Positions 1 through 64,000 of a stretch of DNA of 64,000 nt are shown piece after piece. The position numbers and the translations under genes are program-made. This DNA comes from Entomoplasma ellychniae (GTDB lineage: Bacteria; Bacillota_I; Bacilli_A; Mycoplasmatales; Mycoplasmataceae). The notes under the pieces were generated by a model. That model made no database searches. It was not told where the DNA came from and saw only the letters and a program-made list of their open reading frames with translations. The stretch is from contig NZ_PHND01000001.1 in NCBI RefSeq assembly GCF_002930155.1, positions 248,001 through 312,000 on the forward strand, written 5' to 3'. The first letter of the stretch is position 1, and each line of letters starts with the position of its first letter.

Positions 1-830
1 TTATTTTATTAGCAAATAAATTCATTAAAACTTGTAAAGTTGATCAATTATTATCTATTGAAATAAATTATTTGATTAGTGGTGATGCTAGAAAAAAATA
101 TGAAATCGCATTGTTAGACGAAGTAAATAAAATTAAAGAAATTTGTGCTGATTGTGAAGTTAGAAAAGAAAAAAATATTTTAAGAGTTTTAGATTGTAAG
201 ATAGATGGTCACAAATACAAACAGTTACCTAAAATGTCTAAGTACATTAATGAAACAGACAAGTTAAGATTTGAACAAATAGTTAGTCAATTAAAGACAT
301 TAAATGTAAATGTCAAAATAAATGAAAAATTAGTTCGAGGTTTAGATTATTATACAGGTATTGTTTTTGAAGTAACAAATGTCAAAACTAGTCAAGCAGT
401 TATTGCTGGTGGAAGATATAATAATTTAGTAGAAAACATGGGTGGACCTTCAATCCCTGCTATTGGATTTGCAGTTGGTTGAGAAAGAATGCTGATTTTA
501 ATTGAAGAAAATCAAACTTTAAAAATAGAGGATAATCAATTAGATGTTTTTATTATTCCTATTTCAGATAAAGGAAGAATCATAACTAATAAATTAATGA
601 ATGAAATGAGAGATGAAAGTATAATTGTTGATACTAACTGAAATATTTCTAAACTTAAAAATGGATTTAAAGCTTCAGAAAAAGTTTTAACAAAAAATCT
701 TATAATAATTGGTGATGAAAGCATATGTACTAATGCATATGAAATAAAATCAAAAGTGTCAGACAAAATTGTAAAAGTAAAATATGATGAAATAATCTCA
801 TATTTAAAATTAGAGAAAGGGTGTAAATAA
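1..830 (+). CDS. hisS: Histidyl-tRNA synthetase, 5' end missing
   Basis: Class II aminoacyl-tRNA synthetase that charges tRNA-His with histidine in the cytoplasm. The window opens inside the gene, in the frame whose first complete codon is at position 3, and it stops at TAA 828-830. The visible 275 or so residues hold the HisRS signature RGLDYYTGIVFE and the motif 3 region (AGGRYNNLVE, then GFAVGWERM, where the W is a TGA codon). The C-terminal anticodon-binding domain follows (LDVFIIPISD to the end). The stop lies 2 nt before the aspS start, so the two synthetases are almost certainly cotranscribed, a common arrangement in Firmicutes and mollicutes. The N-terminal catalytic motifs lie upstream of the window. 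Identification is secure. Confidence 0.96.
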
Positions 831-832
831 TA

Positions 833-2569
833 ATGAACCGAACACACAATTGTGGCGAACTTAGCATTAAAAATAAAGGTGAAGAAGTTATTCTTCAAGG
901 ATGAGTTAAAAAAGTTCGTAATATTGGACAAGTGGCATTTATTGATTTAAAGGACATGTATGGTGTTACTCAAATATTAGTTACTGATTATAAAAAAGAT
1001 TTGCTTAGTGATTTAAAATCAGAGTATGTTATTAAAATCATTGGAACTGTAATTGAAAGAAAGTCAAAAAATTTAAACTTAAGCACTGGTGAAATTGAAA
1101 TAGAATTAAAAGATTTAGAAATTATAAATAAGAGTGAAATTACACCATTTCTTATTGAAGATGAAGTTCAAGTTAATGAAGATACAAGAATGTCTTACAG
1201 ATATTTAGATTTAAGAAGACCTGTTATTCAAAAAAATATAATTTTAAGATCTACTGTAAATAAGACTATTAGAAATGAATTTGACAATCTTGGTTTTATA
1301 GAAGTTGAGACACCTATATTTGGTAAATCTACTCCAGAGGGTGCAAGAGATTTTTTAGTTCCTTCAAGACTTAATCCAAATAATTTTTATGCTCTACCCC
1401 AATCACCTCAGCTATACAAACAACTATTGATGATTAGTGGTTTTGATAAATATTATCAAATTGCTAGATGTTTTAGAGATGAAGATTTAAGAATTGATAG
1501 ACAACCCGAATTTTCTCAATTAGATATGGAAATGTCGTTTTCAAGTGCATCGCAAGTTCAAGAAATTATTGAAAAGGTTGTTAAAAAAGTTATTAAAAAT
1601 ACAGTTAATGTTGATATCAATGAAGCGTTTTTAAAAATGACTTACAAAGAAGCTATTGATGTATATGGGGTTGATAAGCCTGATTTAAGATTTAATTTGC
1701 ATCTTAAAACTTTAACTGAGATATTCAAATCAACCAATATTCATTTTTTTTCCAATATAAAATCTATTGACTCTATTAGAGGAATTATGGTTGAAAGTTT
1801 ATTGTCTAAAAAAGATTTAGAAATACTAAATGAAGCAGCTAACCAAAAAGGATTTAAATCACTTGCTTTTATTAAGCATGATAATGGTAATTGATCTGGG
1901 TCATTAGCTTCAAGTTTAAGTGATCAAGAAAAAGAAGAATTAATTAAGGTATTTGAAATAAAAGATCAAGCAACTATTTTGTTGAATTTTGGTAAATATC
2001 AAAAAGTATCTGAAATGCTAGGTGTGGTTAGAAATAAAGCAGCAGAAATATTAGGATTAACTAACAAAAATGATTATAAATTTTTGTGAGTTATCGACTT
2101 CCCTTTATTTGAATGAAGTGAAGAAGAACAAAAATTTGTAGCAGCTCATAATCCGTTTACAATGCCACACAGTTCATCTATTGAAAACTTCGAAAGCGAT
2201 AAGCAAAATGCAATTGCTGATTCTTATGATTTAGTTTTAAATGGATTTGAATTAGGCAGTGGTTCTGTTCGAATTACAAATTCTGAAGTTCAAACTAGAA
2301 TGTTTGAAGCTGTTGGACTAGATCAGAAAACAATCGACAATAATTTTGGTTGATTTATAAATGCTTATAAATATGGGGCTCCAATTCATGCAGGTTTTGG
2401 ACTTGGAATTGATAGATTAACTATGATTTTAGCTCATGCTGACTCAATTAGGGATGTAATTGCTTTTCCAAAAAATTCAAAAGCACATGATTTAATGAAC
2501 CATGCCCCAGGCAATGTTTCACAACAACAACTCGATGAGCTTTATTTAAAATTAATACAAAAAAAATAA
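833..2569 (+). CDS. aspS: Aspartyl-tRNA synthetase
   Basis: Class IIb synthetase of 578 residues, the usual bacterial length, that charges tRNA-Asp. The start ATG at 833 follows hisS directly and gives [10 protein letters not shown]. An OB-fold anticodon-binding domain comes first ([21 protein letters not shown]), then motif 2 ([21 protein letters not shown]), the bacterial insertion domain (about residues 280-420), and the C-terminal motif 3 ([12 protein letters not shown]). Several tryptophans are TGA. The protein ends at TAA 2567-2569. It forms an operon with hisS, and the next gene starts 18 nt downstream behind a strong AGGAGG. No unusual feature was seen. Confidence 0.97.
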
Positions 2570-2587
2570 TTATGATAAGGAGGTAAC

Positions 2588-2842
2588 ATGAATAATTTCT
2601 TTAAACCTATTACAATATTTGGAACAAATATTTCTTTTTTAACAATATTTATTATCTTTATGAGTTTGTTGGTTTTATCTTTAGTAATATTTATTTTAAA
2701 CTTAATCTTCAAAAAGAAAAAAGGAATTAATGATAGCAGTAGAAAAGATTTAGAAATAAATAAAATTGATGAAGAAATCAATTCTATTGTAAAAAAATAT
2801 AGAATTAAAAATATGGAAGAAAAAGAGGTAGACAATGGATAA
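2588..2842 (+). CDS. Small single-span membrane protein, unknown function
   Basis: 84-residue protein of unknown role. A strong Shine-Dalgarno (AAGGAGG, ending 4-5 nt upstream) fixes the ATG at 2588. Residues about 13-37 form one hydrophobic transmembrane segment (ISFLTIFIIFMSLLVLSLV region), followed by a Lys-rich stretch (FKKKKG) and a charged, probably helical cytoplasmic tail. Its last 8 nt overlap the start of the next membrane-protein gene, so translational coupling is likely. I do not recognise a named family. It is probably cotranscribed with aspS. Confidence 0.75.
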   Translation: MNNFFKPITIFGTNISFLTIFIIFMSLLVLSLVIFILNLIFKKKKGINDSSRKDLEINKIDEEINSIVKKYRIKNMEEKEVDNG

Positions 2843-3713
2843 AGAACTTATGAACATAGATAATAAAGAATCTAATCCATTAGAAGTTGGAAATCAATTT
2901 AAAGATTCTGTAGATCAAAACATTAATTTGAATAAAAATCAAAATGAACGTTATGTAAATGTTGTACCAGATTTTTCTAAAGAGGAACTTGATAGTGTTG
3001 AAATTCATTCAAGTATTGCAAAAGAAATTAGAATGGAAAAATATAAGTTAACTATTTCTATTTTATTAAGCATAATAGTTTTATTTTTATCAACTTTCTT
3101 TTTAGCGCTATATTTTGCAACAAAAGATGTTGCTTTAGGTATTAATAAAAGTTCAATGCCACACCCGGGTATAACTATTACAGGTATAGCGCTACCAATT
3201 ATTGTAATTATTGTTAATCTTATTCGCTTGAGTCATTTAACTTCTGATATCAAAAGATATAGAGCTGAATTGATCATGGGAAGAGAAAGAATTCCTTTGT
3301 TTTTATTAAATACATATAAAAAAATAATTAAAAATTACATTTACTTAAATTGAATATGTATAACAATATATTTATATTCAAGTATCATTGCTGGTGTTTT
3401 ATTTGGAATTAATCAAGCCATCAAGTCACCAAACATTAATACAACTGTGATAATATGTTTAGTGATCTTGGGAGTTACAATAGTTTTTCACATTTTAGCT
3501 CTAATATTTAATTACAAAAGAAAAGGTAATATTGATGCTTATTATGGTTATGAAATAGTAACTATTGAACAACAATTATTGTTAAGAAAAGAAGCCAATA
3601 AGTTTTGTATGATTTTCTTTTTTACTATTCTTTTAATAATTGGGTTTGTAATTACAATTCCAATTTTATTAGTTAGAAAAAAACAAAACAAAAAGTTACT
3701 TTGATTTATATAA
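2835..3713 (+). CDS. Polytopic membrane protein, MSC_0882-like
   Basis: 292-residue membrane protein with about 70 hydrophilic N-terminal residues and then five predicted transmembrane helices. These lie near residues 72-97, 110-130, 174-195, 205-225 and 258-278. Between helices 2 and 3 is a charged loop with SDIKRYRAELIMGRERIPLF. This arrangement and loop resemble what is annotated in mollicutes as the MSC_0882 family, whose function is unknown; I make that assignment from memory with moderate certainty. TGA codons at 3351-3353 and 3702-3704 are read as Trp. The real stop is TAA 3711-3713. It overlaps the upstream small gene by 8 nt and ends the hisS-aspS cluster before the rpsU promoter. 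Confidence 0.8.
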
Positions 3714-3738
3714 TAAAATTAAAAATAACTTTTATATC

Positions 3739-3768
3739 TTGAAATTTTTTTTAAATTTAAGATATAAT
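3739..3768 (+). promoter_or_regulatory. Sigma-A type promoter of rpsU
   Basis: TTGAAA at 3739-3744 and TATAAT at 3763-3768 with an 18-nt AT-rich spacer, about 35 nt upstream of the rpsU start. It sits between the end of the previous membrane-protein gene and rpsU. This matches the bacterial sigma-70/A consensus closely. Confidence 0.7.
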
Positions 3769-3803
3769 TTTAATAATCTATTGAAAAGCGGGTGAATAAT
3801 TAA

Positions 3804-3968
3804 ATGGCAAGTATTAAAGTACATGAAGGTGAATCAATTGAAAAAGCACTTAAGCGTTTTCAAAAAGTAGCATCTGCTCAAAAAGCTGAAGCTAGAAAAC
3901 GTGAATACCACATGAATAAAAAAGAAAAAAGAATCTACAAGCAAAAACAAAACCGTAAATTCAAGTAA
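3804..3968 (+). CDS. rpsU: 30S ribosomal protein S21
   Basis: 54-residue basic protein of the small ribosomal subunit, MASIKVHEGESIEKALKRF at the N terminus and a Lys/Arg-rich C terminus (KKEKRIYKQKQNRKFK). S21 helps initiation by supporting base pairing between mRNA and the 3' end of 16S rRNA. It has its own consensus promoter just upstream and a strong intrinsic terminator just downstream, so it is a monocistronic unit. Too short for many ORF finders, but the family match is unambiguous. Confidence 0.96.
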   Translation: MASIKVHEGESIEKALKRFQKVASAQKAEARKREYHMNKKEKRIYKQKQNRKFK

Positions 3969-3976
3969 TTAAATTA

Positions 3977-4012
3977 AAAAAGTTTTCCAATATTTAGGAA
4001 AACTTTTTGTTT
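3977..4012 (+). terminator. Intrinsic terminator after rpsU
   Basis: AAAAAGTTTTCC and GGAAAACTTTTT form a 12-bp stem around an 8-nt loop, followed by a T-rich run. It starts 8 nt after the rpsU stop codon. Confidence 0.85.
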
Positions 4013-4021
4013 TGTTATTAT

Positions 4022-4408
4022 TTATTCAGTTATTAAGCTTTTCTTTTTTAATTTAAAAACTTTTAAATATGAAAAGAATAAAAAGAACAATGGAATGGCA
4101 TAAATCATTGCTAAAATAGATGGTATAAAAAATCATATTACATTTTTATTATATTTTCCTTCTTCAAAACTGTGCAATTATTAAATAAGATGTAATAGAA
4201 CAAAAAATAAATTCTGTTAAGAAATATAAAATCACTCAACCTACAAATGAATGAAGAAAAATTTCTTTCATTAAAGCACTTGCATCTGAACTGCCATTGA
4301 TGTGACTAATTAAATACAAACCTATTCATCCAAATAATTGTAAAGAAATAACTGTCGATACACGCTATAAATAATAAATAAAAATTTTGAAAAATTTCTT
4401 TGAAACAT
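4022..4408 (-). pseudogene. Frameshifted small integral membrane protein
   Basis: A good ribosome-binding site (GGGGGAAATTAAA) precedes an ATG at 4408-4406, but the reading frame is broken twice. MFQRNFSKFLFIIYS runs into a stop. The coherent hydrophobic protein continues in another frame (RVSTVISLQLFGWIGLYLIS and onward), then shifts again near 4175 to reach FFIPSILAMIYAIPLFFLFF and a Lys-rich end at TAA 4024-4022. Put together, the product would have about 128 residues and four transmembrane segments. The consistent TGA-as-Trp usage and hydrophobic pattern in all three frames argue for a recently inactivated gene. Sequencing error is the alternative. Family not recognised. Confidence 0.65.
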
Positions 4409-4459
4409 TTTAATTTCCCCCTTTGATTTTTAAATAATAATAAATCAATTTAATTTTGA

Positions 4460-5170
4460 TTATTTTAAGTTGTTTAAAAATACAATGTAAATATCAATAA
4501 AACCTTCAATGTAGCTTAATTGTAAATAAGAAAAATACATTAAGTTTAAAAATTGTTGTTCTGTAATTTCGTTAGCTTTAAATAGCCTTGAAGAATATTT
4601 AACAATAACACCAATAATAACTCTTGGATCAAATAAATCTTTTTTGAACTCAATAACTTCACTAAAAATCTTTTTAAGATTATTTTTAATTTGATCATTT
4701 CCGCCAAAATTTGATATAACTTCTTTTTGATAACGTTTTCATTTTTCAAAATTTTTATTATTTGCAAACTTAACAGCATTTATTTTAGTTATTTGGTTAA
4801 ATTCGTCATCTTTATTGGAATAGTAGAACTCAGCTATTGTTTGAATTGCACTTACATATCCATTCAAATTCATGTAATTAATAATAGAGTTATCAAACTT
4901 TTTGAAAGCAGCTCTATTACTTACAATTATTTTTATTTTTGGAATATAAAAGTTTAAATAATTATTAACACCAGCTATCAAACCTTCATAATTAGTTTCA
5001 GAAGATTTTGAAAATTTTATAAAGTCATTTGGATTTAACCCAAATTTAAGAATCATATTTCTTGACTTTTTTAATTTATTATCAACTTTTCTAGTTCATC
5101 ATGGTGTTACTTTATCAAGATTATCTAAAACATTTTTATCAGTTATTTGCAGTTTATAATATTGAATCAT
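4460..5170 (-). CDS. Hypothetical cytoplasmic protein
   Basis: 236-residue protein read from ATG 5170 with AAGGAG 7 nt upstream, ending at TAA 4462-4460. It needs TGA-as-Trp at several places, including a WW pair near residue 24 (KVTPWWTRK). No signal peptide or membrane span is visible. It is mixed alpha-type with many Asn, Lys and Ile. I recognise no motif or family. It is divergent from the following plus-strand hypothetical gene, sharing an AT-rich promoter region of about 70 bp. Confidence 0.75.
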
Positions 5171-5242
5171 AATACTCCTTTAAAATATTTAAAAGTTTTG
5201 TTTGGTATAATTATATATAATTTAAATATAAAGAGGTACATC

Positions 5243-5917
5243 ATGAATAAAGAAGTTGAAATAGATTTTTTAGAGCCAAGTTTGTCAATAATAATTTCAA
5301 ACTTAGAAGAAATTGAATACGAATTAGAAAAAAGTAGTTCTATTAATAAAGACTTTATAAATTTAATAGATAAATTCAATGAAGTTGAACAATTGTCTGA
5401 ACTACATAATTTATTTGATGAATTAAAAAAACAAGCACCTGAAATTAAAAAAACTATATCAAAACTTGAAATTGAAGATAAGTACGAAACTTTAATTTCA
5501 TTGTATTCAGCAACCCTAACTTCTGAATTTTTGCATGAAAATGAATTTTTGTTTAATCATATTGAAGAAGTTCAAAAACTTATTGAAAGTAAAGTTGTAA
5601 ATGATGATTATGAAATATTTGAAAACTATAAAACTATTATCATTGCTAAGATAAATGAATTATATGCAAAAGCTTTAATTATTTTTGAACAACAACCAAA
5701 ACAAGATAATGAAATTTTAAAGATTTTAAAAATAGCTCAAGAAGAAACAAATCTTAATGACTTAAGAGAAGCAAGCAAACTTTTGATTGGTATTTTAAAA
5801 ATTATTTTTAAATATGATGATTTAAAATCAGAAGAATTATTAATAAGTTTGGTTAAAGCAGATGTGTTAATTTCTTTAATTGATTTATGAAGTGAATTTG
5901 AATTAGAAGAAAATTAA
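5243..5917 (+). CDS. Hypothetical acidic helical protein
   Basis: 224-residue protein without membrane segments, rich in Glu, Leu and Ile and probably all-helical. An upstream in-frame ATG exists at 5147, but ATG 5243 is preferred because GAGG precedes it by 7 nt and the upstream extension overlaps the divergent gene. One Trp is TGA (5888-5890). The stop is TAA 5915-5917, 1 nt before the next ATG. It heads a three-gene run (5243, 5919, 6514) of proteins of unknown function leading into ysxC. No family recognised. Confidence 0.75.
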
Positions 5918-5918
5918 T

Positions 5919-6536
5919 ATGTCAAACAAACATTTAATGGTGATTTTTGTTATATCTTTATACCTTATAGTTCTTTTAATATCTGGATTATTAGCTTTTA
6001 TGTATCATGTAAAGCATAAACCATTTATGAATTTTAATAAAAAGTTTCATAATGAAGTGATAAAGACTTTTAATGATTTTGTTCTAAAAAATAATCTAAC
6101 GCCTGTTAAGGGTATTTTTGAAACGAAAATAGGTGAAGACATTTTATTAGTTCAGAAAATGAAAGTTGAAATATTACAAAAATCAAAAAAAGAAATAAAA
6201 AAAAGTCAAAAGGATATTGATAATAATATTTTTAATGTTATGAAAAGCAGTTATAAATTATTTAATAAACCTAAAAAAATCTTTTTTGATGAATGCAGCG
6301 TTTTTTTAAGTAATAAAAGATTAGTTATTAAAATAAAAGATGATTATAAAATAATTTCTTTAGATAAAGTTTTGATTTGTAGTTTTTATACATTGCAACA
6401 TATTGGTGAACTCTTTAAAACACTATTAATTGAAACACAAGAAGAAAAACTTATATTTATAGTTGAAGAATTAAGAATAGGAATAATGATAAACAAAATG
6501 TTAGGTGGTAGCAATGGACAAAAAAGATATATATAA
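5919..6536 (+). CDS. N-terminally anchored hypothetical protein
   Basis: 205 residues with a single N-terminal transmembrane segment (about 7-29, MVIFVISLYLIVLLISGLLA region). A Lys-rich helical middle follows, then a C-terminal region of alternating hydrophobic strands (residues about 120-190) that could form a small beta domain. No Cys lipobox, so a membrane anchor rather than a lipoprotein. The gene begins 1 nt after the previous stop and overlaps the next start by about 20 nt, so translational coupling is likely. Function unknown. Confidence 0.75.
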   Translation: MSNKHLMVIFVISLYLIVLLISGLLAFMYHVKHKPFMNFNKKFHNEVIKTFNDFVLKNNLTPVKGIFETKIGEDILLVQKMKVEILQKSKKEIKKSQKDIDNNIFNVMKSSYKLFNKPKKIFFDECSVFLSNKRLVIKIKDDYKIISLDKVLICSFYTLQHIGELFKTLLIETQEEKLIFIVEELRIGIMINKMLGGSNGQKRYI

Positions 6537-7068
6537 TTTAATTGCATTATTAGTTTCAGTTATAGGTATTAGTGGGGTTATACTATATAGTGTTTTAATT
6601 CAATTTAATAAACAAAGAACATTGCATAAATTTGAAAAGCAAAAAGCTATTCATTTTTTTAACAAAAAAGCTTTTTTGTTTTGTTTGATAAGTGTTGTTA
6701 TTTCTACTATTGTTTTTGTTTTTGTTTTATTAAGCGCAGGATTAATGTTTTTAATTGAATTTAAAATAATGTTTTTTATTAATTCAATTATTACATCAGT
6801 TTATTTTATTTGTTTAATAATAACTTATTTTATTTGAAGGCTTTGATCAAAATCTATTTATTTTATTATTGTAAATGATGAAATTATTGTGGATGATCAA
6901 GCTATAAAGTTTGAAAATATACATAGTATCACAAATGATGAAAAAAGAAAAAACATTATAATTCACTATATAAATACAGAAAAAAAAGGTACAATAATAA
7001 CTATTAAATATAATTGAGAACTAAAAGATCTTATTATAGAAAATAAAATTAATAATCATTTTATTTAA
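6514..7068 (+). CDS. Hypothetical membrane protein
   Basis: 184-residue protein. ATG 6514 is chosen over GTG 6505 because an AGGTGG lies 5 nt before it. Residues about 7-29 form one transmembrane helix and 50-105 two or three more. The C-terminal 70 residues form a soluble strand-rich domain (KSIYFIIVNDEIIVDDQAIK region). Similar anchor-plus-strand layouts in this gene and its upstream neighbour suggest related roles, but this is inference. Trp codons are TGA at 6835, 6844 and 7015. It overlaps the previous gene and ends 10 nt before ysxC. Confidence 0.72.
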
Positions 7069-7078
7069 AAGGAGCTTA

Positions 7079-7669
7079 ATGTTTAAACAAAGTGTTTTTA
7101 TTAAATCAGCAGCTGATAAAAGCGGATGAATTGAAGATGAAATTCCCGAGATACTTTTTGTAGGTAGAAGTAATGTGGGTAAATCAAGTTTTATAAATTC
7201 ATTAGCAAATAATAAAAAATTAGCAAAAGTAGCAAACACCCCAGGTAAAACTAGACTGTTAAATTTTTTTGATATAAACAATAGTCTTTTTAGATTGGTT
7301 GATGCACCAGGTTATGGGTATGCAAAAATAGCAAAAGATGCAAAAATGAGATTTGCTGAAATGATGGAAGAGTATTTTGATAAAAGAGAAAATTTGAAAG
7401 CAATTGTCATGTTAGTTGACTTACGTCATAAACCAACTAAAGATGATCAAGAAATGTATGAATTTTTAAAATCATCTAATAAAAGAGTTTTAATAATAGG
7501 AACTAAATTGGATAAGTTAAAAAGAAATGAAATTGTTAGAAATGAAAAATTAATAAAAGAAACTTTAAATTTTAATCCAAAACATGCATTCATAAAAGTT
7601 TCAAATGAACACAAAATTGGGTTAGAAGAAAGTTTTGAACTTTTAATAAGATTAATAAAGGAAGATTAA
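7079..7669 (+). CDS. ysxC: Ribosome biogenesis GTPase YsxC/EngB
   Basis: 196-residue TrmE-Era-EngA-EngB-Septin-class GTPase needed for assembly of the large ribosomal subunit. G1 is GRSNVGKSS (about residues 29-37), G2 includes the T of NTPGKTR, G3 is DAPGYGY and G4 is TKLD (GTKLDKLKR). The ATG at 7079 follows AAGGAGC and gives a family-typical N terminus; residue 17 is a TGA-coded Trp. The gene follows the hypothetical membrane proteins by 10 nt and precedes the Ca2+ ATPase by 1 nt, so it is part of an operon. Length fits the family. Confidence 0.95.
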
Positions 7670-7670
7670 A

Positions 7671-10541
7671 ATGAAAAAAATAGAGAGTTATAAAATAAAA
7701 GAAGTTGAAGTCCATTTTAAAAGTGATTTTAAAAATGGATTAACAGAACAAGAAGCGCAATCCAGACTGCAAAAAGATGGGAAAAATGAATTAGAAATTA
7801 AAAAAATAACTCCTTGATGAGTAATTTTATTACATTCTTTTATAGAACCACTTCAAGTTATTTTAATGTTAGCTGCTATTGTTTCTATAATTGCGCCTGC
7901 TGCTGTTAATAATTGAAAAGTTTCATTACATGATTTTGTTGATTTTATAGTTATTATGTTAATTGTTATAGCTGATGCTATTTTAGAAACTGTTCAAACG
8001 GTTAAAGCAAGAAAAAGCGTTGATGCTTTAAAGTCACTTTCTAAACCAAGAGCAGTAGTTTTAAGAAATGGTAATCAAAAAGAAATTGCTGCTAGTGACT
8101 TAGTTGTTGGCGATATTGTTATTTTAGAAGCTGGTAAATATGTGCCAGCTGAGTTAAGAATCATTGAATCAGTTGATTTTATGATTGATGAATCTATTTT
8201 AACTGGTGAATCAGTTCCCGTGGAAAAAACTCATAATCCAATTAAAGAAACTAACATGTTAGCTGACATGAAAAATATTGCTTTTATGTCTACTTTTACA
8301 ACAGCTGGTAGAGCAATCGGGGTTGTAATTAAAACAGCAAAAGAAAGTGAAATTGGAAAAATTTCTAAAGCTATTAATGATAATGATCAAGAACAAACAC
8401 CTTTAGAAAAAAAACTTACAAAATTTAGTTATTGAATTTCATGTATTGCTGGGATTATTGGAATTATAGTATTTGTTTCTTTATTTGTAACTGGTAAAAG
8501 TGAGAATGGAGCATGAATTAGCTATTTAATGGTTGCTATTACTTTAGCAATTGGAGTTATTCCTGAATCATTAGCAGCTGTTGTTTCTATTACATTATCT
8601 TTTTCAACAAAAAGAATGGCTAAGAATAATGTTATTGTTAAAAAATTATCTAGTGTTGAAACTTTAGGTTCGGTTAATGTTATATGTACTGATAAAACAG
8701 GAACATTAACCCAAAATAAAATGACAGTTCAAAAAGTTATTTACAATAATAAAATAGTCAATGCTGAAGAGTATATTGCAGAAAATAATAAATTGCAAAA
8801 AGATTTATTATTAAAAGCACTTGTATTACCAAATGATGGAGTTACTGAAGGTGAAGAAAGAATTGGTGACCCAACTGAGTTAGCTTTAGTTGACTATGCT
8901 GAATTAATGAATATTGATGAACAAAAATATAGAAAAATGTATCAAAGAATTCATGAGTTACCTTTTAATAGTGAAAGAAAATTAATGAGTACTTTAAACC
9001 AAGTAGATGATAAAAAAATAATTTTTACTAAAGGTGCTATTGATCAATTATTGAAAGTATGTAAAAAAATTATTATTGAAGATAAAATTGTACCTATATC
9101 TGAATCACACAAAAACGAAATATTAAAATCAAGTATGAATTTATCAAGTGATGCTCTTAGAGTTTTAGCTTTTGCTTACAAAGAAACTAATAATGATTTA
9201 GCCAAAGAAGAAGATTTAGTTTTTATTGGCGCTGTTGCTATGATTGATCCAGTTAGAAAAGAAGCTGTTTGAGCTATTGAACAAGCTAAGTCAGCTGGAA
9301 TAGATGTTTGCATGATTACAGGTGATCATGCTATTACTGCACTTGCAATTGCTAGAGACTTAGGTTTGGCATTCGAAAAATCACAAGTTATTAGTTCTGA
9401 TGAATTGGAAAAAATGAGTGATGAAGAATTAACTGATAAAATTGTCAATGTTAGAGTATTTGCAAGAGTTAATCCAGAACATAAAGTAAGAATTGTATCT
9501 TGTTTACAAAATAAAGGTTTTATAGTCTCTATGACTGGAGATGGAGTTAATGATGCGCCTTCATTATCAAAAGCTGAAATTGGGGTTGCTATGGGTATTA
9601 CAGGTACTGATGTTGCCAAACAAGCAAGTGATGTAATATTGACTGATGATAATTTTGCAACAATTATGTTTGGTGTAAACGAAGGAAGAAATGTTTATCA
9701 AAAAATAAAAAGATCAATAACGTTATTAATGGGATTTAATTTAGCTAACGTGTTATCGATATTAATAATTTCATTAATAATTAAAGTTTCTCCTCTAGAA
9801 GCCACAAATATTTTATTTATTAATTTAATTGTAGAATCATGTTTAGCAATTGCAATTGGTATGGGTCCATTAGACAATACTTTAATGAAGCAAAAACCAG
9901 TAGTTGGTAAAAATGGTTTGTTAAAAGGTTTAGCATTCTCTATTTTAAAAATAGGGGTTGTATCTGCTGTTTTCACAGTTTTATCTTTCTTTATAGGAAT
10001 GATGGCAACAGACACTGTTTATTGAGCAAAAAAAATAACTGAATTATCAGCAGAGCAATCATGATGACAACAAATTAAACTCATTAATTCACTTCAACAA
10101 TTAGACGATTATATAATAACGGGTAGAACAAGTATGTTTATTACTATGGTGATTTCACCATTACTATTTGCTCATTTAATAAAATTGTCAAATTGAAAAG
10201 CAGATAAAAAAGTAAGTTTATTAATTTCAAAACCTTTAATAAATGCTTCTTTAATAGCTTTAGTATTATCTTTAGCTGTAATGTTTATTCCTTTAATTAA
10301 TGACAAAGTTTTCAAGTTAATGGGATTTGGAACTAGTGAAGGATGAAATGCAAATAGTGTTTGAGTTTTATTTTCAGCTTTAGGAATTGCATTTTTACCA
10401 TTTATAAGTATTTTATTAATTGACATTGTAGTTTTTTATTCATACCACTTATCAATTGCTAATTGAGATAAAAATCAAAAACTTGTAGCAGAGTTAGTTG
10501 AAATAGACACAAAAGAATTTCATAACAAAGAGAAAAAATAA
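7671..10541 (+). CDS. P2A-type cation-transporting ATPase (probable Ca2+)
   Basis: 956-residue P-type ATPase that exports a cation, most likely Ca2+, using ATP. Visible landmarks: an N-terminal cation-ATPase domain (GLTEQEAQSRLQKDGKNEL), the actuator TGES at residues 178-181, transmembrane helix 4 with IPESLAAVV (P2A enzymes usually have PEGLP), the phosphorylation site DKTGT at 341-345, the nucleotide-binding domain, the hinge motif GDGVNDAP at about 623-630, and a six-helix C-terminal domain. Size and order match SERCA/LCA1-like proteins. The IPES variant leaves ion specificity slightly open. It starts 1 nt after ysxC and is followed by an intrinsic terminator. Confidence 0.92.
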
Positions 10542-10549
10542 ATTTTTTA

Positions 10550-10577
10550 AACAACAAATTTAATTTGTTGTTTTTTA
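10550..10577 (+). terminator. Intrinsic terminator after the Ca2+ ATPase
   Basis: AACAACAAA and TTTGTTGTT form a 9-bp stem with a 5-nt loop followed by a T run, 9 nt after the ATPase stop. Confidence 0.8.
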
Positions 10578-10594
10578 TATTTTTTACATTTTAC

Positions 10595-10625
10595 TTGCAT
10601 TAAAGTAAGGTTAAAGTATTAATAT
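10595..10625 (+). promoter_or_regulatory. MerR-type promoter/operator of the reductase-symporter operon
   Basis: TTGCAT (10595-10600) and TAATAT (10620-10625) are separated by 19 nt, the long spacer typical of MerR-activated promoters. The spacer begins TAAAGTA and holds an imperfect dyad, GCATTAAA against TTAAAGTA. The first 13 nt (TTGCATTAAAGTA) are identical to those of the promoters at 53263 and 53701, which flank a MerR-family gene in this window. The right half is less well conserved than at those two sites. Confidence 0.6.
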
Positions 10626-10660
10626 TATAATAAGTTAATATTCGTGAAAAAAGGAGTCTT

Positions 10661-11989
10661 ATGAAAACCATAATAATTGGAGGATCTGCCACAGGGATGG
10701 GAGTTGCTGCAAAACTTAAAAGATTAGACCCAAAAAATGAAATTATTGTTATTCAAGACAAAGAATATGTATCACTGGGAGCTTGTGGAATACCTTATTT
10801 TGTGGGTGATAATTTTTCTAACCCTGAAACCTTAATTGCTAGAACAGTTGAAAAATTTGAAGAAACCGGAGTTAAGGTTATAAAAAATACTAAAGTAGAT
10901 AATGTTAATTTTGAAAGCAAAGAAGTATTTTTTAATAATGAATCTTTAAAGTATGATAAATTAGTTATAGCTGTTGGGTCCAAACCTATAATACCATCCA
11001 TTAAAAATGTTAATGCAAATAACATATTCACTGTTAACTCAAAAGAAGATGGAATAATAATTAAAAATAAAATAACAAAAGAAAGCAAAGTTTTAATTAT
11101 AGGTTCTGGATTAATAGGTTTAGAGATGGTTGAAAATATTTATAATAGTAAACATTCAAAAATAACCATTATAGAAAAAGCGGATAAAATTCTTAAAAAT
11201 ATTTTTGATGAGGAGTTTAGTGATTTAGTTGAAAATAAAATTCACGATAAAAATATTACTCTTATAAAAAATGATGAAGTTATTGAATTTTTAGTTGATA
11301 ATAAAAACAATGTAACTCATGCTAAGACACGAAATGGTGAAACTATTCAATGTGACAGTGTTATTTTAAGTATTGGTGTTTTACCAAATACGCAATTGTT
11401 TAAAAAAACAAATTTAGAAATGGAATTAAATGGTGCTATTAAAATTAATCAATATTGTGAAACTAATATAGCAGATGTTTTTGCTGGTGGTGATTGTTGC
11501 AGTAGTCTAAGTTTCTTGTATAAAAACACAAAAACTTTTTACTTAGCTACAATAGCACACAAACAAGCAAAAATAATAGCTGATAATATAAATCAATCAA
11601 TGTCAAATCAGTTTATGGGCGGATTAGGTACAACTATAATTAGATTTTTTGATCTTGAGTTAGCTCGAAGTGGAGAAAACAGAACTTTTATGGAAAACCA
11701 AAAAATTAAAACAAGAGAAATTTTAATCAAAGATAAAGATCATACTAATTATGTTAGTGATCAAGAAGATTTATGACTAAAAATAATAGTTGATAATAAT
11801 ACAAATGAAATTATAAATGTTCAACTAGCAGGTAAAAATAAATCTGTTTTGAGAATATATGGATTAGTTAGTTTAATTTGATCAAGAGTTAAAGTTGATC
11901 ATTCTTTAGAACAAATAGATTTACCATATTCTCCACCGTTTTCAAGAACAACAGATATAATACATATAGCTTTAAGTAAGTTAGTGTAA
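10661..11989 (+). CDS. CoA-disulfide reductase / NADH oxidase family flavoprotein
   Basis: 442-residue FAD/NAD(P)H pyridine-nucleotide-disulfide oxidoreductase. The FAD site is IIIGGSATGMGVA at the N terminus, the single redox-active Cys is C42 in GACGIPYFVGD, the NAD(P)H-binding fold is VLIIGSGLIGLEM, and the second FAD motif is VFAGGDCC. The C-terminal dimerisation domain follows. A single active-site Cys places it with CoA-disulfide reductases and NADH oxidases, which reduce CoA-S-S-CoA, polysulfide or O2; sequence alone cannot choose. The start has AAGGAG 6 nt upstream. It lies 15 nt before a possible cystine symporter and behind a MerR-type promoter, which favours a thiol-redox role. Confidence 0.9.
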
Positions 11990-12004
11990 AGAAAGGTAAT
12001 AAAT

Positions 12005-13717
12005 ATGTTATTAAGTAGTTTTAGAGAAACTTTTTTAGAAAAGTTTTTAAGTATCAGCACATGACAATCATTATTAGCTATATTAATCTTTTTTGGGTTA
12101 ATGAGCGGATTTTGATATGGACTAAAAAAAATTAAAATAAAATTTGTTTACAGAATTTTAATAGGAATGCTTATAGGATTCATTGTTGGAATAACAATAC
12201 AAATAATAATAGGTTTTCCTGGTGGATCATGATTCTCACACAGTGGTAATTCAGCATGAGCAATGATTGATGGAAATTGAATAGATATTTCTAAATATTA
12301 TGTTTCTAATGGAGAAGGTTTTGTTTCAATTTCTTCTATTGTTGATTTAGAAAATGCAGCTGAGTTAATTAAAGGAACAATATTTTCTGATAATAATGGT
12401 ACTGAAGCGTTTGTTAATGCTATAGTATCAGATCAGTCAATTAAACAAGGGGTACACTGAGTTATAGAGTTCAATGTATGAGCTTCTTTATTAAAGCAAG
12501 TTTTTATAAATGGTATATTATTAATTACTGTGCCTGTTGTTTTTATTGCTATATTTAAAGTTGTAGCTACACCTGGAACAAAAGGGTTGGGAAGAATATC
12601 TGGAAAAGCAGTAGCAATATTATTAATAAATGTTGCAATTGCATTTACAATAACTTTTTGATTGGGATATTTTTTGAAAATAGGAAATGGTTTAAATTTT
12701 GACAATCAATTACAGGGTGGATCAGGAACAACTGATTCTAAATCTTTACCATCAATTATTTGAGGTTATGTCCCTTCAAATTTTGTAGTAGCGTTTTCTG
12801 CTGCTGCTGTTCTTCCAATAATTGTCTTAGCAGTTTTATTTGGCACAGCAACAAAATTTGTTAGAAAAAAACATCCTGAATCAATGAACAATTTAATGAA
12901 TTTCATGAATAGAGCATGAGACATTATAATGTCAGTCTTAATGATGTTTATGAAAATAATGCCATTAGCAGTTATGGCCATGCTGGCAACTTCAATTACA
13001 ACAAGAGCAATTGGTGCTCTTGGATCAATAGGATTAATTTTAGCTGTTGGGTACATTGGTTTATTTGTGATGCTTGGTTTTATGACATTAATCTTATTTG
13101 TTTCAGGTATCAATATAAAAGCATGGTGAAAGTATGCATGAAGACCTTTAATACAAGGTTTTTCAACTCAATCATCAAATGCAACTTTACCAATTACAAT
13201 GCAGACTTTGAATAGTGAAATGAAAGTCAGTGATAAAGTAGTCAGCATAGTAGCCCCACTTTCAACTTCATTAGGATTAGTTGCTTGTGCTGGGGTTCAA
13301 GCTGGTTTAATTATGTCAGTTTTACATACAGGATCTGATTCAGTTAGTCAAATGAATATATTCGCTTACTTTATAATGGGTTTATTTACAACAGTTGTTG
13401 CAAGCATTGGGATTGCTGGAGTTCCTGGAACAGCTACAGTTGTTACTTTTGCTGTGCTAAACGGAATTGGATTTGGGCCATATTTTGCACCAGTCTATGC
13501 AATATTTGGAGCTATTGATGGATTATTTGATATGGGTAGAACAGCTACAAATGTTACTGGTGGTGTTTTTGCAGCAACACTTGTTGCAAAAGAAGAGGGC
13601 TTATTCGAAAATGAAACAGAATTAATATCTGCAAAAAAACTTGAAAGTATCAAAGACAAAATTTCTAAAAAAGAATCAAAAAAATCTAGAAAAATTTTTA
13701 GAAAAAATAAAAATTAA
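12005..13717 (+). CDS. Dicarboxylate/amino acid:cation symporter (possibly L-cystine)
   Basis: 570-residue secondary transporter of the DAACS family. Diagnostic motifs are a serine-rich re-entrant loop (FSTQSSNATLPITMQTL), GIAGVPGTATV and, near the C terminus, DMGRTATNVTGG, equivalent to the D-R-T-N substrate site of GltPh-type carriers. About nine hydrophobic segments are visible. It has a long extracellular insert after helix 2 (about residues 75-160) and a Lys-rich cytoplasmic tail. TcyP-type cystine carriers belong to this family, and pairing with a disulfide reductase makes cystine a reasonable guess, but glutamate or aspartate cannot be excluded. It shares an operon with the reductase and ends in a terminator. 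Confidence 0.88.
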
Positions 13718-13721
13718 TTTT

Positions 13722-13747
13722 AAAACTAACATTTGTTAGTTTTTTTT
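13722..13747 (+). terminator. Intrinsic terminator after the symporter
   Basis: AAAACTAAC and GTTAGTTTT form a 9-bp stem with a 4-nt loop, followed by a T run. Confidence 0.85.
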
Positions 13748-14097
13748 GTAATCAAAAAAAAGAGATTAAAGCTAAACTTAGTTATGATGTTTTATAGAGC
13801 TAAAATGATTTTACAAAATTTTTTAATTGGTTCATAGTCATTTAATTGACGTTTTAATCTAATATTACAAAATGATAAAAAGTTTTTGATTATTGCATTT
13901 AAAAAGTTTAATTAATAGCTAGCTTTATCATCAACAATTTTTTTAAACAACAATGGTCATAATTATTTTTACTTTAAAGTTTATACTAATTTAAAAAAGA
14001 ATAAAAAATCAAATCTTAAAATGGTTTAATTTTATATCCTAGATAATATATAATATATATAATTAAAAACTTTATCATAAGTAAAATAGGAGAAATA
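13748..14097. other. Intergenic region upstream of valS, possible gene remnant
   Basis: About 350 bp without an intact gene. On the minus strand around 13790-13880 short stretches read like protein (LRLKRQLNDYEPIKKFC) between stops, which might be the fossil of a transposase C terminus, but this is weak. Near 14045-14060 there are TATAAT-like repeats (TATAATATATATAAT) that could serve as the valS -10. I looked for a T-box (AGGGTGG-type) motif and saw none. Confidence 0.35.
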
Positions 14098-16725
14098 ATG
14101 GCAAAAAAAGAGCTAGCGAGTAAATATAACAATGCAGAAGTAGAAAAAAATAAGTATCAATTATGAATGGATAAAAAATATTTTAAAGCTAATCCTAATT
14201 CAAATAAAAAACCATTTTCAATTATATTGCCACCACCAAATGTTACTGGTAAATTACATATTGGTCACGCATTTGGAGTTAGTATTCAAGATGCATTAAT
14301 TCGATACAAAAAATTTAAAGGTTTTGACACTGTTTTTATCCCAGGGATGGATCATGCTGGAATAAGTACTCAAGTAAAAGTTGAAGCAAAATTAAAAGAA
14401 CTAGGAATTAGTCGCTTTGATATTTCAAAAGAAGAGTTTTTAAAACATGTTTGAGATTGAAAAGAAGAGTATGCATTAACAATAAGAAATCAATGATCTA
14501 AAATGGGGCTTGGTTTTGACTATGATTTAGAAAAGTTTACACTTGACGCTGATGTTAACGCAAAAGTCCAAGAAATTTTTGTAGAATTTTACAATAAAAA
14601 ATTAATTTATAAGGGTAAAAGAATTGTAAACTGAGATCCAATTCAAAAAACAGCTGTTTCTAATATTGAAGTTATTTACAAAGAAGTTGAAGGAGAAATG
14701 TTTTATTTTAAATATTTCTTAGAATCAAAAGATAATTTTTTATCAGTTGCTACAACCAGACCTGAAACTATGTTTGCCGACCAATGTATTGTAGTTAACC
14801 CAAGTGATCAAAGATATGCTAAGTTTATTGGGAAGAATGTTATAAATCCAGTTAATAAAGAAATTATTCCAATTATTGCTGATGAATATGTTGAAATAGA
14901 ATTTGGAACTGGTGTTATGAAATGTACACCAGCTCATGACTTAAATGACTTTGAGATTGGCGAAAGACATAATTTAGCAAAACCTATTTGTATGAATGAA
15001 GATGCAACGATTAATCAAATGGGTGGAGAACTTTATGCTGGATTAGATAGATTTACTGCTAGAAAAAAAATTATTAAACAAACTAAAAAAGATAATACTT
15101 TTATAAAGTCTGAAAAAATAGTTCACCAAGTTGGATATAGTGAGAGAAGTAATGCAATCATAGAACCTTACTTGTCTGATCAATGATTTGTGGATATGAA
15201 ACCATTTCAACAAATGATTCTTGAAATGCAACAAAATGATCCAGAAATTGTTTTTTATCCAAAAAGATTTAATGATGTATTGATTAAATGAATGGAGAAT
15301 GTTCATGATTGAACAATTTCAAGACAGTTATGATGGGGACATCAAATTCCTGCTTGATACCATATTGATGACAAATCAAAAATTTATGTAGGAACAAAAC
15401 CTCCAATTGATATTGAAAATTGAGTGCAAGATCAAGACGTTTTAGATACATGATTTTCATCTGGTTTATGACCTTTTGTAACAACTATGCGCAGCGAAAA
15501 TGAACAATCAGTTTACTTTAAAAAATACTTTCCAATTAGTGTTATGGTAACTGGATTTGATATTATATTTTTTTGAGTTGCAAGGATGATATTTCAAACT
15601 AAAGAATATACAAATAAAATACCATTTAAAGATGTTTTGATTCATGGTTTGGTTAGAGCTGAAGATGGTGCTAAAATGAGCAAGTCTGCTGGGAATGGTG
15701 TTGATCCTATGCAAATTATTGAAGAAAAAGGAGCTGACGCTTTAAGGTTTTTTTTACTAAATGGTTCGACTCCAGGTTTAGATTTCAAATTCAGTGAAAT
15801 AAAAATTACCTCGGCTTGAAACTTTATTAACAAACTTTGAAATGCTTCCAGATATGTAATGATCAACATTGATGATTCATTTGTTTTAAACAAAAATTTT
15901 TACAATCAATTAAAACTAAGTGATGCTGATAAATGAATTCTTACACAATTGAGCATTGTTGAAAAATCAGTTAGTGAATTAATGGATAAATATGAATTTG
16001 CTCTTGTTGGTAAAATACTTTATGATTTTGTTTGAAATACATATTGTAGTTGATATATAGAATTGTCAAAAGTGAATTTAAATGATTCAATTAAAAAAGC
16101 AGCATCTAAGCAAACGCTTGTTTATGTTTTAAAAAATATTTTAGTTATGCTACATCCATTTATTCCATTTGTGACTGAACATATATATCAAAATTTAAAT
16201 ATGAAAGACTCTATTTTAGAAGAAAGCTGATTAAAAATAAATCACTGTTATGAAACTGATTATCTTAATATTGTTGTAGATTTAATTGGTTCAATTAGAG
16301 AATTTAAAGCAATTAATAATTTAAATAACAAAACTCACTTAGTCTTTCAAATTAATAACTTAACTTTTGATAAAAATAAAATTATTAACAAAAATTTAAA
16401 TCAAATAAATGAATTTTTATTATCATTTGTTAATTCCAAAATTATTTTAGATATAAATGATGATAATAAAAAAACAATTATTCCTATTCAAGACTTTACA
16501 ATTGAAATAAATAATGATGAATTTATTGATAATGAAAAAATGCTAAAAGAAATGATAATTCAAAAACAGAGTCTTGAACAAGAGCTTTTAAGATCTGAAA
16601 AAATGTTAAATAACATTAACTTTATTGCTAAAGCTAATCCAGATAAAATAGTTGAAGAAAAAGCTAAGTATGAGCAATACAAAATTCAATTAGAATTAAT
16701 CAACAATAAACTAAACAAGATTTAA
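14098..16725 (+). CDS. valS: Valyl-tRNA synthetase
   Basis: 875-residue class Ia synthetase charging tRNA-Val. The HIGH motif is at residues 54-57 (KLHIGHAFG), the CP1 editing domain covers about 190-330 ([23 protein letters not shown]), and KMSKS is at 526-530 ([13 protein letters not shown]). The anticodon-binding domain follows, then a C-terminal coiled-coil arm (about 815-875) typical of ValRS. AGGAG precedes ATG 14098. Many Trp codons are TGA. The gene is followed closely by the acidic-protein gene at 16772. Identification is secure. Confidence 0.97.
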
Positions 16726-16771
16726 TAAATAAAGTTATAATTTAAATAAGAATGTAATTTGAAAGGTTTTT

Positions 16772-18664
16772 ATGAGAAAAGTTTCTTTAGATTTAATTAA
16801 AAAAATAAATAACTATGTTTTAATTCAAAAAGTTTCAAATGATGCTGTTTTAATTTTAATTAATCATGAAATAAAAGTGTATCCTCATGATATTCAAGAA
16901 CACATTAAAAAGTATATAAAGTATTTATTGTGATTAGATGATAATCAAAAAGATACTAAAAATGCTTGAGATAAATATATAAATCGTGTTGAATGATTAG
17001 AAGAACAAAACTCTAAAGATTCATTACCATCACAAAGTAATAAATCAAGAATGCAAAGAATCGTTCAAGATTTTGAAGAACAAGAAAAACTTTTAAAACA
17101 AAAGCGTGAAAATAATAAAAGATTAGAATCAATATCAAAAGAATTATGAAAAGACCAGATTAGTGATCAAGAAGATATTCAAATGGCTTTTGAAGAAGTT
17201 ATATTATCTAATGGGGAAACTTTTATTGCTACTTTAATTGAAGAATCATTGGTGTTGGATGAGGGAACTAATGAAGAATTAAATCAAACAATTATTTTTG
17301 ATGATGAATTAAACACAATTTTAACTGAAGATAAAATTGAAGATACAAAACTTGAAGATATTATTCAAATTGCAGAAAATGAAAATGCAGTTCAAGATAA
17401 TGCTTCTTTAGATGAAATGCTTTTAAATAATTTAATGAAAGAGTCAGAAGAATTAATTGAAGATCAATTAGAAGATTTATCAAAAGTAGAAACTCAATCA
17501 ACTGATATATTAACTTTAGATTTGTTAGATGAACTTGAAAAAAATGATCAGGAAACTTCTACATTCGGAAAAACATTTAGAGCTCTTCCAATTATTGACT
17601 TAGAAGAGGAAGAAGAGGAAGAAGAATTTAAACAATTTAGTTCTAATAAATCAGTTGATGAGATATTAAATGAAATTAATTTAAGACTTGATAACAATAA
17701 CAGCGAATTATTTAGACTAAACGAAGATGATGTTAAAGATGAAGACATATCAACATCTGATTATTTTATGTTTGAAGATGTTATTTCAAAAGACTCAACA
17801 ATTGAACCAGAAATTTCATATAATCAAGATTTAATTGATGGTAATACAATTATGATTGAAGAAGAAAATCAAGAAGAATCAAATGAAGATTTTATAATTG
17901 TTGATGATTACACTTCTAAAACTAATCTAGAAGAATTGAGAAGTTTTGAAGAAGAATTTTCAGATATTATTATTGATAAATCACAACTGGTAGAAGATGG
18001 TTTTGATTCAAGTTTAAAAACTCCTGAACCTTTGGCTAATAATATTGAAAAGATACTTTATAATTCAAATGAAAAAAGTTTTGATAATCAAAATACTACT
18101 AATGATAAAGTTGAATTTTCTTTACAAGCAGAAACTGAAAGTTTAACAGAAAAAGAGATAAAAAAAGCATCAATTGAAAGTGAAGATTATGCTGAAATAG
18201 AACTTGAACAAAATGCTTTAGATACAATAATTAGTGATTCTTCATCACAAATATTGGTTGATAAAGAAGAAACATATTTAACAATTAGAAAGTATGATGA
18301 TTTGCCTTTAGAAGAGTTTATTTTGAACGCTGAAGAAAAGACATTATTTGAAACAACTTCTGAAGATGAAGAGACAGTTGATCAATCAATGTTTGAAGAC
18401 TCAACACTACAAACATTTGCTGAAAATCAGAATTCAACACTTGGAGCATTAGAGTTTTTAAATCAACTAGAAGATAAGTATTCAACATTATTAGAAGTTG
18501 ATTCTGAAGACATTAATAATACACTTCAAGATTCACAAGAGTTTAAAACTAAATCAACAAATACAATGGAAGCTTTAGATTTTTTAAATAAAATGGACAA
18601 TAAATATAGTGAAATTTTAGATGATGATGAAGATTTAACAGAATTTTTAGAAGAAATAGAATAA
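16772..18664 (+). CDS. Large acidic Glu/Asp-rich protein
   Basis: 630-residue protein of unknown function. The first 135 residues are fairly basic (MRKVSLDLIKKINNYVLIQK) with TGA-coded Trp. The remaining 490 or so are extremely acidic and low in Lys, with no membrane segment, and include an uninterrupted run of eight Glu near 17606. The C terminus carries two related units of about 20 residues, LGALEFLNQLEDKYSTLLE and MEALDFLNKMDNKYSEILD, separated by about 35 residues. Two-part basic/acidic proteins with short terminal repeats are seen among mollicute cytoskeletal proteins, but I have no homology evidence for that here. Follows valS by 46 nt and ends in a strong terminator. Confidence 0.8.
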
Positions 18665-18685
18665 TAGCAAGTTAAAATGAATACC

Positions 18686-18738
18686 AAAAAGAAAGTAAAA
18701 AAGAAAGCTCTAAACTTTCTTTTTTACTTCCTTTTTTT
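18686..18738 (+). terminator. Strong intrinsic terminator
   Basis: GAAAGTAAAAAAGAAAG (18691-18707) pairs with CTTTCTTTTTTACTTC (18715-18730), a stem of about 16 bp with a 7-nt loop, followed by CTTTTTTTG. Confidence 0.85.
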
Positions 18739-18938
18739 GTTTTGCTATAAATTGTCTAGCAATTTTAATATCAATTGTTCATTATTTTTCATCGATGACT
18801 TTAATAGCTTTATCATATTTTTATTTTAGCTACAATTTATTTTTTATTGGATTTAGAAAGTTTTTTATGATAAAAAACAACTAATATTCATTAAATGATA
18901 TTTTTAATTTATAATTTAAAAGAAATGGAGAAACGTTT

Positions 18939-20528
18939 ATGAAAATAATTATTAAACAACATTTTTGACTTTTTTTAATTAATATATTTTTGACAATTGT
19001 TGGATCTATTGGGGCGCTTTTCTTTGCTTACTTTTTTGGTAAAGTGATTGAGTTTGCAATTTCTAAAGATTTGCAAAGCTTTATTTTTTATATAATTGTT
19101 GCTTTGCTAACAACTACCATCGCTATTGTTTCTGATTACTTGTCAGTGTTGATTCAAAATAAAATAATTAAGGAAATTAACCAAGAATTACGTAAAAAAT
19201 ATTATGACAAAATTTTATCTGATCAATTTAATAGTAATATAGACACTGGAAAATTTATAAATAATTCATCAAACAAAATATCTCAATTAGAAATATTTTA
19301 TTATGAAAGTGTTTTTTCAATTTTTAATGGAATTTGTTTTTTAATTTTATCAATAGTTATGGTTATTTATTACAATTGATTAATTTTTATAATAACAACT
19401 TTTTTCTCAATTTTAGTGTTTTTAGTTCCTTTTTTAACAACTAAAAAATCCCAAAAAAAAATAGAAATTTCTAATCAAGCAAACGATGATTTTTTGCAGT
19501 TTAGCAAAGATAGTGTTAAATCATATTGAAATTATTGAAGCTTAAATAAAACCAATAAACTTAAGTCTGATTTAATGAAAATATCAAATAATTATGAAAA
19601 AGAAAACAAGATAAATAAAAACTTTCAAGGATTGCAAGTTATGTTAAGTACAATAACAATTTATTTAATTCAAATTATTTTAATAACTTTAATTTCATTT
19701 TTTTTATTTAAAAATATTTTTACAGTTGCAATTGTTGTAACTTTGTCGCAAGTAACGTCACAATATATTCAATCATTTGGAATAATTCTAAATCATTTTA
19801 TTAAATATTTAAACTTACGCAAAACAAATAATGAGATTAATGAACCTTGTATCAAAGAATTAGAAAATTTCACAAAAACCAAAGTCATTGATGAAAAATT
19901 AGATTCAATAATATTTAAAAATTTCACATTTAAATATGATGAAACAACAATCTTGGATAAAATAAATTTAAAAATAATTAACGGTGATAAAGTTTTAATT
20001 TTGGGAAAATCAGGAGTTGGTAAATCCACTTTGCTAAAGCAATTATTTTATCCAAGATTATTTGAAGAAAAAAGTGAAATATTCATAAATGATATGAGTT
20101 GTGAAAATTATGACATTCGTAAACAAGCAGTTTACATTGATCAAGATATTTTTTTAAGTAAGGACACAATTTGAAACAATATTACATTGGCAAATCCTGA
20201 AATCAACAAGGAAGAAGTTGATTATTATTTAAATTTTTTGCAATTAAATCATTTAATTGATAGATTAGAATTTGGTCTTGAAACAATTATTCTAGATAAC
20301 ATGCAAAATTTGAGTGGCGGAGAAAGACAGCGTTTTGCAATTTTGAGAGGTTTGGTTGCAAAAAAACCTTGGATGTTTTTGGATGAAGTTAACTCTGCAT
20401 TAGATAAAAAAACTTCAGGTTTAATAATGAATTATTTATTAGATAAAAAAGATTTCACTATTATTATGGTTGCTCATCATATTGAAAAGGAGCACTTAAT
20501 TAAGTTCAACAAAATTATTAAATTATAA
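18939..20528 (+). CDS. ABC exporter, fused permease-ATPase
   Basis: 529-residue half-transporter of the exporter type. An N-terminal domain of about six transmembrane helices (residues 10-310) is followed by an ATPase domain with Walker A GKSGVGKST (about 356-364), signature LSGGERQRFA (about 458-467), Walker B WMFLDEV and a switch His in VAHH. No peptidase C39 domain is present. Such proteins act as homo- or heterodimers exporting peptides, lipids or drugs; the substrate is unknown. It stands alone, between the terminator after the acidic gene and a long gene-poor region, so a homodimer or a distant partner is implied. Confidence 0.88.
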
Positions 20529-20979
20529 TTCATTTTTAAAATTTTAAAGTCGTTAAAATTTTCAATTGTCATATAATTTTCTTTTATTTTATATACAAAT
20601 AAGTTTTTTGATAAAATGTACTTCATCTTTTTTTCATTTTGACTAATACAGAAATAATTATTACTAATTTAATTTAATTATTTACTAATGTTTTATATTA
20701 ATAATTAAAAACCAGTAAATTTTCAAGACGTCTAATATCTTTAAAAAATTATTTCAATTATGTAAAATAGAAGTAATTTTTTAGAAAGCTCAACTCATCA
20801 AGGATTTCTTTTAATCACCTTTATAACATTAATATTACATAATATTTTTAAATCAACCAACACAAAAGGAAAAAGGTTACTTAAGTTGTGTCGAATTGTC
20901 GAATTGTAAGTGATAATGTCTCAATGAATTAGAAAGTAAAAATGTCTTAAAGCCTCAAAATTATATTTGAGGTGATGAA
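20529..20979. other. AT-rich region with no identifiable gene
   Basis: About 450 bp between the ABC exporter and the transposase remnant. All frames are closed by frequent stops in both strands. Near 20890-20930 there is a short repeated GTCGAATTGTCGAATTG and the flanking GTCTCAATGAATTAG and GTCTTAAAGCCTC, which may be parts of a decayed insertion-sequence end. Nothing else was recognised. Confidence 0.4.
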
Positions 20980-21370
20980 ATGAGAACAAAGTTAGACTAG
21001 ATCAAAAGAATGCATTTGAAGTTATTGAACAAGTAGTGAAGGGCAAGATTACAAAATAAAAGCAGCAATCATACTTAATTGCACAATAAGAACGATCAAT
21101 AAAAAAATAATAAGATATAAATAAAATGGTATAAAAGGTTTTATTCATAAAAACTGTAATAAAAAATCTAATAACCAACACCTAAAGTTGTAGTTAACAA
21201 AATTTTAAAACTAAGATATTAAATTTAATATGATTTTAGTTATATACATTTTTGAGAAAAATTAATTCAAGATCACGATATTAAGATTTCTTATAAAATA
21301 TTAATTTTTATTCTTGAAAAACAATATATTATTTCACCTTTTTCACACCGTTCAACTAGAAAGAAAATCG
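20980..21370 (+). pseudogene. Fossil transposase, ISNCY/IS1202-like
   Basis: A ribosome-binding site (GAGGTGATGAA) and ATG at 20980 start MRTKLD, then stops and frameshifts break the frame. Joining frames recovers DQKNAFEVIEQVVKGKITK, a helix-turn-helix stretch KAAIILNCTIRTINKKI, NGIKGFIHKNCNKKSNNQ, and FSYIHFWEKLIQDHDIKIS, then LEKQYIISPFSHRSTRKK. This order (HTH, GIxGFIHxN, FxYxHFxEKL, SPxxHRxTRKK) is that of the N-terminal half of ISNCY/IS1202-type transposases. The DDE catalytic part is missing or unrecognisable. Family assignment is from motif memory only. Confidence 0.55.
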
Positions 21371-21583
21371 TCTCCATGATATAGAACAATAAATTTACGA
21401 AAAATATTTTAAATAAATAATAAAAACTCAATTTTATGACTGTGCTTTTATCAATATTGTTAATTTTTATTTAATACTTACTTTTTTGGTATCCCTACAA
21501 GTCTATTATTTTTTTTATTTCAAAAACTTATATTAATAATAATTAACATTATAGTAAAATTATATTAATAGAAATGATTTGTG
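21371..21583. other. Gene-free stretch before the exonuclease-like gene
   Basis: AT-rich, probably the last remains of the mobile element followed by the promoter of the next operon. TATAGTAAAATTATATTAATAG at 21551-21572 contains candidate -10 elements. No terminal inverted repeat could be fixed by eye. Confidence 0.3.
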
Positions 21584-22489
21584 ATGAGATATAAGGACTT
21601 AAAAATTGATGGTCAAAAAGTTATTTTAAATAATAAACAAAGTATTTTTTTTGATACTAACAGTATTCAAAAAAATATTTCAGAAATTAAATTTCCTGTT
21701 TTGATTGTTGATACAGAATTTTTTAACAGAAGTCATGACTGAGAAAAAACAGAACCACATTTATATGATGAACAAAATAAAGACCAAGTTTATTTAATAA
21801 ATTATTCATTCGCTAAATCTTTTAAAGAAATAGAAATTAGAAATAATTTTAAATCTATAAACAATTTATCCATTAAAAGAAAACCAAATGATCTTAATTA
21901 TGATTTTAAAAAACAACATGATTCAATGTTTGCAAGTTTTATGAGCATGTGTTTTAATAAAAATATTAAAACAGTAATTTTTGCAGGACAAGATAATGAC
22001 AAAAAAATATTAGAGAATTGAATTAATTCACATAAATCATTATTTCATAATAGAAAAAGTGATTTATTTATTTTGAATAAAGAAACAAATACTTATAAAT
22101 TAAATAGTTTTGATATTTATGACTTATTAGAACAAACCTTAAGTTTTACTAACTTTGACAGTGAAGGTAATAAATTTTATAATGAAAACAATTTAAAAAA
22201 CGGTCAAAAGGAACAAACCATAGCTCTTCGTAGTTTGAAAAAATTTTTTAATTACACTAGAAAATTGCATACTAATGTTGATTTTGAAGAAGAAGATATA
22301 ACATTTTTATGTACAAAAGCCTTAAAGTTTTATTCATTAAAAGAGTTGGATGAAAAACAACATGCATATTTGTCAAAATTTATAAAAGATGTCAAAAAAC
22401 ATTGTTATAATGATGTTTTAAAAATTTTATTGTTGATAAAATTTATTAATTACATATATTGAAAGATTGTGGAGAAAAAAGATGAATAA
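21584..22489 (+). CDS. Hypothetical protein, possible DEDD-type exonuclease fold
   Basis: 301-residue soluble protein heading the yqeH operon. The region FPVLIVDTEFFNRSHDW (DTE at residues 43-45) resembles the first exonuclease motif (DxE) of RNase T/DnaQ-like enzymes. AGQDNDKKILENW (about 128-140) could hold the second Asp, and SFDIYDLLEQTLSF fits the usual position of the helix after it. I could not identify a convincing third motif, so this is a suggestion only. TGA is Trp at 22460. The end overlaps yqeH by 8 nt. ATG 21584 or GTG 21581 could both be the start. Confidence 0.7.
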
Positions 22490-23576
22490 TTGCATAGGAT
22501 GTGGAATTTTTAAACAAATAGAAGATCAAAATAACCCAGGTTATGCTGCTAAAATAGATAATCCTTATTGTTTAAGATGCTTTAAAATTAAAAACTACAA
22601 CGAACTTATTGCTCAAGAAATAAAAGCAAGTGACTTTATTGAAAAATTAAAAGAAGTTATTAAATCAGAAAAACAAACAACAGAGTTTTACTATATATTG
22701 GACATTTATGACTTAAATGCTTCAAGAATTATAGAATTAGAAGAATTATTGAGCAAATTTAAAGTAATTATTATTATAAATAAAATTGATCTGTTACCCA
22801 AATCTGTAAAATTAAGTAAAATAGCAAAATATATAACTGAACTTTTTGCAAAAACAAGTTTAAAAAAATGTGACATTATTTTAATGACCACAACTAAAAA
22901 GAATTTTGTTAATTCACTTTTAAATAAAGTAAAAAAAACACAAACAGTTAAATATTTTATAGGTTCTTCAAATGTTGGTAAATCATCAATCATTAACGCT
23001 ATAATGACTGCTAATAATTTAATCCCTCAAGTTTTAGTTTCTAATTATTTTAATACAACACTAGAATTTATAGATATTAAGTTAGATAGTCAGACTAAAC
23101 TAATTGATACACCAGGAATAAGCAGGCAAAATTCTATAGCTAATTTAACAACTAATAAGCAACAAAAACATATGTATTTTACAAAAGAATTAAAGCAAAT
23201 AACGTATCAATTAAATAGTAACAATTCAATATTTTATGAAGCTTTATGTTGATTTGACTTTTTATCAGAAAAGGAAATAGAAAATAGTTTTCATGTTTAT
23301 ACAAATAAAGATATTAAAACACATAGAACCAGCTTTAAAAATAGTTTAAACTATTATGAAAAAAATAAATTTTTACTAGATTTAAATATTAAAAATAAAA
23401 ATATTAGTAAGTACGAATTTTTATTTGATAAAAAAACATTTAATAAAGAATATGATATTGTGATTTCAGGACTAGGTTGAATTAGTTTTAAAGTAACTAA
23501 AGAATTTAAAATCGTGGTTAATATTCCAACAGATAACAATAAAGTTGATGTTATATTAAGAAGATCCATCATTTAA
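22482..23576 (+). CDS. yqeH: Circularly permuted ribosome-assembly GTPase YqeH
   Basis: 364-residue GTPase involved in 30S subunit assembly. It begins with a C4 zinc-finger (CIGCG ... CLRC, residues about 4-31), then shows the permuted order typical of the family: G4 first (INKIDLLPKS, about 103-112), then G1 GSSNVGKSS, then G3 DTPG. A C-terminal strand-rich domain follows. GGAGAAAAAAG precedes the ATG. It overlaps the upstream gene by 8 nt and is followed 31 nt later by ynzC, so these genes form one operon. Divergent but with every family hallmark. Confidence 0.92.
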
Positions 23577-23607
23577 TAGGTTAAAATACTTATATTAGGG
23601 GGTTTAA

Positions 23608-23853
23608 ATGAAAGATACAATTAACATGTCAATGGGTGAAATTATAGCCAATATTAATGAATTAGTTGCAATAAAAAAGACTAGAGAATTAACAAAAGAA
23701 GAAAATATTTTTAGAGAAGCTTTAAAAAAGGTTTATATAAGCAATTTTAGAGCAGGATTAGAACAACAAATATTAAATACTAAAGTTGTAAATAAAAAAG
23801 GAGAAGATATAACTCCAAAAAAAATTAAAGAGGTAAGAAATGAACATAAATAA
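23608..23853 (+). CDS. DUF896 family protein, YnzC-like
   Basis: 81-residue helical protein with MGEIIANINELVAIKKTRELTKEE, the characteristic helix-turn of the DUF896/YnzC family (a small coiled-coil protein, SOS-linked in Bacillus, with unclear function). The middle NFRAGLEQQILNTKVVNKKG also fits the family. A strong AGGGGG lies upstream and the 3' end overlaps the tkt start by 14 nt, implying coupling. Confidence 0.85.
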   Translation: MKDTINMSMGEIIANINELVAIKKTRELTKEENIFREALKKVYISNFRAGLEQQILNTKVVNKKGEDITPKKIKEVRNEHK

Positions 23854-25810
23854 AAACAACCATAATTTAAATGCTTTAAGAATTTTAGGTGTTGAAGCTA
23901 TTAATAAAGCAAATTCAGGTCATCCTGGTATAGTTTTGGGAGCAGCACCTATAGTTTATACATTGTTCAATAAAATTATGAAACATAACCCAAAAAACCC
24001 CAACTGATTTGATCGTGATAGATTTATTTTATCAGCTGGTCATGGTAGTGGTTTATTATATTCTGCTTTACATTTAGCTGGTTATGATGTGAGTATTAAT
24101 GATCTTAAAAAATTTAGACAGTTAAATTCAAAAACTCCTGGTCATCCTGAATCTCATTTAACACAAGGTGTTGAAGTAACAACTGGTCCATTAGGGCAAG
24201 GAATAGCGATGGGAGTTGGTTTTGCAGTGGCTGAAGCGCATTTAGCAAGTATTTTTAATAAAAATAATGATTTAATTAACCATAATACATTTGTACTATG
24301 CGGAGATGGAGATTTACAAGAAGGTGTTTCTTATGAAAGTATTTCATTTGCGGGTAGACAAAAATTAAACAAGTTAATTTTAATACATGATTCAAACGAC
24401 ATTCAATTAGACACAGAAGTCAAAGCAGTTCAATCAGAAGATTTACATTTAAGATTTAAATCATGTGGGTGAGATACTTTTAAAATTGAAGATGGTGAAG
24501 ATTTAGAATTGATAGAATCAACTATATTAAAAGCACAATCAAGTGATAAACCATCATATATTGAAGTTAAAACGATTATTGGAATTGGTGCTACAAATCA
24601 AGGAACAACTGGAGTTCATGGTGCACCAGTTGGAAATGATATTTTAAATGTAAAATCTTATTTTGGATGAAACGAAGAAGAATTTGTTATTCCAAAAGAT
24701 GTTTATAAACATTGAGAGCAAAATTGTATTATTAAAAATGAAATAATTGAAAAAGAATGAATTAAAAAATTAAGTTTATTAGACAAAGAATTGTTACTAA
24801 AATTTAATAAACACTTAAATAACGAAATTAATTTTGATTTCATGTCACTGTTAAATGAAATGCCTTTAAAAAATGAAGCAACTAGAGTAAGCAGTGGAAA
24901 CATTTTTGATAAAATAAATAACTCACAAACAAATTTAATTGGAGGTAGTGCTGATTTAGTTGGTTCGACTAAAATTAAAGGTGCTGATGGTATATTTGAT
25001 ATTAATAATCGTAGTGGACGTAATATTTTGTATGGTGTAAGAGAGTTTGCTATGGGAGGTATTAATAATGGTATTTATAAACATGGAGGTTTAATTCCAT
25101 TTGCTTCAGGATTTTTTGTATTTGCTGATTATATGAAACCAGCAATAAGATTAGCATCAATTATGGAAAATAAAACTTTATTTATTTTTACACATGATTC
25201 AATTGCTGTTGGTGAAGATGGACCTACTCATCAACCAGTCGAACAATTAGCAATGATTAGAAGTATTCCAAACCATATGTTATTTAGACCATGTGATTAT
25301 GCTGAAACTTTAGCAAGTTATGAATACATGCTAAATAAGTTAAAAAAAACACCTTCAAGTTTGATCCTTACAAGACAAGATTTAAAACAGCTACCTCACA
25401 ATAATGTATTTGAAGAAGTTTCTAAAGGTGCCTACATAATTAAAGATGAAAAAGATGCACAAATTACTTTAATAGCTACTGGTAGTGAAGTTGAATTAGC
25501 AATTAGTGTTAGTGAATTATTAGATGAACAAAATTTTAAAACAAAGGTTGTATCAATGCCTTCAACTAATTTATTTGATCAACAATCTCAAACATATAAA
25601 GATTCAATAATTGACAAAAACACTTTAAGAATTTCAATTGAAATGGGAACTACTTATGGGTGAGATAAGTATACAGGAGATAATGGATTAAATTTTGGAA
25701 TTGATAAGTTTGGAGCTAGTGCTCCAGCTATTGATGTAATTAAAGAATATGGGTTTACAAAAGAACAAATTTTTAATACAATTATAAAAGTAATTAGAAA
25801 AGAGAAATAA
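23840..25810 (+). CDS. tkt: Transketolase
   Basis: 656-residue thiamine-diphosphate enzyme of the non-oxidative pentose phosphate pathway, moving two-carbon units between sugar phosphates. Residues seen: N-terminal ANSGHPG, the TPP motif GDGDLQEG (about 152-159) running to the conserved HDSN, the second-domain HDSIAVGEDGPTHQPVE with the conserved Glu before it, and the C-terminal domain. Start ATG 23840 follows AAGAGGTAAG inside the end of ynzC. It is followed by yneF with a 3-nt gap. In a wall-less mollicute lacking an oxidative branch this is the route to pentoses for nucleotides. Secure. Confidence 0.97.
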
Positions 25811-25813
25811 AAT

Positions 25814-26062
25814 ATGATTCTAGCATCAACATTTTCAAGTGGAGCTTTAGCAGGGATGTTAATTGGAGTTATTGTCGGGGCTATAATTATTGGAATCATT
25901 ATTGGTTTTTTTATAACAAGAGCTATGGTAAGAAAACAAATTAAAGACAATCCACCAGTAACAGAAAAACAAATTAGAGCAATGTATATGAGTATGGGCA
26001 GAAAACCCAGTGAAGCTGATATAAAAAGAACAATGCGTTCAATGCAGCAAGCTAAAAAATAA
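25814..26062 (+). CDS. UPF0154 membrane protein, YneF-like
   Basis: 82-residue protein with one N-terminal Gly/Ile-rich transmembrane helix (about 10-35) and a basic cytoplasmic part with EKQIRAMYMSMGRKPSEADI, the hallmark of the UPF0154/YneF family. Function unknown. It is the last gene of the yqeH-tkt operon, 3 nt after tkt, before an intrinsic terminator. Confidence 0.92.
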   Translation: MILASTFSSGALAGMLIGVIVGAIIIGIIIGFFITRAMVRKQIKDNPPVTEKQIRAMYMSMGRKPSEADIKRTMRSMQQAKK

Positions 26063-26092
26063 AGGCAGTAAGTTTTATTTGGGGAGGTCCGA

Positions 26093-26120
26093 AAAAGTGG
26101 GCAATCCCACTTTTTTTATT
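26093..26120 (+). terminator. Intrinsic terminator after yneF
   Basis: AAAAAGTGGG and CCCACTTTTT form a 10-bp stem with a CAAT loop followed by TTATT. Confidence 0.88.
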
Positions 26121-26286
26121 TGTTAATTGACATAGATATAGTGTCTTCTAATTTTGTATACATGCAAAATACTTCTTGTGTGCATTTTAATATTCAATAT
26201 TGAGTGGGCTTTTCTATATATATTTATGTTTATTTATATCTATGTTAATTAAACTAAACAATATTCTAAAGAAAGGATAAATTAAA

Positions 26287-27067
26287 ATAGCTGATGTTGA
26301 GAAAGTTGTGAGTCATATTAAAAATAAAACTGATATAAATGAAGTTAATCAAGAGTTGATAAAAGTTAAAGTTGATGGTATTAAAAAGCTTGAAGCTTTT
26401 GAACTTGAAAATAATAAAACAGATTTTACAATAAAAATTAGTGTTGTTGAAGGCAAAACAATTGATAGTGATAATTTTATTTTGACTAAAGCTATAATTG
26501 ATAATCCAATTGTTCCAGAAGGTGAATATGTAATAAGTTTTGAAGAATATATAAAAAATTTCCCAGTAACACCGGTTCTGAACAAGAATTTCAGGTGATT
26601 GAAATATTAGCTACTGGGATACAACTAATGATGCTTGATTTAAGGGATGAACAAATAAGAAAATTAAAACATGATTTGTTGAAGAATGCATAGACCCAAA
26701 TTGACCATGAGATAAGGGAATAGCAGGGGTTGCTTCAATTGAAAAATTTCATGGTGTTTTTCCTGATAAAAATTTATTTCCTGAGGGTCTTGGACATTTT
26801 GACAACCTTTTAGAATTTAAATCTTCAGATATCTATGAAACAGCAGAAAAATTAGATAAACCATCAATGTTAAACGGAAAACCAATAACAGAAGTGGACA
26901 GGTATTATGAAGTTTCTATCACAACTACAGCTGTAAATTATTTAAAAGAAGCTAATAAAAAACAATTATTAAATTATTTTAATGTAGGTAGTGAAGCTGT
27001 TAATGAATTTAATGAAGGGTTTAATATAGTTGGATCAATAAAAATAAATTTTGTAATATTTAGATAA
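26287..27067 (+). pseudogene. Broken gene of a possible surface protein
   Basis: AAAGGA at 26273 is followed by ATA, not ATG, at 26287 and an open frame of about 105 codons (ADVEKVVSHIKNKTDINEVN onward). This has the pattern of mollicute lipoprotein repeat domains (short helical segment, then strands such as NFILTKAIIDNPIVPEGEY). It stops at TAG 26608. A second reading frame overlaps from about 26571 and runs without a stop to TAA 27067, with many TGA-coded Trp (SGDWNISYWDTTNDAWFKGW). Either one frameshift split one gene, or two gene pieces have been joined. There is no signal peptide, so the true 5' end is lost. Family not recognised. Confidence 0.6.
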
Positions 27068-27151
27068 AAAAACAACACAACAACATTTTTATATGTTAAT
27101 ATTAATTTATCAAAGAATACTTTGAGATCAAGACTCGCATGCAAATGCAGG

Positions 27152-27179
27152 AAAAAAGGAACCCACGGGTTCTTTTTTT
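27152..27179 (+). terminator. Intrinsic terminator
   Basis: AAAAAAGGAACCC and GGGTTCTTTTTT form a stem of about 12 bp with a very short loop, followed by T residues. It lies 85 nt after the broken gene. Confidence 0.85.
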
Positions 27180-27206
27180 ATAAGAATATTAATTAAGAAA
27201 GAAATA

Positions 27207-27524
27207 ATGATGATACACGAAAAAGAAATTTGATTAGGTTTTTCAGAAAGCCCTGCTGACTACTTTGATGATTCATTATCATTTAAAGAAGCAAGACCTT
27301 TTATAATCACTAAAGTTTATTCTGGCACAAGTTTAATTAGAGTAACAGAAGCATCAACAAATTTGAAACAAAAATATATCATTGATGTAGAATTAAATTC
27401 CGGCAAAGTTTTACAATTTGATAAGTATTCAAGTTATATAATTAATGTTAAAAGTTTAAAACAAAAGTTGAAACCACTTATTGGACCAACCTTTGATAAA
27501 AAGTATAAATATATTAAAAGATAA
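27207..27524 (+). CDS. Small PemK/MazF-like protein (tentative)
   Basis: 105-residue protein, too short and TGA-interrupted for standard-code finders. AAGAAAG precedes ATG 27207 (a second ATG follows at 27210). The order of features, EIWLGF near the start, ARPFIITKV about 20 residues later, RVTEASTN, and a C-terminal FDKYSSYIINVKSLKQKL, resembles the EIW / RPxLVI / VDQ..T layout of PemK/MazF mRNA interferases. No antitoxin gene is adjacent. The match is by pattern only, and a hypothetical protein with an SH3-like barrel is an equally safe description. It lies between decaying genes and converges on the PlsY fusion gene. Confidence 0.5.
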
Positions 27525-27574
27525 GATCGTCAAATTATTCATTTAATCAAATTCAAAATAAAGTTAATTGCTTA

Positions 27575-27616
27575 AGTTGAATCTCCCCCTACAAAAAAGT
27601 TATGAACCTTTTTTTA
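27575..27616. terminator. Weak bidirectional terminator between convergent genes
   Basis: AAAAAAGTT and AACCTTTTTT around ATG give a short imperfect hairpin with A/T tracts on both sides, between the PemK-like gene and the end of the minus-strand PlsY fusion. Confidence 0.4.
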
Positions 27617-28873
27617 TTCAAATCCTTGACAACCATTAATATCTAAAAATGCCTTATATCCTAACTCTAATGCGTGCTCATAAGTAGCTTTAACACAAAC
27701 TTCCAAAGCTACACCAACAATGGTTAATTCTTCTATATTATTTTTTTTTAAGAATTCATCTAGAAAGTTTGAATTGCCTTTTTCATCATAAAAAGCACTA
27801 TAACTTTCAGCATCTTTTTTAGTCCCTTTAATTATTATCTTATCCATTAAATTCTCATCAATATAAAGATCACAACCTTTAGTACCATTTAAACAATGTT
27901 CACCTCATTGCTTGAATGAATAATGATCAATTGGGTGATTATCTTTTGTTGCTATAACTAAATTACTATTATCTTTAAATTCTTTAATCAATTTTAAAAT
28001 ATATTCTTTTTTTGTTTCAGCATGTTTTACATATAATTTACCATTAGGATCAACAAAGTCATACTGGTAATCGACTATTATCAAAGCTTTATTTATAAAT
28101 CCGTTTTCTTTAACTGATTTTTGTTTAATTGGAAAAATCCTTTGTTCTGTACCATTTTTTAATCTTTTCATATTTGGTATATGTCTAATAGCTAAAATTA
28201 CTATTCCTATCAATATACATATTTGAGCAGTTACAATACCATCAGCAAATTCTTTGTTAGATGTTAGTGTGTGCAATCAATTGTTAAACGAAAACATTCA
28301 TAATCCATTTGCTCAAGTTTCTTTAAAACCTTCATATCCATTTCATTGATAAACAAAATTATTTGTTCCATATATTCAGGGAAAAAACATTAGTATAAGA
28401 ATAAAAAAAGTAGCTATAATCGATGACAAACTAACTTTACCTGTTGATAAAGCGACTATTCATCAAATAATAAAAAAACACAAAAATAATGATGGAGAAA
28501 CAACAAGTATTAGCCCACAAAAACAACTAACAGCTTTTCCCCCTTTAAATTTAAATCAAATTGGTCAACAATGCCCAATTATTGCAAATACACATGGTAT
28601 AAAATAACTTGTTTGTGAAAACAATTCACTCGGAATACAACTTAATCCAAATGCAACAAACGCTGTAATAACTACTTTAAAACCATCCAATAAAGCAACA
28701 ACTAAAGCTCATCTTTTCCCCAATGCTCTTAAAGTATTTGTAGCACCAGGGTTGTTAGATCCAAAATCGTATATATTTATATTCCTAACTCATTTTGAAA
28801 TATGTACTGATCAAAGCACACTACCATATAAATAACCAAATATTGATGCAAGAATAATTCCTAAATAAAACAT
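27614..28873 (-). CDS. PlsY-nicotinamidase fusion protein
   Basis: Single 419-codon frame from ATG 28873 (AAGGAG upstream) to TAA 27616. Residues about 1-245 are a PlsY acylphosphate:glycerol-3-phosphate acyltransferase with membrane helices and family motifs GSNNPGATNTLRALGKR (from about 39) and GHCWPIWFKFKGGKA, ending with the usual RHIPNMKRLKNGTEQRI. After a short Lys-rich linker, residues about 260-419 are a nicotinamidase: catalytic D268 (LIIVDYQYDF), metal ligands D311, H313 and H317 (DNHPIDHYSF), catalytic K349 (IIIKGTKKD) and C393 (GVALEVCVKA). Both halves look active. PlsY makes lysophosphatidate at the membrane; PncA makes nicotinate for NAD. Junction is inside one uninterrupted frame, so this is a true fusion, not neighbouring genes. 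Confidence 0.9.
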
Positions 28874-28974
28874 AAATTATTACTCCTTTTAAGATTATCA
28901 ATTTATATTATAACAATTTAAGTTAAAAATTTGTGTTATTATCTTTTTATATGAAAACCTTGGGAGAATAAAAA

Positions 28975-29286
28975 ATGGATATTAAATTCAACAAAAATGA
29001 AAATTTAACTATTGAACAATTACAACTTCAAAATGAAAAATTAAAAGAACAACATAAAGTATTAGAAACACAAATTAAAGCAGTTGAAAAAAAAGTTATA
29101 GGTTTTTTATGATTATTTTGATTTATTCCAATTCTTGGGTGAGTTGTATATACAGTTATTTATTCTAAAAGAAAACAGTCTCCAGAATACTTAAAAGTTA
29201 TGTTACCAATTAAAGAAGAAATAACAATAAATGAATTGCAAGTTATGCATAATAATATTTTAATAGAAAAAAAAGATATACAGTAA
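28975..29286 (+). CDS. Small coiled-coil membrane protein
   Basis: 103-residue protein from ATG 28975, with GGGAG 10 nt upstream. Residues about 10-42 form a helical heptad-like region (LTIEQLQLQNEKLKEQHKVL), followed by one Trp-rich transmembrane segment (about 43-63, FLWLFWFIPILGWVVY, with TGA as Trp) and a cytoplasmic tail. No family recognised. It is divergent from the PlsY fusion. The stop codon lies inside the loop of the following terminator hairpin. Confidence 0.72.
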
Positions 29287-29305
29287 TAACTGTGTATCTT
29301 TTTAT
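29273..29305 (+). terminator. Intrinsic terminator overlapping a stop codon
   Basis: AGATATACAG and CTGTGTATCT pair with one wobble position around TAATAA, followed by TTTTT. The coding stop TAA at 29284 is in the loop. Confidence 0.75.
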
Positions 29306-29355
29306 TAATTTTTTAAATTTATTCAAAGCAAATTTAGCTTTTTTGATAAAATTTA

Positions 29356-30090
29356 ATGTATAGAATTAATTAATAAAGTTGGAGTTAGTAATATTAATTT
29401 TAATGTTAAAAAAGGGAAAATTGTTGGTTTTATTGGAGACAGTGGTGCTGGTAAAACTACAACAATAAAATTAATATTTGGTGAACATTTAAAAGATTCA
29501 GGTAATGTTCTGTTAAAAGGAAAAGAAGTTTCTCCAAATTTTGGCTTAAAAGATATAGCATTTTTCCAGATCAAAATAATTTTCCTAAAAATTTTAATAT
29601 AGTTGAGTTTACAATTTATTCTGCAGAATTAAAAAATATAAGCAAATGTATTACTTTAAGGTATTTAGACAAATACATCGAAGCTTTAAATTTAAAAGAT
29701 TTTAAAAATAACAAATTTAGTGAATTATCTGCTGGTATGCAAAAAAGAACACTTCTTTTATCTGCATTAGTAACTAATCCAAAAATTACAGTATTGGATG
29801 AACCAACAGCTAATTTAGATGTAAAATCAAGATTAGATTTTATGAATATTTTAAAAGACTTATCTGTTAAATATCAAAAAACTATCATTATTACTTAACA
29901 TAACATTGATGAATTAAATCACATTATTGATAGAGCCGTAATCATTAAAAAAATGACGAAAAAGGTCAAGTAGTTTACAACAAAAAATTAGATTCAAAAA
30001 CATTAAGCATTAATTTTGAAAAAATAAGCGCAATTAAAAAAGAAAAGTATGTTAATATATTAAACATACAGGGAATCTTTATAACAATTG
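29356..30090 (+). pseudogene. Inactivated ABC transporter ATP-binding subunit
   Basis: Clear ABC ATPase pieces in shifting frames: IELINKVGVSNINFNVKKG, Walker A GDSGAGKTT, then a frameshift after KDIAFF (near 29568), signature LSAGMQKR, Walker B ITVLDEPTANLD, and a TAA in place of a codon at 29896 just before HNIDEL. The N terminus is also out of frame, since ATG 29356 leads to an immediate stop. A further frameshift occurs near 29950. At least three disabling lesions make it non-functional. It resembles the single-ATPase subunits of bacteriocin/lantibiotic-type or drug export systems. No permease is adjacent. Confidence 0.85.
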
Positions 30091-30124
30091 AAATGAAAGT
30101 TTTACTGTTAGAAAGGATTACATT

Positions 30125-31129
30125 ATGAAAAAATTATTAGCAGTTAGCTCGACAATTTTAATGGCTGTTACCGGAACTTTAGCATTAACAGCAAGTTCCT
30201 TCGTAACTCGAACTTCATCAAGAACACCAAATGATGAAATAAACTCCTTTAATAAAGTTATAAGTAGTCAAATGAACTACTCACAAGAATCCGCCAAAGA
30301 TGGGGAAATAGAACAAATTTTATTTGTTAACAATAAAGAAATGATTTTAGAAAAATTAGAAATGAGTAAAGAATTAGACGGCTTATTTTGTAATTTTGTT
30401 CAAAATGAACAAGAAAGTGTTTCTGAAATAGTTGACAATGATTATATTATAGAATATGCAAAAAATGAGTCTCGAAAAATTCTTGATCATTTCAAGGGTG
30501 AAAATATTAATTTTTCTGCTCTTATTAATTATTTACAAACAACAGTTACTGAATTTGGAAGAACATATAATTTGTATATAAATGGTATTAAAGGTGTTAA
30601 TGCGCTTCCAAACCATAAATTAAATAAAATTGCTTTTGAACCAACCCTTGGTGGTGGTATTGGTGGTGGACATATTAGTCCGCCTTACACACCAACAGAT
30701 AGCTTGGAAGGAATCCACAAATTAGTGAAAGAACTTAAAATTGTAAAAACTGCCCTTGTTACGGCCTCTGCTGCAGCTGCTATTGCTGCTGCTGGATTTT
30801 ATGCAGCAGCTGTTGTAAGTTTTGGTATATCAGTAAATTGAGCTATTGGTTGTACTGCAATTAGCGCTGCTACCGCAGCTGCAGTAGAAGGATTTTTAGC
30901 ATTAGCCTTAGTAAAATATGATGAAAGCATGAGCAATATTAAAAAAGGCGCATCTGCTATTGCTGCAACTTTGTCAATCGGGCGTGTTTTAGGGAGCACA
31001 ACGAAAACAATACCGATGACTGCATCACTTTCTCTTACTCCAATATCTTGAGAATTTCCACCTTTTTTGGCTCTTATTGGTACAATAGCAGCAGTAATAG
31101 AATTAATAGATGTAGTTGTAAGAGGATAA
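30125..31129 (+). CDS. Secreted protein with Gly-rich linker and Ala-rich hydrophobic C-terminal half
   Basis: 334-residue protein starting at ATG 30125 with AGAAAGGA upstream. An N-terminal signal peptide (MKKLLAVSSTILMAVTGTLA) ends in ASS without a lipobox Cys, so it is probably secreted. Residues 35-160 are charged and helical. A Gly-rich linker (LGGGIGGGHISPPYTPT) precedes a C-terminal half of Ala/Gly-rich hydrophobic helices (about 205-330) that could insert into a membrane. The layout recalls pore-forming bacteriocins, but I recognise no family. It sits between a dead ABC ATPase and a broken small membrane protein. Codon choice (GCC, GGC, CTC, CGG) is less AT-biased than neighbours, hinting at transfer. 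Confidence 0.72.
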
Positions 31130-31134
31130 TATTT

Positions 31135-31653
31135 ATGATGACTTGAGATATATATGCATGTCTGATTTTTGCATTCATTGCTTTAGCGGTTGGTTTTCCT
31201 CTCGCGGCGCATGTAGCATACATAGCTACATGAAAATATAAATACTTATATATTACTATGAGTTTTGGTCAAAAAATAAATATAAATGAGTTTCCAGTTC
31301 TTTTAAAGGAGAAGCAGAAGAATGTTATATTAAATATTTTAAAGAAAATAATGAGGTGTTAGAATATCAAAAAATTATTTTATATGATATAAGTCTAAAA
31401 AAGTTTCTTGACGTAACAAATCACTTCAAAATTATCAAAAAAAATAAAGAGAAAAATTCAAACGGTTGTTTTAAAAAATGATCCATATAAAGAACTTAGA
31501 CTTTTCTTACGTTATTTAAGAGCTTATGGACTTTTTATTCAACAAATCCGCAATGATTGTATATTTAAAATAATCATTGACCATAAAAATATTGATTTTA
31601 ATGATTTGCAATTTATTTTGATAAATAACTTCCAATCTATGCTTAAATCATAA
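31135..31653 (+). pseudogene. Frameshifted membrane-anchored protein
   Basis: Starts ATG 31135, 5 nt after the secreted protein, as MMTWDIYACLIFAFIALAVG with one hydrophobic helix. The first frame closes at TAG 31363. A coherent continuation lies in a second frame (SSFKGEAEECYIKYFKENNE and on), then a third (RKIQTVVLKNDPYKELRLFL to TAA 31653). Two frameshifts are therefore needed to rebuild a protein of about 172 residues. The upstream codon usage and its tight spacing suggest it once formed an operon with the secreted protein, as an immunity or helper protein might, but this is inference. Confidence 0.6.
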
Positions 31654-31866
31654 TACGCACCAGTTTGGAGGAAAAAATTTTCAACAGGTTATTAAATACT
31701 TGGCTACTAAAGTTCTTTAACATCTTTAAGTATTACATAAAATGAAATTAAGACACTATTTCTCTTATATATAATTTTCTAAGTATAAAAAAATGTCTTA
31801 ATATACGGACAATGAATATGTTTTGAACATAATTTTGAAGTATACAAAATGTTTTTTATAAAATAT

Positions 31867-31899
31867 AGGTCATTTCACTTTTGAAATGACTTTTTGTTT
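31867..31899. terminator. Hairpin near the IS end
   Basis: GTCATTTCA and TGAAATGAC form a 9-bp stem with a 4-nt loop, followed on the plus strand by TTTTTG. It lies just downstream of the transposase remnant and may terminate transcription entering or leaving the element. Confidence 0.6.
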
Positions 31900-31910
31900 G
31901 ATTTTAATAA

Positions 31911-33050
31911 TCACAAGCTGGTAGTTTTTTTAGATTTAACCCTAATTTTAGTGTAATTATAATAATTTATATAGTTATCTATTAATTTACAAACTTCTTC
32001 AAAAGTACTTTTTTCTAAAACTTCTGGGCATTCAGTTTTTAACTGCGAAAAGAAAGTTTCACATGCCGCATTGTCTAAAAAACAACCTGGATTTGACAAA
32101 GAAATAGTTAAGTTATTATTTTTTGCAAATCTTTTATGCTCAAATTGAGGTGTATTGAACACCATTATCTGAATGTGTTATTTTTGGTTCTAAAGGATTA
32201 TAAAATCTTTTTGCATTTTTTCATGTATCTTGATAAATTTGATTGTTGTTGAATTTTGAAACATTATGTCCAACAATAAAACCAGTGGCAACATCTTTTA
32301 AGACACTTAAGTAAACAAACTTTTTGTTGCATTGTATATAACAAACATCAGTCACTCATAATTGATCTTTTTTGTAACTAGCCCAATTTCTATTAACAAA
32401 ATTTTAAACTTACGATTCATGTTTTTTATTTCTTTAGGTTTATTTTTAAACTTTTAATTCTTCACTTGAAACAGATTTAAAAGTTTCATGTATCTGTAAA
32501 CTTTAGAATAACTAGCTGTTACTCTAAAGTTTTCTAAATAAATTTGTGTTCTTTGATATTCATATTTAGCATTGTTTTCATAAAAAACACTTTTAAATTG
32601 CTTAGCAAATGATTTATCAAATTTAATTTGAAAATCTGGAATATCTTTTTTAATATATAAATAATAAGTTCTTCTTGTAATTTTAAGTACAGAATATATT
32701 TGGTATATTTTATATTTCTTTTTTAGTGATTTTCTCATCAGTTCATCAATCTTTTTTAAAATATCATTTTCCATATTAGATTGTTTAAGTTGTTTTTTTA
32801 AAATAACTATTTCTTTATCTTTTGAATTATGTGAGTTGATGAAAGGTTTAATTTACTAGTTTGACTTTTTAAAGAATCAAGTCGATAAACTTCATAATCT
32901 AAACATCACTTTCTAATTGCGGAATATGACACTTTGTATTTTTTTTGATAATTGACCAAAAGACATTTCATTTTGTAAATGATCTTTTAATATTATTTCT
33001 TTTTGTTGAGCTGACAAGATAATTGATTTATTGGCTTTGATATTTGACAT
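31911..33050 (-). pseudogene. IS3-family transposase OrfA-OrfB remnant
   Basis: OrfA begins at ATG 33050 (AAGGAG upstream) with MSNIKANKSIILSAQQKE and an HTH; a frameshift in an A-run is needed to recover SKKYKVSYSAIRKW. OrfB pieces follow: MENDILKKIDELMRKSLKKK, IYQIYSVLKITRRTYYLY, and after stops the DDE core THSDNGVQYTS, one more frameshift, then LSNPGCFLDNAACETFFSQL with the catalytic Glu region and a C-terminal NYYNYTKIR. At least four frame breaks show that the transposase is dead. The motifs are textbook rve/IS150-type. Confidence 0.82.
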
Positions 33051-33159
33051 AATAAAAATTCTCCTTATATACAATTGTAATAATAAAATGTTTTTTATCA
33101 TTTTGTATACTTAGAGAATTATATTCATTCAAATCAAAATAACTTGTAGTTCATTTTTT

Positions 33160-34146
33160 TTAAATATCAAATAAATCTAAAAATATTTTGTCATAAATTC
33201 TTTCAAGTCAATATAAAGTGTGAACTGTTGTTTTATTGAATTTAGCTTTCATTCTATTTTCCAGTAAATCAATATAACTTTCTCATATTTCTTTATAACA
33301 TTCTAAAATCTCTTTATTTATTTCTATCATTCTAGATTGGTCAGGTCTTGTTAGATCATCTTTATTTACAAAAATAAATAATCCGTTTCTTGAAGAAAAG
33401 TTATTTTTATTAAACTTAAGATTTAAATAATTTTCTTCAAATTCAACATCTTCAAATAACGATTTGTTTGAAAAGTATTGGTCTTTAATTAATTTAACAT
33501 AATTTGACTCAACAGCTTTATCTTTTTCTGCAATTTTACCAAAAGCATTCAAAAATGAAGGTAGTAACATCATGTCTAACATAGCTCTTGATATAGCTCA
33601 AAATGTAAATATTCCTGGTCCGTTTCATTTATTACCTTTTCCATAGGCTAATAAAATCCCTTGTATTTGATAATTTATAATAACAGCCACTATAAAGTTT
33701 GCCCCAACAAAGAAAATTCAAAACCAAATAGGTGTAAATGAAATTTCCCTATAAGCTTGAAATTTATGTTTATCAACTTTACTTTTAAAATTGAAAACAA
33801 CTATTTTTTTATAAAATAAGTTTTTAGAAAATCAGTTCATATAAGTAAATTTTACTAATATTAATAATGATAATGAAATAATTATTCAAACTAATGTATT
33901 ATTGTCTAAAAACATATTAGTAATAAATAAAGTTATAACTGTAATTAATAAGAAAATATCAATTAAAAATAAAATGAATAACTTTAGCGATCAAACCAAT
34001 AATTTATTTGTAATTTTTTTATGTACAAATAAAAGATCTTTTGCCTTTTGTTTTTCACTAATATTGTTACTATTTATTTTTTTATTTAAATCTGATAATA
34101 ATTCTCTTGTTTCTTTTTTGGTTTTTGCACCATTCTTTTTACACAT
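33160..34146 (-). CDS. Hypothetical polytopic membrane protein
   Basis: 328-residue protein from ATG 34146 (AGAAAGGATTTGAAA upstream) to TAA 33162, with numerous TGA-coded Trp. After a basic N-terminal 55 residues come transmembrane segments at about 57-80, 86-103, 145-170 and 185-205. A soluble C-terminal region of about 110 residues follows (KDQYFSNKSLFEDVEFEENY region). No domain recognised. The IS3 remnant lies just beyond its stop codon, so the gene itself is not interrupted. Divergent from ribF. Confidence 0.75.
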
Positions 34147-34338
34147 TTTCAAATCCTTTCTAGAAAAAATTATATTAATAATTATAAACCAAAAAATAAT
34201 GAGTTTTATCTTTTAATTTCAATTCATAATTTTTATTAATATATATTGATTAAATACTATTTAAAATAAATATATATTTTGTATTTATTAACCTGATGAG
34301 TTAAAATTAAAATAATGTAAATAAAAGGGGGAATTAAA

Positions 34339-35166
34339 ATGAAAATAAATTATAATGACATGTTAATGATGCTTTGAAATTTAGATGAGAATGTTGCTGT
34401 ATTTAGTGATTTTTCAAAATGAGACCTTAATGAAGATAACTTAATTATTGAAGCAAAAAAAGAAGGTAAAAAAGTAATATTGATTAATAAAGAAAATAAT
34501 AATTTGCTGTACACTATCCCAACTAAAGGAATGGAAATTAAAGCTAGTAAAGCTAATGTTGATTTAGTAGTTTGATATGGTTTTAATGAGCAATTTGATT
34601 ATGAATTAATTAAAAATAATTTAAACATAAAAAAAGCTTTTGTTTTTGATAATAACATTGATTTAGAACATATTAAAAAAGCTTTTAGTTTTGAAATTTT
34701 TATTATGAAATATAATAATTCTTTAAATGAATTAACTAAAAAAAGTAAAATAGCTTTAAGAGAAGGTAAATTTAAAGATTATCAAAAAATAAATAATTTT
34801 AATTATTCATTTTCTGGATTTGTTTCACAAGGAAATCAATTAGGTAGAACTATAGGTTATCCAACAGCAAATATAATTGTTGACAATCATTTAATTTTAA
34901 AACCAGGAGTTTATGTAACAATAGTTAAATTGCCAAGTTTTGATGAACAATTACAAGGTATTAGTGTTTATTGAACTAATAAACAAGGTGTTTCAGTTTT
35001 TGAAACACATATCCTTAATTTCGAACAAGATATTTATGGGTGAGGAATTGAAATTGAAATGCTTTATTACATTAGAGAAAGCATTGAAGTAAAAGATTTT
35101 AATCACTTAAAAAAACTTTTAAACGAAGATAAAAAAATTGCAATAAATTATTTTAAAGGAGAATAA
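34339..35166 (+). CDS. ribF: Riboflavin kinase, RibF-like with degenerate N-terminal domain
   Basis: 275 residues. The C-terminal part (about 150-275) is a riboflavin kinase: GFVSQGNQLGRTIGYPTANI, PGVYVTIV, ETHILNFEQDIYGW and IRESIEVKDF match the family and its Mg/ATP site. Normal RibF carries an N-terminal FMN adenylyltransferase domain of about 180 residues with an HxGH-type motif. Here the N-terminal 140 residues are short and I find no such motif, so FMN synthesis is supported but FAD synthesis by this protein is doubtful. Start has AAGGGGG upstream. It is followed after 1 nt by nfo, so they are coupled. Confidence 0.88.
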
Positions 35167-35167
35167 A

Positions 35168-36052
35168 ATGAAAAAACCCATTTTAGGAAGCCATGTAGGA
35201 ATGAGTAAAAGCAACAAGCATGGTGAATATTTGATTGGTAGTTTTAATGAATCATTATCATATGGGGCTAATACTTTTATGATATTTTCAGGACCTCCGC
35301 AAAATACAATGAGAACTGATTTAGATAAATTACATATTAAAGAAATGAAAGAATTAATGAGAAATAATAATTTAGATATGAAAAATTTAATTGTTCATGC
35401 ACCATATTTAATTAATATATCTAATCCAGTTAATCAAAACACTTGAGATTTTGGAGTTGATTTTTTAACTAAAGAAATTTTAAGATGTGAAGGTATGGGG
35501 ATCAATATTTTAGTATTACACCCAGGAGCTAGATTAAAAGGTGATTATCAAAAAGCACTTGATGCTTTAGTTAAAGGATTAGATGCTGTAGCAGCGAATC
35601 AAAAAAACACTATTATAGCTTTAGAAACAATGAGTGGTAAAGGTAGTGAAGTTGGTATTAACTTAAAAGACTTTGCATATGTTTTATCCAAAGTAAAAGA
35701 ACCTGATAAAGTTGCTGTTTGTTTAGACACTTGTCATATGCATGATGCTGGATATAATCTTAGTGATTGAGATGCAGTTAAACAAGAAATCAAACAAACT
35801 GTTGGTAAAGAAAAAATTAGGTGCTTTCATTTAAATGATTCTCAAAATCCAATAAGTGCGCACAAAGACCGTCATGAAAACATTGGCTATGGGCATATTG
35901 GTTTTGATACTTTACTAAAAATTTTATGAGATAAAGAATACATTGATGTTCCTAAAGTATTAGAAACTCCATACCACAATGATAAACCGCCATATAAAGA
36001 AGAGATATATAACTTATTGAACAAACAACATATATTAAAAATAAAAGATTAA
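35168..36052 (+). CDS. nfo: Endonuclease IV (AP endonuclease)
   Basis: 294-residue TIM-barrel, trinuclear zinc enzyme of base-excision repair that cuts DNA 5' to abasic sites. Conserved metal-ligand motifs are visible: GSHVGMS at the N terminus, IVHAPYLIN, VLHPGARL, ALETMSGKG, CLDTCHMHDAGY, CFHLNDSQNP, DRHENIGYG and VLETPY. The start lies 1 nt after ribF, behind AAAGGAG within its end. Full family length. Secure. Confidence 0.97.
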
Positions 36053-36083
36053 ATTATATATAATATAAAAGAACAGGAGTAAG

Positions 36084-36494
36084 ATGAGTGAATTTAAAAT
36101 TAATTTAACAGATCGTAGACGAATACTAGTTCAACTATTTTATCGTTATGCATTAACTAATAGTGACATTAGTGTGATTAAACAAGATTTATTGGATGAA
36201 ACACAAGAAAAATTAGATATTCTGACTTTTGAAATAGCTAACAAAGTAGCTGATCAAATATTTGAAATTATTGATGTTATCGTCCCAGTTTTAAGTATTA
36301 AATGACAATGAGAAAGAATCCCTGCTTATGTTCAATCTGCTTTAATTATTGGAACATATGAAATTAAAAATACAGATACCCCAAAACCAGTAACAATTAA
36401 TGAAATTTTAAAATTAATTAAATTTGCTATGCCTGATTATGAATACAAATATGTAAATGCAGTTTTAGATAAAATGTATAAACCCAATGGATAA
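36084..36494 (+). CDS. nusB: Transcription antitermination factor NusB-like
   Basis: 136-residue all-helical protein with LTDRRRILVQLFYRYALTN at its N terminus and KWQWERIPAYVQSALIIGTYEI plus a C-terminal VNAVLDKMYK, the NusB helix pattern. NusB joins NusA, NusE and NusG in rRNA antitermination and small-subunit maturation. AGGAG precedes the ATG and a TATAAT-like stretch lies at about 36056-36066. The 3' end overlaps xseA by 8 nt, an arrangement common in Firmicutes. Confidence 0.85.
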
Positions 36495-37698
36495 ACATAT
36501 TTTTTCGATTGGTGAAATTAGCAAAAATTTAAAAGAAGTAATAGAAGCAAACACTTATTTTAAAAATATTTATGTTAAAGGTGAAATTTCTAATTTGGTT
36601 TTTAATAAAAGCGGACATATATACTTATCTTTAAAAGACGAGCAGTCAAGTTTAACTGCAATGATATGAAAAAGCAATGCAAACAAGTTTGTTAGTTTGA
36701 ATTTAAATGAGGGAATGGAAATTATTGCTTATGGACGCATAACTTTTTATATCCCCAATGCTAAAGTTAGTTTTGAAATTACTGATATTAGTGTTGAAGG
36801 TGTTGGTGATTTACAATTATTATTTGACAAACGTTTACAAGAAATTAAAGCATTAGGGTGAACTGATTTATCAAGAAAAAAACCAATTCCAAGATTTGTA
36901 CAAAATATTGGGATTATTACAGCTGATACTGGAGCTGCAATTAAAGATTTGATAACAACCATTAAAAGAAGAATGCCTTTAATAAACATTTATTTATTCC
37001 CATCAATGGTACAAGGTGAATTTGCTAAAATAGATATTGCTAAAAAAATTAAACAAGCTAATATGTTTAAAGTTAAACTAGATATATTAATTGTTGGACG
37101 TGGGGGTGGAAGTTATGAAGATTTATGATGCTTTAATGAAATGGAAGTCTTAAAATCTGTAATTGATTCAACAATACCCATAATTTCAGCTGTTGGTCAT
37201 GAACCAGATATCACTTTAATCGATTATGTATCAGATTTAAGAGCTCCAACTCCAACTAGTGCTGGTGAATTAGCAACTCCTAATCAAAAAGAGTTACTAA
37301 AAGAGTTATCATATATTTATCATAACCAAAAACAATTAATAATATCTCATTTAAATAATGATAAAAATACTTTAAACATTCTTATTAAAAACAATTATTC
37401 AATTATTAAAAATGAAATTAACAAAGAACAAAAAGAATTAAATTATTTTTATCAAAATACTAAAAATTTAATTAAAAACATTTTAGATAAAAATAAAATA
37501 TTACTTGAAAATATAAAAACTAAAACACAGTTGCTAAATCCAAAAAAACCTTTAGAAAAAGGTTATGGTTTATTAATTTATGATAATCAAACTATTAATA
37601 CAGTAAATAAGCTAAAAGAAAATGACATAATTAAAATTATTTTAAATGATGGAGAAATTTCAACTCAAGTGAAAGAGGTAATTAAAAATGGAAAATAA
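36487..37698 (+). CDS. xseA: Exodeoxyribonuclease VII large subunit
   Basis: 403 residues. An N-terminal OB-fold ([20 protein letters not shown]) is followed by the catalytic domain with [34 protein letters not shown] and the [25 protein letters not shown] region with its conserved D/R residues. A C-terminal coiled coil binds the small subunits. ExoVII degrades single-stranded DNA from both ends in mismatch and recombinational repair. Start overlaps nusB, end overlaps xseB by 11 nt, so the subunits are coupled. Confidence 0.96.
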
Positions 37699-37894
37699 GA
37701 CATATGATAAATTAATAGAAGAATTAAAACAAAGCACTCTAAAATTGTCGTCTAATGAAATTACAATGCAAGAAGCTATGAAAATTTTTGAAGATAATAT
37801 TGCAAAGATCAATCAAGCTAAAGAAATGTTAACTGCTTATGAAGGCAGTGTCAATAAAGTATTAGAAGATAATCAAATAAAAGACTTTGAATAA
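37688..37894 (+). CDS. xseB: Exodeoxyribonuclease VII small subunit
   Basis: 68-residue helical protein ([20 protein letters not shown], then [20 protein letters not shown]), typical of XseB, several copies of which coat the coiled coil of XseA. AGAGGTAATTAAAA lies upstream of the ATG, inside the end of xseA. dinB follows after 9 nt. Confidence 0.92.
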
Positions 37895-37903
37895 TTAAAA
37901 AAT

Positions 37904-39007
37904 ATGAAAAAAGAACAAATCATTTTGCATTTAGACATGGATGCTTTTTTTGCTAGTTGTGAACAAGCAAATAATCCTAGTTTAAAAAATAAACCTATTA
38001 TAGTAAGCCGTTATGATGAAAAATCAATTGTAGTAGCTGCATCTTATGAGTGTCGAAAATATGGTGTAAAAGCTGGAATGCCAATTTTTAAAGTTAAACA
38101 ACTTTTAAAAAACGTTGAATTTCACATTGTAAGTAGTGGTTATGATCTGTATGAAAAATACAGTAAACAAATATTTGATATTATAAAATCTCAATTTACT
38201 CATAAAGTAGAAATATACGGATTAGATGAATGTTTTATTGATGTTTCTGATATTTGAAGTTTTTATGGAAGTGTTAAAAACTTGTGTTTAGCTATTCAAG
38301 CTGCAATCTATCAGACAACAACTTTGACTTGCTCAATTGGTGCTAGTTTTAATAAAATGTTTGCTAAAATGGCAAGTGATATGCAAAAACCTAATGGTAT
38401 TCAAATCATTACTAAGCAAAATTTCAAAAGTTTGATTTGAAGCATGGACATTTCAAATGTTATTGGAATCGGACATAGTGCACAAAAACAAATTGAAGCT
38501 TTAAAAATAAGTAAAGTTTTTGAATTTGTTGAAATTGATGAAAATTTAGTTGCTAAACTTTTTGGTAAAGTTGGGTTTAAAATTCAAAAAGCTTTAAAAG
38601 GTGAAGATTACTCATTTGTTGATTATTTATCACATGATATTAAATCTATCTCAAAAGAAAAAACTTTAACTGCAAACAATAAATTGCTAGTTGGAGATGA
38701 GGAAATAAAAGAACTTTTATTTCAACTAACTAAAAATGTTGTTTTCAAATTAAAAGAAAATAACTTAAAAGCTAAAACTATTCAATTATCAATTAAATTT
38801 TTTGAAGATAATAAAAAATCTAAATCAAGAAAAACTTACTCTTTAACATTAAACAAACACACAAATGATTTAGAAATAATTTTTGCAAATTTAATAAGTA
38901 AATTATATGAAATCGAAAAAGAAAATTATGTATCTTTAATTGGCTGCGGTGTAAGTCAATTAAAAGAGATAAACAAGATTGTTATTCAATCAGAGTTGGA
39001 GTTATAA
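37904..39007 (+). CDS. dinB: DNA polymerase IV, Y-family
   Basis: 367-residue translesion polymerase. Catalytic residues: LHLDMDAFFASCEQ at the N terminus (first Asp), and VEIYGLDECFIDVSD (Asp-Glu pair; most family members have SIDEAYLD, so the neighbouring positions differ). The HhH region NVIGIGHSAQKQIEALKI and the little-finger domain follow. One HhH-region Trp is TGA. It ends the nusB-xseA-xseB-dinB repair cluster and is 28 nt from the following secreted hydrolase gene. No LexA-type operator was identified. Confidence 0.94.
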
Positions 39008-39035
39008 TAAAATAAAATGATTAGGAGAAAATAAT

Positions 39036-40310
39036 ATGAAAAAAATCTTTTTTTTAATATCAAGTTTATTTACAATTATTCCTTTTAAAATAAACTCTGT
39101 TGCGAAGAAATTAGATAAAGAAAAAAATAAAGTAGATAATGTTTTGGAATTAGGTAAAGATATCGATAAATCTAATGCTAAAGATTCAAGTGGTAAATAC
39201 AAACATAACATTTCTAACTTTTTTGTAATTGGTGATAGTTTAAGCGATGTAAATGGTTTAACAACTTTTGTAGAACAAAGGATTAAAGCTTTAAAATTAA
39301 ATGCTGAATTGATTATTAAAGGTGATGCATATGGTTTTTATAAAGATGAAAAGTTTTTCAACTGTTTTTCTAATGGACCAACAGCTGCTTTTTTATTAGC
39401 AGAAAAATTAGGTATAAAATGTTTAAAACCTTCTAATATTTATTCAGAGGGAGTAAATGGTTTTGGCAATAGTTATGCTGTTGCTGGAGCTACTGCTGGT
39501 AAATTAAACACTAATTCAGGAACTTTTTTAAATGATGTTAGAATTGATATTCAAGCTCGTGCTTTAATTCAACAACATAAAATCAATAAAAATGATTTGG
39601 TGTTTTTTGAAATTGGAGGTAATGATTTGGCTTATATTGTTAAGTTAATTCAAATTGGGGAAGATTATACTTCTTATTTAGAAGATGCAACTGAACGTAT
39701 AAAAATAGCGCTTTTTAGTTTATTAAACAATGGTATTAAAAATATTTTATTTATGACACCACCACCAATTGAATTTCCACCTATATTTCAAGATATTATG
39801 AGTAAAAAAGAATACATTTTAATTAAAGAAGTCATTCTTTTAGCAACTGATCAATTTTATAAAAATATAATTGAAGTGTTAGAATTAACCAATGAACACT
39901 ATAAAAATTGTGTTCATTTATTTGATCTTTATAAAAATACTGATTTTTTAAAAAATAAATTTTATAAAACTTTTTGATTTAAAAAGAAAAAACTAGCTTT
40001 AGAAATGATAAACACAAGTGCTACTAATTGAGAAGAAGTTGAAGTAGAATTAACTATTGGTGAACAAACAAGATCAATAAATGGAGTAAGAGACTTAATT
40101 TCATTACTACCAGAATTAATTTTTGCTTCAAAAAAAGCAAATAATAAAATCTTAATTCAAATTAACTCAGCAAAATTTAATGATCCTATTAATTTTGATT
40201 GTTATTTTTTTGTAGACAAATTGCACCCAAATAAAAATGTTCACTATATTGTTTTTAAAATACTTTATAAAAAAGTTAAAAAAATTATGAAGCACTCAAA
40301 AAATAAATAA
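39036..40310 (+). CDS. Secreted SGNH/GDSL-family hydrolase
   Basis: 424-residue esterase/lipase-like protein. The N-terminal hydrophobic segment (MKKIFFLISSLFTIIPFKI) has no lipobox Cys, so the protein is secreted or stays anchored by its signal. Catalytic blocks are present: block I VIGDSLSD, block II Gly in SYAVAGATAG, block III GGNDLA and block V DKLHPN. The enzyme likely cleaves host or membrane lipids outside the cell. It is a paralogue of the lipoprotein at 41271, sharing IDKS(N/Q)AKDSSG and the following stretch. AGGAG precedes the start. Its C terminus is rich in Lys. Confidence 0.9.
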
Positions 40311-40377
40311 CTTTCAAATTTATGATAAAATTATATGAAAGTGCTAATTTTAATAAATGCATTGAGGAGAAAATTAT

Positions 40378-41268
40378 ATGAAAAAATGAATGCTGATAAT
40401 CTGTATTTTTATTGCAATCTTTTACTTTATTGCTTCACTTGGGTTACTAATTCCTGGAATGGGGTTAGAATCTAAGATGTTTATTGATTCAGTAAGAAAA
40501 CAGTTAAAAATAATGACACCTAAAAATAAGTATGTTTTGAATCCAAAAAGTGCATTATATGAACCAATTATGTTAACTGTAGTTAAAAATTCATATATAG
40601 CTGATGCTATATCAACTATAAACCATGATGATGACAATGAGTATAATGAGTTAAATACTCAATACAGACAGTTTTCAAATGAATGATTTCACAAAAAATG
40701 AGATAAAATAATAGCTGAAAAAACTCCTATTGATTTTTATGACATTGGTAATGACATAATCGAATTTGATATGGCAATTGCACAAAAATACCAATCATAT
40801 GGATATGTGAATACAGGTATTCAATGAGTTTTTCATAAAGATGGAATAAGTGATATATTTTCGAATAAATTAAAACAAAAATCAAAAAGACAACAGCAAC
40901 TTATTGAACAAGAAGAATATGATGCAAGAATTGAATCTACAAAACCAGGTTTAACAGGGATAACAGTTAGTTATTCACCAGGAACGCTTTTAAAAAATAA
41001 TAAAGCTTGATTTGTAAATCAGCAAATTGATTCTTTAAAGTATGCATTAAGTATTAAAGGCTTGGAAAATCCATTTATTGATACTAAATTAAAAGCTAGT
41101 GATCTGCCAGAACACATAACACCAGACGTGCTTTATTCTCCTAATTTTATTAGAGGTCAAATTATTACTCAAATTGCTTTTATAATGCTATGTAGCTCAG
41201 TTTTTATTACACCAACAGTAGTTATTTTTTCAACTACCAAATTAATAAAAAATAAAAGGAGAAAATAG
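40378..41268 (+). CDS. Surface-exposed protein with N- and C-terminal membrane spans
   Basis: 296-residue protein from ATG 40378 (GAGGAG upstream), with TGA-coded Trp at residue 4. Transmembrane segments lie at about 4-25 and 262-285, leaving about 235 extracellular or cytoplasmic residues rich in charged helix. Followed by a Lys/Arg tail (KLIKNKRRK). It sits between the two SGNH hydrolase paralogues and stops 2 nt before the second, so it probably belongs with them in one operon. I recognise no family. Confidence 0.78.
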
Positions 41269-41270
41269 AT

Positions 41271-42566
41271 ATGAAAAAAATGTTATCTATATTAACTGTG
41301 CTTAGTGTTTCAACACCATTGGCTATTCAAGCAGTTTCTTGTTCAAATGAATTAGATTTAAATAACCCTTATTTAGTTGGAAAAAATATTGACAAATCTC
41401 AAGCAAAAGATTCAAGCGGAGAATATCAATTTGGAGTTTCTAATTTTTATGTTATTGGAGATAGTTTAAGTGATCAAGATGGTTTATCAGAACTTATTAA
41501 CAATAAATTAAGTACAAGTATATTAAAAATTAATTTGCAATTAGGCGGAGATGGTTATGGATATGATGAAAATGGTGTTCATCATTCTAACTTTTCAAAT
41601 GGTCCAACTGCTTCAGTTCAAGTTTCTAAAGCATTAGGTTTAGAAACTTTTAATGCAAGTAATCAATTTGTTGGAATAAAAGAAGAATATGGAAAAAATT
41701 ATTCTGTTGGTGGTGCTACTGCTGGTCAAGTTAGTGGGATATCTAGTATATTGTTGAATGATGTAACAGTTGATAAACAAACAAAAACATTAATAAGTCA
41801 ACAAATAATCCATGAAAAAGATATTGTATTTTTTGAAATTGGTGGAAATGACTTAATGTCAATGATAGATTTAAGAAATAGTCCATCAGATCAATTAAAA
41901 TTTATGAATGATAGCTTAAAAAGATTAAGAATAGCTTTATTAAATCTTTTAAACAATGATGTTAAAAATATTATTTTTATGACACCACCAATTATGTCTT
42001 TTGCTCCCAGGTATGCAAATAAAACAGGCGACGAGTTAAAAGCAATAACAAGTGTTTGTAGTGAATATTATGAGAACGTCTTAAAGTTATTAAACGAAAT
42101 TAATCCTTATTATAATGATTCAATACATCTTTATGACTTATATAAATATACATTAGGTGAAAAAGGAGAAACTAATTTAGAAAAAAGATGGTTAGACACT
42201 TTTTCAGACAGTTCTCTTAAAGAAAAAGCTAAATCAAATTTAAGAGTAGCTTATACTGATGAAAGCAAAATGGATTTTGAAGTTAAATTAAATGACAAAC
42301 CAATTGAAATCTCTGAAATTATAGAAGAATTAAAAACAAAGCCATTCGATGAAGTTGTAAATACAATTATTGAATTTTTAAAAAATAACTTACAAGCTGA
42401 AAATATTCTTGATGTCAAAATTAAAACTATTAAAGCCCAAGAACATGCTGATTTGAATTCTTTCTTTTTTACAGATTTCGTTCACCCTACAAAAGGCGTA
42501 CATGAGTTAGTTTCAAAAGATATCTTGAACATAATAGAGGAGATAAGTAAAACATGAAAAAATTAA
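41271..42566 (+). CDS. SGNH/GDSL-family lipoprotein lipase-like
   Basis: 431-residue lipoprotein. The signal peptide ends in the lipobox AVSC (Cys at about 24), so it is lipid-anchored on the cell surface. SGNH blocks: VIGDSLSD (block I), NYSVGGATAG (block II), GGNDL (block III) and DFVHPT (block V). Under code 4 the TGA at 42555 is Trp and the true stop is TAA 42564-42566, so it overlaps the next gene by 13 nt. Compared with its paralogue at 39036 it has a longer insert before block V (about residues 290-390). Likely degrades lipids to supply fatty acids, which mollicutes cannot make. Confidence 0.92.
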
Positions 42567-44440
42567 TACTAAGTTTATCAGTTATAACTATTTCAGCTTC
42601 TAGTGTTACTAGTGCTTTATCTTTTACTAAATTATCTGATGAAAATGCTAATACAATAAATGAAATGAGTTTACTAGCTGAGCAATATGCAAAAATCTAT
42701 TATTTAAATCAGGAAAAAAATTATAATGTAAATTATGTTTACAATAATAATGTTAAAGATTTTTATATTTCTGACATTTCTCAAGTATATAACTCTTCAT
42801 TACCAAATTTAAAAGATTGAACTAGATTTTCATCCGTGTCTAATAAATATTTAGATGCAAAAGATGATCAATGAAAAGGAGCCAAAAATCTAACTACAGG
42901 GTTAACTCCAAAAATAAATTTTGATTTATCTGGTTTTAATAGCATTATTCAAAATTTGGGTTCGTTTATTCAAGATGATAATTTTATGGGTTTAATGCTT
43001 TTTTTATTACAAGAAGGTTTATCACTTAAACATGAAATTATTACAAACTTGGACTTTTTACAATATGGAAAGGTAATTTTATCAGATGAAAATCTTGATG
43101 CTTTAGCTAGCGCTTTTGATATGAGTAAGTATCAAGATATGACTTTAAAAGAAAGTTTAAATGAAAGTATTATTAGTTTTGCTAAAGGATTAAATACTAT
43201 AACTGGTGGTGCAGAGTCAAACAACAACAATATAGAAATGTCTTTAAAAAGTATTGAAAATTCTATAATTAAAATCAAATCAAATAAAATAGATAGTTTT
43301 AATCTAATTACTAATTTTTCAGCCATTTGTGATATTTTAAATTTTATGCATGTTTCAGCATTTTATTTAAATTCATTTATTACACAAGAAATAAGTAAAG
43401 AAACTAACGTTTTGCTCGAATGAAATGATTTAGAAGAATTTAGAAATAAAAAAGTTAAAGAATTTGATAATAAATTTGATATTAAGAACCTATTGAAATA
43501 TTTAGATAAAGCTATTAATGTTGAAGATAAAGAAGGCATTAAAATTAGAAATTTATTAAATGTCATTTTTTGAGAAAATAACGATTTTAAAACTATTGGG
43601 TCAATTTTCCAAATTCCAAACTTTTTTAAATCATTAACAGAAAATGATTACACTAATTCTTGAGGAATAAGCGGAGTTTTTAAAGCTATTGGAAATGCGG
43701 TAAGTGATGATAAAATTGCTATTGGAAATATGCTAGTTACATCAATTGCTTTAGTTTCATCTGACGCTAAAATAGTAAGTGGGGATTTAGTAAACTCAAT
43801 AATTGACTTAGCGGGACCATTATTGGGAAACTTTATTAAAGATGAAAAGATGAAAAATTTAATAACTGCTCTACTTAATTCAAATTTTTTAGAAACTCCA
43901 TGGGAAGTTTTATGGTCAGGTAATGTTTTAAAAGAAATATTACAAGTTGATAATTTATATATGTTAACTCAACAAATAAAAGAAAAGCTATCTCCAATCA
44001 TTACACCACTAGATATTGATAATGAAAGTGTTGTTTTTTCAATAGATTGAGATAGTCTTTCAAAAATAATTTTGGAATTAAAAGGTGTTATGTCTATTTT
44101 AGAAAATGACCCGAAAATGATTTCACAAAAATTAGGAGGTAAGATTCCGATTGCTGAAGATTCATTCATTTATTATTTACGAAATCTAGAAAAGGATTTA
44201 CATGTTGGGTCAAATTTAGTTCCTTTAATCACAAAGTATTTAGATGATAAAAATCAGATTCAAAAAGAATTAGACAAAAACATTAAAAATGATTTTGAGA
44301 ATTTGAAACTAAAAACTAAAGTTGATATCAATAATAATCAAACTTTAGTTTCAATTGATACTAAAAAAATTGATGTGTCTTTTGAAAAAAAAGATAAGTC
44401 AAAAAAATACATAATTAATAAAATAAGTTATGTTAATTAA
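42554..44440 (+). CDS. Large secreted protein, MOLPALP-like
   Basis: 628-residue protein with a signal sequence (MKKLILSLSVITISASSVTS) lacking a lipobox Cys. The rest is helical with regularly spaced short hydrophobic segments and no catalytic motif. Its size, signal, and position next to lipase-like lipoproteins recall the MOLPALP family of paralogous mollicute lipoproteins, which I name from memory and with limited certainty. Its ATG lies inside the end of the SGNH lipoprotein gene, preceded by GAGGAGATAAG, so translation is coupled. Several TGA Trp codons interrupt it in the standard code. Confidence 0.75.
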
Positions 44441-44636
44441 AAGAGTCTTTAATATTTAAACAAGTAAAAAATAAAAGACTACATCTTATTAAACAACACT
44501 GGCAAAAGCTGATGTTATTTAATAAATTCTAAAGTTCTAAATTATTTTATTATTCTACCAATTTTTAATTATTTTCTAATGTTTATTCTATTTAAATATT
44601 TTTAAATGCTTTGTTTTTTATTAAATACTTAGACAT

Positions 44637-44673
44637 AAAAAAATCTACATTTGTTAAAAGTGTAGATTTTTTT
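44637..44673. terminator. Bidirectional intrinsic terminator
   Basis: AAAAAATCTACA and TGTAGATTTTTT form a 12-bp stem with an 11-nt loop. A and T tracts on both sides allow it to end both the plus-strand surface-protein operon and the minus-strand p37 operon. Confidence 0.88.
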
Positions 44674-44790
44674 AAAGTTTAAATATAGATTTCTCTTTTT
44701 AATAATTAATGTTTGAGATCTTCATTTTGGTATTTTGTTTTATATATTTTATAGAACTTTTAAATTGTTTTTTCATAGTATTATCTGTTG

Positions 44791-47352
44791 TTAAAAGTAT
44801 TTTTTTTTTATAGTTTTAATTTCTTTTAAAGAATTTTGTTTAACTTCTTTAACTCATTTATTTCTTTTATGTGTTAATTCTGTTTTAAATAAATGAAATT
44901 TCTGATCTATTTTTTTTAATTCTTTGTTTAAAATATAAGTTTTATCTTTTTGTAATTCAAGTTTATTCATTCTTTTTCTTGTTAAATTATAACTATTGTT
45001 TATTTTCTCGTTTAAGGCTAAATATCAAGATGTTTTAGAAGGAAGGTTAAATTCTTTTTTTATAACTTTTGCTCTTTTTAAAATTTGTTGATTTGTATAA
45101 GTGTATAAAGCGCTTGATTCTGAAAAAGATAATTTATCTTCAATCTTTAATAATTTTTCATTAGCTTTAAAACTTACAAACATTTTCTGATTAATAATAT
45201 TTATAAATTTACATAATCATTTTAAATCAGTATTATTATTTATTTTATTTCTTAGTGTATTTGAAGTGTATTCAATACACAACGTAACTATTACGATTCC
45301 TAATAATAAAGCTCCAAATTCACTAAAATATTGATCTGTAAAATAAGTATTTAATAAAAATCCCATATTCCCAGCCCCAACAGCTCCCAACATAATAGCC
45401 TCTTTGTAATTTATTTCAAATCTATACAAAACGTTTGAAAAAGCTGCGGTAGAAGTTTGAGCAATAATACCATATCTTATTCTACCTAATAACCCTAAAC
45501 CTGTTGCTTCCATTTGAAATATTATTTTTTGATTAATATCATCAAATAATTCTCTGTTATATTTTGTTAACATACCAATAGTCCCCATTATTAAGGCTAA
45601 TACTCCAGTAAAAGGGCCCATTCCAACAACAACTAAAAAAATTAAAGCATAAATATATGTTGGAATAGATCTTAGAGCTGAAGTTATAAGTAAGAAAAAT
45701 CTTGCTACATACTTATTAACTATTTTTTCAGAAGAAAGCATTCCTAAAACATAAGCAATTATAGCTCCAATGAAAGTTGCGACAACAGAAATAGATAATG
45801 TTTCATACAATAAATACACCACACTATAAGGTGCATTGTTATTTCCACCAGAATTAACTGATGTAAAAAAAGAAGATCAGCTAATTTTTATCATTTGTAA
45901 AATATGACTATTTAAAAGTTTGACAGTTTCTTTGTTGGCTAATTCTCATTTTACTAGTGTTAATGAATAAATAAGCAAACTCAATAAAAATAAATATAAA
46001 ATAATTCTTTTTATAAAATGTTTTGGTTCATTTTTAAGAACTTGTTCGACACTTAAATTATTAACAAACTCTTTATGTTTTAAAGTCTGTTCTTCTTTAA
46101 TCGAAGACAATAACTTGAATTTAAAAATTTCAGTTTGCATTTTTATCATTGTTGAATATTTTTTATCAATTCTTATGTTGATTTTGTATTCTTGATTTCA
46201 AATATAAAGATCTAAATCATTTGAACTTTTAGATTTAATCTGTAAGTATTCATTTTTATCATTGATTAAATTTAATTTATATTCATTTATAAAATTATTT
46301 TTAATTATTAATTTTTTGCTCTTTAAAAGTTTTATCTCATTCTTAGAAAGAGATGAATTTTTTAACTCATTATTTATTTCTTGACAAAGAATGTTTTCAG
46401 TGTAAAAAGAAATAAACTTTTCATTTTTTATTTTTCGCAATTTTTTTTCGAATTTTTTTTGCTCTTTTTTATCTAGCAAAAAATCTTTATCCTCAATAAT
46501 ATAATTTTTAATTAATCAAATAAATAATTCTAAAGCCAAAATTATAACAAGAAGAATTGTAATTAAAAAACCAACTCTATCTCATCTATCATATGCAATA
46601 GAAGTATCAATTAATTGACCAATACCAATTTTTGTAACACCAGCTATAATTGAAATATATCTGATGTTAGTTTCAAGAGAATAAAAAGTTGTGGATAATG
46701 TATGGTGAGAAATTTGTGGCCATACAGCAGTTCTGAAAGATTTAAGTTTTGACTCTCCAGTTGCTTGTGAAGCAATATAAATTTGAGTATCTATTTGCTC
46801 AATTCTTTCATATAATGTTTTACCAGCAATTGAAAAAGTAAATATAGTTAAAGCTGCCATGACAGTAAAAGTTGTTGCTCCAAAATAACCAACTAATATC
46901 AAAGCGTATGTAAAAGCTGGGATTGTTCTAAAAATTAATAATATAAATCTTGATATAAAATTTCATGATTTATTTTTAACTATATTAGATGATGCAACAA
47001 CAGCAAAAGGTATAGCTAAAAGAATACCAAAAATTGTTCCCGCAAAAGACATTGATAAAGTTTCTCAAATAGAAGTCATGGAATTTTCAAAAAAAGAATT
47101 ATTTGAAGATCCTTTATCTAAAAAATCATTTCAATCTCAACTAAACATTTCTTTAAACCTTTGAAACAAATCAGGAATACTTTGAAAAAATTCAGTTCAC
47201 TTAGAATCTAAAGTAAATCAAGATATTACAACAATGAACAAACAAAATATAGTAAGCGTTCAAAAAAATAATCTTTTTGGTTTTTTTGATAACTCTGAAT
47301 TAATTTTAAATACTTCACTGTTAAACTTTGCATTTATTTTTCTATTAAACAT
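44791..47352 (-). CDS. p69-type ABC permease: two PhnE-like domains in one chain
   Basis: 853-residue membrane protein in one frame from ATG 47352 to TAA 44793. Two homologous permease halves are fused: the first (about 95-260) carries FRTIPAFTYALILVGYFGA and EATGESKLK-like SQATGESKLKSFRTAVWPQI, the second (about 505-700) SALRSIPTYIYALIFLVVVG and FQMEATGLGLLGRIRYGI with AVGAGNMGFLL. Between them are about 240 hydrophilic residues. A Lys/Glu-rich helical C-terminal tail of about 150 residues follows. The fused layout matches the p69 permease of the p37-p29-p69 transport system described in Mycoplasma hyorhinis. A run of ten A residues lies near the C-terminal stop. Confidence 0.9.
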
Positions 47353-47354
47353 AC

Positions 47355-48107
47355 TTATACACCACTATATATTGTATCTATTTCTTTTTTAGTTAATTTT
47401 GAGGGTTGGTCATCAAAAACAATTTTTCCATCATTAAGACCAATTATTCTATCACAATATTTTATTGCTAAATCTACGTGATGAATATTAATTATTACAG
47501 TCATTTTAAAATCTTTATTTATATTTTTAAAATCTTCCATTACTCTTGCAGCTAAAACTGGGTCTAAAGCAGAAACTGGTTCATCAGCTATTATAATTTT
47601 TGGGTTTTGATTTATAGTTCTTGCAAGAGCTACTCTTTGTTGTTGGCCTCCTGAAAGATTTTCTGCTCGTACATAAGCATATTCTAATAATTTTAATTTA
47701 CTTAAAGACTCTAGTGCATTTTTCTTTTCCTCTTTTGTAAAGTATCCGATTAAAGATCTAAAACCACTAATTTGTGCTGCTTTTGAATTTAAAACATTTT
47801 TTAGAACATTTTGTTTGCCAATATTATTATATTCTTGAGACATTAATCCTATATGTGTTCTTAGTTTTTTTAAAGAAGAACCTTTAGTTGAAGAAATTTC
47901 GTATTTAGTTTGTTCATCAATTTCAATCAAAATTTCGCCAGAAGTTATTGCATTTACTTTATTTATAGTTTTTAGTAGTGTTGTTTTACCAGCACCAGAA
48001 AGACCAATAATAGCAACAAATTCACCATCATTTATTTTTAAATTAATATTTTTAAGTACATGTTTTCCATTGGACCAAACTTTATTTACTTTTTTAAACT
48101 CTATCAT
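47355..48107 (-). CDS. p29-type ABC transporter ATP-binding protein
   Basis: 250-residue ATPase with Walker A GLSGAGKTT, Q-loop MSQEYN, signature LSGGQQQRVALA, Walker B IIIADEPVSALD and switch His NIHHVD. PhnC-like. The start is uncertain: ATG 48107 gives a standard N terminus (MIEFKKVNKVW) with AAGGA close by, while an upstream in-frame TTG at 48137 would add ten residues. It lies 2 nt from the permease start and 63 nt after the binding protein, so all three form one operon. Confidence 0.92.
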   Translation of the reverse strand: MIEFKKVNKVWSNGKHVLKNINLKINDGEFVAIIGLSGAGKTTLLKTINKVNAITSGEILIEIDEQTKYEISSTKGSSLKKLRTHIGLMSQEYNNIGKQNVLKNVLNSKAAQISGFRSLIGYFTKEEKKNALESLSKLKLLEYAYVRAENLSGGQQQRVALARTINQNPKIIIADEPVSALDPVLAARVMEDFKNINKDFKMTVIINIHHVDLAIKYCDRIIGLNDGKIVFDDQPSKLTKKEIDTIYSGV

Positions 48108-48170
48108 TTCCTTATTATTTAATCTTAAAATGCACAAAAGTTCATTTTAGTTAACTTTCCATTTATTTTT

Positions 48171-49400
48171 CTAATTTCAATTTTGAATTTGTTTTAACAT
48201 AGCATCGGATTTTTCACTTACTGATGCTATGTCTTTATCATTTTGTGCTTCTCATTCATTACTTGATGCAATATCTTTTGGAATTGAGTAATCTGTATGA
48301 CTGTAAATTTTAAATATTTCTTTATTTTCTTCTTTTGAAATAAGCTCTTTAAAGGCTTCTCTAACATCATTTAATAATTCTGCACTATTATTTTCTTTTC
48401 TTGAATATATAATTCCATCATTGATAATTTGATCTCCAACACCAATAACTTTGGTTTTTTGAATTGCATCTTTTGCACTATTTATTGTAGTAGTAGAATC
48501 ATCATCTTTTAAATCTGCTCTAATATCACTAAATCCTACTGCAAAATCATAAGTTCCTTCTGCCACTCCTTGAGCAGCATTATTATAGTCTGTTTGTTTT
48601 TTAGAATTAGAATAAAGTTCTTCTAATTCTGCATCTTCATAACCTATTGTGTTTTTTAATCACATTAATGGATAAATGCTTGAAGCATTAGAAGTCTTTG
48701 ATTTTCCAAAAGTAAATCCTTTTTTTCTTTCGTTAATTAAAGTTTTTACATTTTTAACATAATTATTATTATTTCATTCTTCAATTTTTCCAACTTTTTC
48801 TTCCATACTTTTCAAATATTCATTATTGATATAAATATAAGATCTATAATAAATTACTTGTTCATCAGATTTATAAATTTTATCTAATGAAGTTTTGTTT
48901 GTAATTTCATCAATTTTAGAAAAACTTTCATTATATTTAGTTGCTACTAAAAGTGAGTCTTTTTCATCATATTCTGCTTTTGAATCTAAATTCGTTTCAA
49001 CTTCGGTTTTCATACCTTGTCTTGAAGCTTGTGCTAATATACCAAGTTTGTCATAAGTTCCATCAGCTCTTTTATTACCTTTGAAAGAATTATATGTTCC
49101 GATTGGTAAAAATGATATATCAGCTTTTCCAGCTGTTAAAACTGAAGCTCCAGCTTCATAGTTATTTGAAACAGAAACTTTAACTTTTTTCTTAAAAGAA
49201 CCACCTCTTGCTTCAGCTTTCTGACTTAACTTATTTTGCAACTGTTGTTCTAATGGTTTTACTGTATTAATTACTTCAGTTCCTGCTTTTGAAGGTATAA
49301 ACACAACTTCAAAAGTTTCACCACCCCCACAAGCAACAACACTAGTAGCTGTGGTTGATGATAATCCAATTGCTGCAACTATTGATAACAATTTTTTCAT
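48171..49400 (-). CDS. p37-type substrate-binding lipoprotein
   Basis: 409-residue lipoprotein. The signal peptide ends in the lipobox SVVAC (Cys24), followed by Gly-rich CGGGETFEVVFIPSKAGTE and a PhnD-like periplasmic-binding fold (ADISFLPIGTYNSF, YYRSYIYINNE, DFAVGFSDIR). Stop is TAG 48171-48173. Such proteins are annotated as phosphonate binders, but the characterised relative, p37/Cypl of Mycoplasma hyorhinis, binds thiamine pyrophosphate, so a TPP-type ligand is a reasonable guess. AAGGGGGAAAA precedes the start, and a structured leader with an attenuator lies upstream. Confidence 0.9.
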
Positions 49401-49423
49401 TTTTCCCCCTTGTTTGAAAAAAG

Positions 49424-49560
49424 CAACTTAAATAAAAAGAGAGTTAATTGTTTTCACAAAAACTCCCCACATCAAACTTATATTCTCAAAATTAGTCTTG
49501 AGAAGACGATAGCTCATTTACTAACGCGAAAAGTTTTTCTTACTTATTAAGTTGTCATAG
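49424..49560 (-). ncRNA. Structured 5' leader of the p37 operon, candidate riboswitch
   Basis: On the RNA of the minus strand these pairings are possible: an outer helix of CAACTTA(A)ATAA-type ends (49544-49554 with 49424-49435, one bulge); P1, AAAAACT (49538-49532) with AGTTTTT (49464-49458); P2, CGTTAG (49526-49521) with CTATCG (49512-49507), one U-U mismatch; P3, TTCTCAA (49504-49498) with TTGAGAA (49489-49483). P2 and P3 leave an 18-nt unpaired strand ending GATGTGGGG before the 3' side of P1. That strand also takes part in a terminator, so the two forms exclude each other. I could not assign it to a known class. Confidence 0.55.
49434..49468 (-). terminator. Attenuator terminator in the p37 leader
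   Basis: RNA GGGAGTT (49467-49461) pairs with AACTCTC (49445-49439), 7 bp including one G-U, loop 15 nt, followed by UUUUUAUUU. It lies about 35 nt before the p37 start codon and uses the same AGTT nucleotides as the P1 stem of the leader, so formation of one prevents the other. Confidence 0.6.
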
Positions 49561-49573
49561 ACATAATATAATT

Positions 49574-49588
49574 AAAAAAAAAAAAAAA
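49574..49588. repeat. Homopolymeric A15 tract between divergent genes
   Basis: Fifteen consecutive A on the plus strand (T on the minus), between the p37 leader and guaA. On the minus strand it directly precedes AATTATATTAT, the likely -10 region of the p37 promoter. Confidence 0.8.
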
Positions 49589-49699
49589 TAATATAAAAGA
49601 AATAATTTTTAAATCTGTAAAATATTATTCAAATCTCCAAAATGTTATTTTTTTGTTAAGATAAAATATATAAAGATTATAGAAAAGAAGAGATAACAC

Positions 49700-51238
49700 G
49701 TGAGTACACAAGTTTTAATATTAGACTTTGGAAGTCAATATACGCAATTATTAGCTAGAAGAATTAGAGAATCTAATGTTTATACAGAAGTATTGCATTT
49801 TGACACAACATTTGAAAAAATAAAAGAATACAAAAAATTAAAAGCTATCATATTGTCTGGTGGACCTTCAAGTGTTTATTTACAAGATGCCTACACAATC
49901 GATAAAAAAATATTAGATTTACCAGTGCCTATTTTAGGCGTATGTTATGGAATGCAACTTTTAACAGAACACTTTGGTGGAAAAGTAGAGTTAGCTAATG
50001 CTCAAGAATTTGGTAAAACAACTTTAAAACTAGAAGATTTAAATTCTAAACTGTTTAAAAATGTAGATAAACAAACTCAGGTTTGAATGAGTCATGCTGA
50101 TCATGTAACTAAAGTTCCCGAAGGTTTTGAAATTTTAGGTTATGGAGATACTAGCATTGCTGCTATAGGTTCAATTACAAAACCTATTTTTGGAATTCAA
50201 TTTCATGCTGAAGTTACTCATTCTTTGCAAGGCGAAGTTATGTTAAAAAATTTTTTATTTGACATTGCTAATTGTGAAAAAGATTGAAGTTTAAAAAATT
50301 TTATTAAAGAAAAAATTAATGAAATTAAAGCTAAAGTTGGAGATAAACAAGTTATTTTAGGATTATCTGGTGGAGTTGATTCATCAGTTGTAGCTGCTTT
50401 AATAGGTAAAGCAATTGGTAAGCAACTAACTTGTATATTTGTTGATACTGGTTTATTAAGACTAAATGAAGATATAGAAGTTATGAATGCTTATAAAGAC
50501 AATTTTGACATTAATATTAAAAAGTATGACGCAGGAAGTATTTTCTTTGAAAAATTAAAAGGCTTAAAGGATCCTGAAGATAAAAGAAAAGCAATTGGTA
50601 AATGTTTTATTGATGTTTTTGTTGATGCTGCAAGAGATTACAAAAATGCTGATTTTTTAGCACAAGGAACTATTTATCCTGATGTAATTGAGTCATCTTC
50701 AAGTTCTAAAGCTGCAAAAGTTATTAAATCACATCATAATGTTGGTGGATTACCTGATGATTTGCAATTTGAATTAATTGAACCAATTAGAAACTTATTT
50801 AAAGATGAAGTAAGACAAGTTGGATTAGAATTAGGATTACCTAAACATATGATTGATCGTCATCCTTTTCCAGGGCCTGGACTTGGTATAAGAGTAATTG
50901 AAGAAGTTACTAAAGAAAAATGTTTAATTTTGCAAAAAGTGGATGAAATTTTTATTAGACGTTTAAGAGAAGAGGGGTTATATGAAAAAGTTTCTCAAGC
51001 TTTTGCAACACTATTACCTGTCAAAACAGTTGGGGTTATGGGAGATAATAGAACATATGATTGAGTCGTTGGTTTAAGAAGTGTTAATACTATTGATTTT
51101 ATGACTGCTACTTCGACTCATTTACCATGAGAATTCTTAGATTCTGTTGTAAATGAGATTATTAATAAAGTTGAAGGTGTTAATCGTGTTGTTTATGATA
51201 TAACTTCAAAACCACCAGGAACAATTGAATGAGAATAA
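49700..51238 (+). CDS. guaA: GMP synthase (glutamine-hydrolysing)
   Basis: 512-residue enzyme that turns XMP into GMP. The N-terminal class I glutaminase has GVCYGMQLL (catalytic Cys) and FHAEVTHS (catalytic His; the Glu lies 2 residues on, HAE). The ATP pyrophosphatase domain has the P-loop [12 protein letters not shown] (about 220-231), followed by the C-terminal dimerisation domain with [13 protein letters not shown]. The start codon is GTG (49700), which gives the typical N terminus [14 protein letters not shown]; a weak AAGAAGAG lies upstream. guaB follows in the same direction, completing IMP to GMP. Confidence 0.97.
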
Positions 51239-51325
51239 AATAAAACAACTGAAGATAAGATATTAATATTTTTAAATATTTTATGTTATTATTTAAATTA
51301 ACATTTTAGACATTGAAAGGGAATT

Positions 51326-52453
<1,128 letters not shown>

Positions 52454-52507
52454 AAAAGGTTGATAGTGAATAGAAACTTTTTAATCTTTAATAATTTATC
52501 TTTTTTT

Positions 52508-52543
52508 AACTAAGTTTTTTAAATAAAAACTTAGTTTTTTTTT
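52508..52543 (+). terminator. Intrinsic terminator after guaB
   Basis: AACTAAGTTTT and AAAACTTAGTT form an 11-bp stem followed by eight T. Confidence 0.85.
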
Positions 52544-52598
52544 GAAAAAAAGAATTATAATTTATTTATCAATTAAAAAACTAAAGGAGAAAAAAGAA

Positions 52599-52931
52599 AT
52601 GTGATTTTTTAAATGTAAAAAAAATAATAATGTAGTTAAAGACAAAGCTTCAAAAAGTACAGTTGAAGTATCATCTAAGATTCAAAACAAACAAACATCA
52701 CCAAGTGTTACTAAAAAAGCAGTGGATATATTACACGATGATCAATATAGCAAAACTTCTAAAAGTTTAGCAGGAAGTGCTTTATCTCAAAGCAATTCAA
52801 ATAAGAAAAGCTCACAAAAAGAAGCTTCAAAAGCTTCAAAAGTTTTAAAAGATAAAAGATTTAGTGAAGAATCAAAAAGTGTTGCAGCAAGTGTTTTATC
52901 ACAAACACCTTCAAAAAAAACAGCTAAATAA
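52599..52931 (+). CDS. Small basic protein with two internal repeats
   Basis: 110-residue Lys/Ser-rich protein from ATG 52599 (AAGGAG upstream), beginning MWFFKCKKNN (Trp as TGA). Two units of about 27 residues repeat: KAVDILHDDQYSKTSKSLAG followed by SALSQS, and KASKVLKDKRFSEESKSVAA followed by SVLSQT. No membrane span. The Ser/Lys composition and repeat length do not identify a family to me. It is a monocistron with a terminator starting at its stop codon. Confidence 0.72.
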
Positions 52932-52963
52932 AAAAATCCTTTGTCAAAAACAAGGATTTTTTT
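52930..52963 (+). terminator. Intrinsic terminator
   Basis: AAAAAATCCTTTG and CAAGGATTTTTT form a stem of about 12 bp with a 7-nt loop, overlapping the stop codon of the repeat-protein gene. Confidence 0.85.
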
Positions 52964-52979
52964 ATTATTCTTTTTTATT

Positions 52980-53215
52980 TATAATTAAATTAATAGAAAG
53001 AAATGTTAAAAAGGCAAAAAAATATATAATTTATTCCAAAAGAATGCAAAAGATATTTATCAAGTAATATAGAAAATTCAAAATTATATTTTGATAATTT
53101 AGTAAAAGCATCAAAAATAGATATCCAAGCAAATAGCGACGCTATAAAAAATAAATGCAAAACAAGATAAAGTTCAAAACCTTGATAAAAAAATTAAAAG
53201 TTAAAGCAAGATAAA
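52980..53215 (+). other. Probable gene remnant
   Basis: Short stretches in different frames read as protein (NSKLYFDNLVKASKIDIQAN, then NKVQNLDKKIKS) between stops, with a GAAAG-ATG start at 53003. It looks like a badly decayed hypothetical gene similar in composition to the Lys/Ser-rich gene before it. No function can be given. Confidence 0.35.
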
Positions 53216-53230
53216 CATTTTTTAATAATC

Positions 53231-53255
53231 AAAAGACAACTTAAGTTGTTTTTTA
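53231..53255 (+). terminator. Intrinsic terminator
   Basis: The palindrome ACAACTTAAGTTGT, flanked by AAAAG and TTTTTAT. It isolates the merR promoter from upstream transcription. Confidence 0.7.
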
Positions 53256-53262
53256 TTTTCAT

Positions 53263-53293
53263 TTGCATTAAAGTAGGTTTAATGCAATATAAT
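53263..53293 (+). promoter_or_regulatory. MerR-type promoter/operator of merR
   Basis: TTGCAT (53263-53268) and TATAAT (53288-53293) with a 19-nt spacer. Between them is a perfect dyad GCATTAAA-N5-TTTAATGC (53265-53285). A long-spaced promoter with a dyad in the spacer is the MerR-family hallmark. Likely autoregulation of the gene starting 30 nt downstream. Confidence 0.8.
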
Positions 53294-53322
53294 TAAATCA
53301 ATAATTAATTAAAAGGAAAAAT

Positions 53323-53682
53323 ATGCAGAAAATATACATGAAGCAAATAGCTGATAAGTTTGGGATTGAAGAACACACATTAAGATTTTATGATAAAAAA
53401 GGTTTATTTCCTTTTTTCAAAAGAGATGAAAACAATTATAGGTTTATTTATGAAGATAAAATAAATTGAATTGAAATTGTATTATGTTTAAAAAAGTCAG
53501 GAATGAGTTTAATAAAAATTAAAGAATATATTAATTTAGCAATGGAAGGTGAAAACACTTATCCTAAACGTTTAAAAATGATGTTAGATCAAGAACAAAT
53601 TGTTTTAGCTAAAATTCAAGAACTAAAACAGCAATTAAAATTTATTGAATATAAAAAAAGTTTATATAAAAATAAAAAATAA
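53323..53682 (+). CDS. MerR-family regulator, AdhR/NmlR-like
   Basis: 119-residue transcription regulator. N-terminal winged HTH (MKQIADKFGIEEHTLRFYDK, KKGLFPFFKRDENNYRFIYE) followed by WIEIVLCLKKSGMSLIKIKE and a C-terminal coiled coil for dimerisation (EQIVLAKIQELKQQLKFIEY). The region after the wing and the short effector part resemble the AdhR/NmlR group, which responds to aldehydes or electrophiles through a Cys; C55 in VLCLKK is the only Cys. The gene is missed by standard-code searches because of a TGA Trp at residue 49. It has its own operator promoter and precedes an aldo/keto reductase with the same operator. Confidence 0.88.
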
Positions 53683-53700
53683 TTAATTTTTTATTTTTAC

Positions 53701-53731
53701 TTGCATTAAAGTAGGTTTAATGAAATATGAT
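53701..53731 (+). promoter_or_regulatory. MerR-type promoter/operator of the aldo/keto reductase
   Basis: TTGCAT (53701-53706), 19-nt spacer, TATGAT (53726-53731). The spacer is TAAAGTAGGTTTAATGAAA, identical to the merR promoter over its first 16 nt; the dyad keeps ATTAAA-N5-TTTAAT. It lies 35 nt before the reductase start. Confidence 0.8.
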
Positions 53732-53766
53732 TAATTTGAGTTGAAAAACTTAAAGGAGTAAATTAT

Positions 53767-54753
<987 letters not shown>

Positions 54754-54755
54754 AA

Positions 54756-54795
54756 AACTATTTGTTCCTTAATATAAAAGGCAAATAGTTTTTTA
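54756..54795. terminator. Bidirectional intrinsic terminator
   Basis: AAAACTATTTG and CAAATAGTTTT form an 11-bp stem with A/T tracts on both sides, between the aldo/keto reductase and the 3' end of the minus-strand DUF285 gene. Confidence 0.85.
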
Positions 54796-54809
54796 TAATT
54801 TAAGTTTTT

Positions 54810-56864
54810 TTATTTATTAAAAATTGGTTGGTTGTCTCATTTTATATTTTCGTCATTTCAAAATTCTGTATACTTAGTAACCTGACTAACATTTCAATTA
54901 GTTAAATCTTGATTAAAACTCATTTCTTTACCATTGAATGAAGGGTAATGATCATTTCAAAACATTTGAGTCATATCTGTAACTCTTGATGTATCTCATT
55001 TAGATATATCTTGATTAAATGAAAATGCATCACAAAACATTCCTGACATATTTGTGACTTTTGATGTATTTCAATTTGATATATCTTGGTTAAAACTTAA
55101 TGCTTTTTGAAACATATTAGACATATTAGTAACATTACTTGTATCTCAGGCTGTATATTCTTCCCCATTTTGATCTTTTACTATTTTAGTTGATATATCA
55201 CTATTAAACGATGAAACCCCAGCAAACATTACTGACATATTTGTAACTTTTGATGTATTTCAATTTGCTATATCTTGATTAAATGAATCGGCTAAAACAA
55301 ACATATAAGACATATTACTCACTTTTGATGTATCTCAATTTGAGATATCACCATTAAAATTTGAAGCACATTGAAACATCACCTGCATATTAGTAACATT
55401 TGAAGTTTTTCATTCGGATAAATCTTGGTTAAACGAAGAACTGTAATTAAACATATATGACATATCTGTAACTTTTGATGTATCTCATTTAGATATATCT
55501 TGATTAAATTTTGATGCTCCTTGAAACATCGCTCCCATTTGGGTAACATTACTTGTATCTCAGGCTGTATATTTTTCCCCATTTTCTTCTTTTACTATTT
55601 TAGTTGATATATCACTATTAAACGATGTAGCACCATTAAACATTAATAACATATTAGTCACTTTGGATGTATCTCAATTTGAGATATCACCATTAAAATT
55701 TGAAGCACCATTAAACATCGCCCCCATTTGGGTAACATTACTTGTATCTCAAGCTGTATATTCTTTTCCATTTTGATCTTTTACATTTTTAGTAGAGATA
55801 TCTTGATCAAAATTTTTAGCATTTTGAAACATTCTGAACATATTAGTCACTTTTAATGTATCTCAATTTGAGATATCACCATTAAAATTTGAAGCACCAT
55901 TAAACGTTTCTTCCATACTAGTAATATTTGATGTATCTCAATTGCTTATCCCTTTAATTGAATTTAATGAAGAATTTGCAAAAAAAGCTTTCAATGAAGT
56001 TATTTCTTTAGGTAATGTGCTTGGTAATGATTTTACAGTTTTCAAATTTTGAATTGTAGAACCATCTGTTTTAAATCCAATTTTATATATTTCAACTGCA
56101 TTTAAATTTGAAAAATTCATCTCACTAGTTTGCAATAAATTTCCATTTTGATCTTGATAAACAGTAATATTATCTGCTAATGATTCACCAGAAATAATTG
56201 GTGTGACTAATTCAATTGAGCCATTATACTTATAATTATTATTAACTTCACCTTTACCTGTAAAAGTGTATTTTATTTGATCAACTGTTGTTGATTCATT
56301 TTTTAAAGGTTCTAATTCTGCTTTTGCAACTTCAATTCCACCATCAACATCAATTTTTTTATCAATTATAGCTTGATTTAATTCTTCAATACTTCATTCG
56401 CTTTTAGTTTTTGAATTTAAAATATTTTGTAATTTATCTTCAACTTTAGAAATATCTTGTGTTGTATCGTTAACTTCATTTCACTCATGAATTAAATTAA
56501 TAGAACCAGTGTATTTATAAGCATTTTCAGAAGTTCCATTACCAGTAAAAATGTAAGTATCTTCATGATAATCACGTTTATTTTCAAAGTTTTGTGATTT
56601 TTCACCAGCAGTAACAACGATTCCACCAGCAACATCAATATTAGCAGTAATTATAGCTTGATTTAATTCTTCAACACTTCATTCACCATCATTTTTTGAA
56701 TTTAAAATATTTTGTAATTTATCTTTGATTAATGAAATATTTTCTTTTTTCTCATTAACAATTGGTTTTTGTTTTTTATTCATAACATAAATTATGGGTC
56801 CAGCAATTACAACTGTAAGTAGTAAAGATGATATTATTGCAAATAATATTTTTTTCTTTTTCAT
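54810..56864 (-). CDS. BspA-like DUF285 surface protein
   Basis: 684-residue membrane-anchored surface protein. TTGGAGGC fixes ATG 56864. Residues about 6-27 form one transmembrane helix (LFAIISSLLLTVVIAGPIIY), no lipobox. Two N-terminal modules of about 90 residues follow, each starting with (K/V)DKLQNILNSK and EELNQAI. From about residue 290 to 660 there are many copies of the roughly 25-residue DUF285 repeat (FN.DIS.WDTSKVTNMS.MF), a right-handed repeat fold common in mollicute adhesin-like proteins. The 3' end spells WDNQPIFNK. Its promoter contains a 17-T tract. Confidence 0.93.
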
Positions 56865-56895
56865 TTTTGCCTCCAAGTTAATTAAACTCAACTCA

Positions 56896-56930
56896 ATTAT
56901 TGCAAAAAAAAAAAAAAAAACAACAACAAT
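56896..56930 (-). promoter_or_regulatory. Promoter with T17 tract before the DUF285 gene
   Basis: On the minus strand: TTGTTG (56926-56921), then seventeen T (56920-56904), GC, then AATAAT (56901-56896). If TTGTTG and AATAAT are the -35 and -10 elements the spacer is 19 nt, of which 17 are the homopolymer. The ATG lies about 32 nt downstream. Length changes in the tract would alter promoter spacing. Confidence 0.55.
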
Positions 56931-56938
56931 ACATTAAG

Positions 56939-56983
56939 AAAATAAGTTTGAAATCACAAATAATATTGATTTTAAACTTATTT
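56939..56983 (-). terminator. Terminator after the DUF285 remnant
   Basis: AATAAGTTT-AAATC and GATTT-AAACTTATT type arms form a long stem (about 14 bp with one mismatch) with A/T-rich flanks, between the pseudogene copy and the intact DUF285 gene. Confidence 0.7.
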
Positions 56984-57009
56984 CTAATATTGCATTTTTA
57001 ATTAACTTT

Positions 57010-57405
57010 TTATTTAGTAAAAATTGGCTGTTTATCTCATTTTATATTTTTGTCATTTCAAAATTCTATATGCTTAGTAACCAGACTAACATTTCAATTA
57101 GTTAAATCTTGATCAAAGCTCATTTCTTTACCATTAAATGATGGAAAATAATCATTTCAAAACATTAATGACATATCTGTAACTTTTGACGTATCTCAAT
57201 TTGAAATATCTTGATTAAAAGATAAAGTATTTTGAAATATTCTGTACATATTAATCACTTTTGAAGTGTTTCAATTATTTAAATCTTGATTAAAATTAAT
57301 TGCGTTTCTAAACATTAATGACATATTAGTATCATTACTTTTATTTCAATTGCTTGTCCCTTAATTAAATTTAATAATGAATTTGCAAAAAAATGAGTGA
57401 AGTTA
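57010..57405 (-). pseudogene. Truncated, frameshifted copy of the DUF285 gene
   Basis: The 3' end aligns to the last part of the intact neighbour: MSFDQDLTNWNVSLVTKH, then EFWNDKNIKWDKQPIFTK against WDNQPIFNK. At its upstream end it has FFANSLLNLIKG, the equivalent of FFANSSLNSIKG just before the repeats in the intact protein, followed by a 1-nt deletion. Most middle repeats and the whole N terminus are missing. This looks like a partial duplication or a deletion within a second family member. Confidence 0.85.
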
Positions 57406-57482
57406 TTAATTAATCAAAATAAAAATCATCAACATTCAACAAAGTGATAAAAAATAAGAACAAATAAAAAACTTAATATTTT

Positions 57483-58109
57483 TTATATTTCTTCGTCAAA
57501 TGGATTAATTTTATTTCTATTTGTTATATCTTGTTGAAGTATTTCTTGGGCTTGTTTAGTTCTATTTTGATTACTTGCTAATACTTCAGCTTGATTTTTA
57601 TCTAACTCATGTTCTTTTAAAAGATTTTTAACTATTTTTTGTTTATTTTCCTCATATGAAGTATATGCTTTTTGATTTAAATAAACTTGGTATTGAATTC
57701 TTGAATATAATTCTAATATTGAACCAATCATCGATAAAACAATTATTATAACTATATGTAAAATGTATTCTCAGATAAGTATTTTTGTATAGTGTGCTAA
57801 AATAATAAAAATTATAGCAACAATAGCTTCAGCTACATAGCATGATAAAGAATACATAGCAAACCTTTTATCTTTATTTGAAAATTTAAATTCTTTTGAA
57901 ATAAAAATATCTTTTAATTTAACAAATCAATAAATAAACAACAAACTAAAACCTATCACTCAAAATAACACTACAACTGAAGTTAATCATGATGGAACAA
58001 TACTTGTTGGTTGTTTTCTTAAATAAATAAAAATTGTAGAAATACTAATTAATAATGCAAGTGTTGCCACTGTTAATAAATATTTTAAATATACTTGTCT
58101 TTTATCCAT
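57483..58109 (-). CDS. Hypothetical four-helix membrane protein
   Basis: 208-residue protein from ATG 58109 to TAA 57485, with TGA Trp codons. Transmembrane segments at about 10-30, 42-65, 88-108 and 115-137, then a helical cytoplasmic tail rich in Glu, Lys and Gln (KIVKNLLKEHELDKNQAEVL). GAGAG lies upstream. No family recognised. It stands between the DUF285 region and recD2. Confidence 0.72.
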
Positions 58110-58238
58110 ATTATTTGTTTTCTCTCTTTTTATAAGTTTATTGGTAACTTATAATAATTTTACATTAATAAAATAATAAAAATTAAAAATCACTAATACA
58201 AGTTAGTATCAATTCTTAAAACATTTATATTGATTAAT

Positions 58239-60470
58239 TTATTTAAATAATTTCATAGTTAATAGTTTATTAACTAAAGTTGTTTGTCTTAATCGTTCGT
58301 CTTTTTCGATTGCATCAAATAATGTATGTGAACTACTAAAAATATGTAAATTTTCTTTAGTTCTTGTTATTGCTGTATAAATAAGTGAATTAGTTAAAAA
58401 TATTGAATTATAGGGATTATTATCTAATACTAATACAACGTTTTGATATTCACTTCCTTGAGTTTTATGAACACTAGTAGCATATGCTAATTTGACATCA
58501 ATAAAATCAGATGGTTTAATAACTATTTCTTTTTCATTAAATTCACATACAACAGCTTTTAAACGCTTATAAGCATTATATTGAAATGCAACAATTTTAC
58601 CAACATCACCATTTGATAAATCATAATCAGGTTCATTTCTTAAAAACATAATTTTATCATCAACAACAAATCTATAATCCCCTCTTTGAAATATTTTTGT
58701 TTTATCATTAATATTTTTATTAAATTTATATTGGATTTCAGCATTGATTTCATCAATTCCTAAATTTCCTCCATACATGGGACAAATGATTTGTAAAAAA
58801 TTTTGTTTTGTTTTTAAATCATCTCAATTGTTTTTTACAATTTCAGTTATTTGGTGTAAAACGTCTTCATTAGTTTTGTCTAGTTGTGAAAAAATACTTG
58901 TTTTATCAATAATGTCTGATAACTCTAATTTTTTTGCTAAAGTTTTATAAGCAATATCTATAATCTCGCTTTTGTTTTTTTGTCTATGTATTTGATTTAA
59001 AAATATTGTTGTAATTGTTTTACTATGGATCATATCTTTAAATACATTTCCATACCCAACACTTGGTAATTGATTAGCATCCCCTACAAAAACTATTTTT
59101 TCAACATTATCACAAGCTTTTAATAAGTTTGAAAATAATCAACTATCAACCATTGAACACTCATCAATGATTATTAATTGCTCTTTTAAAAGATTATTTT
59201 CATTAATTTGAAACTCATTAGTATCTTTTGCTTGCAATAGTTTATGAATAGTTGTGGCGTTAGAATTTTTAAAAGTTTCTCTAATTCTGCTAGCAGCTCT
59301 TCCAGTTGGGGTTGCTATTGCGAAATTATTTGAATTATTTAGTCTATAAAATAATTTAACCATGGCTTCAATTAAAGTTGTTTTGCCAGTCCCAGGTCCA
59401 CCAGTAAGAATTAATAAACGATTATTAGCAAAAGTTTTTAAAGCTTGAATTTGAATATCATCAAATTTAAAATCTTGAATATTATTTTTATAAGCTATTT
59501 CTTGTTCTATCAAACTTATTTCAAAGTCTAATTTGTTTTGATTAACTGGTTTTGATTTTAATTTACAAAATGCCAAAGATTTTTCAGCAATTACTTTCTC
59601 TTCTTCATAAGATTCTTTAGTGTATATTTTATTATCTTCAAAAACTAAAATACCTTCTTTTTTAGCAAATAAAAATCCTTTCATAATTAAATCTGGTTGT
59701 AAAATATTTAACTTTTTAATTAATAGTCTTGATAAAACATTTTTATCAGTATAAGAATCACCTTTATCAAATAATATCTCATTTGTTAATTTTCAAGCTC
59801 AATAACCAATTCTTTCATCTGAATTTAAATCTAATCCAAATCAAACAGCCACTTTATCTAGGTCATCAAATGACGCTATATTCTTTTGATAAGTGTATGA
59901 CAAAAAATTATTTTCAAAATTATTTTGAATAGTTTGATTATCATTTTCAAATTTGTTTTCCATTCAATCTAAAATAGAAGTTTTTAATCCATTTTCAAAA
60001 AAGATGTATCTTAATCTTTGTTGACCTTCTTTTTCGATATTGTCTTTTATTCCGTTAATAATCACTGGAATAAAAGATTTAGGTAAATCAGGAATTTGAT
60101 CTAAAATATCTAAGTTTTCACTTAATTTAACAATCGCATCTTCTTTAAAAAAGTTAACTATCGTTTCAGCTGTTTTTTTTCCAATGCCAGGAAAACTTGG
60201 ACCTGATAAAAAATTAATTTGTTCTTTTGTAGAATGGATTGGTGCTTTTCTAAAACCAGTTACTTTAAAACTTCTTCCATATCTTGGGTGTTCTTCAAAC
60301 TCACCTGTTATTTCATATAAAGTTTTTTTAGTCATAGAACCAATAATTCCTTTGATACTTAATTGGTTTTTCTCATTATCTTCCATACTAAAAATTCCAG
60401 TTCCTCAACCAGAATCATTTAATACACCATTTTTAATTAAATATCCACGATATGTTTTACTTTTTAGCAT
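58239..60470 (-). CDS. recD2: RecD2-family DNA helicase
   Basis: 743-residue superfamily 1B 5'-3' helicase. The N-terminal region has an OB-like part and tandem HhH segments (FLSGPSFPGIGKKTAETIVN); the motor has Walker A LTGGPGTGKTT, motif Ib ATPTGRAASR, motif II IIDECSMVD, motif III VGDANQLPSVGYG, motif IV region HRQKNKSE and motifs V/VI ATSVHKTQGSEYQNVV and YTAITRTKENL. This RecD2 layout acts without RecBC in repair and replication restart. AAAGGC precedes ATG 60470. Downstream of its stop there is no clear terminator. Many TGA codons split it in the standard code. Confidence 0.95.
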
Positions 60471-60550
60471 ATAAGCCTTTCATTATTAAATTTTATATTA
60501 AAATTAGCTATGAAGAGAGTAAAATTGTATAATTAAGAAAAAGGTATGAT

Positions 60551-61573
60551 ATGAAAAAAATATATAATTTAAAAACTAGTAAAAAATATTTAAAAAAATA
60601 CAAATATACTTTTTGAAAAAGATTTTGAGTAATTCTTTTATTTCCTATAATTTATCCTTTAAGTTGATTCGTAACTCTTTTTTTTAATCCATATTTATTT
60701 AAATATGATAGAAAAGGGCTTGATGAAAATGGAGATGAAGTTAATACTTTTAATCACTTTTTAAAAGATATAAAAGCAAAGAAATTAGAAAATTTAGAAA
60801 TAGACCCAAGTGCAATTAAAACATTTGAAATTCAACATAAAAAAAATCAATCAATTAGTTGTGTGATGTTGAATAATAAAACAAATAAATGAGTTGTAGC
60901 TTTACATGGTTTTAAACGTAATAAATACTTAGGAATTAGAAATGGGATTAATTTATTTAAACAAGGTTATAATGTTGTTAGTTTTGACGCATATGCACAT
61001 GGTGACACTTTTGGTGAGTATTCAGATTTTGGGGTTACTAATTCAAAACTTTTAAACACTGTTATAACTTGAATTAAATCCAATAATAAAGTCGAAGAAA
61101 TTGGTGTGATTGGTATAAGTATGGGGGGAGGTACTGCTGTTTATTGAGCTCAACAATTTTATCTAACTAATAAAGTTGATTGATTAGTTTCAGATTGTGC
61201 TTTAACCCAACCAGTTGAACAAATAAGATTTTTTTTAAAAAGATATTTTAAATGAGTTGCTTGATATTTTTGTTCTTTTAATATAAATGGAAGATTTAAA
61301 AAAGTTTCTAAAACAAATTTAAATGATATGAATACTCAGATCAATCTTGAAAGCATAAAAGATTTACCAATATTATTTATACATGGTAAAAAAGATGATT
61401 TTATTACTTATCATAATTCAATAGTTACATATTATGAACAAAAAAAATATAACTTTAGTTCTTTATCAGAATTAAAGTTATTTGAGAATGCGCGACACAG
61501 TGAAAGTATTGTTAAACATCAAGATGAATATAATAAATTAATAAATAATTTTATTAAAAAAGTTAAAAAATAA
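60551..61573 (+). CDS. Membrane-anchored alpha/beta hydrolase
   Basis: 340-residue alpha/beta-hydrolase-fold protein. The basic N terminus carries one hydrophobic segment (about 24-45, FWVILLFPIIYPLSWFVT). The hydrolase core has the oxyanion region ALHGFKRNKY, nucleophile Ser in GISMGGG, acid Asp in IHGKKDDF and catalytic His in ENARHSES. Possible roles are lipid or peptide esterase work at the membrane; substrate unknown. Many mollicutes carry several of these. Start AAGGTATGAT-ATG. Divergent from recD2. Confidence 0.9.
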
Positions 61574-61580
61574 TTTTATA

Positions 61581-63170
61581 TTAATCTTCTTTATCCTTTT
61601 TTTTACGCGATTTATAATTTAATGTTAAATAAGTTATTGACACCACACTAACAATTCCAATTACACCAATTATTATTATTGATGAAGGGTCTTTTCAAAA
61701 TTGGAAAGTAAAATCAAAGGTTGGAATATAATCACCAAAAATATTTCCAGAATACATTTTTTTATAATATATATCTTTTTTATAATTTTTAGATCTAGCT
61801 GAAATTTGTTTACTTCCAAATGCATCAAGTGCATGACCAAATTCATGAATTAATGTATTGAATTTTGCTGGTGAACTTCAAAACCCCATTTTATATTGAG
61901 AATTAAATTCTTTATATGTTAAGCTAACCCCTGTTAATACAATGTATGAATATTCTGCACCTTGATTTGATTTTTGCGTTGAGCTAGTTTTACTAGTTGT
62001 AATAGTGTTCCCCATTACATTTTGCATATTTTTAGCCTTAGTTGACTTTAAAGGGAAATCTGGAGAGACAATAAAACCAGTAAGTAAATTTTCAACTCAT
62101 GAGTCGTTTGATATTAGTGAAAATAACATGTTGTACAAAAATAAAGTTAATTCTTTTAATTTTTGTGTGTCCGCATAAGTTCATTGCTCAAAATCAATTG
62201 AACTTTTAGGTATTTGTTTTAGATAAGTTTCTTCTAAAGCGTCATAAATTTTTTTAAATGGTAATCTACTAACTCCATCATTTGCTGTTGAAACTAGTGA
62301 AAGTTTAGCATCTAATGCTTCAAAATTTGAATACTTATTTTTATTAAAAGCTTTGAAACTAGCAATTGATTCTAAAGAAGCTGGGGTGTATGAATCATAC
62401 ATTCAATTTTGTACAACGCTATAAGCGTTTTTAAAAGCAAAAGAATTTTGTGATGAAAATTGTTTGCTAATATAATCTAATGCTCCAGTCCCGTTTTGTT
62501 TTGTACCTATTCAGTAATTTTCTATGCTTGAACTGTATTTTAAATTAACGCTTTTTGAATCAATATCAATGCTTTTTAAAGTGGTATCATAAATAACTGA
62601 ACTTTCTGTGTGTATTTTTTTGTTAACAATATCTACAATATTTTGTTGAGTATCTTCTAAAACTCCTCCTTGTTTTAAAATATCAGGAAAAATTTCAATA
62701 AAAAAAGCATTTGTAATTTCTCAACTTTTATTTTTTTGTTTATCAGGTGTATTTAATCATTTTGAAAAAGCTTCGGCAAAAAATTCAGCATCACTACTTG
62801 AACCATAAATACTGATATTGATTGTAGTTGAAAGTAAATTTTGAATTGCAAATGCTTTATCTGCAGCACTAAAACTTTCAAAATATGATTCTAATTTTTT
62901 AATATCTTCATCATCAACTTTAATTGAATTTGCATAATAGTATTTTAAAACTCTACCATAATACAAAATACTTTCTTGCTCTGTGCTTGTTATTGATGGT
63001 GAAATAAAATCAGTATATTGAATTTGCTGATTTGAAACAATTTTATTTAAAAGATCATCATGAATAAAACTTTGATAAACTTTTTGCTCAGTTTGAAAAA
63101 TGTTTAGAGTATACAAAATAGAAGTTGTTAATGATAAACTAGCAATTAAAATTTTAAAATTTTTTTTCAT
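61581..63170 (-). CDS. Membrane-anchored zincin-like metalloprotease (probable)
   Basis: 529-residue protein. An N-terminal signal or anchor (about 8-27, ILIASLSLTTSILYTLNIF) and a C-terminal transmembrane helix (about 497-520) ending in a Lys-rich tail bracket an extracellular region. Near residue 442 is LIHEFGHALDAFG, an HExxH zinc-protease motif followed by helix residues typical of M48/M13-like or gluzin folds. A third zinc ligand (Glu or His) was not identified. Family not assigned, so function as a protease is probable, not proven. AGGGAAAATAAG precedes ATG 63170. Confidence 0.75.
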
Positions 63171-63269
63171 TTACTTATTTTCCCTAATTAATTATATGAT
63201 TATTTCTATTTATTATAACTTATTTAAAAGTTTAATTAATAAGAAAATGAATTAGAATTAAAAGACAAA

Positions 63270-63307
63270 AAACTGATATTTAACAAAATTGCCAAAATTA
63301 TCAGTTT
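63270..63307. terminator. Hairpin between convergent-direction minus genes
   Basis: AAACTGATA and TATCAGTTT form a 9-bp stem with a 20-nt loop; on the minus strand it is followed by TTTTTTG. It lies just beyond the 3' end of the glycosidase gene and upstream of the protease gene. Confidence 0.65.
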
Positions 63308-63342
63308 ACAGTTTAGTTGTTATTTACTTCCACATTTTATAT

Positions 63343-64000
63343 TTAAAGGTTTTCACCATTTTCTGTGATTAGCTTTTTATATCAAAAAAAACTTTTTTTT
63401 GGGTATCTTTTTAAAGACTTTAGGTCGAATTCATCTCTATCAACAAAGATGAAACCATATCGTTTCTTAACACCTTCATGTGTTGAAACTAAATCTATAG
63501 CACTTCAAGGGTTATATCCAATAACATTAACACCATCTAGTAAAATTGCCTTTTTCAATTCAGCTAAGTGTAATTGATAATAATCAATTCTGTATTGATC
63601 ATTTACAACTCCGTTTTCTAATGTATCAGACCCTCCAATACCGTTTTCAGTAATCATTAAAGGAAGATTGTATCTATCTCAAAGTTCACGCAATACTATT
63701 CTAAATCCTAATGGATCAATTTCTCAACCAAATTGAGTTTTAGGTAAATTGTCATTTTTGACTTGATGATATAAACCTTTTAAACTTTTTATTTTTTGTT
63801 GATCTGCTATGCTTTCAAAATCTTCTTCTAATGTAAACTTTGCAGTTGAAGAAGCATAATAGTTAAAGGCAATAAAATCTGGTTTACCTTCTTTTAAAAT
63901 TTTTTGTTCTTCATCTGTTATTTGAAACATTGCATTATTTTTAATTAAATAGTTAATAACATTTTTGTTATATTCACCAAAAATACAAGTATCTAAATAA
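63343..64000 (-). CDS. 6-phospho-beta-glucosidase (GH1), 5' end beyond the window
   Basis: C-terminal 219 residues of a glycoside hydrolase family 1 enzyme; the start lies upstream of position 64000. Visible: PDFIAFNYYAS, WEIDPLGFRI, catalytic nucleophile Glu in LMITENGIGG, GYNPWSAIDLVSTHEGV and KRYGFIFVDRDEFDLKSL, then KKSFFWYKKLI. The WSxIDL and phosphosugar-binding KRYGF pattern fits enzymes that cleave 6-phospho-beta-glucosides imported by the phosphotransferase system. Stop TAA is at 63345-63343. A PTS permease may lie upstream. Confidence 0.93.

Follow-up and report, generated by a model that had tools for sequence, protein, structure and literature searches.

PlsY has a seven-transmembrane (7-TM) fold with its active site open to the cytosol, and in the Aquifex enzyme the pocket for glycerol-3-phosphate (G3P) is made up of residues Ser35, Arg45, Lys104, Ser142, His177 and Asn180 (PMC5700162). 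PlsY is also known in fused form, as the PlsY-DegV proteins of Bellilinea caldifistulae and Thermanaerothrix daxensis (UniProt A0A0P6X7I7 and A0A0P6XUK7; PMC5700162). Among the papers searched, we found none that combines PlsY, nicotinamidase and fusion.

Here we analyze a stretch of 64,000 nucleotides from Entomoplasma ellychniae (contig NZ_PHND01000001.1, positions 248,001 to 312,000; hereafter, the window), in which a previous sequence-only reading had described a PlsY and a nicotinamidase (PncA) joined in one uninterrupted frame. The source genome assembly comprises 900,037 bases in 3 contigs and is 99.75% complete. The window has a G+C content of 25.0%, compared to the 26.2% given for the E. 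ellychniae genome (PMC6117150). The same paper puts Mesoplasma corruscae (PHNF00000000) very near E. ellychniae (PHND00000000, 900 kb).

A single reading frame contains PlsY and nicotinamidase domains

The proposed fusion of the two genes was borne out, as positions 27614-28873 of the minus strand form a single open frame of 419 codons that contains both Pfam domains under genetic code 4, where TGA specifies tryptophan. The 13 in-frame TGA codons of this frame are read as tryptophan, as are those in homologs within the family, and under code 11 the frame breaks into pieces. The gene and its surroundings contain the following features:

27614-28873, minus strand: fused plsY-pncA gene (open frame under code 4, Pfam)
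28160-28840, minus strand: PlsY domain, residues 12-238 (PF02660, pocket residues, fold match to 5xj5-5xj8)
27626-28087, minus strand: nicotinamidase domain, residues 263-416 (PF00857, active-site residues, fold match)
28097-28144, minus strand: junction or linker, residues 244-259, comprising the former plsY tail and intergenic remains (junction alignment; residues 251-257 predicted to be disordered, pLDDT <50)
28100-28111, minus strand: AAAGAAAACGGA, a degenerate remnant where relatives have the pncA ribosome-binding site (-2.5 kcal/mol to the anti-SD)
28094-28096, minus strand: ATA codon (I260) where relatives have the pncA ATG start (junction alignment)
28883-28889, minus strand: AAAGGAG, ribosome-binding site of the fused gene (-8.8 kcal/mol to the anti-SD)
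28907-28912, minus strand: TATAAT, -10-like motif upstream of the fused gene (consensus match only)
28975-29286, plus strand: divergent, conserved 103-aa neighbor (44-51% identity to the plsY neighbors in genomes G003, G037, G031, G034, G027, G021 and G014)

The first half of the protein matches PF02660 (PlsY) over residues 12-238, covering the full profile (1-164/164; E 6.8e-41, 140.5 bits, cut-off 24.1), and scores just over the cut-off of the NCBIfam PlsY model TIGR00023 (139.2 versus 137.2 bits). The second half matches PF00857 (isochorismatase/nicotinamidase) over residues 263-416 (E 3.2e-19, 70.1 bits, cut-off 27). Because Pfam finds both of these families in the 419-codon frame, we conclude that it is not a chance open frame. 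The best NCBIfam match of the second half is the nicotinamidase model NF008623 (107.9 bits, E 6e-31), with a score below the equivalog cut-off of 174 for this model, which was built on E. coli-type PncA. Given that the top matches of this half in the PDB, by sequence and by fold, are nicotinamidases, "nicotinamidase" is its best name, and nicotinamide its presumed substrate.

Active-site residues and predicted structure of the fusion

By alignment, the six G3P-pocket residues of Aquifex PlsY map to S39, R49, K113, S151, H231 and N234 of the fused protein, and all six are kept. The nicotinamidase catalytic triad (D268, K349 and C393) is likewise in place, and alignment to the Pyrococcus horikoshii nicotinamidase (1ilw/1im5) places the metal ligands at D311, H313 and H326. 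Of the residues that the sequence-only reading had listed as catalytic or metal-binding, D268, K349, C393, D311 and H313 therefore stand, but the third ligand in this alignment is H326 rather than the H317 that was proposed. H317 is also conserved among relatives, and we take it to match an additional ligand site of M. tuberculosis PncA.

The AlphaFold2 model of the fusion (mean pLDDT 92.2) contains two confident domains, with only residues 251-257 scoring below 50; its pTM is 0.67, and the mutual orientation of the domains is not fixed by the model. It matches the PlsY structures 5xj5-5xj8 (TM-score by target 0.79-0.83) as well as many nicotinamidases in the PDB. The PlsY half contains hydrophobic segments in line with a multi-pass membrane fold, and residues 230-262, after the last helix, include 9 lysines and arginines and 2 aspartates and glutamates, a composition that fits a cytosolic C-terminus. 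The PlsY half would be expected to insert in the membrane as usual with its C-terminus in the cytosol, and the nicotinamidase would then hang on the cytosolic face via a flexible linker.

plsY and pncA lie side by side, unfused, in five sister-genus species

The sister genus is probably the Mesoplasma florum group. Five of its seven species (G003, G037, G031, G034 and G027) have plsY and pncA next to each other on the same strand as separate genes, with a spacing of 51-76 bp. The sister-genus pairs adjoin the same divergent gene, whose product in the window has 103 aa, and farther out are ribF and a gene for a membrane protein; because the divergent neighbor is common to both we consider this to be the same locus. 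The sister-genus genes also share order and strand with the fusion (identity 61-64% for PlsY and 67-73% for PncA), but they are two genes with a stop codon, a terminator hairpin, a ribosome-binding site and an ATG between them, where the window has one frame. G003 and G037 had appeared as candidate fusions, as each gave a continuous match across both halves, and were rejected on finding internal stop codons that mark separate genes.

The locus varies further within the sister genus. Two other genes separate plsY from pncA in G021 (L037:2986-5060), and pncA is absent in G014 (L038:3189-3409). In G031, where the metal-site aspartate of PncA is replaced by tyrosine (L034:3015-3506), pncA may be decaying. 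In other genera of the family, matches to plsY and pncA, where both exist, lie far apart.

Several additional observations concern the surroundings of the fused gene. The transketolase and yneF-like genes of the window (23840-26062) match the surroundings of plsY in G023, a member of genus g9 (L041); the window keeps both contexts, resembling G023 on the transketolase/yneF side and the sister genus in ribF, the membrane-protein gene and the 103-aa gene. Three short plus-strand open reading frames, two of which were tested and had no Pfam match, lie in the interval from the yneF-like gene to the fusion (26308-27524) and are possibly the remains of a decayed gene. On the other side, the genes at 28975 and 33160, contiguous in the sister genus, have between them (30125-32165) an open reading frame with an N-terminal signal-like stretch and no Pfam match (30125-31129) and an integrase-core (rve_2) fragment on the minus strand (31779-32165).

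Expression signals between plsY and pncA are lost at the junction

In the relatives, the plsY stop codon is followed by a hairpin and then a run of T's (-11 to -15 kcal/mol in six genomes), and the interval continues with a TATAAT-like motif in most of them, a pncA ribosome-binding site (-4.7 to -9.4 kcal/mol to the anti-SD) and the ATG. Measured from a common point in the junction alignment, the window sequence falls ~45 bases short of G003 or G037, and from its sequence and folding energy the window junction contains no stop codon, ATG, GTG or terminator-like hairpin. At the position of the ribosome-binding site, AAAGAAAACGGA has a predicted energy near the background median of -2.0 kcal/mol, and the pncA ATG of the relatives is ATA in the window. 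As the ribosome-binding site has decayed and the ATG is now ATA, pncA has probably lost independent translation. The only start-like codon near the junction is TTG264, which lies within the first strand of the nicotinamidase domain.

Both halves of the fusion retain conserved positions

We compared the fused protein with those of 19 relatives having both genes. All 28 invariant PncA positions are kept in the fusion, as are 41 of the 45 invariant PlsY positions; none of the four departures (A56 for G, I98 for L, S126 for N and F163 for W) is a pocket residue. Fixed-tree distances to genus g9 are 1.17 for the PncA half (1.19-1.26 in the unfused sisters) and 1.16 for the PlsY half (1.04-1.12 in the sisters), so that the PlsY half has evolved slightly faster than in the sisters. 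Pairwise dN/dS values against the sisters are 0.10-0.25 for PncA and 0.24-0.32 for PlsY; these are rough, as dS is near saturation, and like the distances they also average over time before the fusion. The C-terminus of the fusion is 3 residues shorter than those of the sisters. Judged from these comparisons, both halves look constrained, over a period that includes pre-fusion time, which argues against a decaying tail. The nicotinamidase is dispensable in the group, with at least G014 lacking pncA, and it could be drifting here.

The fusion is the only copy of each gene and was not found in the relatives searched

Neither whole-protein nor per-Pfam-family searches found a second plsY or pncA in the ~900 kb source genome. 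Separate copies of these genes elsewhere, which the sequence-only reading had named as grounds for doubting the fusion, are thus not found in the assembly. For PncB, the next enzyme in the pathway, there was no match to PF04095 or PF01729 in the source genome. A nicotinate phosphoribosyltransferase-like stretch (G000:C1:451285-452034) matches TIGR01513 under its curated cut-off (E 3e-19), and the same weak match is present in 8 of 9 genomes tested, G021 being the exception; these weak matches suggest that mollicutes have a PncB of divergent sequence and that G021 may have a gap here.

We found the same fusion in one open frame in none of 320 genomes of the order, a set that includes 59 others of the same family and no second species of the window's genus, and in none of the matches listed for a sample of 395 genomes of the class. 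One listed candidate, a PlsY in G060 with an open frame of 400 residues, is actually an ordinary PlsY of 273 aa. A pattern scan of contigs aimed at named relatives gave nothing but an irrelevant Eubacterium contig, although several of the patterns include tryptophan and would overlook it where TGA encodes it. A search of relatives had been suggested as a test for an ancient functional fusion; with 0 of 320 genomes of the order sharing the fused frame, there is no sign of one, and an ancient origin is unsupported.

Origin and meaning of the fusion

We consider it quite probable that the plsY-pncA gene is a lineage-specific fusion that arose from a deletion between neighbors, with both reactions likely kept and no functional link required. 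Fusion after such a deletion was one of the two explanations offered previously, and it is strongly supported by the unfused, adjacent genes of the sisters and by the absence of ~45 bases with the stop and hairpin. The two genes were probably already adjacent and separate in the ancestor shared with the Mesoplasma florum group. A net deletion of ~45 bases would then have merged the frames by taking out the plsY stop along with the hairpin of the terminator and the promoter-like sequence, and the redundant pncA ribosome-binding site and ATG would have decayed, such that translation would now start at the plsY start (AAAGGAG, ATG). The PlsY half most likely converts acyl-phosphate and G3P to lysophosphatidate, and the nicotinamidase half most likely converts nicotinamide to nicotinate. 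To our knowledge, the two pathways have no common metabolite or step, and as neither enzyme needs the products of the other, we expect no channeling between them. The joining was probably accepted since the tail was tolerated, and not from a need to couple lipid and NAD metabolism. We infer the order of these events, as well as a single uncleaved polypeptide, both activities, membrane anchoring and the neutrality of the joining.

Other explanations of the fused frame can be weighed against this one. It seems rather unlikely to us that the gene is fused but gives rise to two proteins, either because the disordered linker is cleaved or because the nicotinamidase is also started internally, at ATA260 or TTG264. 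Residues 251-257 would be open to proteases and TTG264 is in frame, but there is no ATG or GTG, the ribosome-binding signal before ATA260 is at background, and initiation at TTG264, inside the first strand, would remove the start of the domain. The absence of pncA in G014, the metal-site change in G031 and the C-terminus that is 3 residues shorter than in the sisters could each be seen as signs that the nicotinamidase half is a passenger becoming a pseudogene, open merely because it follows PlsY. We assign this a low probability, as the half keeps 28/28 invariant positions without acceleration relative to the unfused sisters, in a genome without other pncA. That a sequencing or assembly error joined two genes is extremely improbable, even with a fusion that rests on one genome. 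An error would require a clean loss of ~45 bases that joins the frames plus, separately, conversion of the ATG into ATA and a lost ribosome-binding site; since several independent changes are needed at the junction, a single read error is insufficient, and the additional loss of the pncA ATG itself makes sequencing error unlikely. Furthermore, read mapping was used to check the E. ellychniae assembly, which has ~880x coverage (PMC6117150).

The fusion could instead be adaptive, producing a bifunctional protein in which the nicotinamidase is anchored in the membrane beside PlsY, for example near a nicotinamide transporter, or is made in an amount tied to PlsY. We find this improbable, as no other species searched shares the fusion, the two pathways are established as having no common metabolite or step, and chance neighborhood and a deletion suffice without any benefit, despite the constraint on both halves, the retention of PncA when it is dispensable in the relative G014, and the precedent of PlsY-DegV, for which there is a plausible functional reason (PMC5700162). 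It is just as improbable that the lipid enzyme sets the amount and position of the nicotinamidase and so links membrane growth to NAD-precursor salvage. Of the functional tethering proposed in the sequence-only reading, the tethering itself follows if the frame yields one uncleaved chain, but a benefit from it is unsupported; were tethering useful, it would constitute a novel connection of PlsY with NAD salvage.

Under the deletion origin that we favor, this domain combination, present in no other genome searched, is a new architecture with an ordinary origin. The locus occurs among close relatives in several states: adjacent genes with a terminator, genes separated by an insertion, absence of pncA, a pncA whose metal site is damaged, and the fusion. 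It illustrates how, in a compact genome, the loss of a short intergenic stretch can join two unrelated metabolic enzymes that both remain constrained, and a "Rosetta stone" inference of a functional link from gene fusion would mislead here.

Comparison with known PlsY and nicotinamidase proteins

Like the fusion in the window, the PlsY-DegV proteins carry a soluble domain on the C-terminus of PlsY (PMC5700162). They occur in bacteria unrelated to the source of the window, and their partner domain resembles the fatty-acid-binding protein FakB and could pass substrate to PlsY (PMC5700162), whereas nicotinamidase is metabolically unrelated to PlsY. The PlsY of Aquifex aeolicus (5xj5-5xj9) has the same fold and G3P-pocket residues as the PlsY half, but it is a stand-alone protein of 201 residues, in contrast to the window's PlsY with its longer stretch at residues ~168-212 and C-terminal fusion. 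Similarly, the nicotinamidase of Pyrococcus horikoshii (1ilw, 1im5) and other PncA structures share the fold, the catalytic Asp/Lys/Cys and the metal ligands of the second half, but these proteins are stand-alone soluble enzymes, unlike the fused form encoded in the window.
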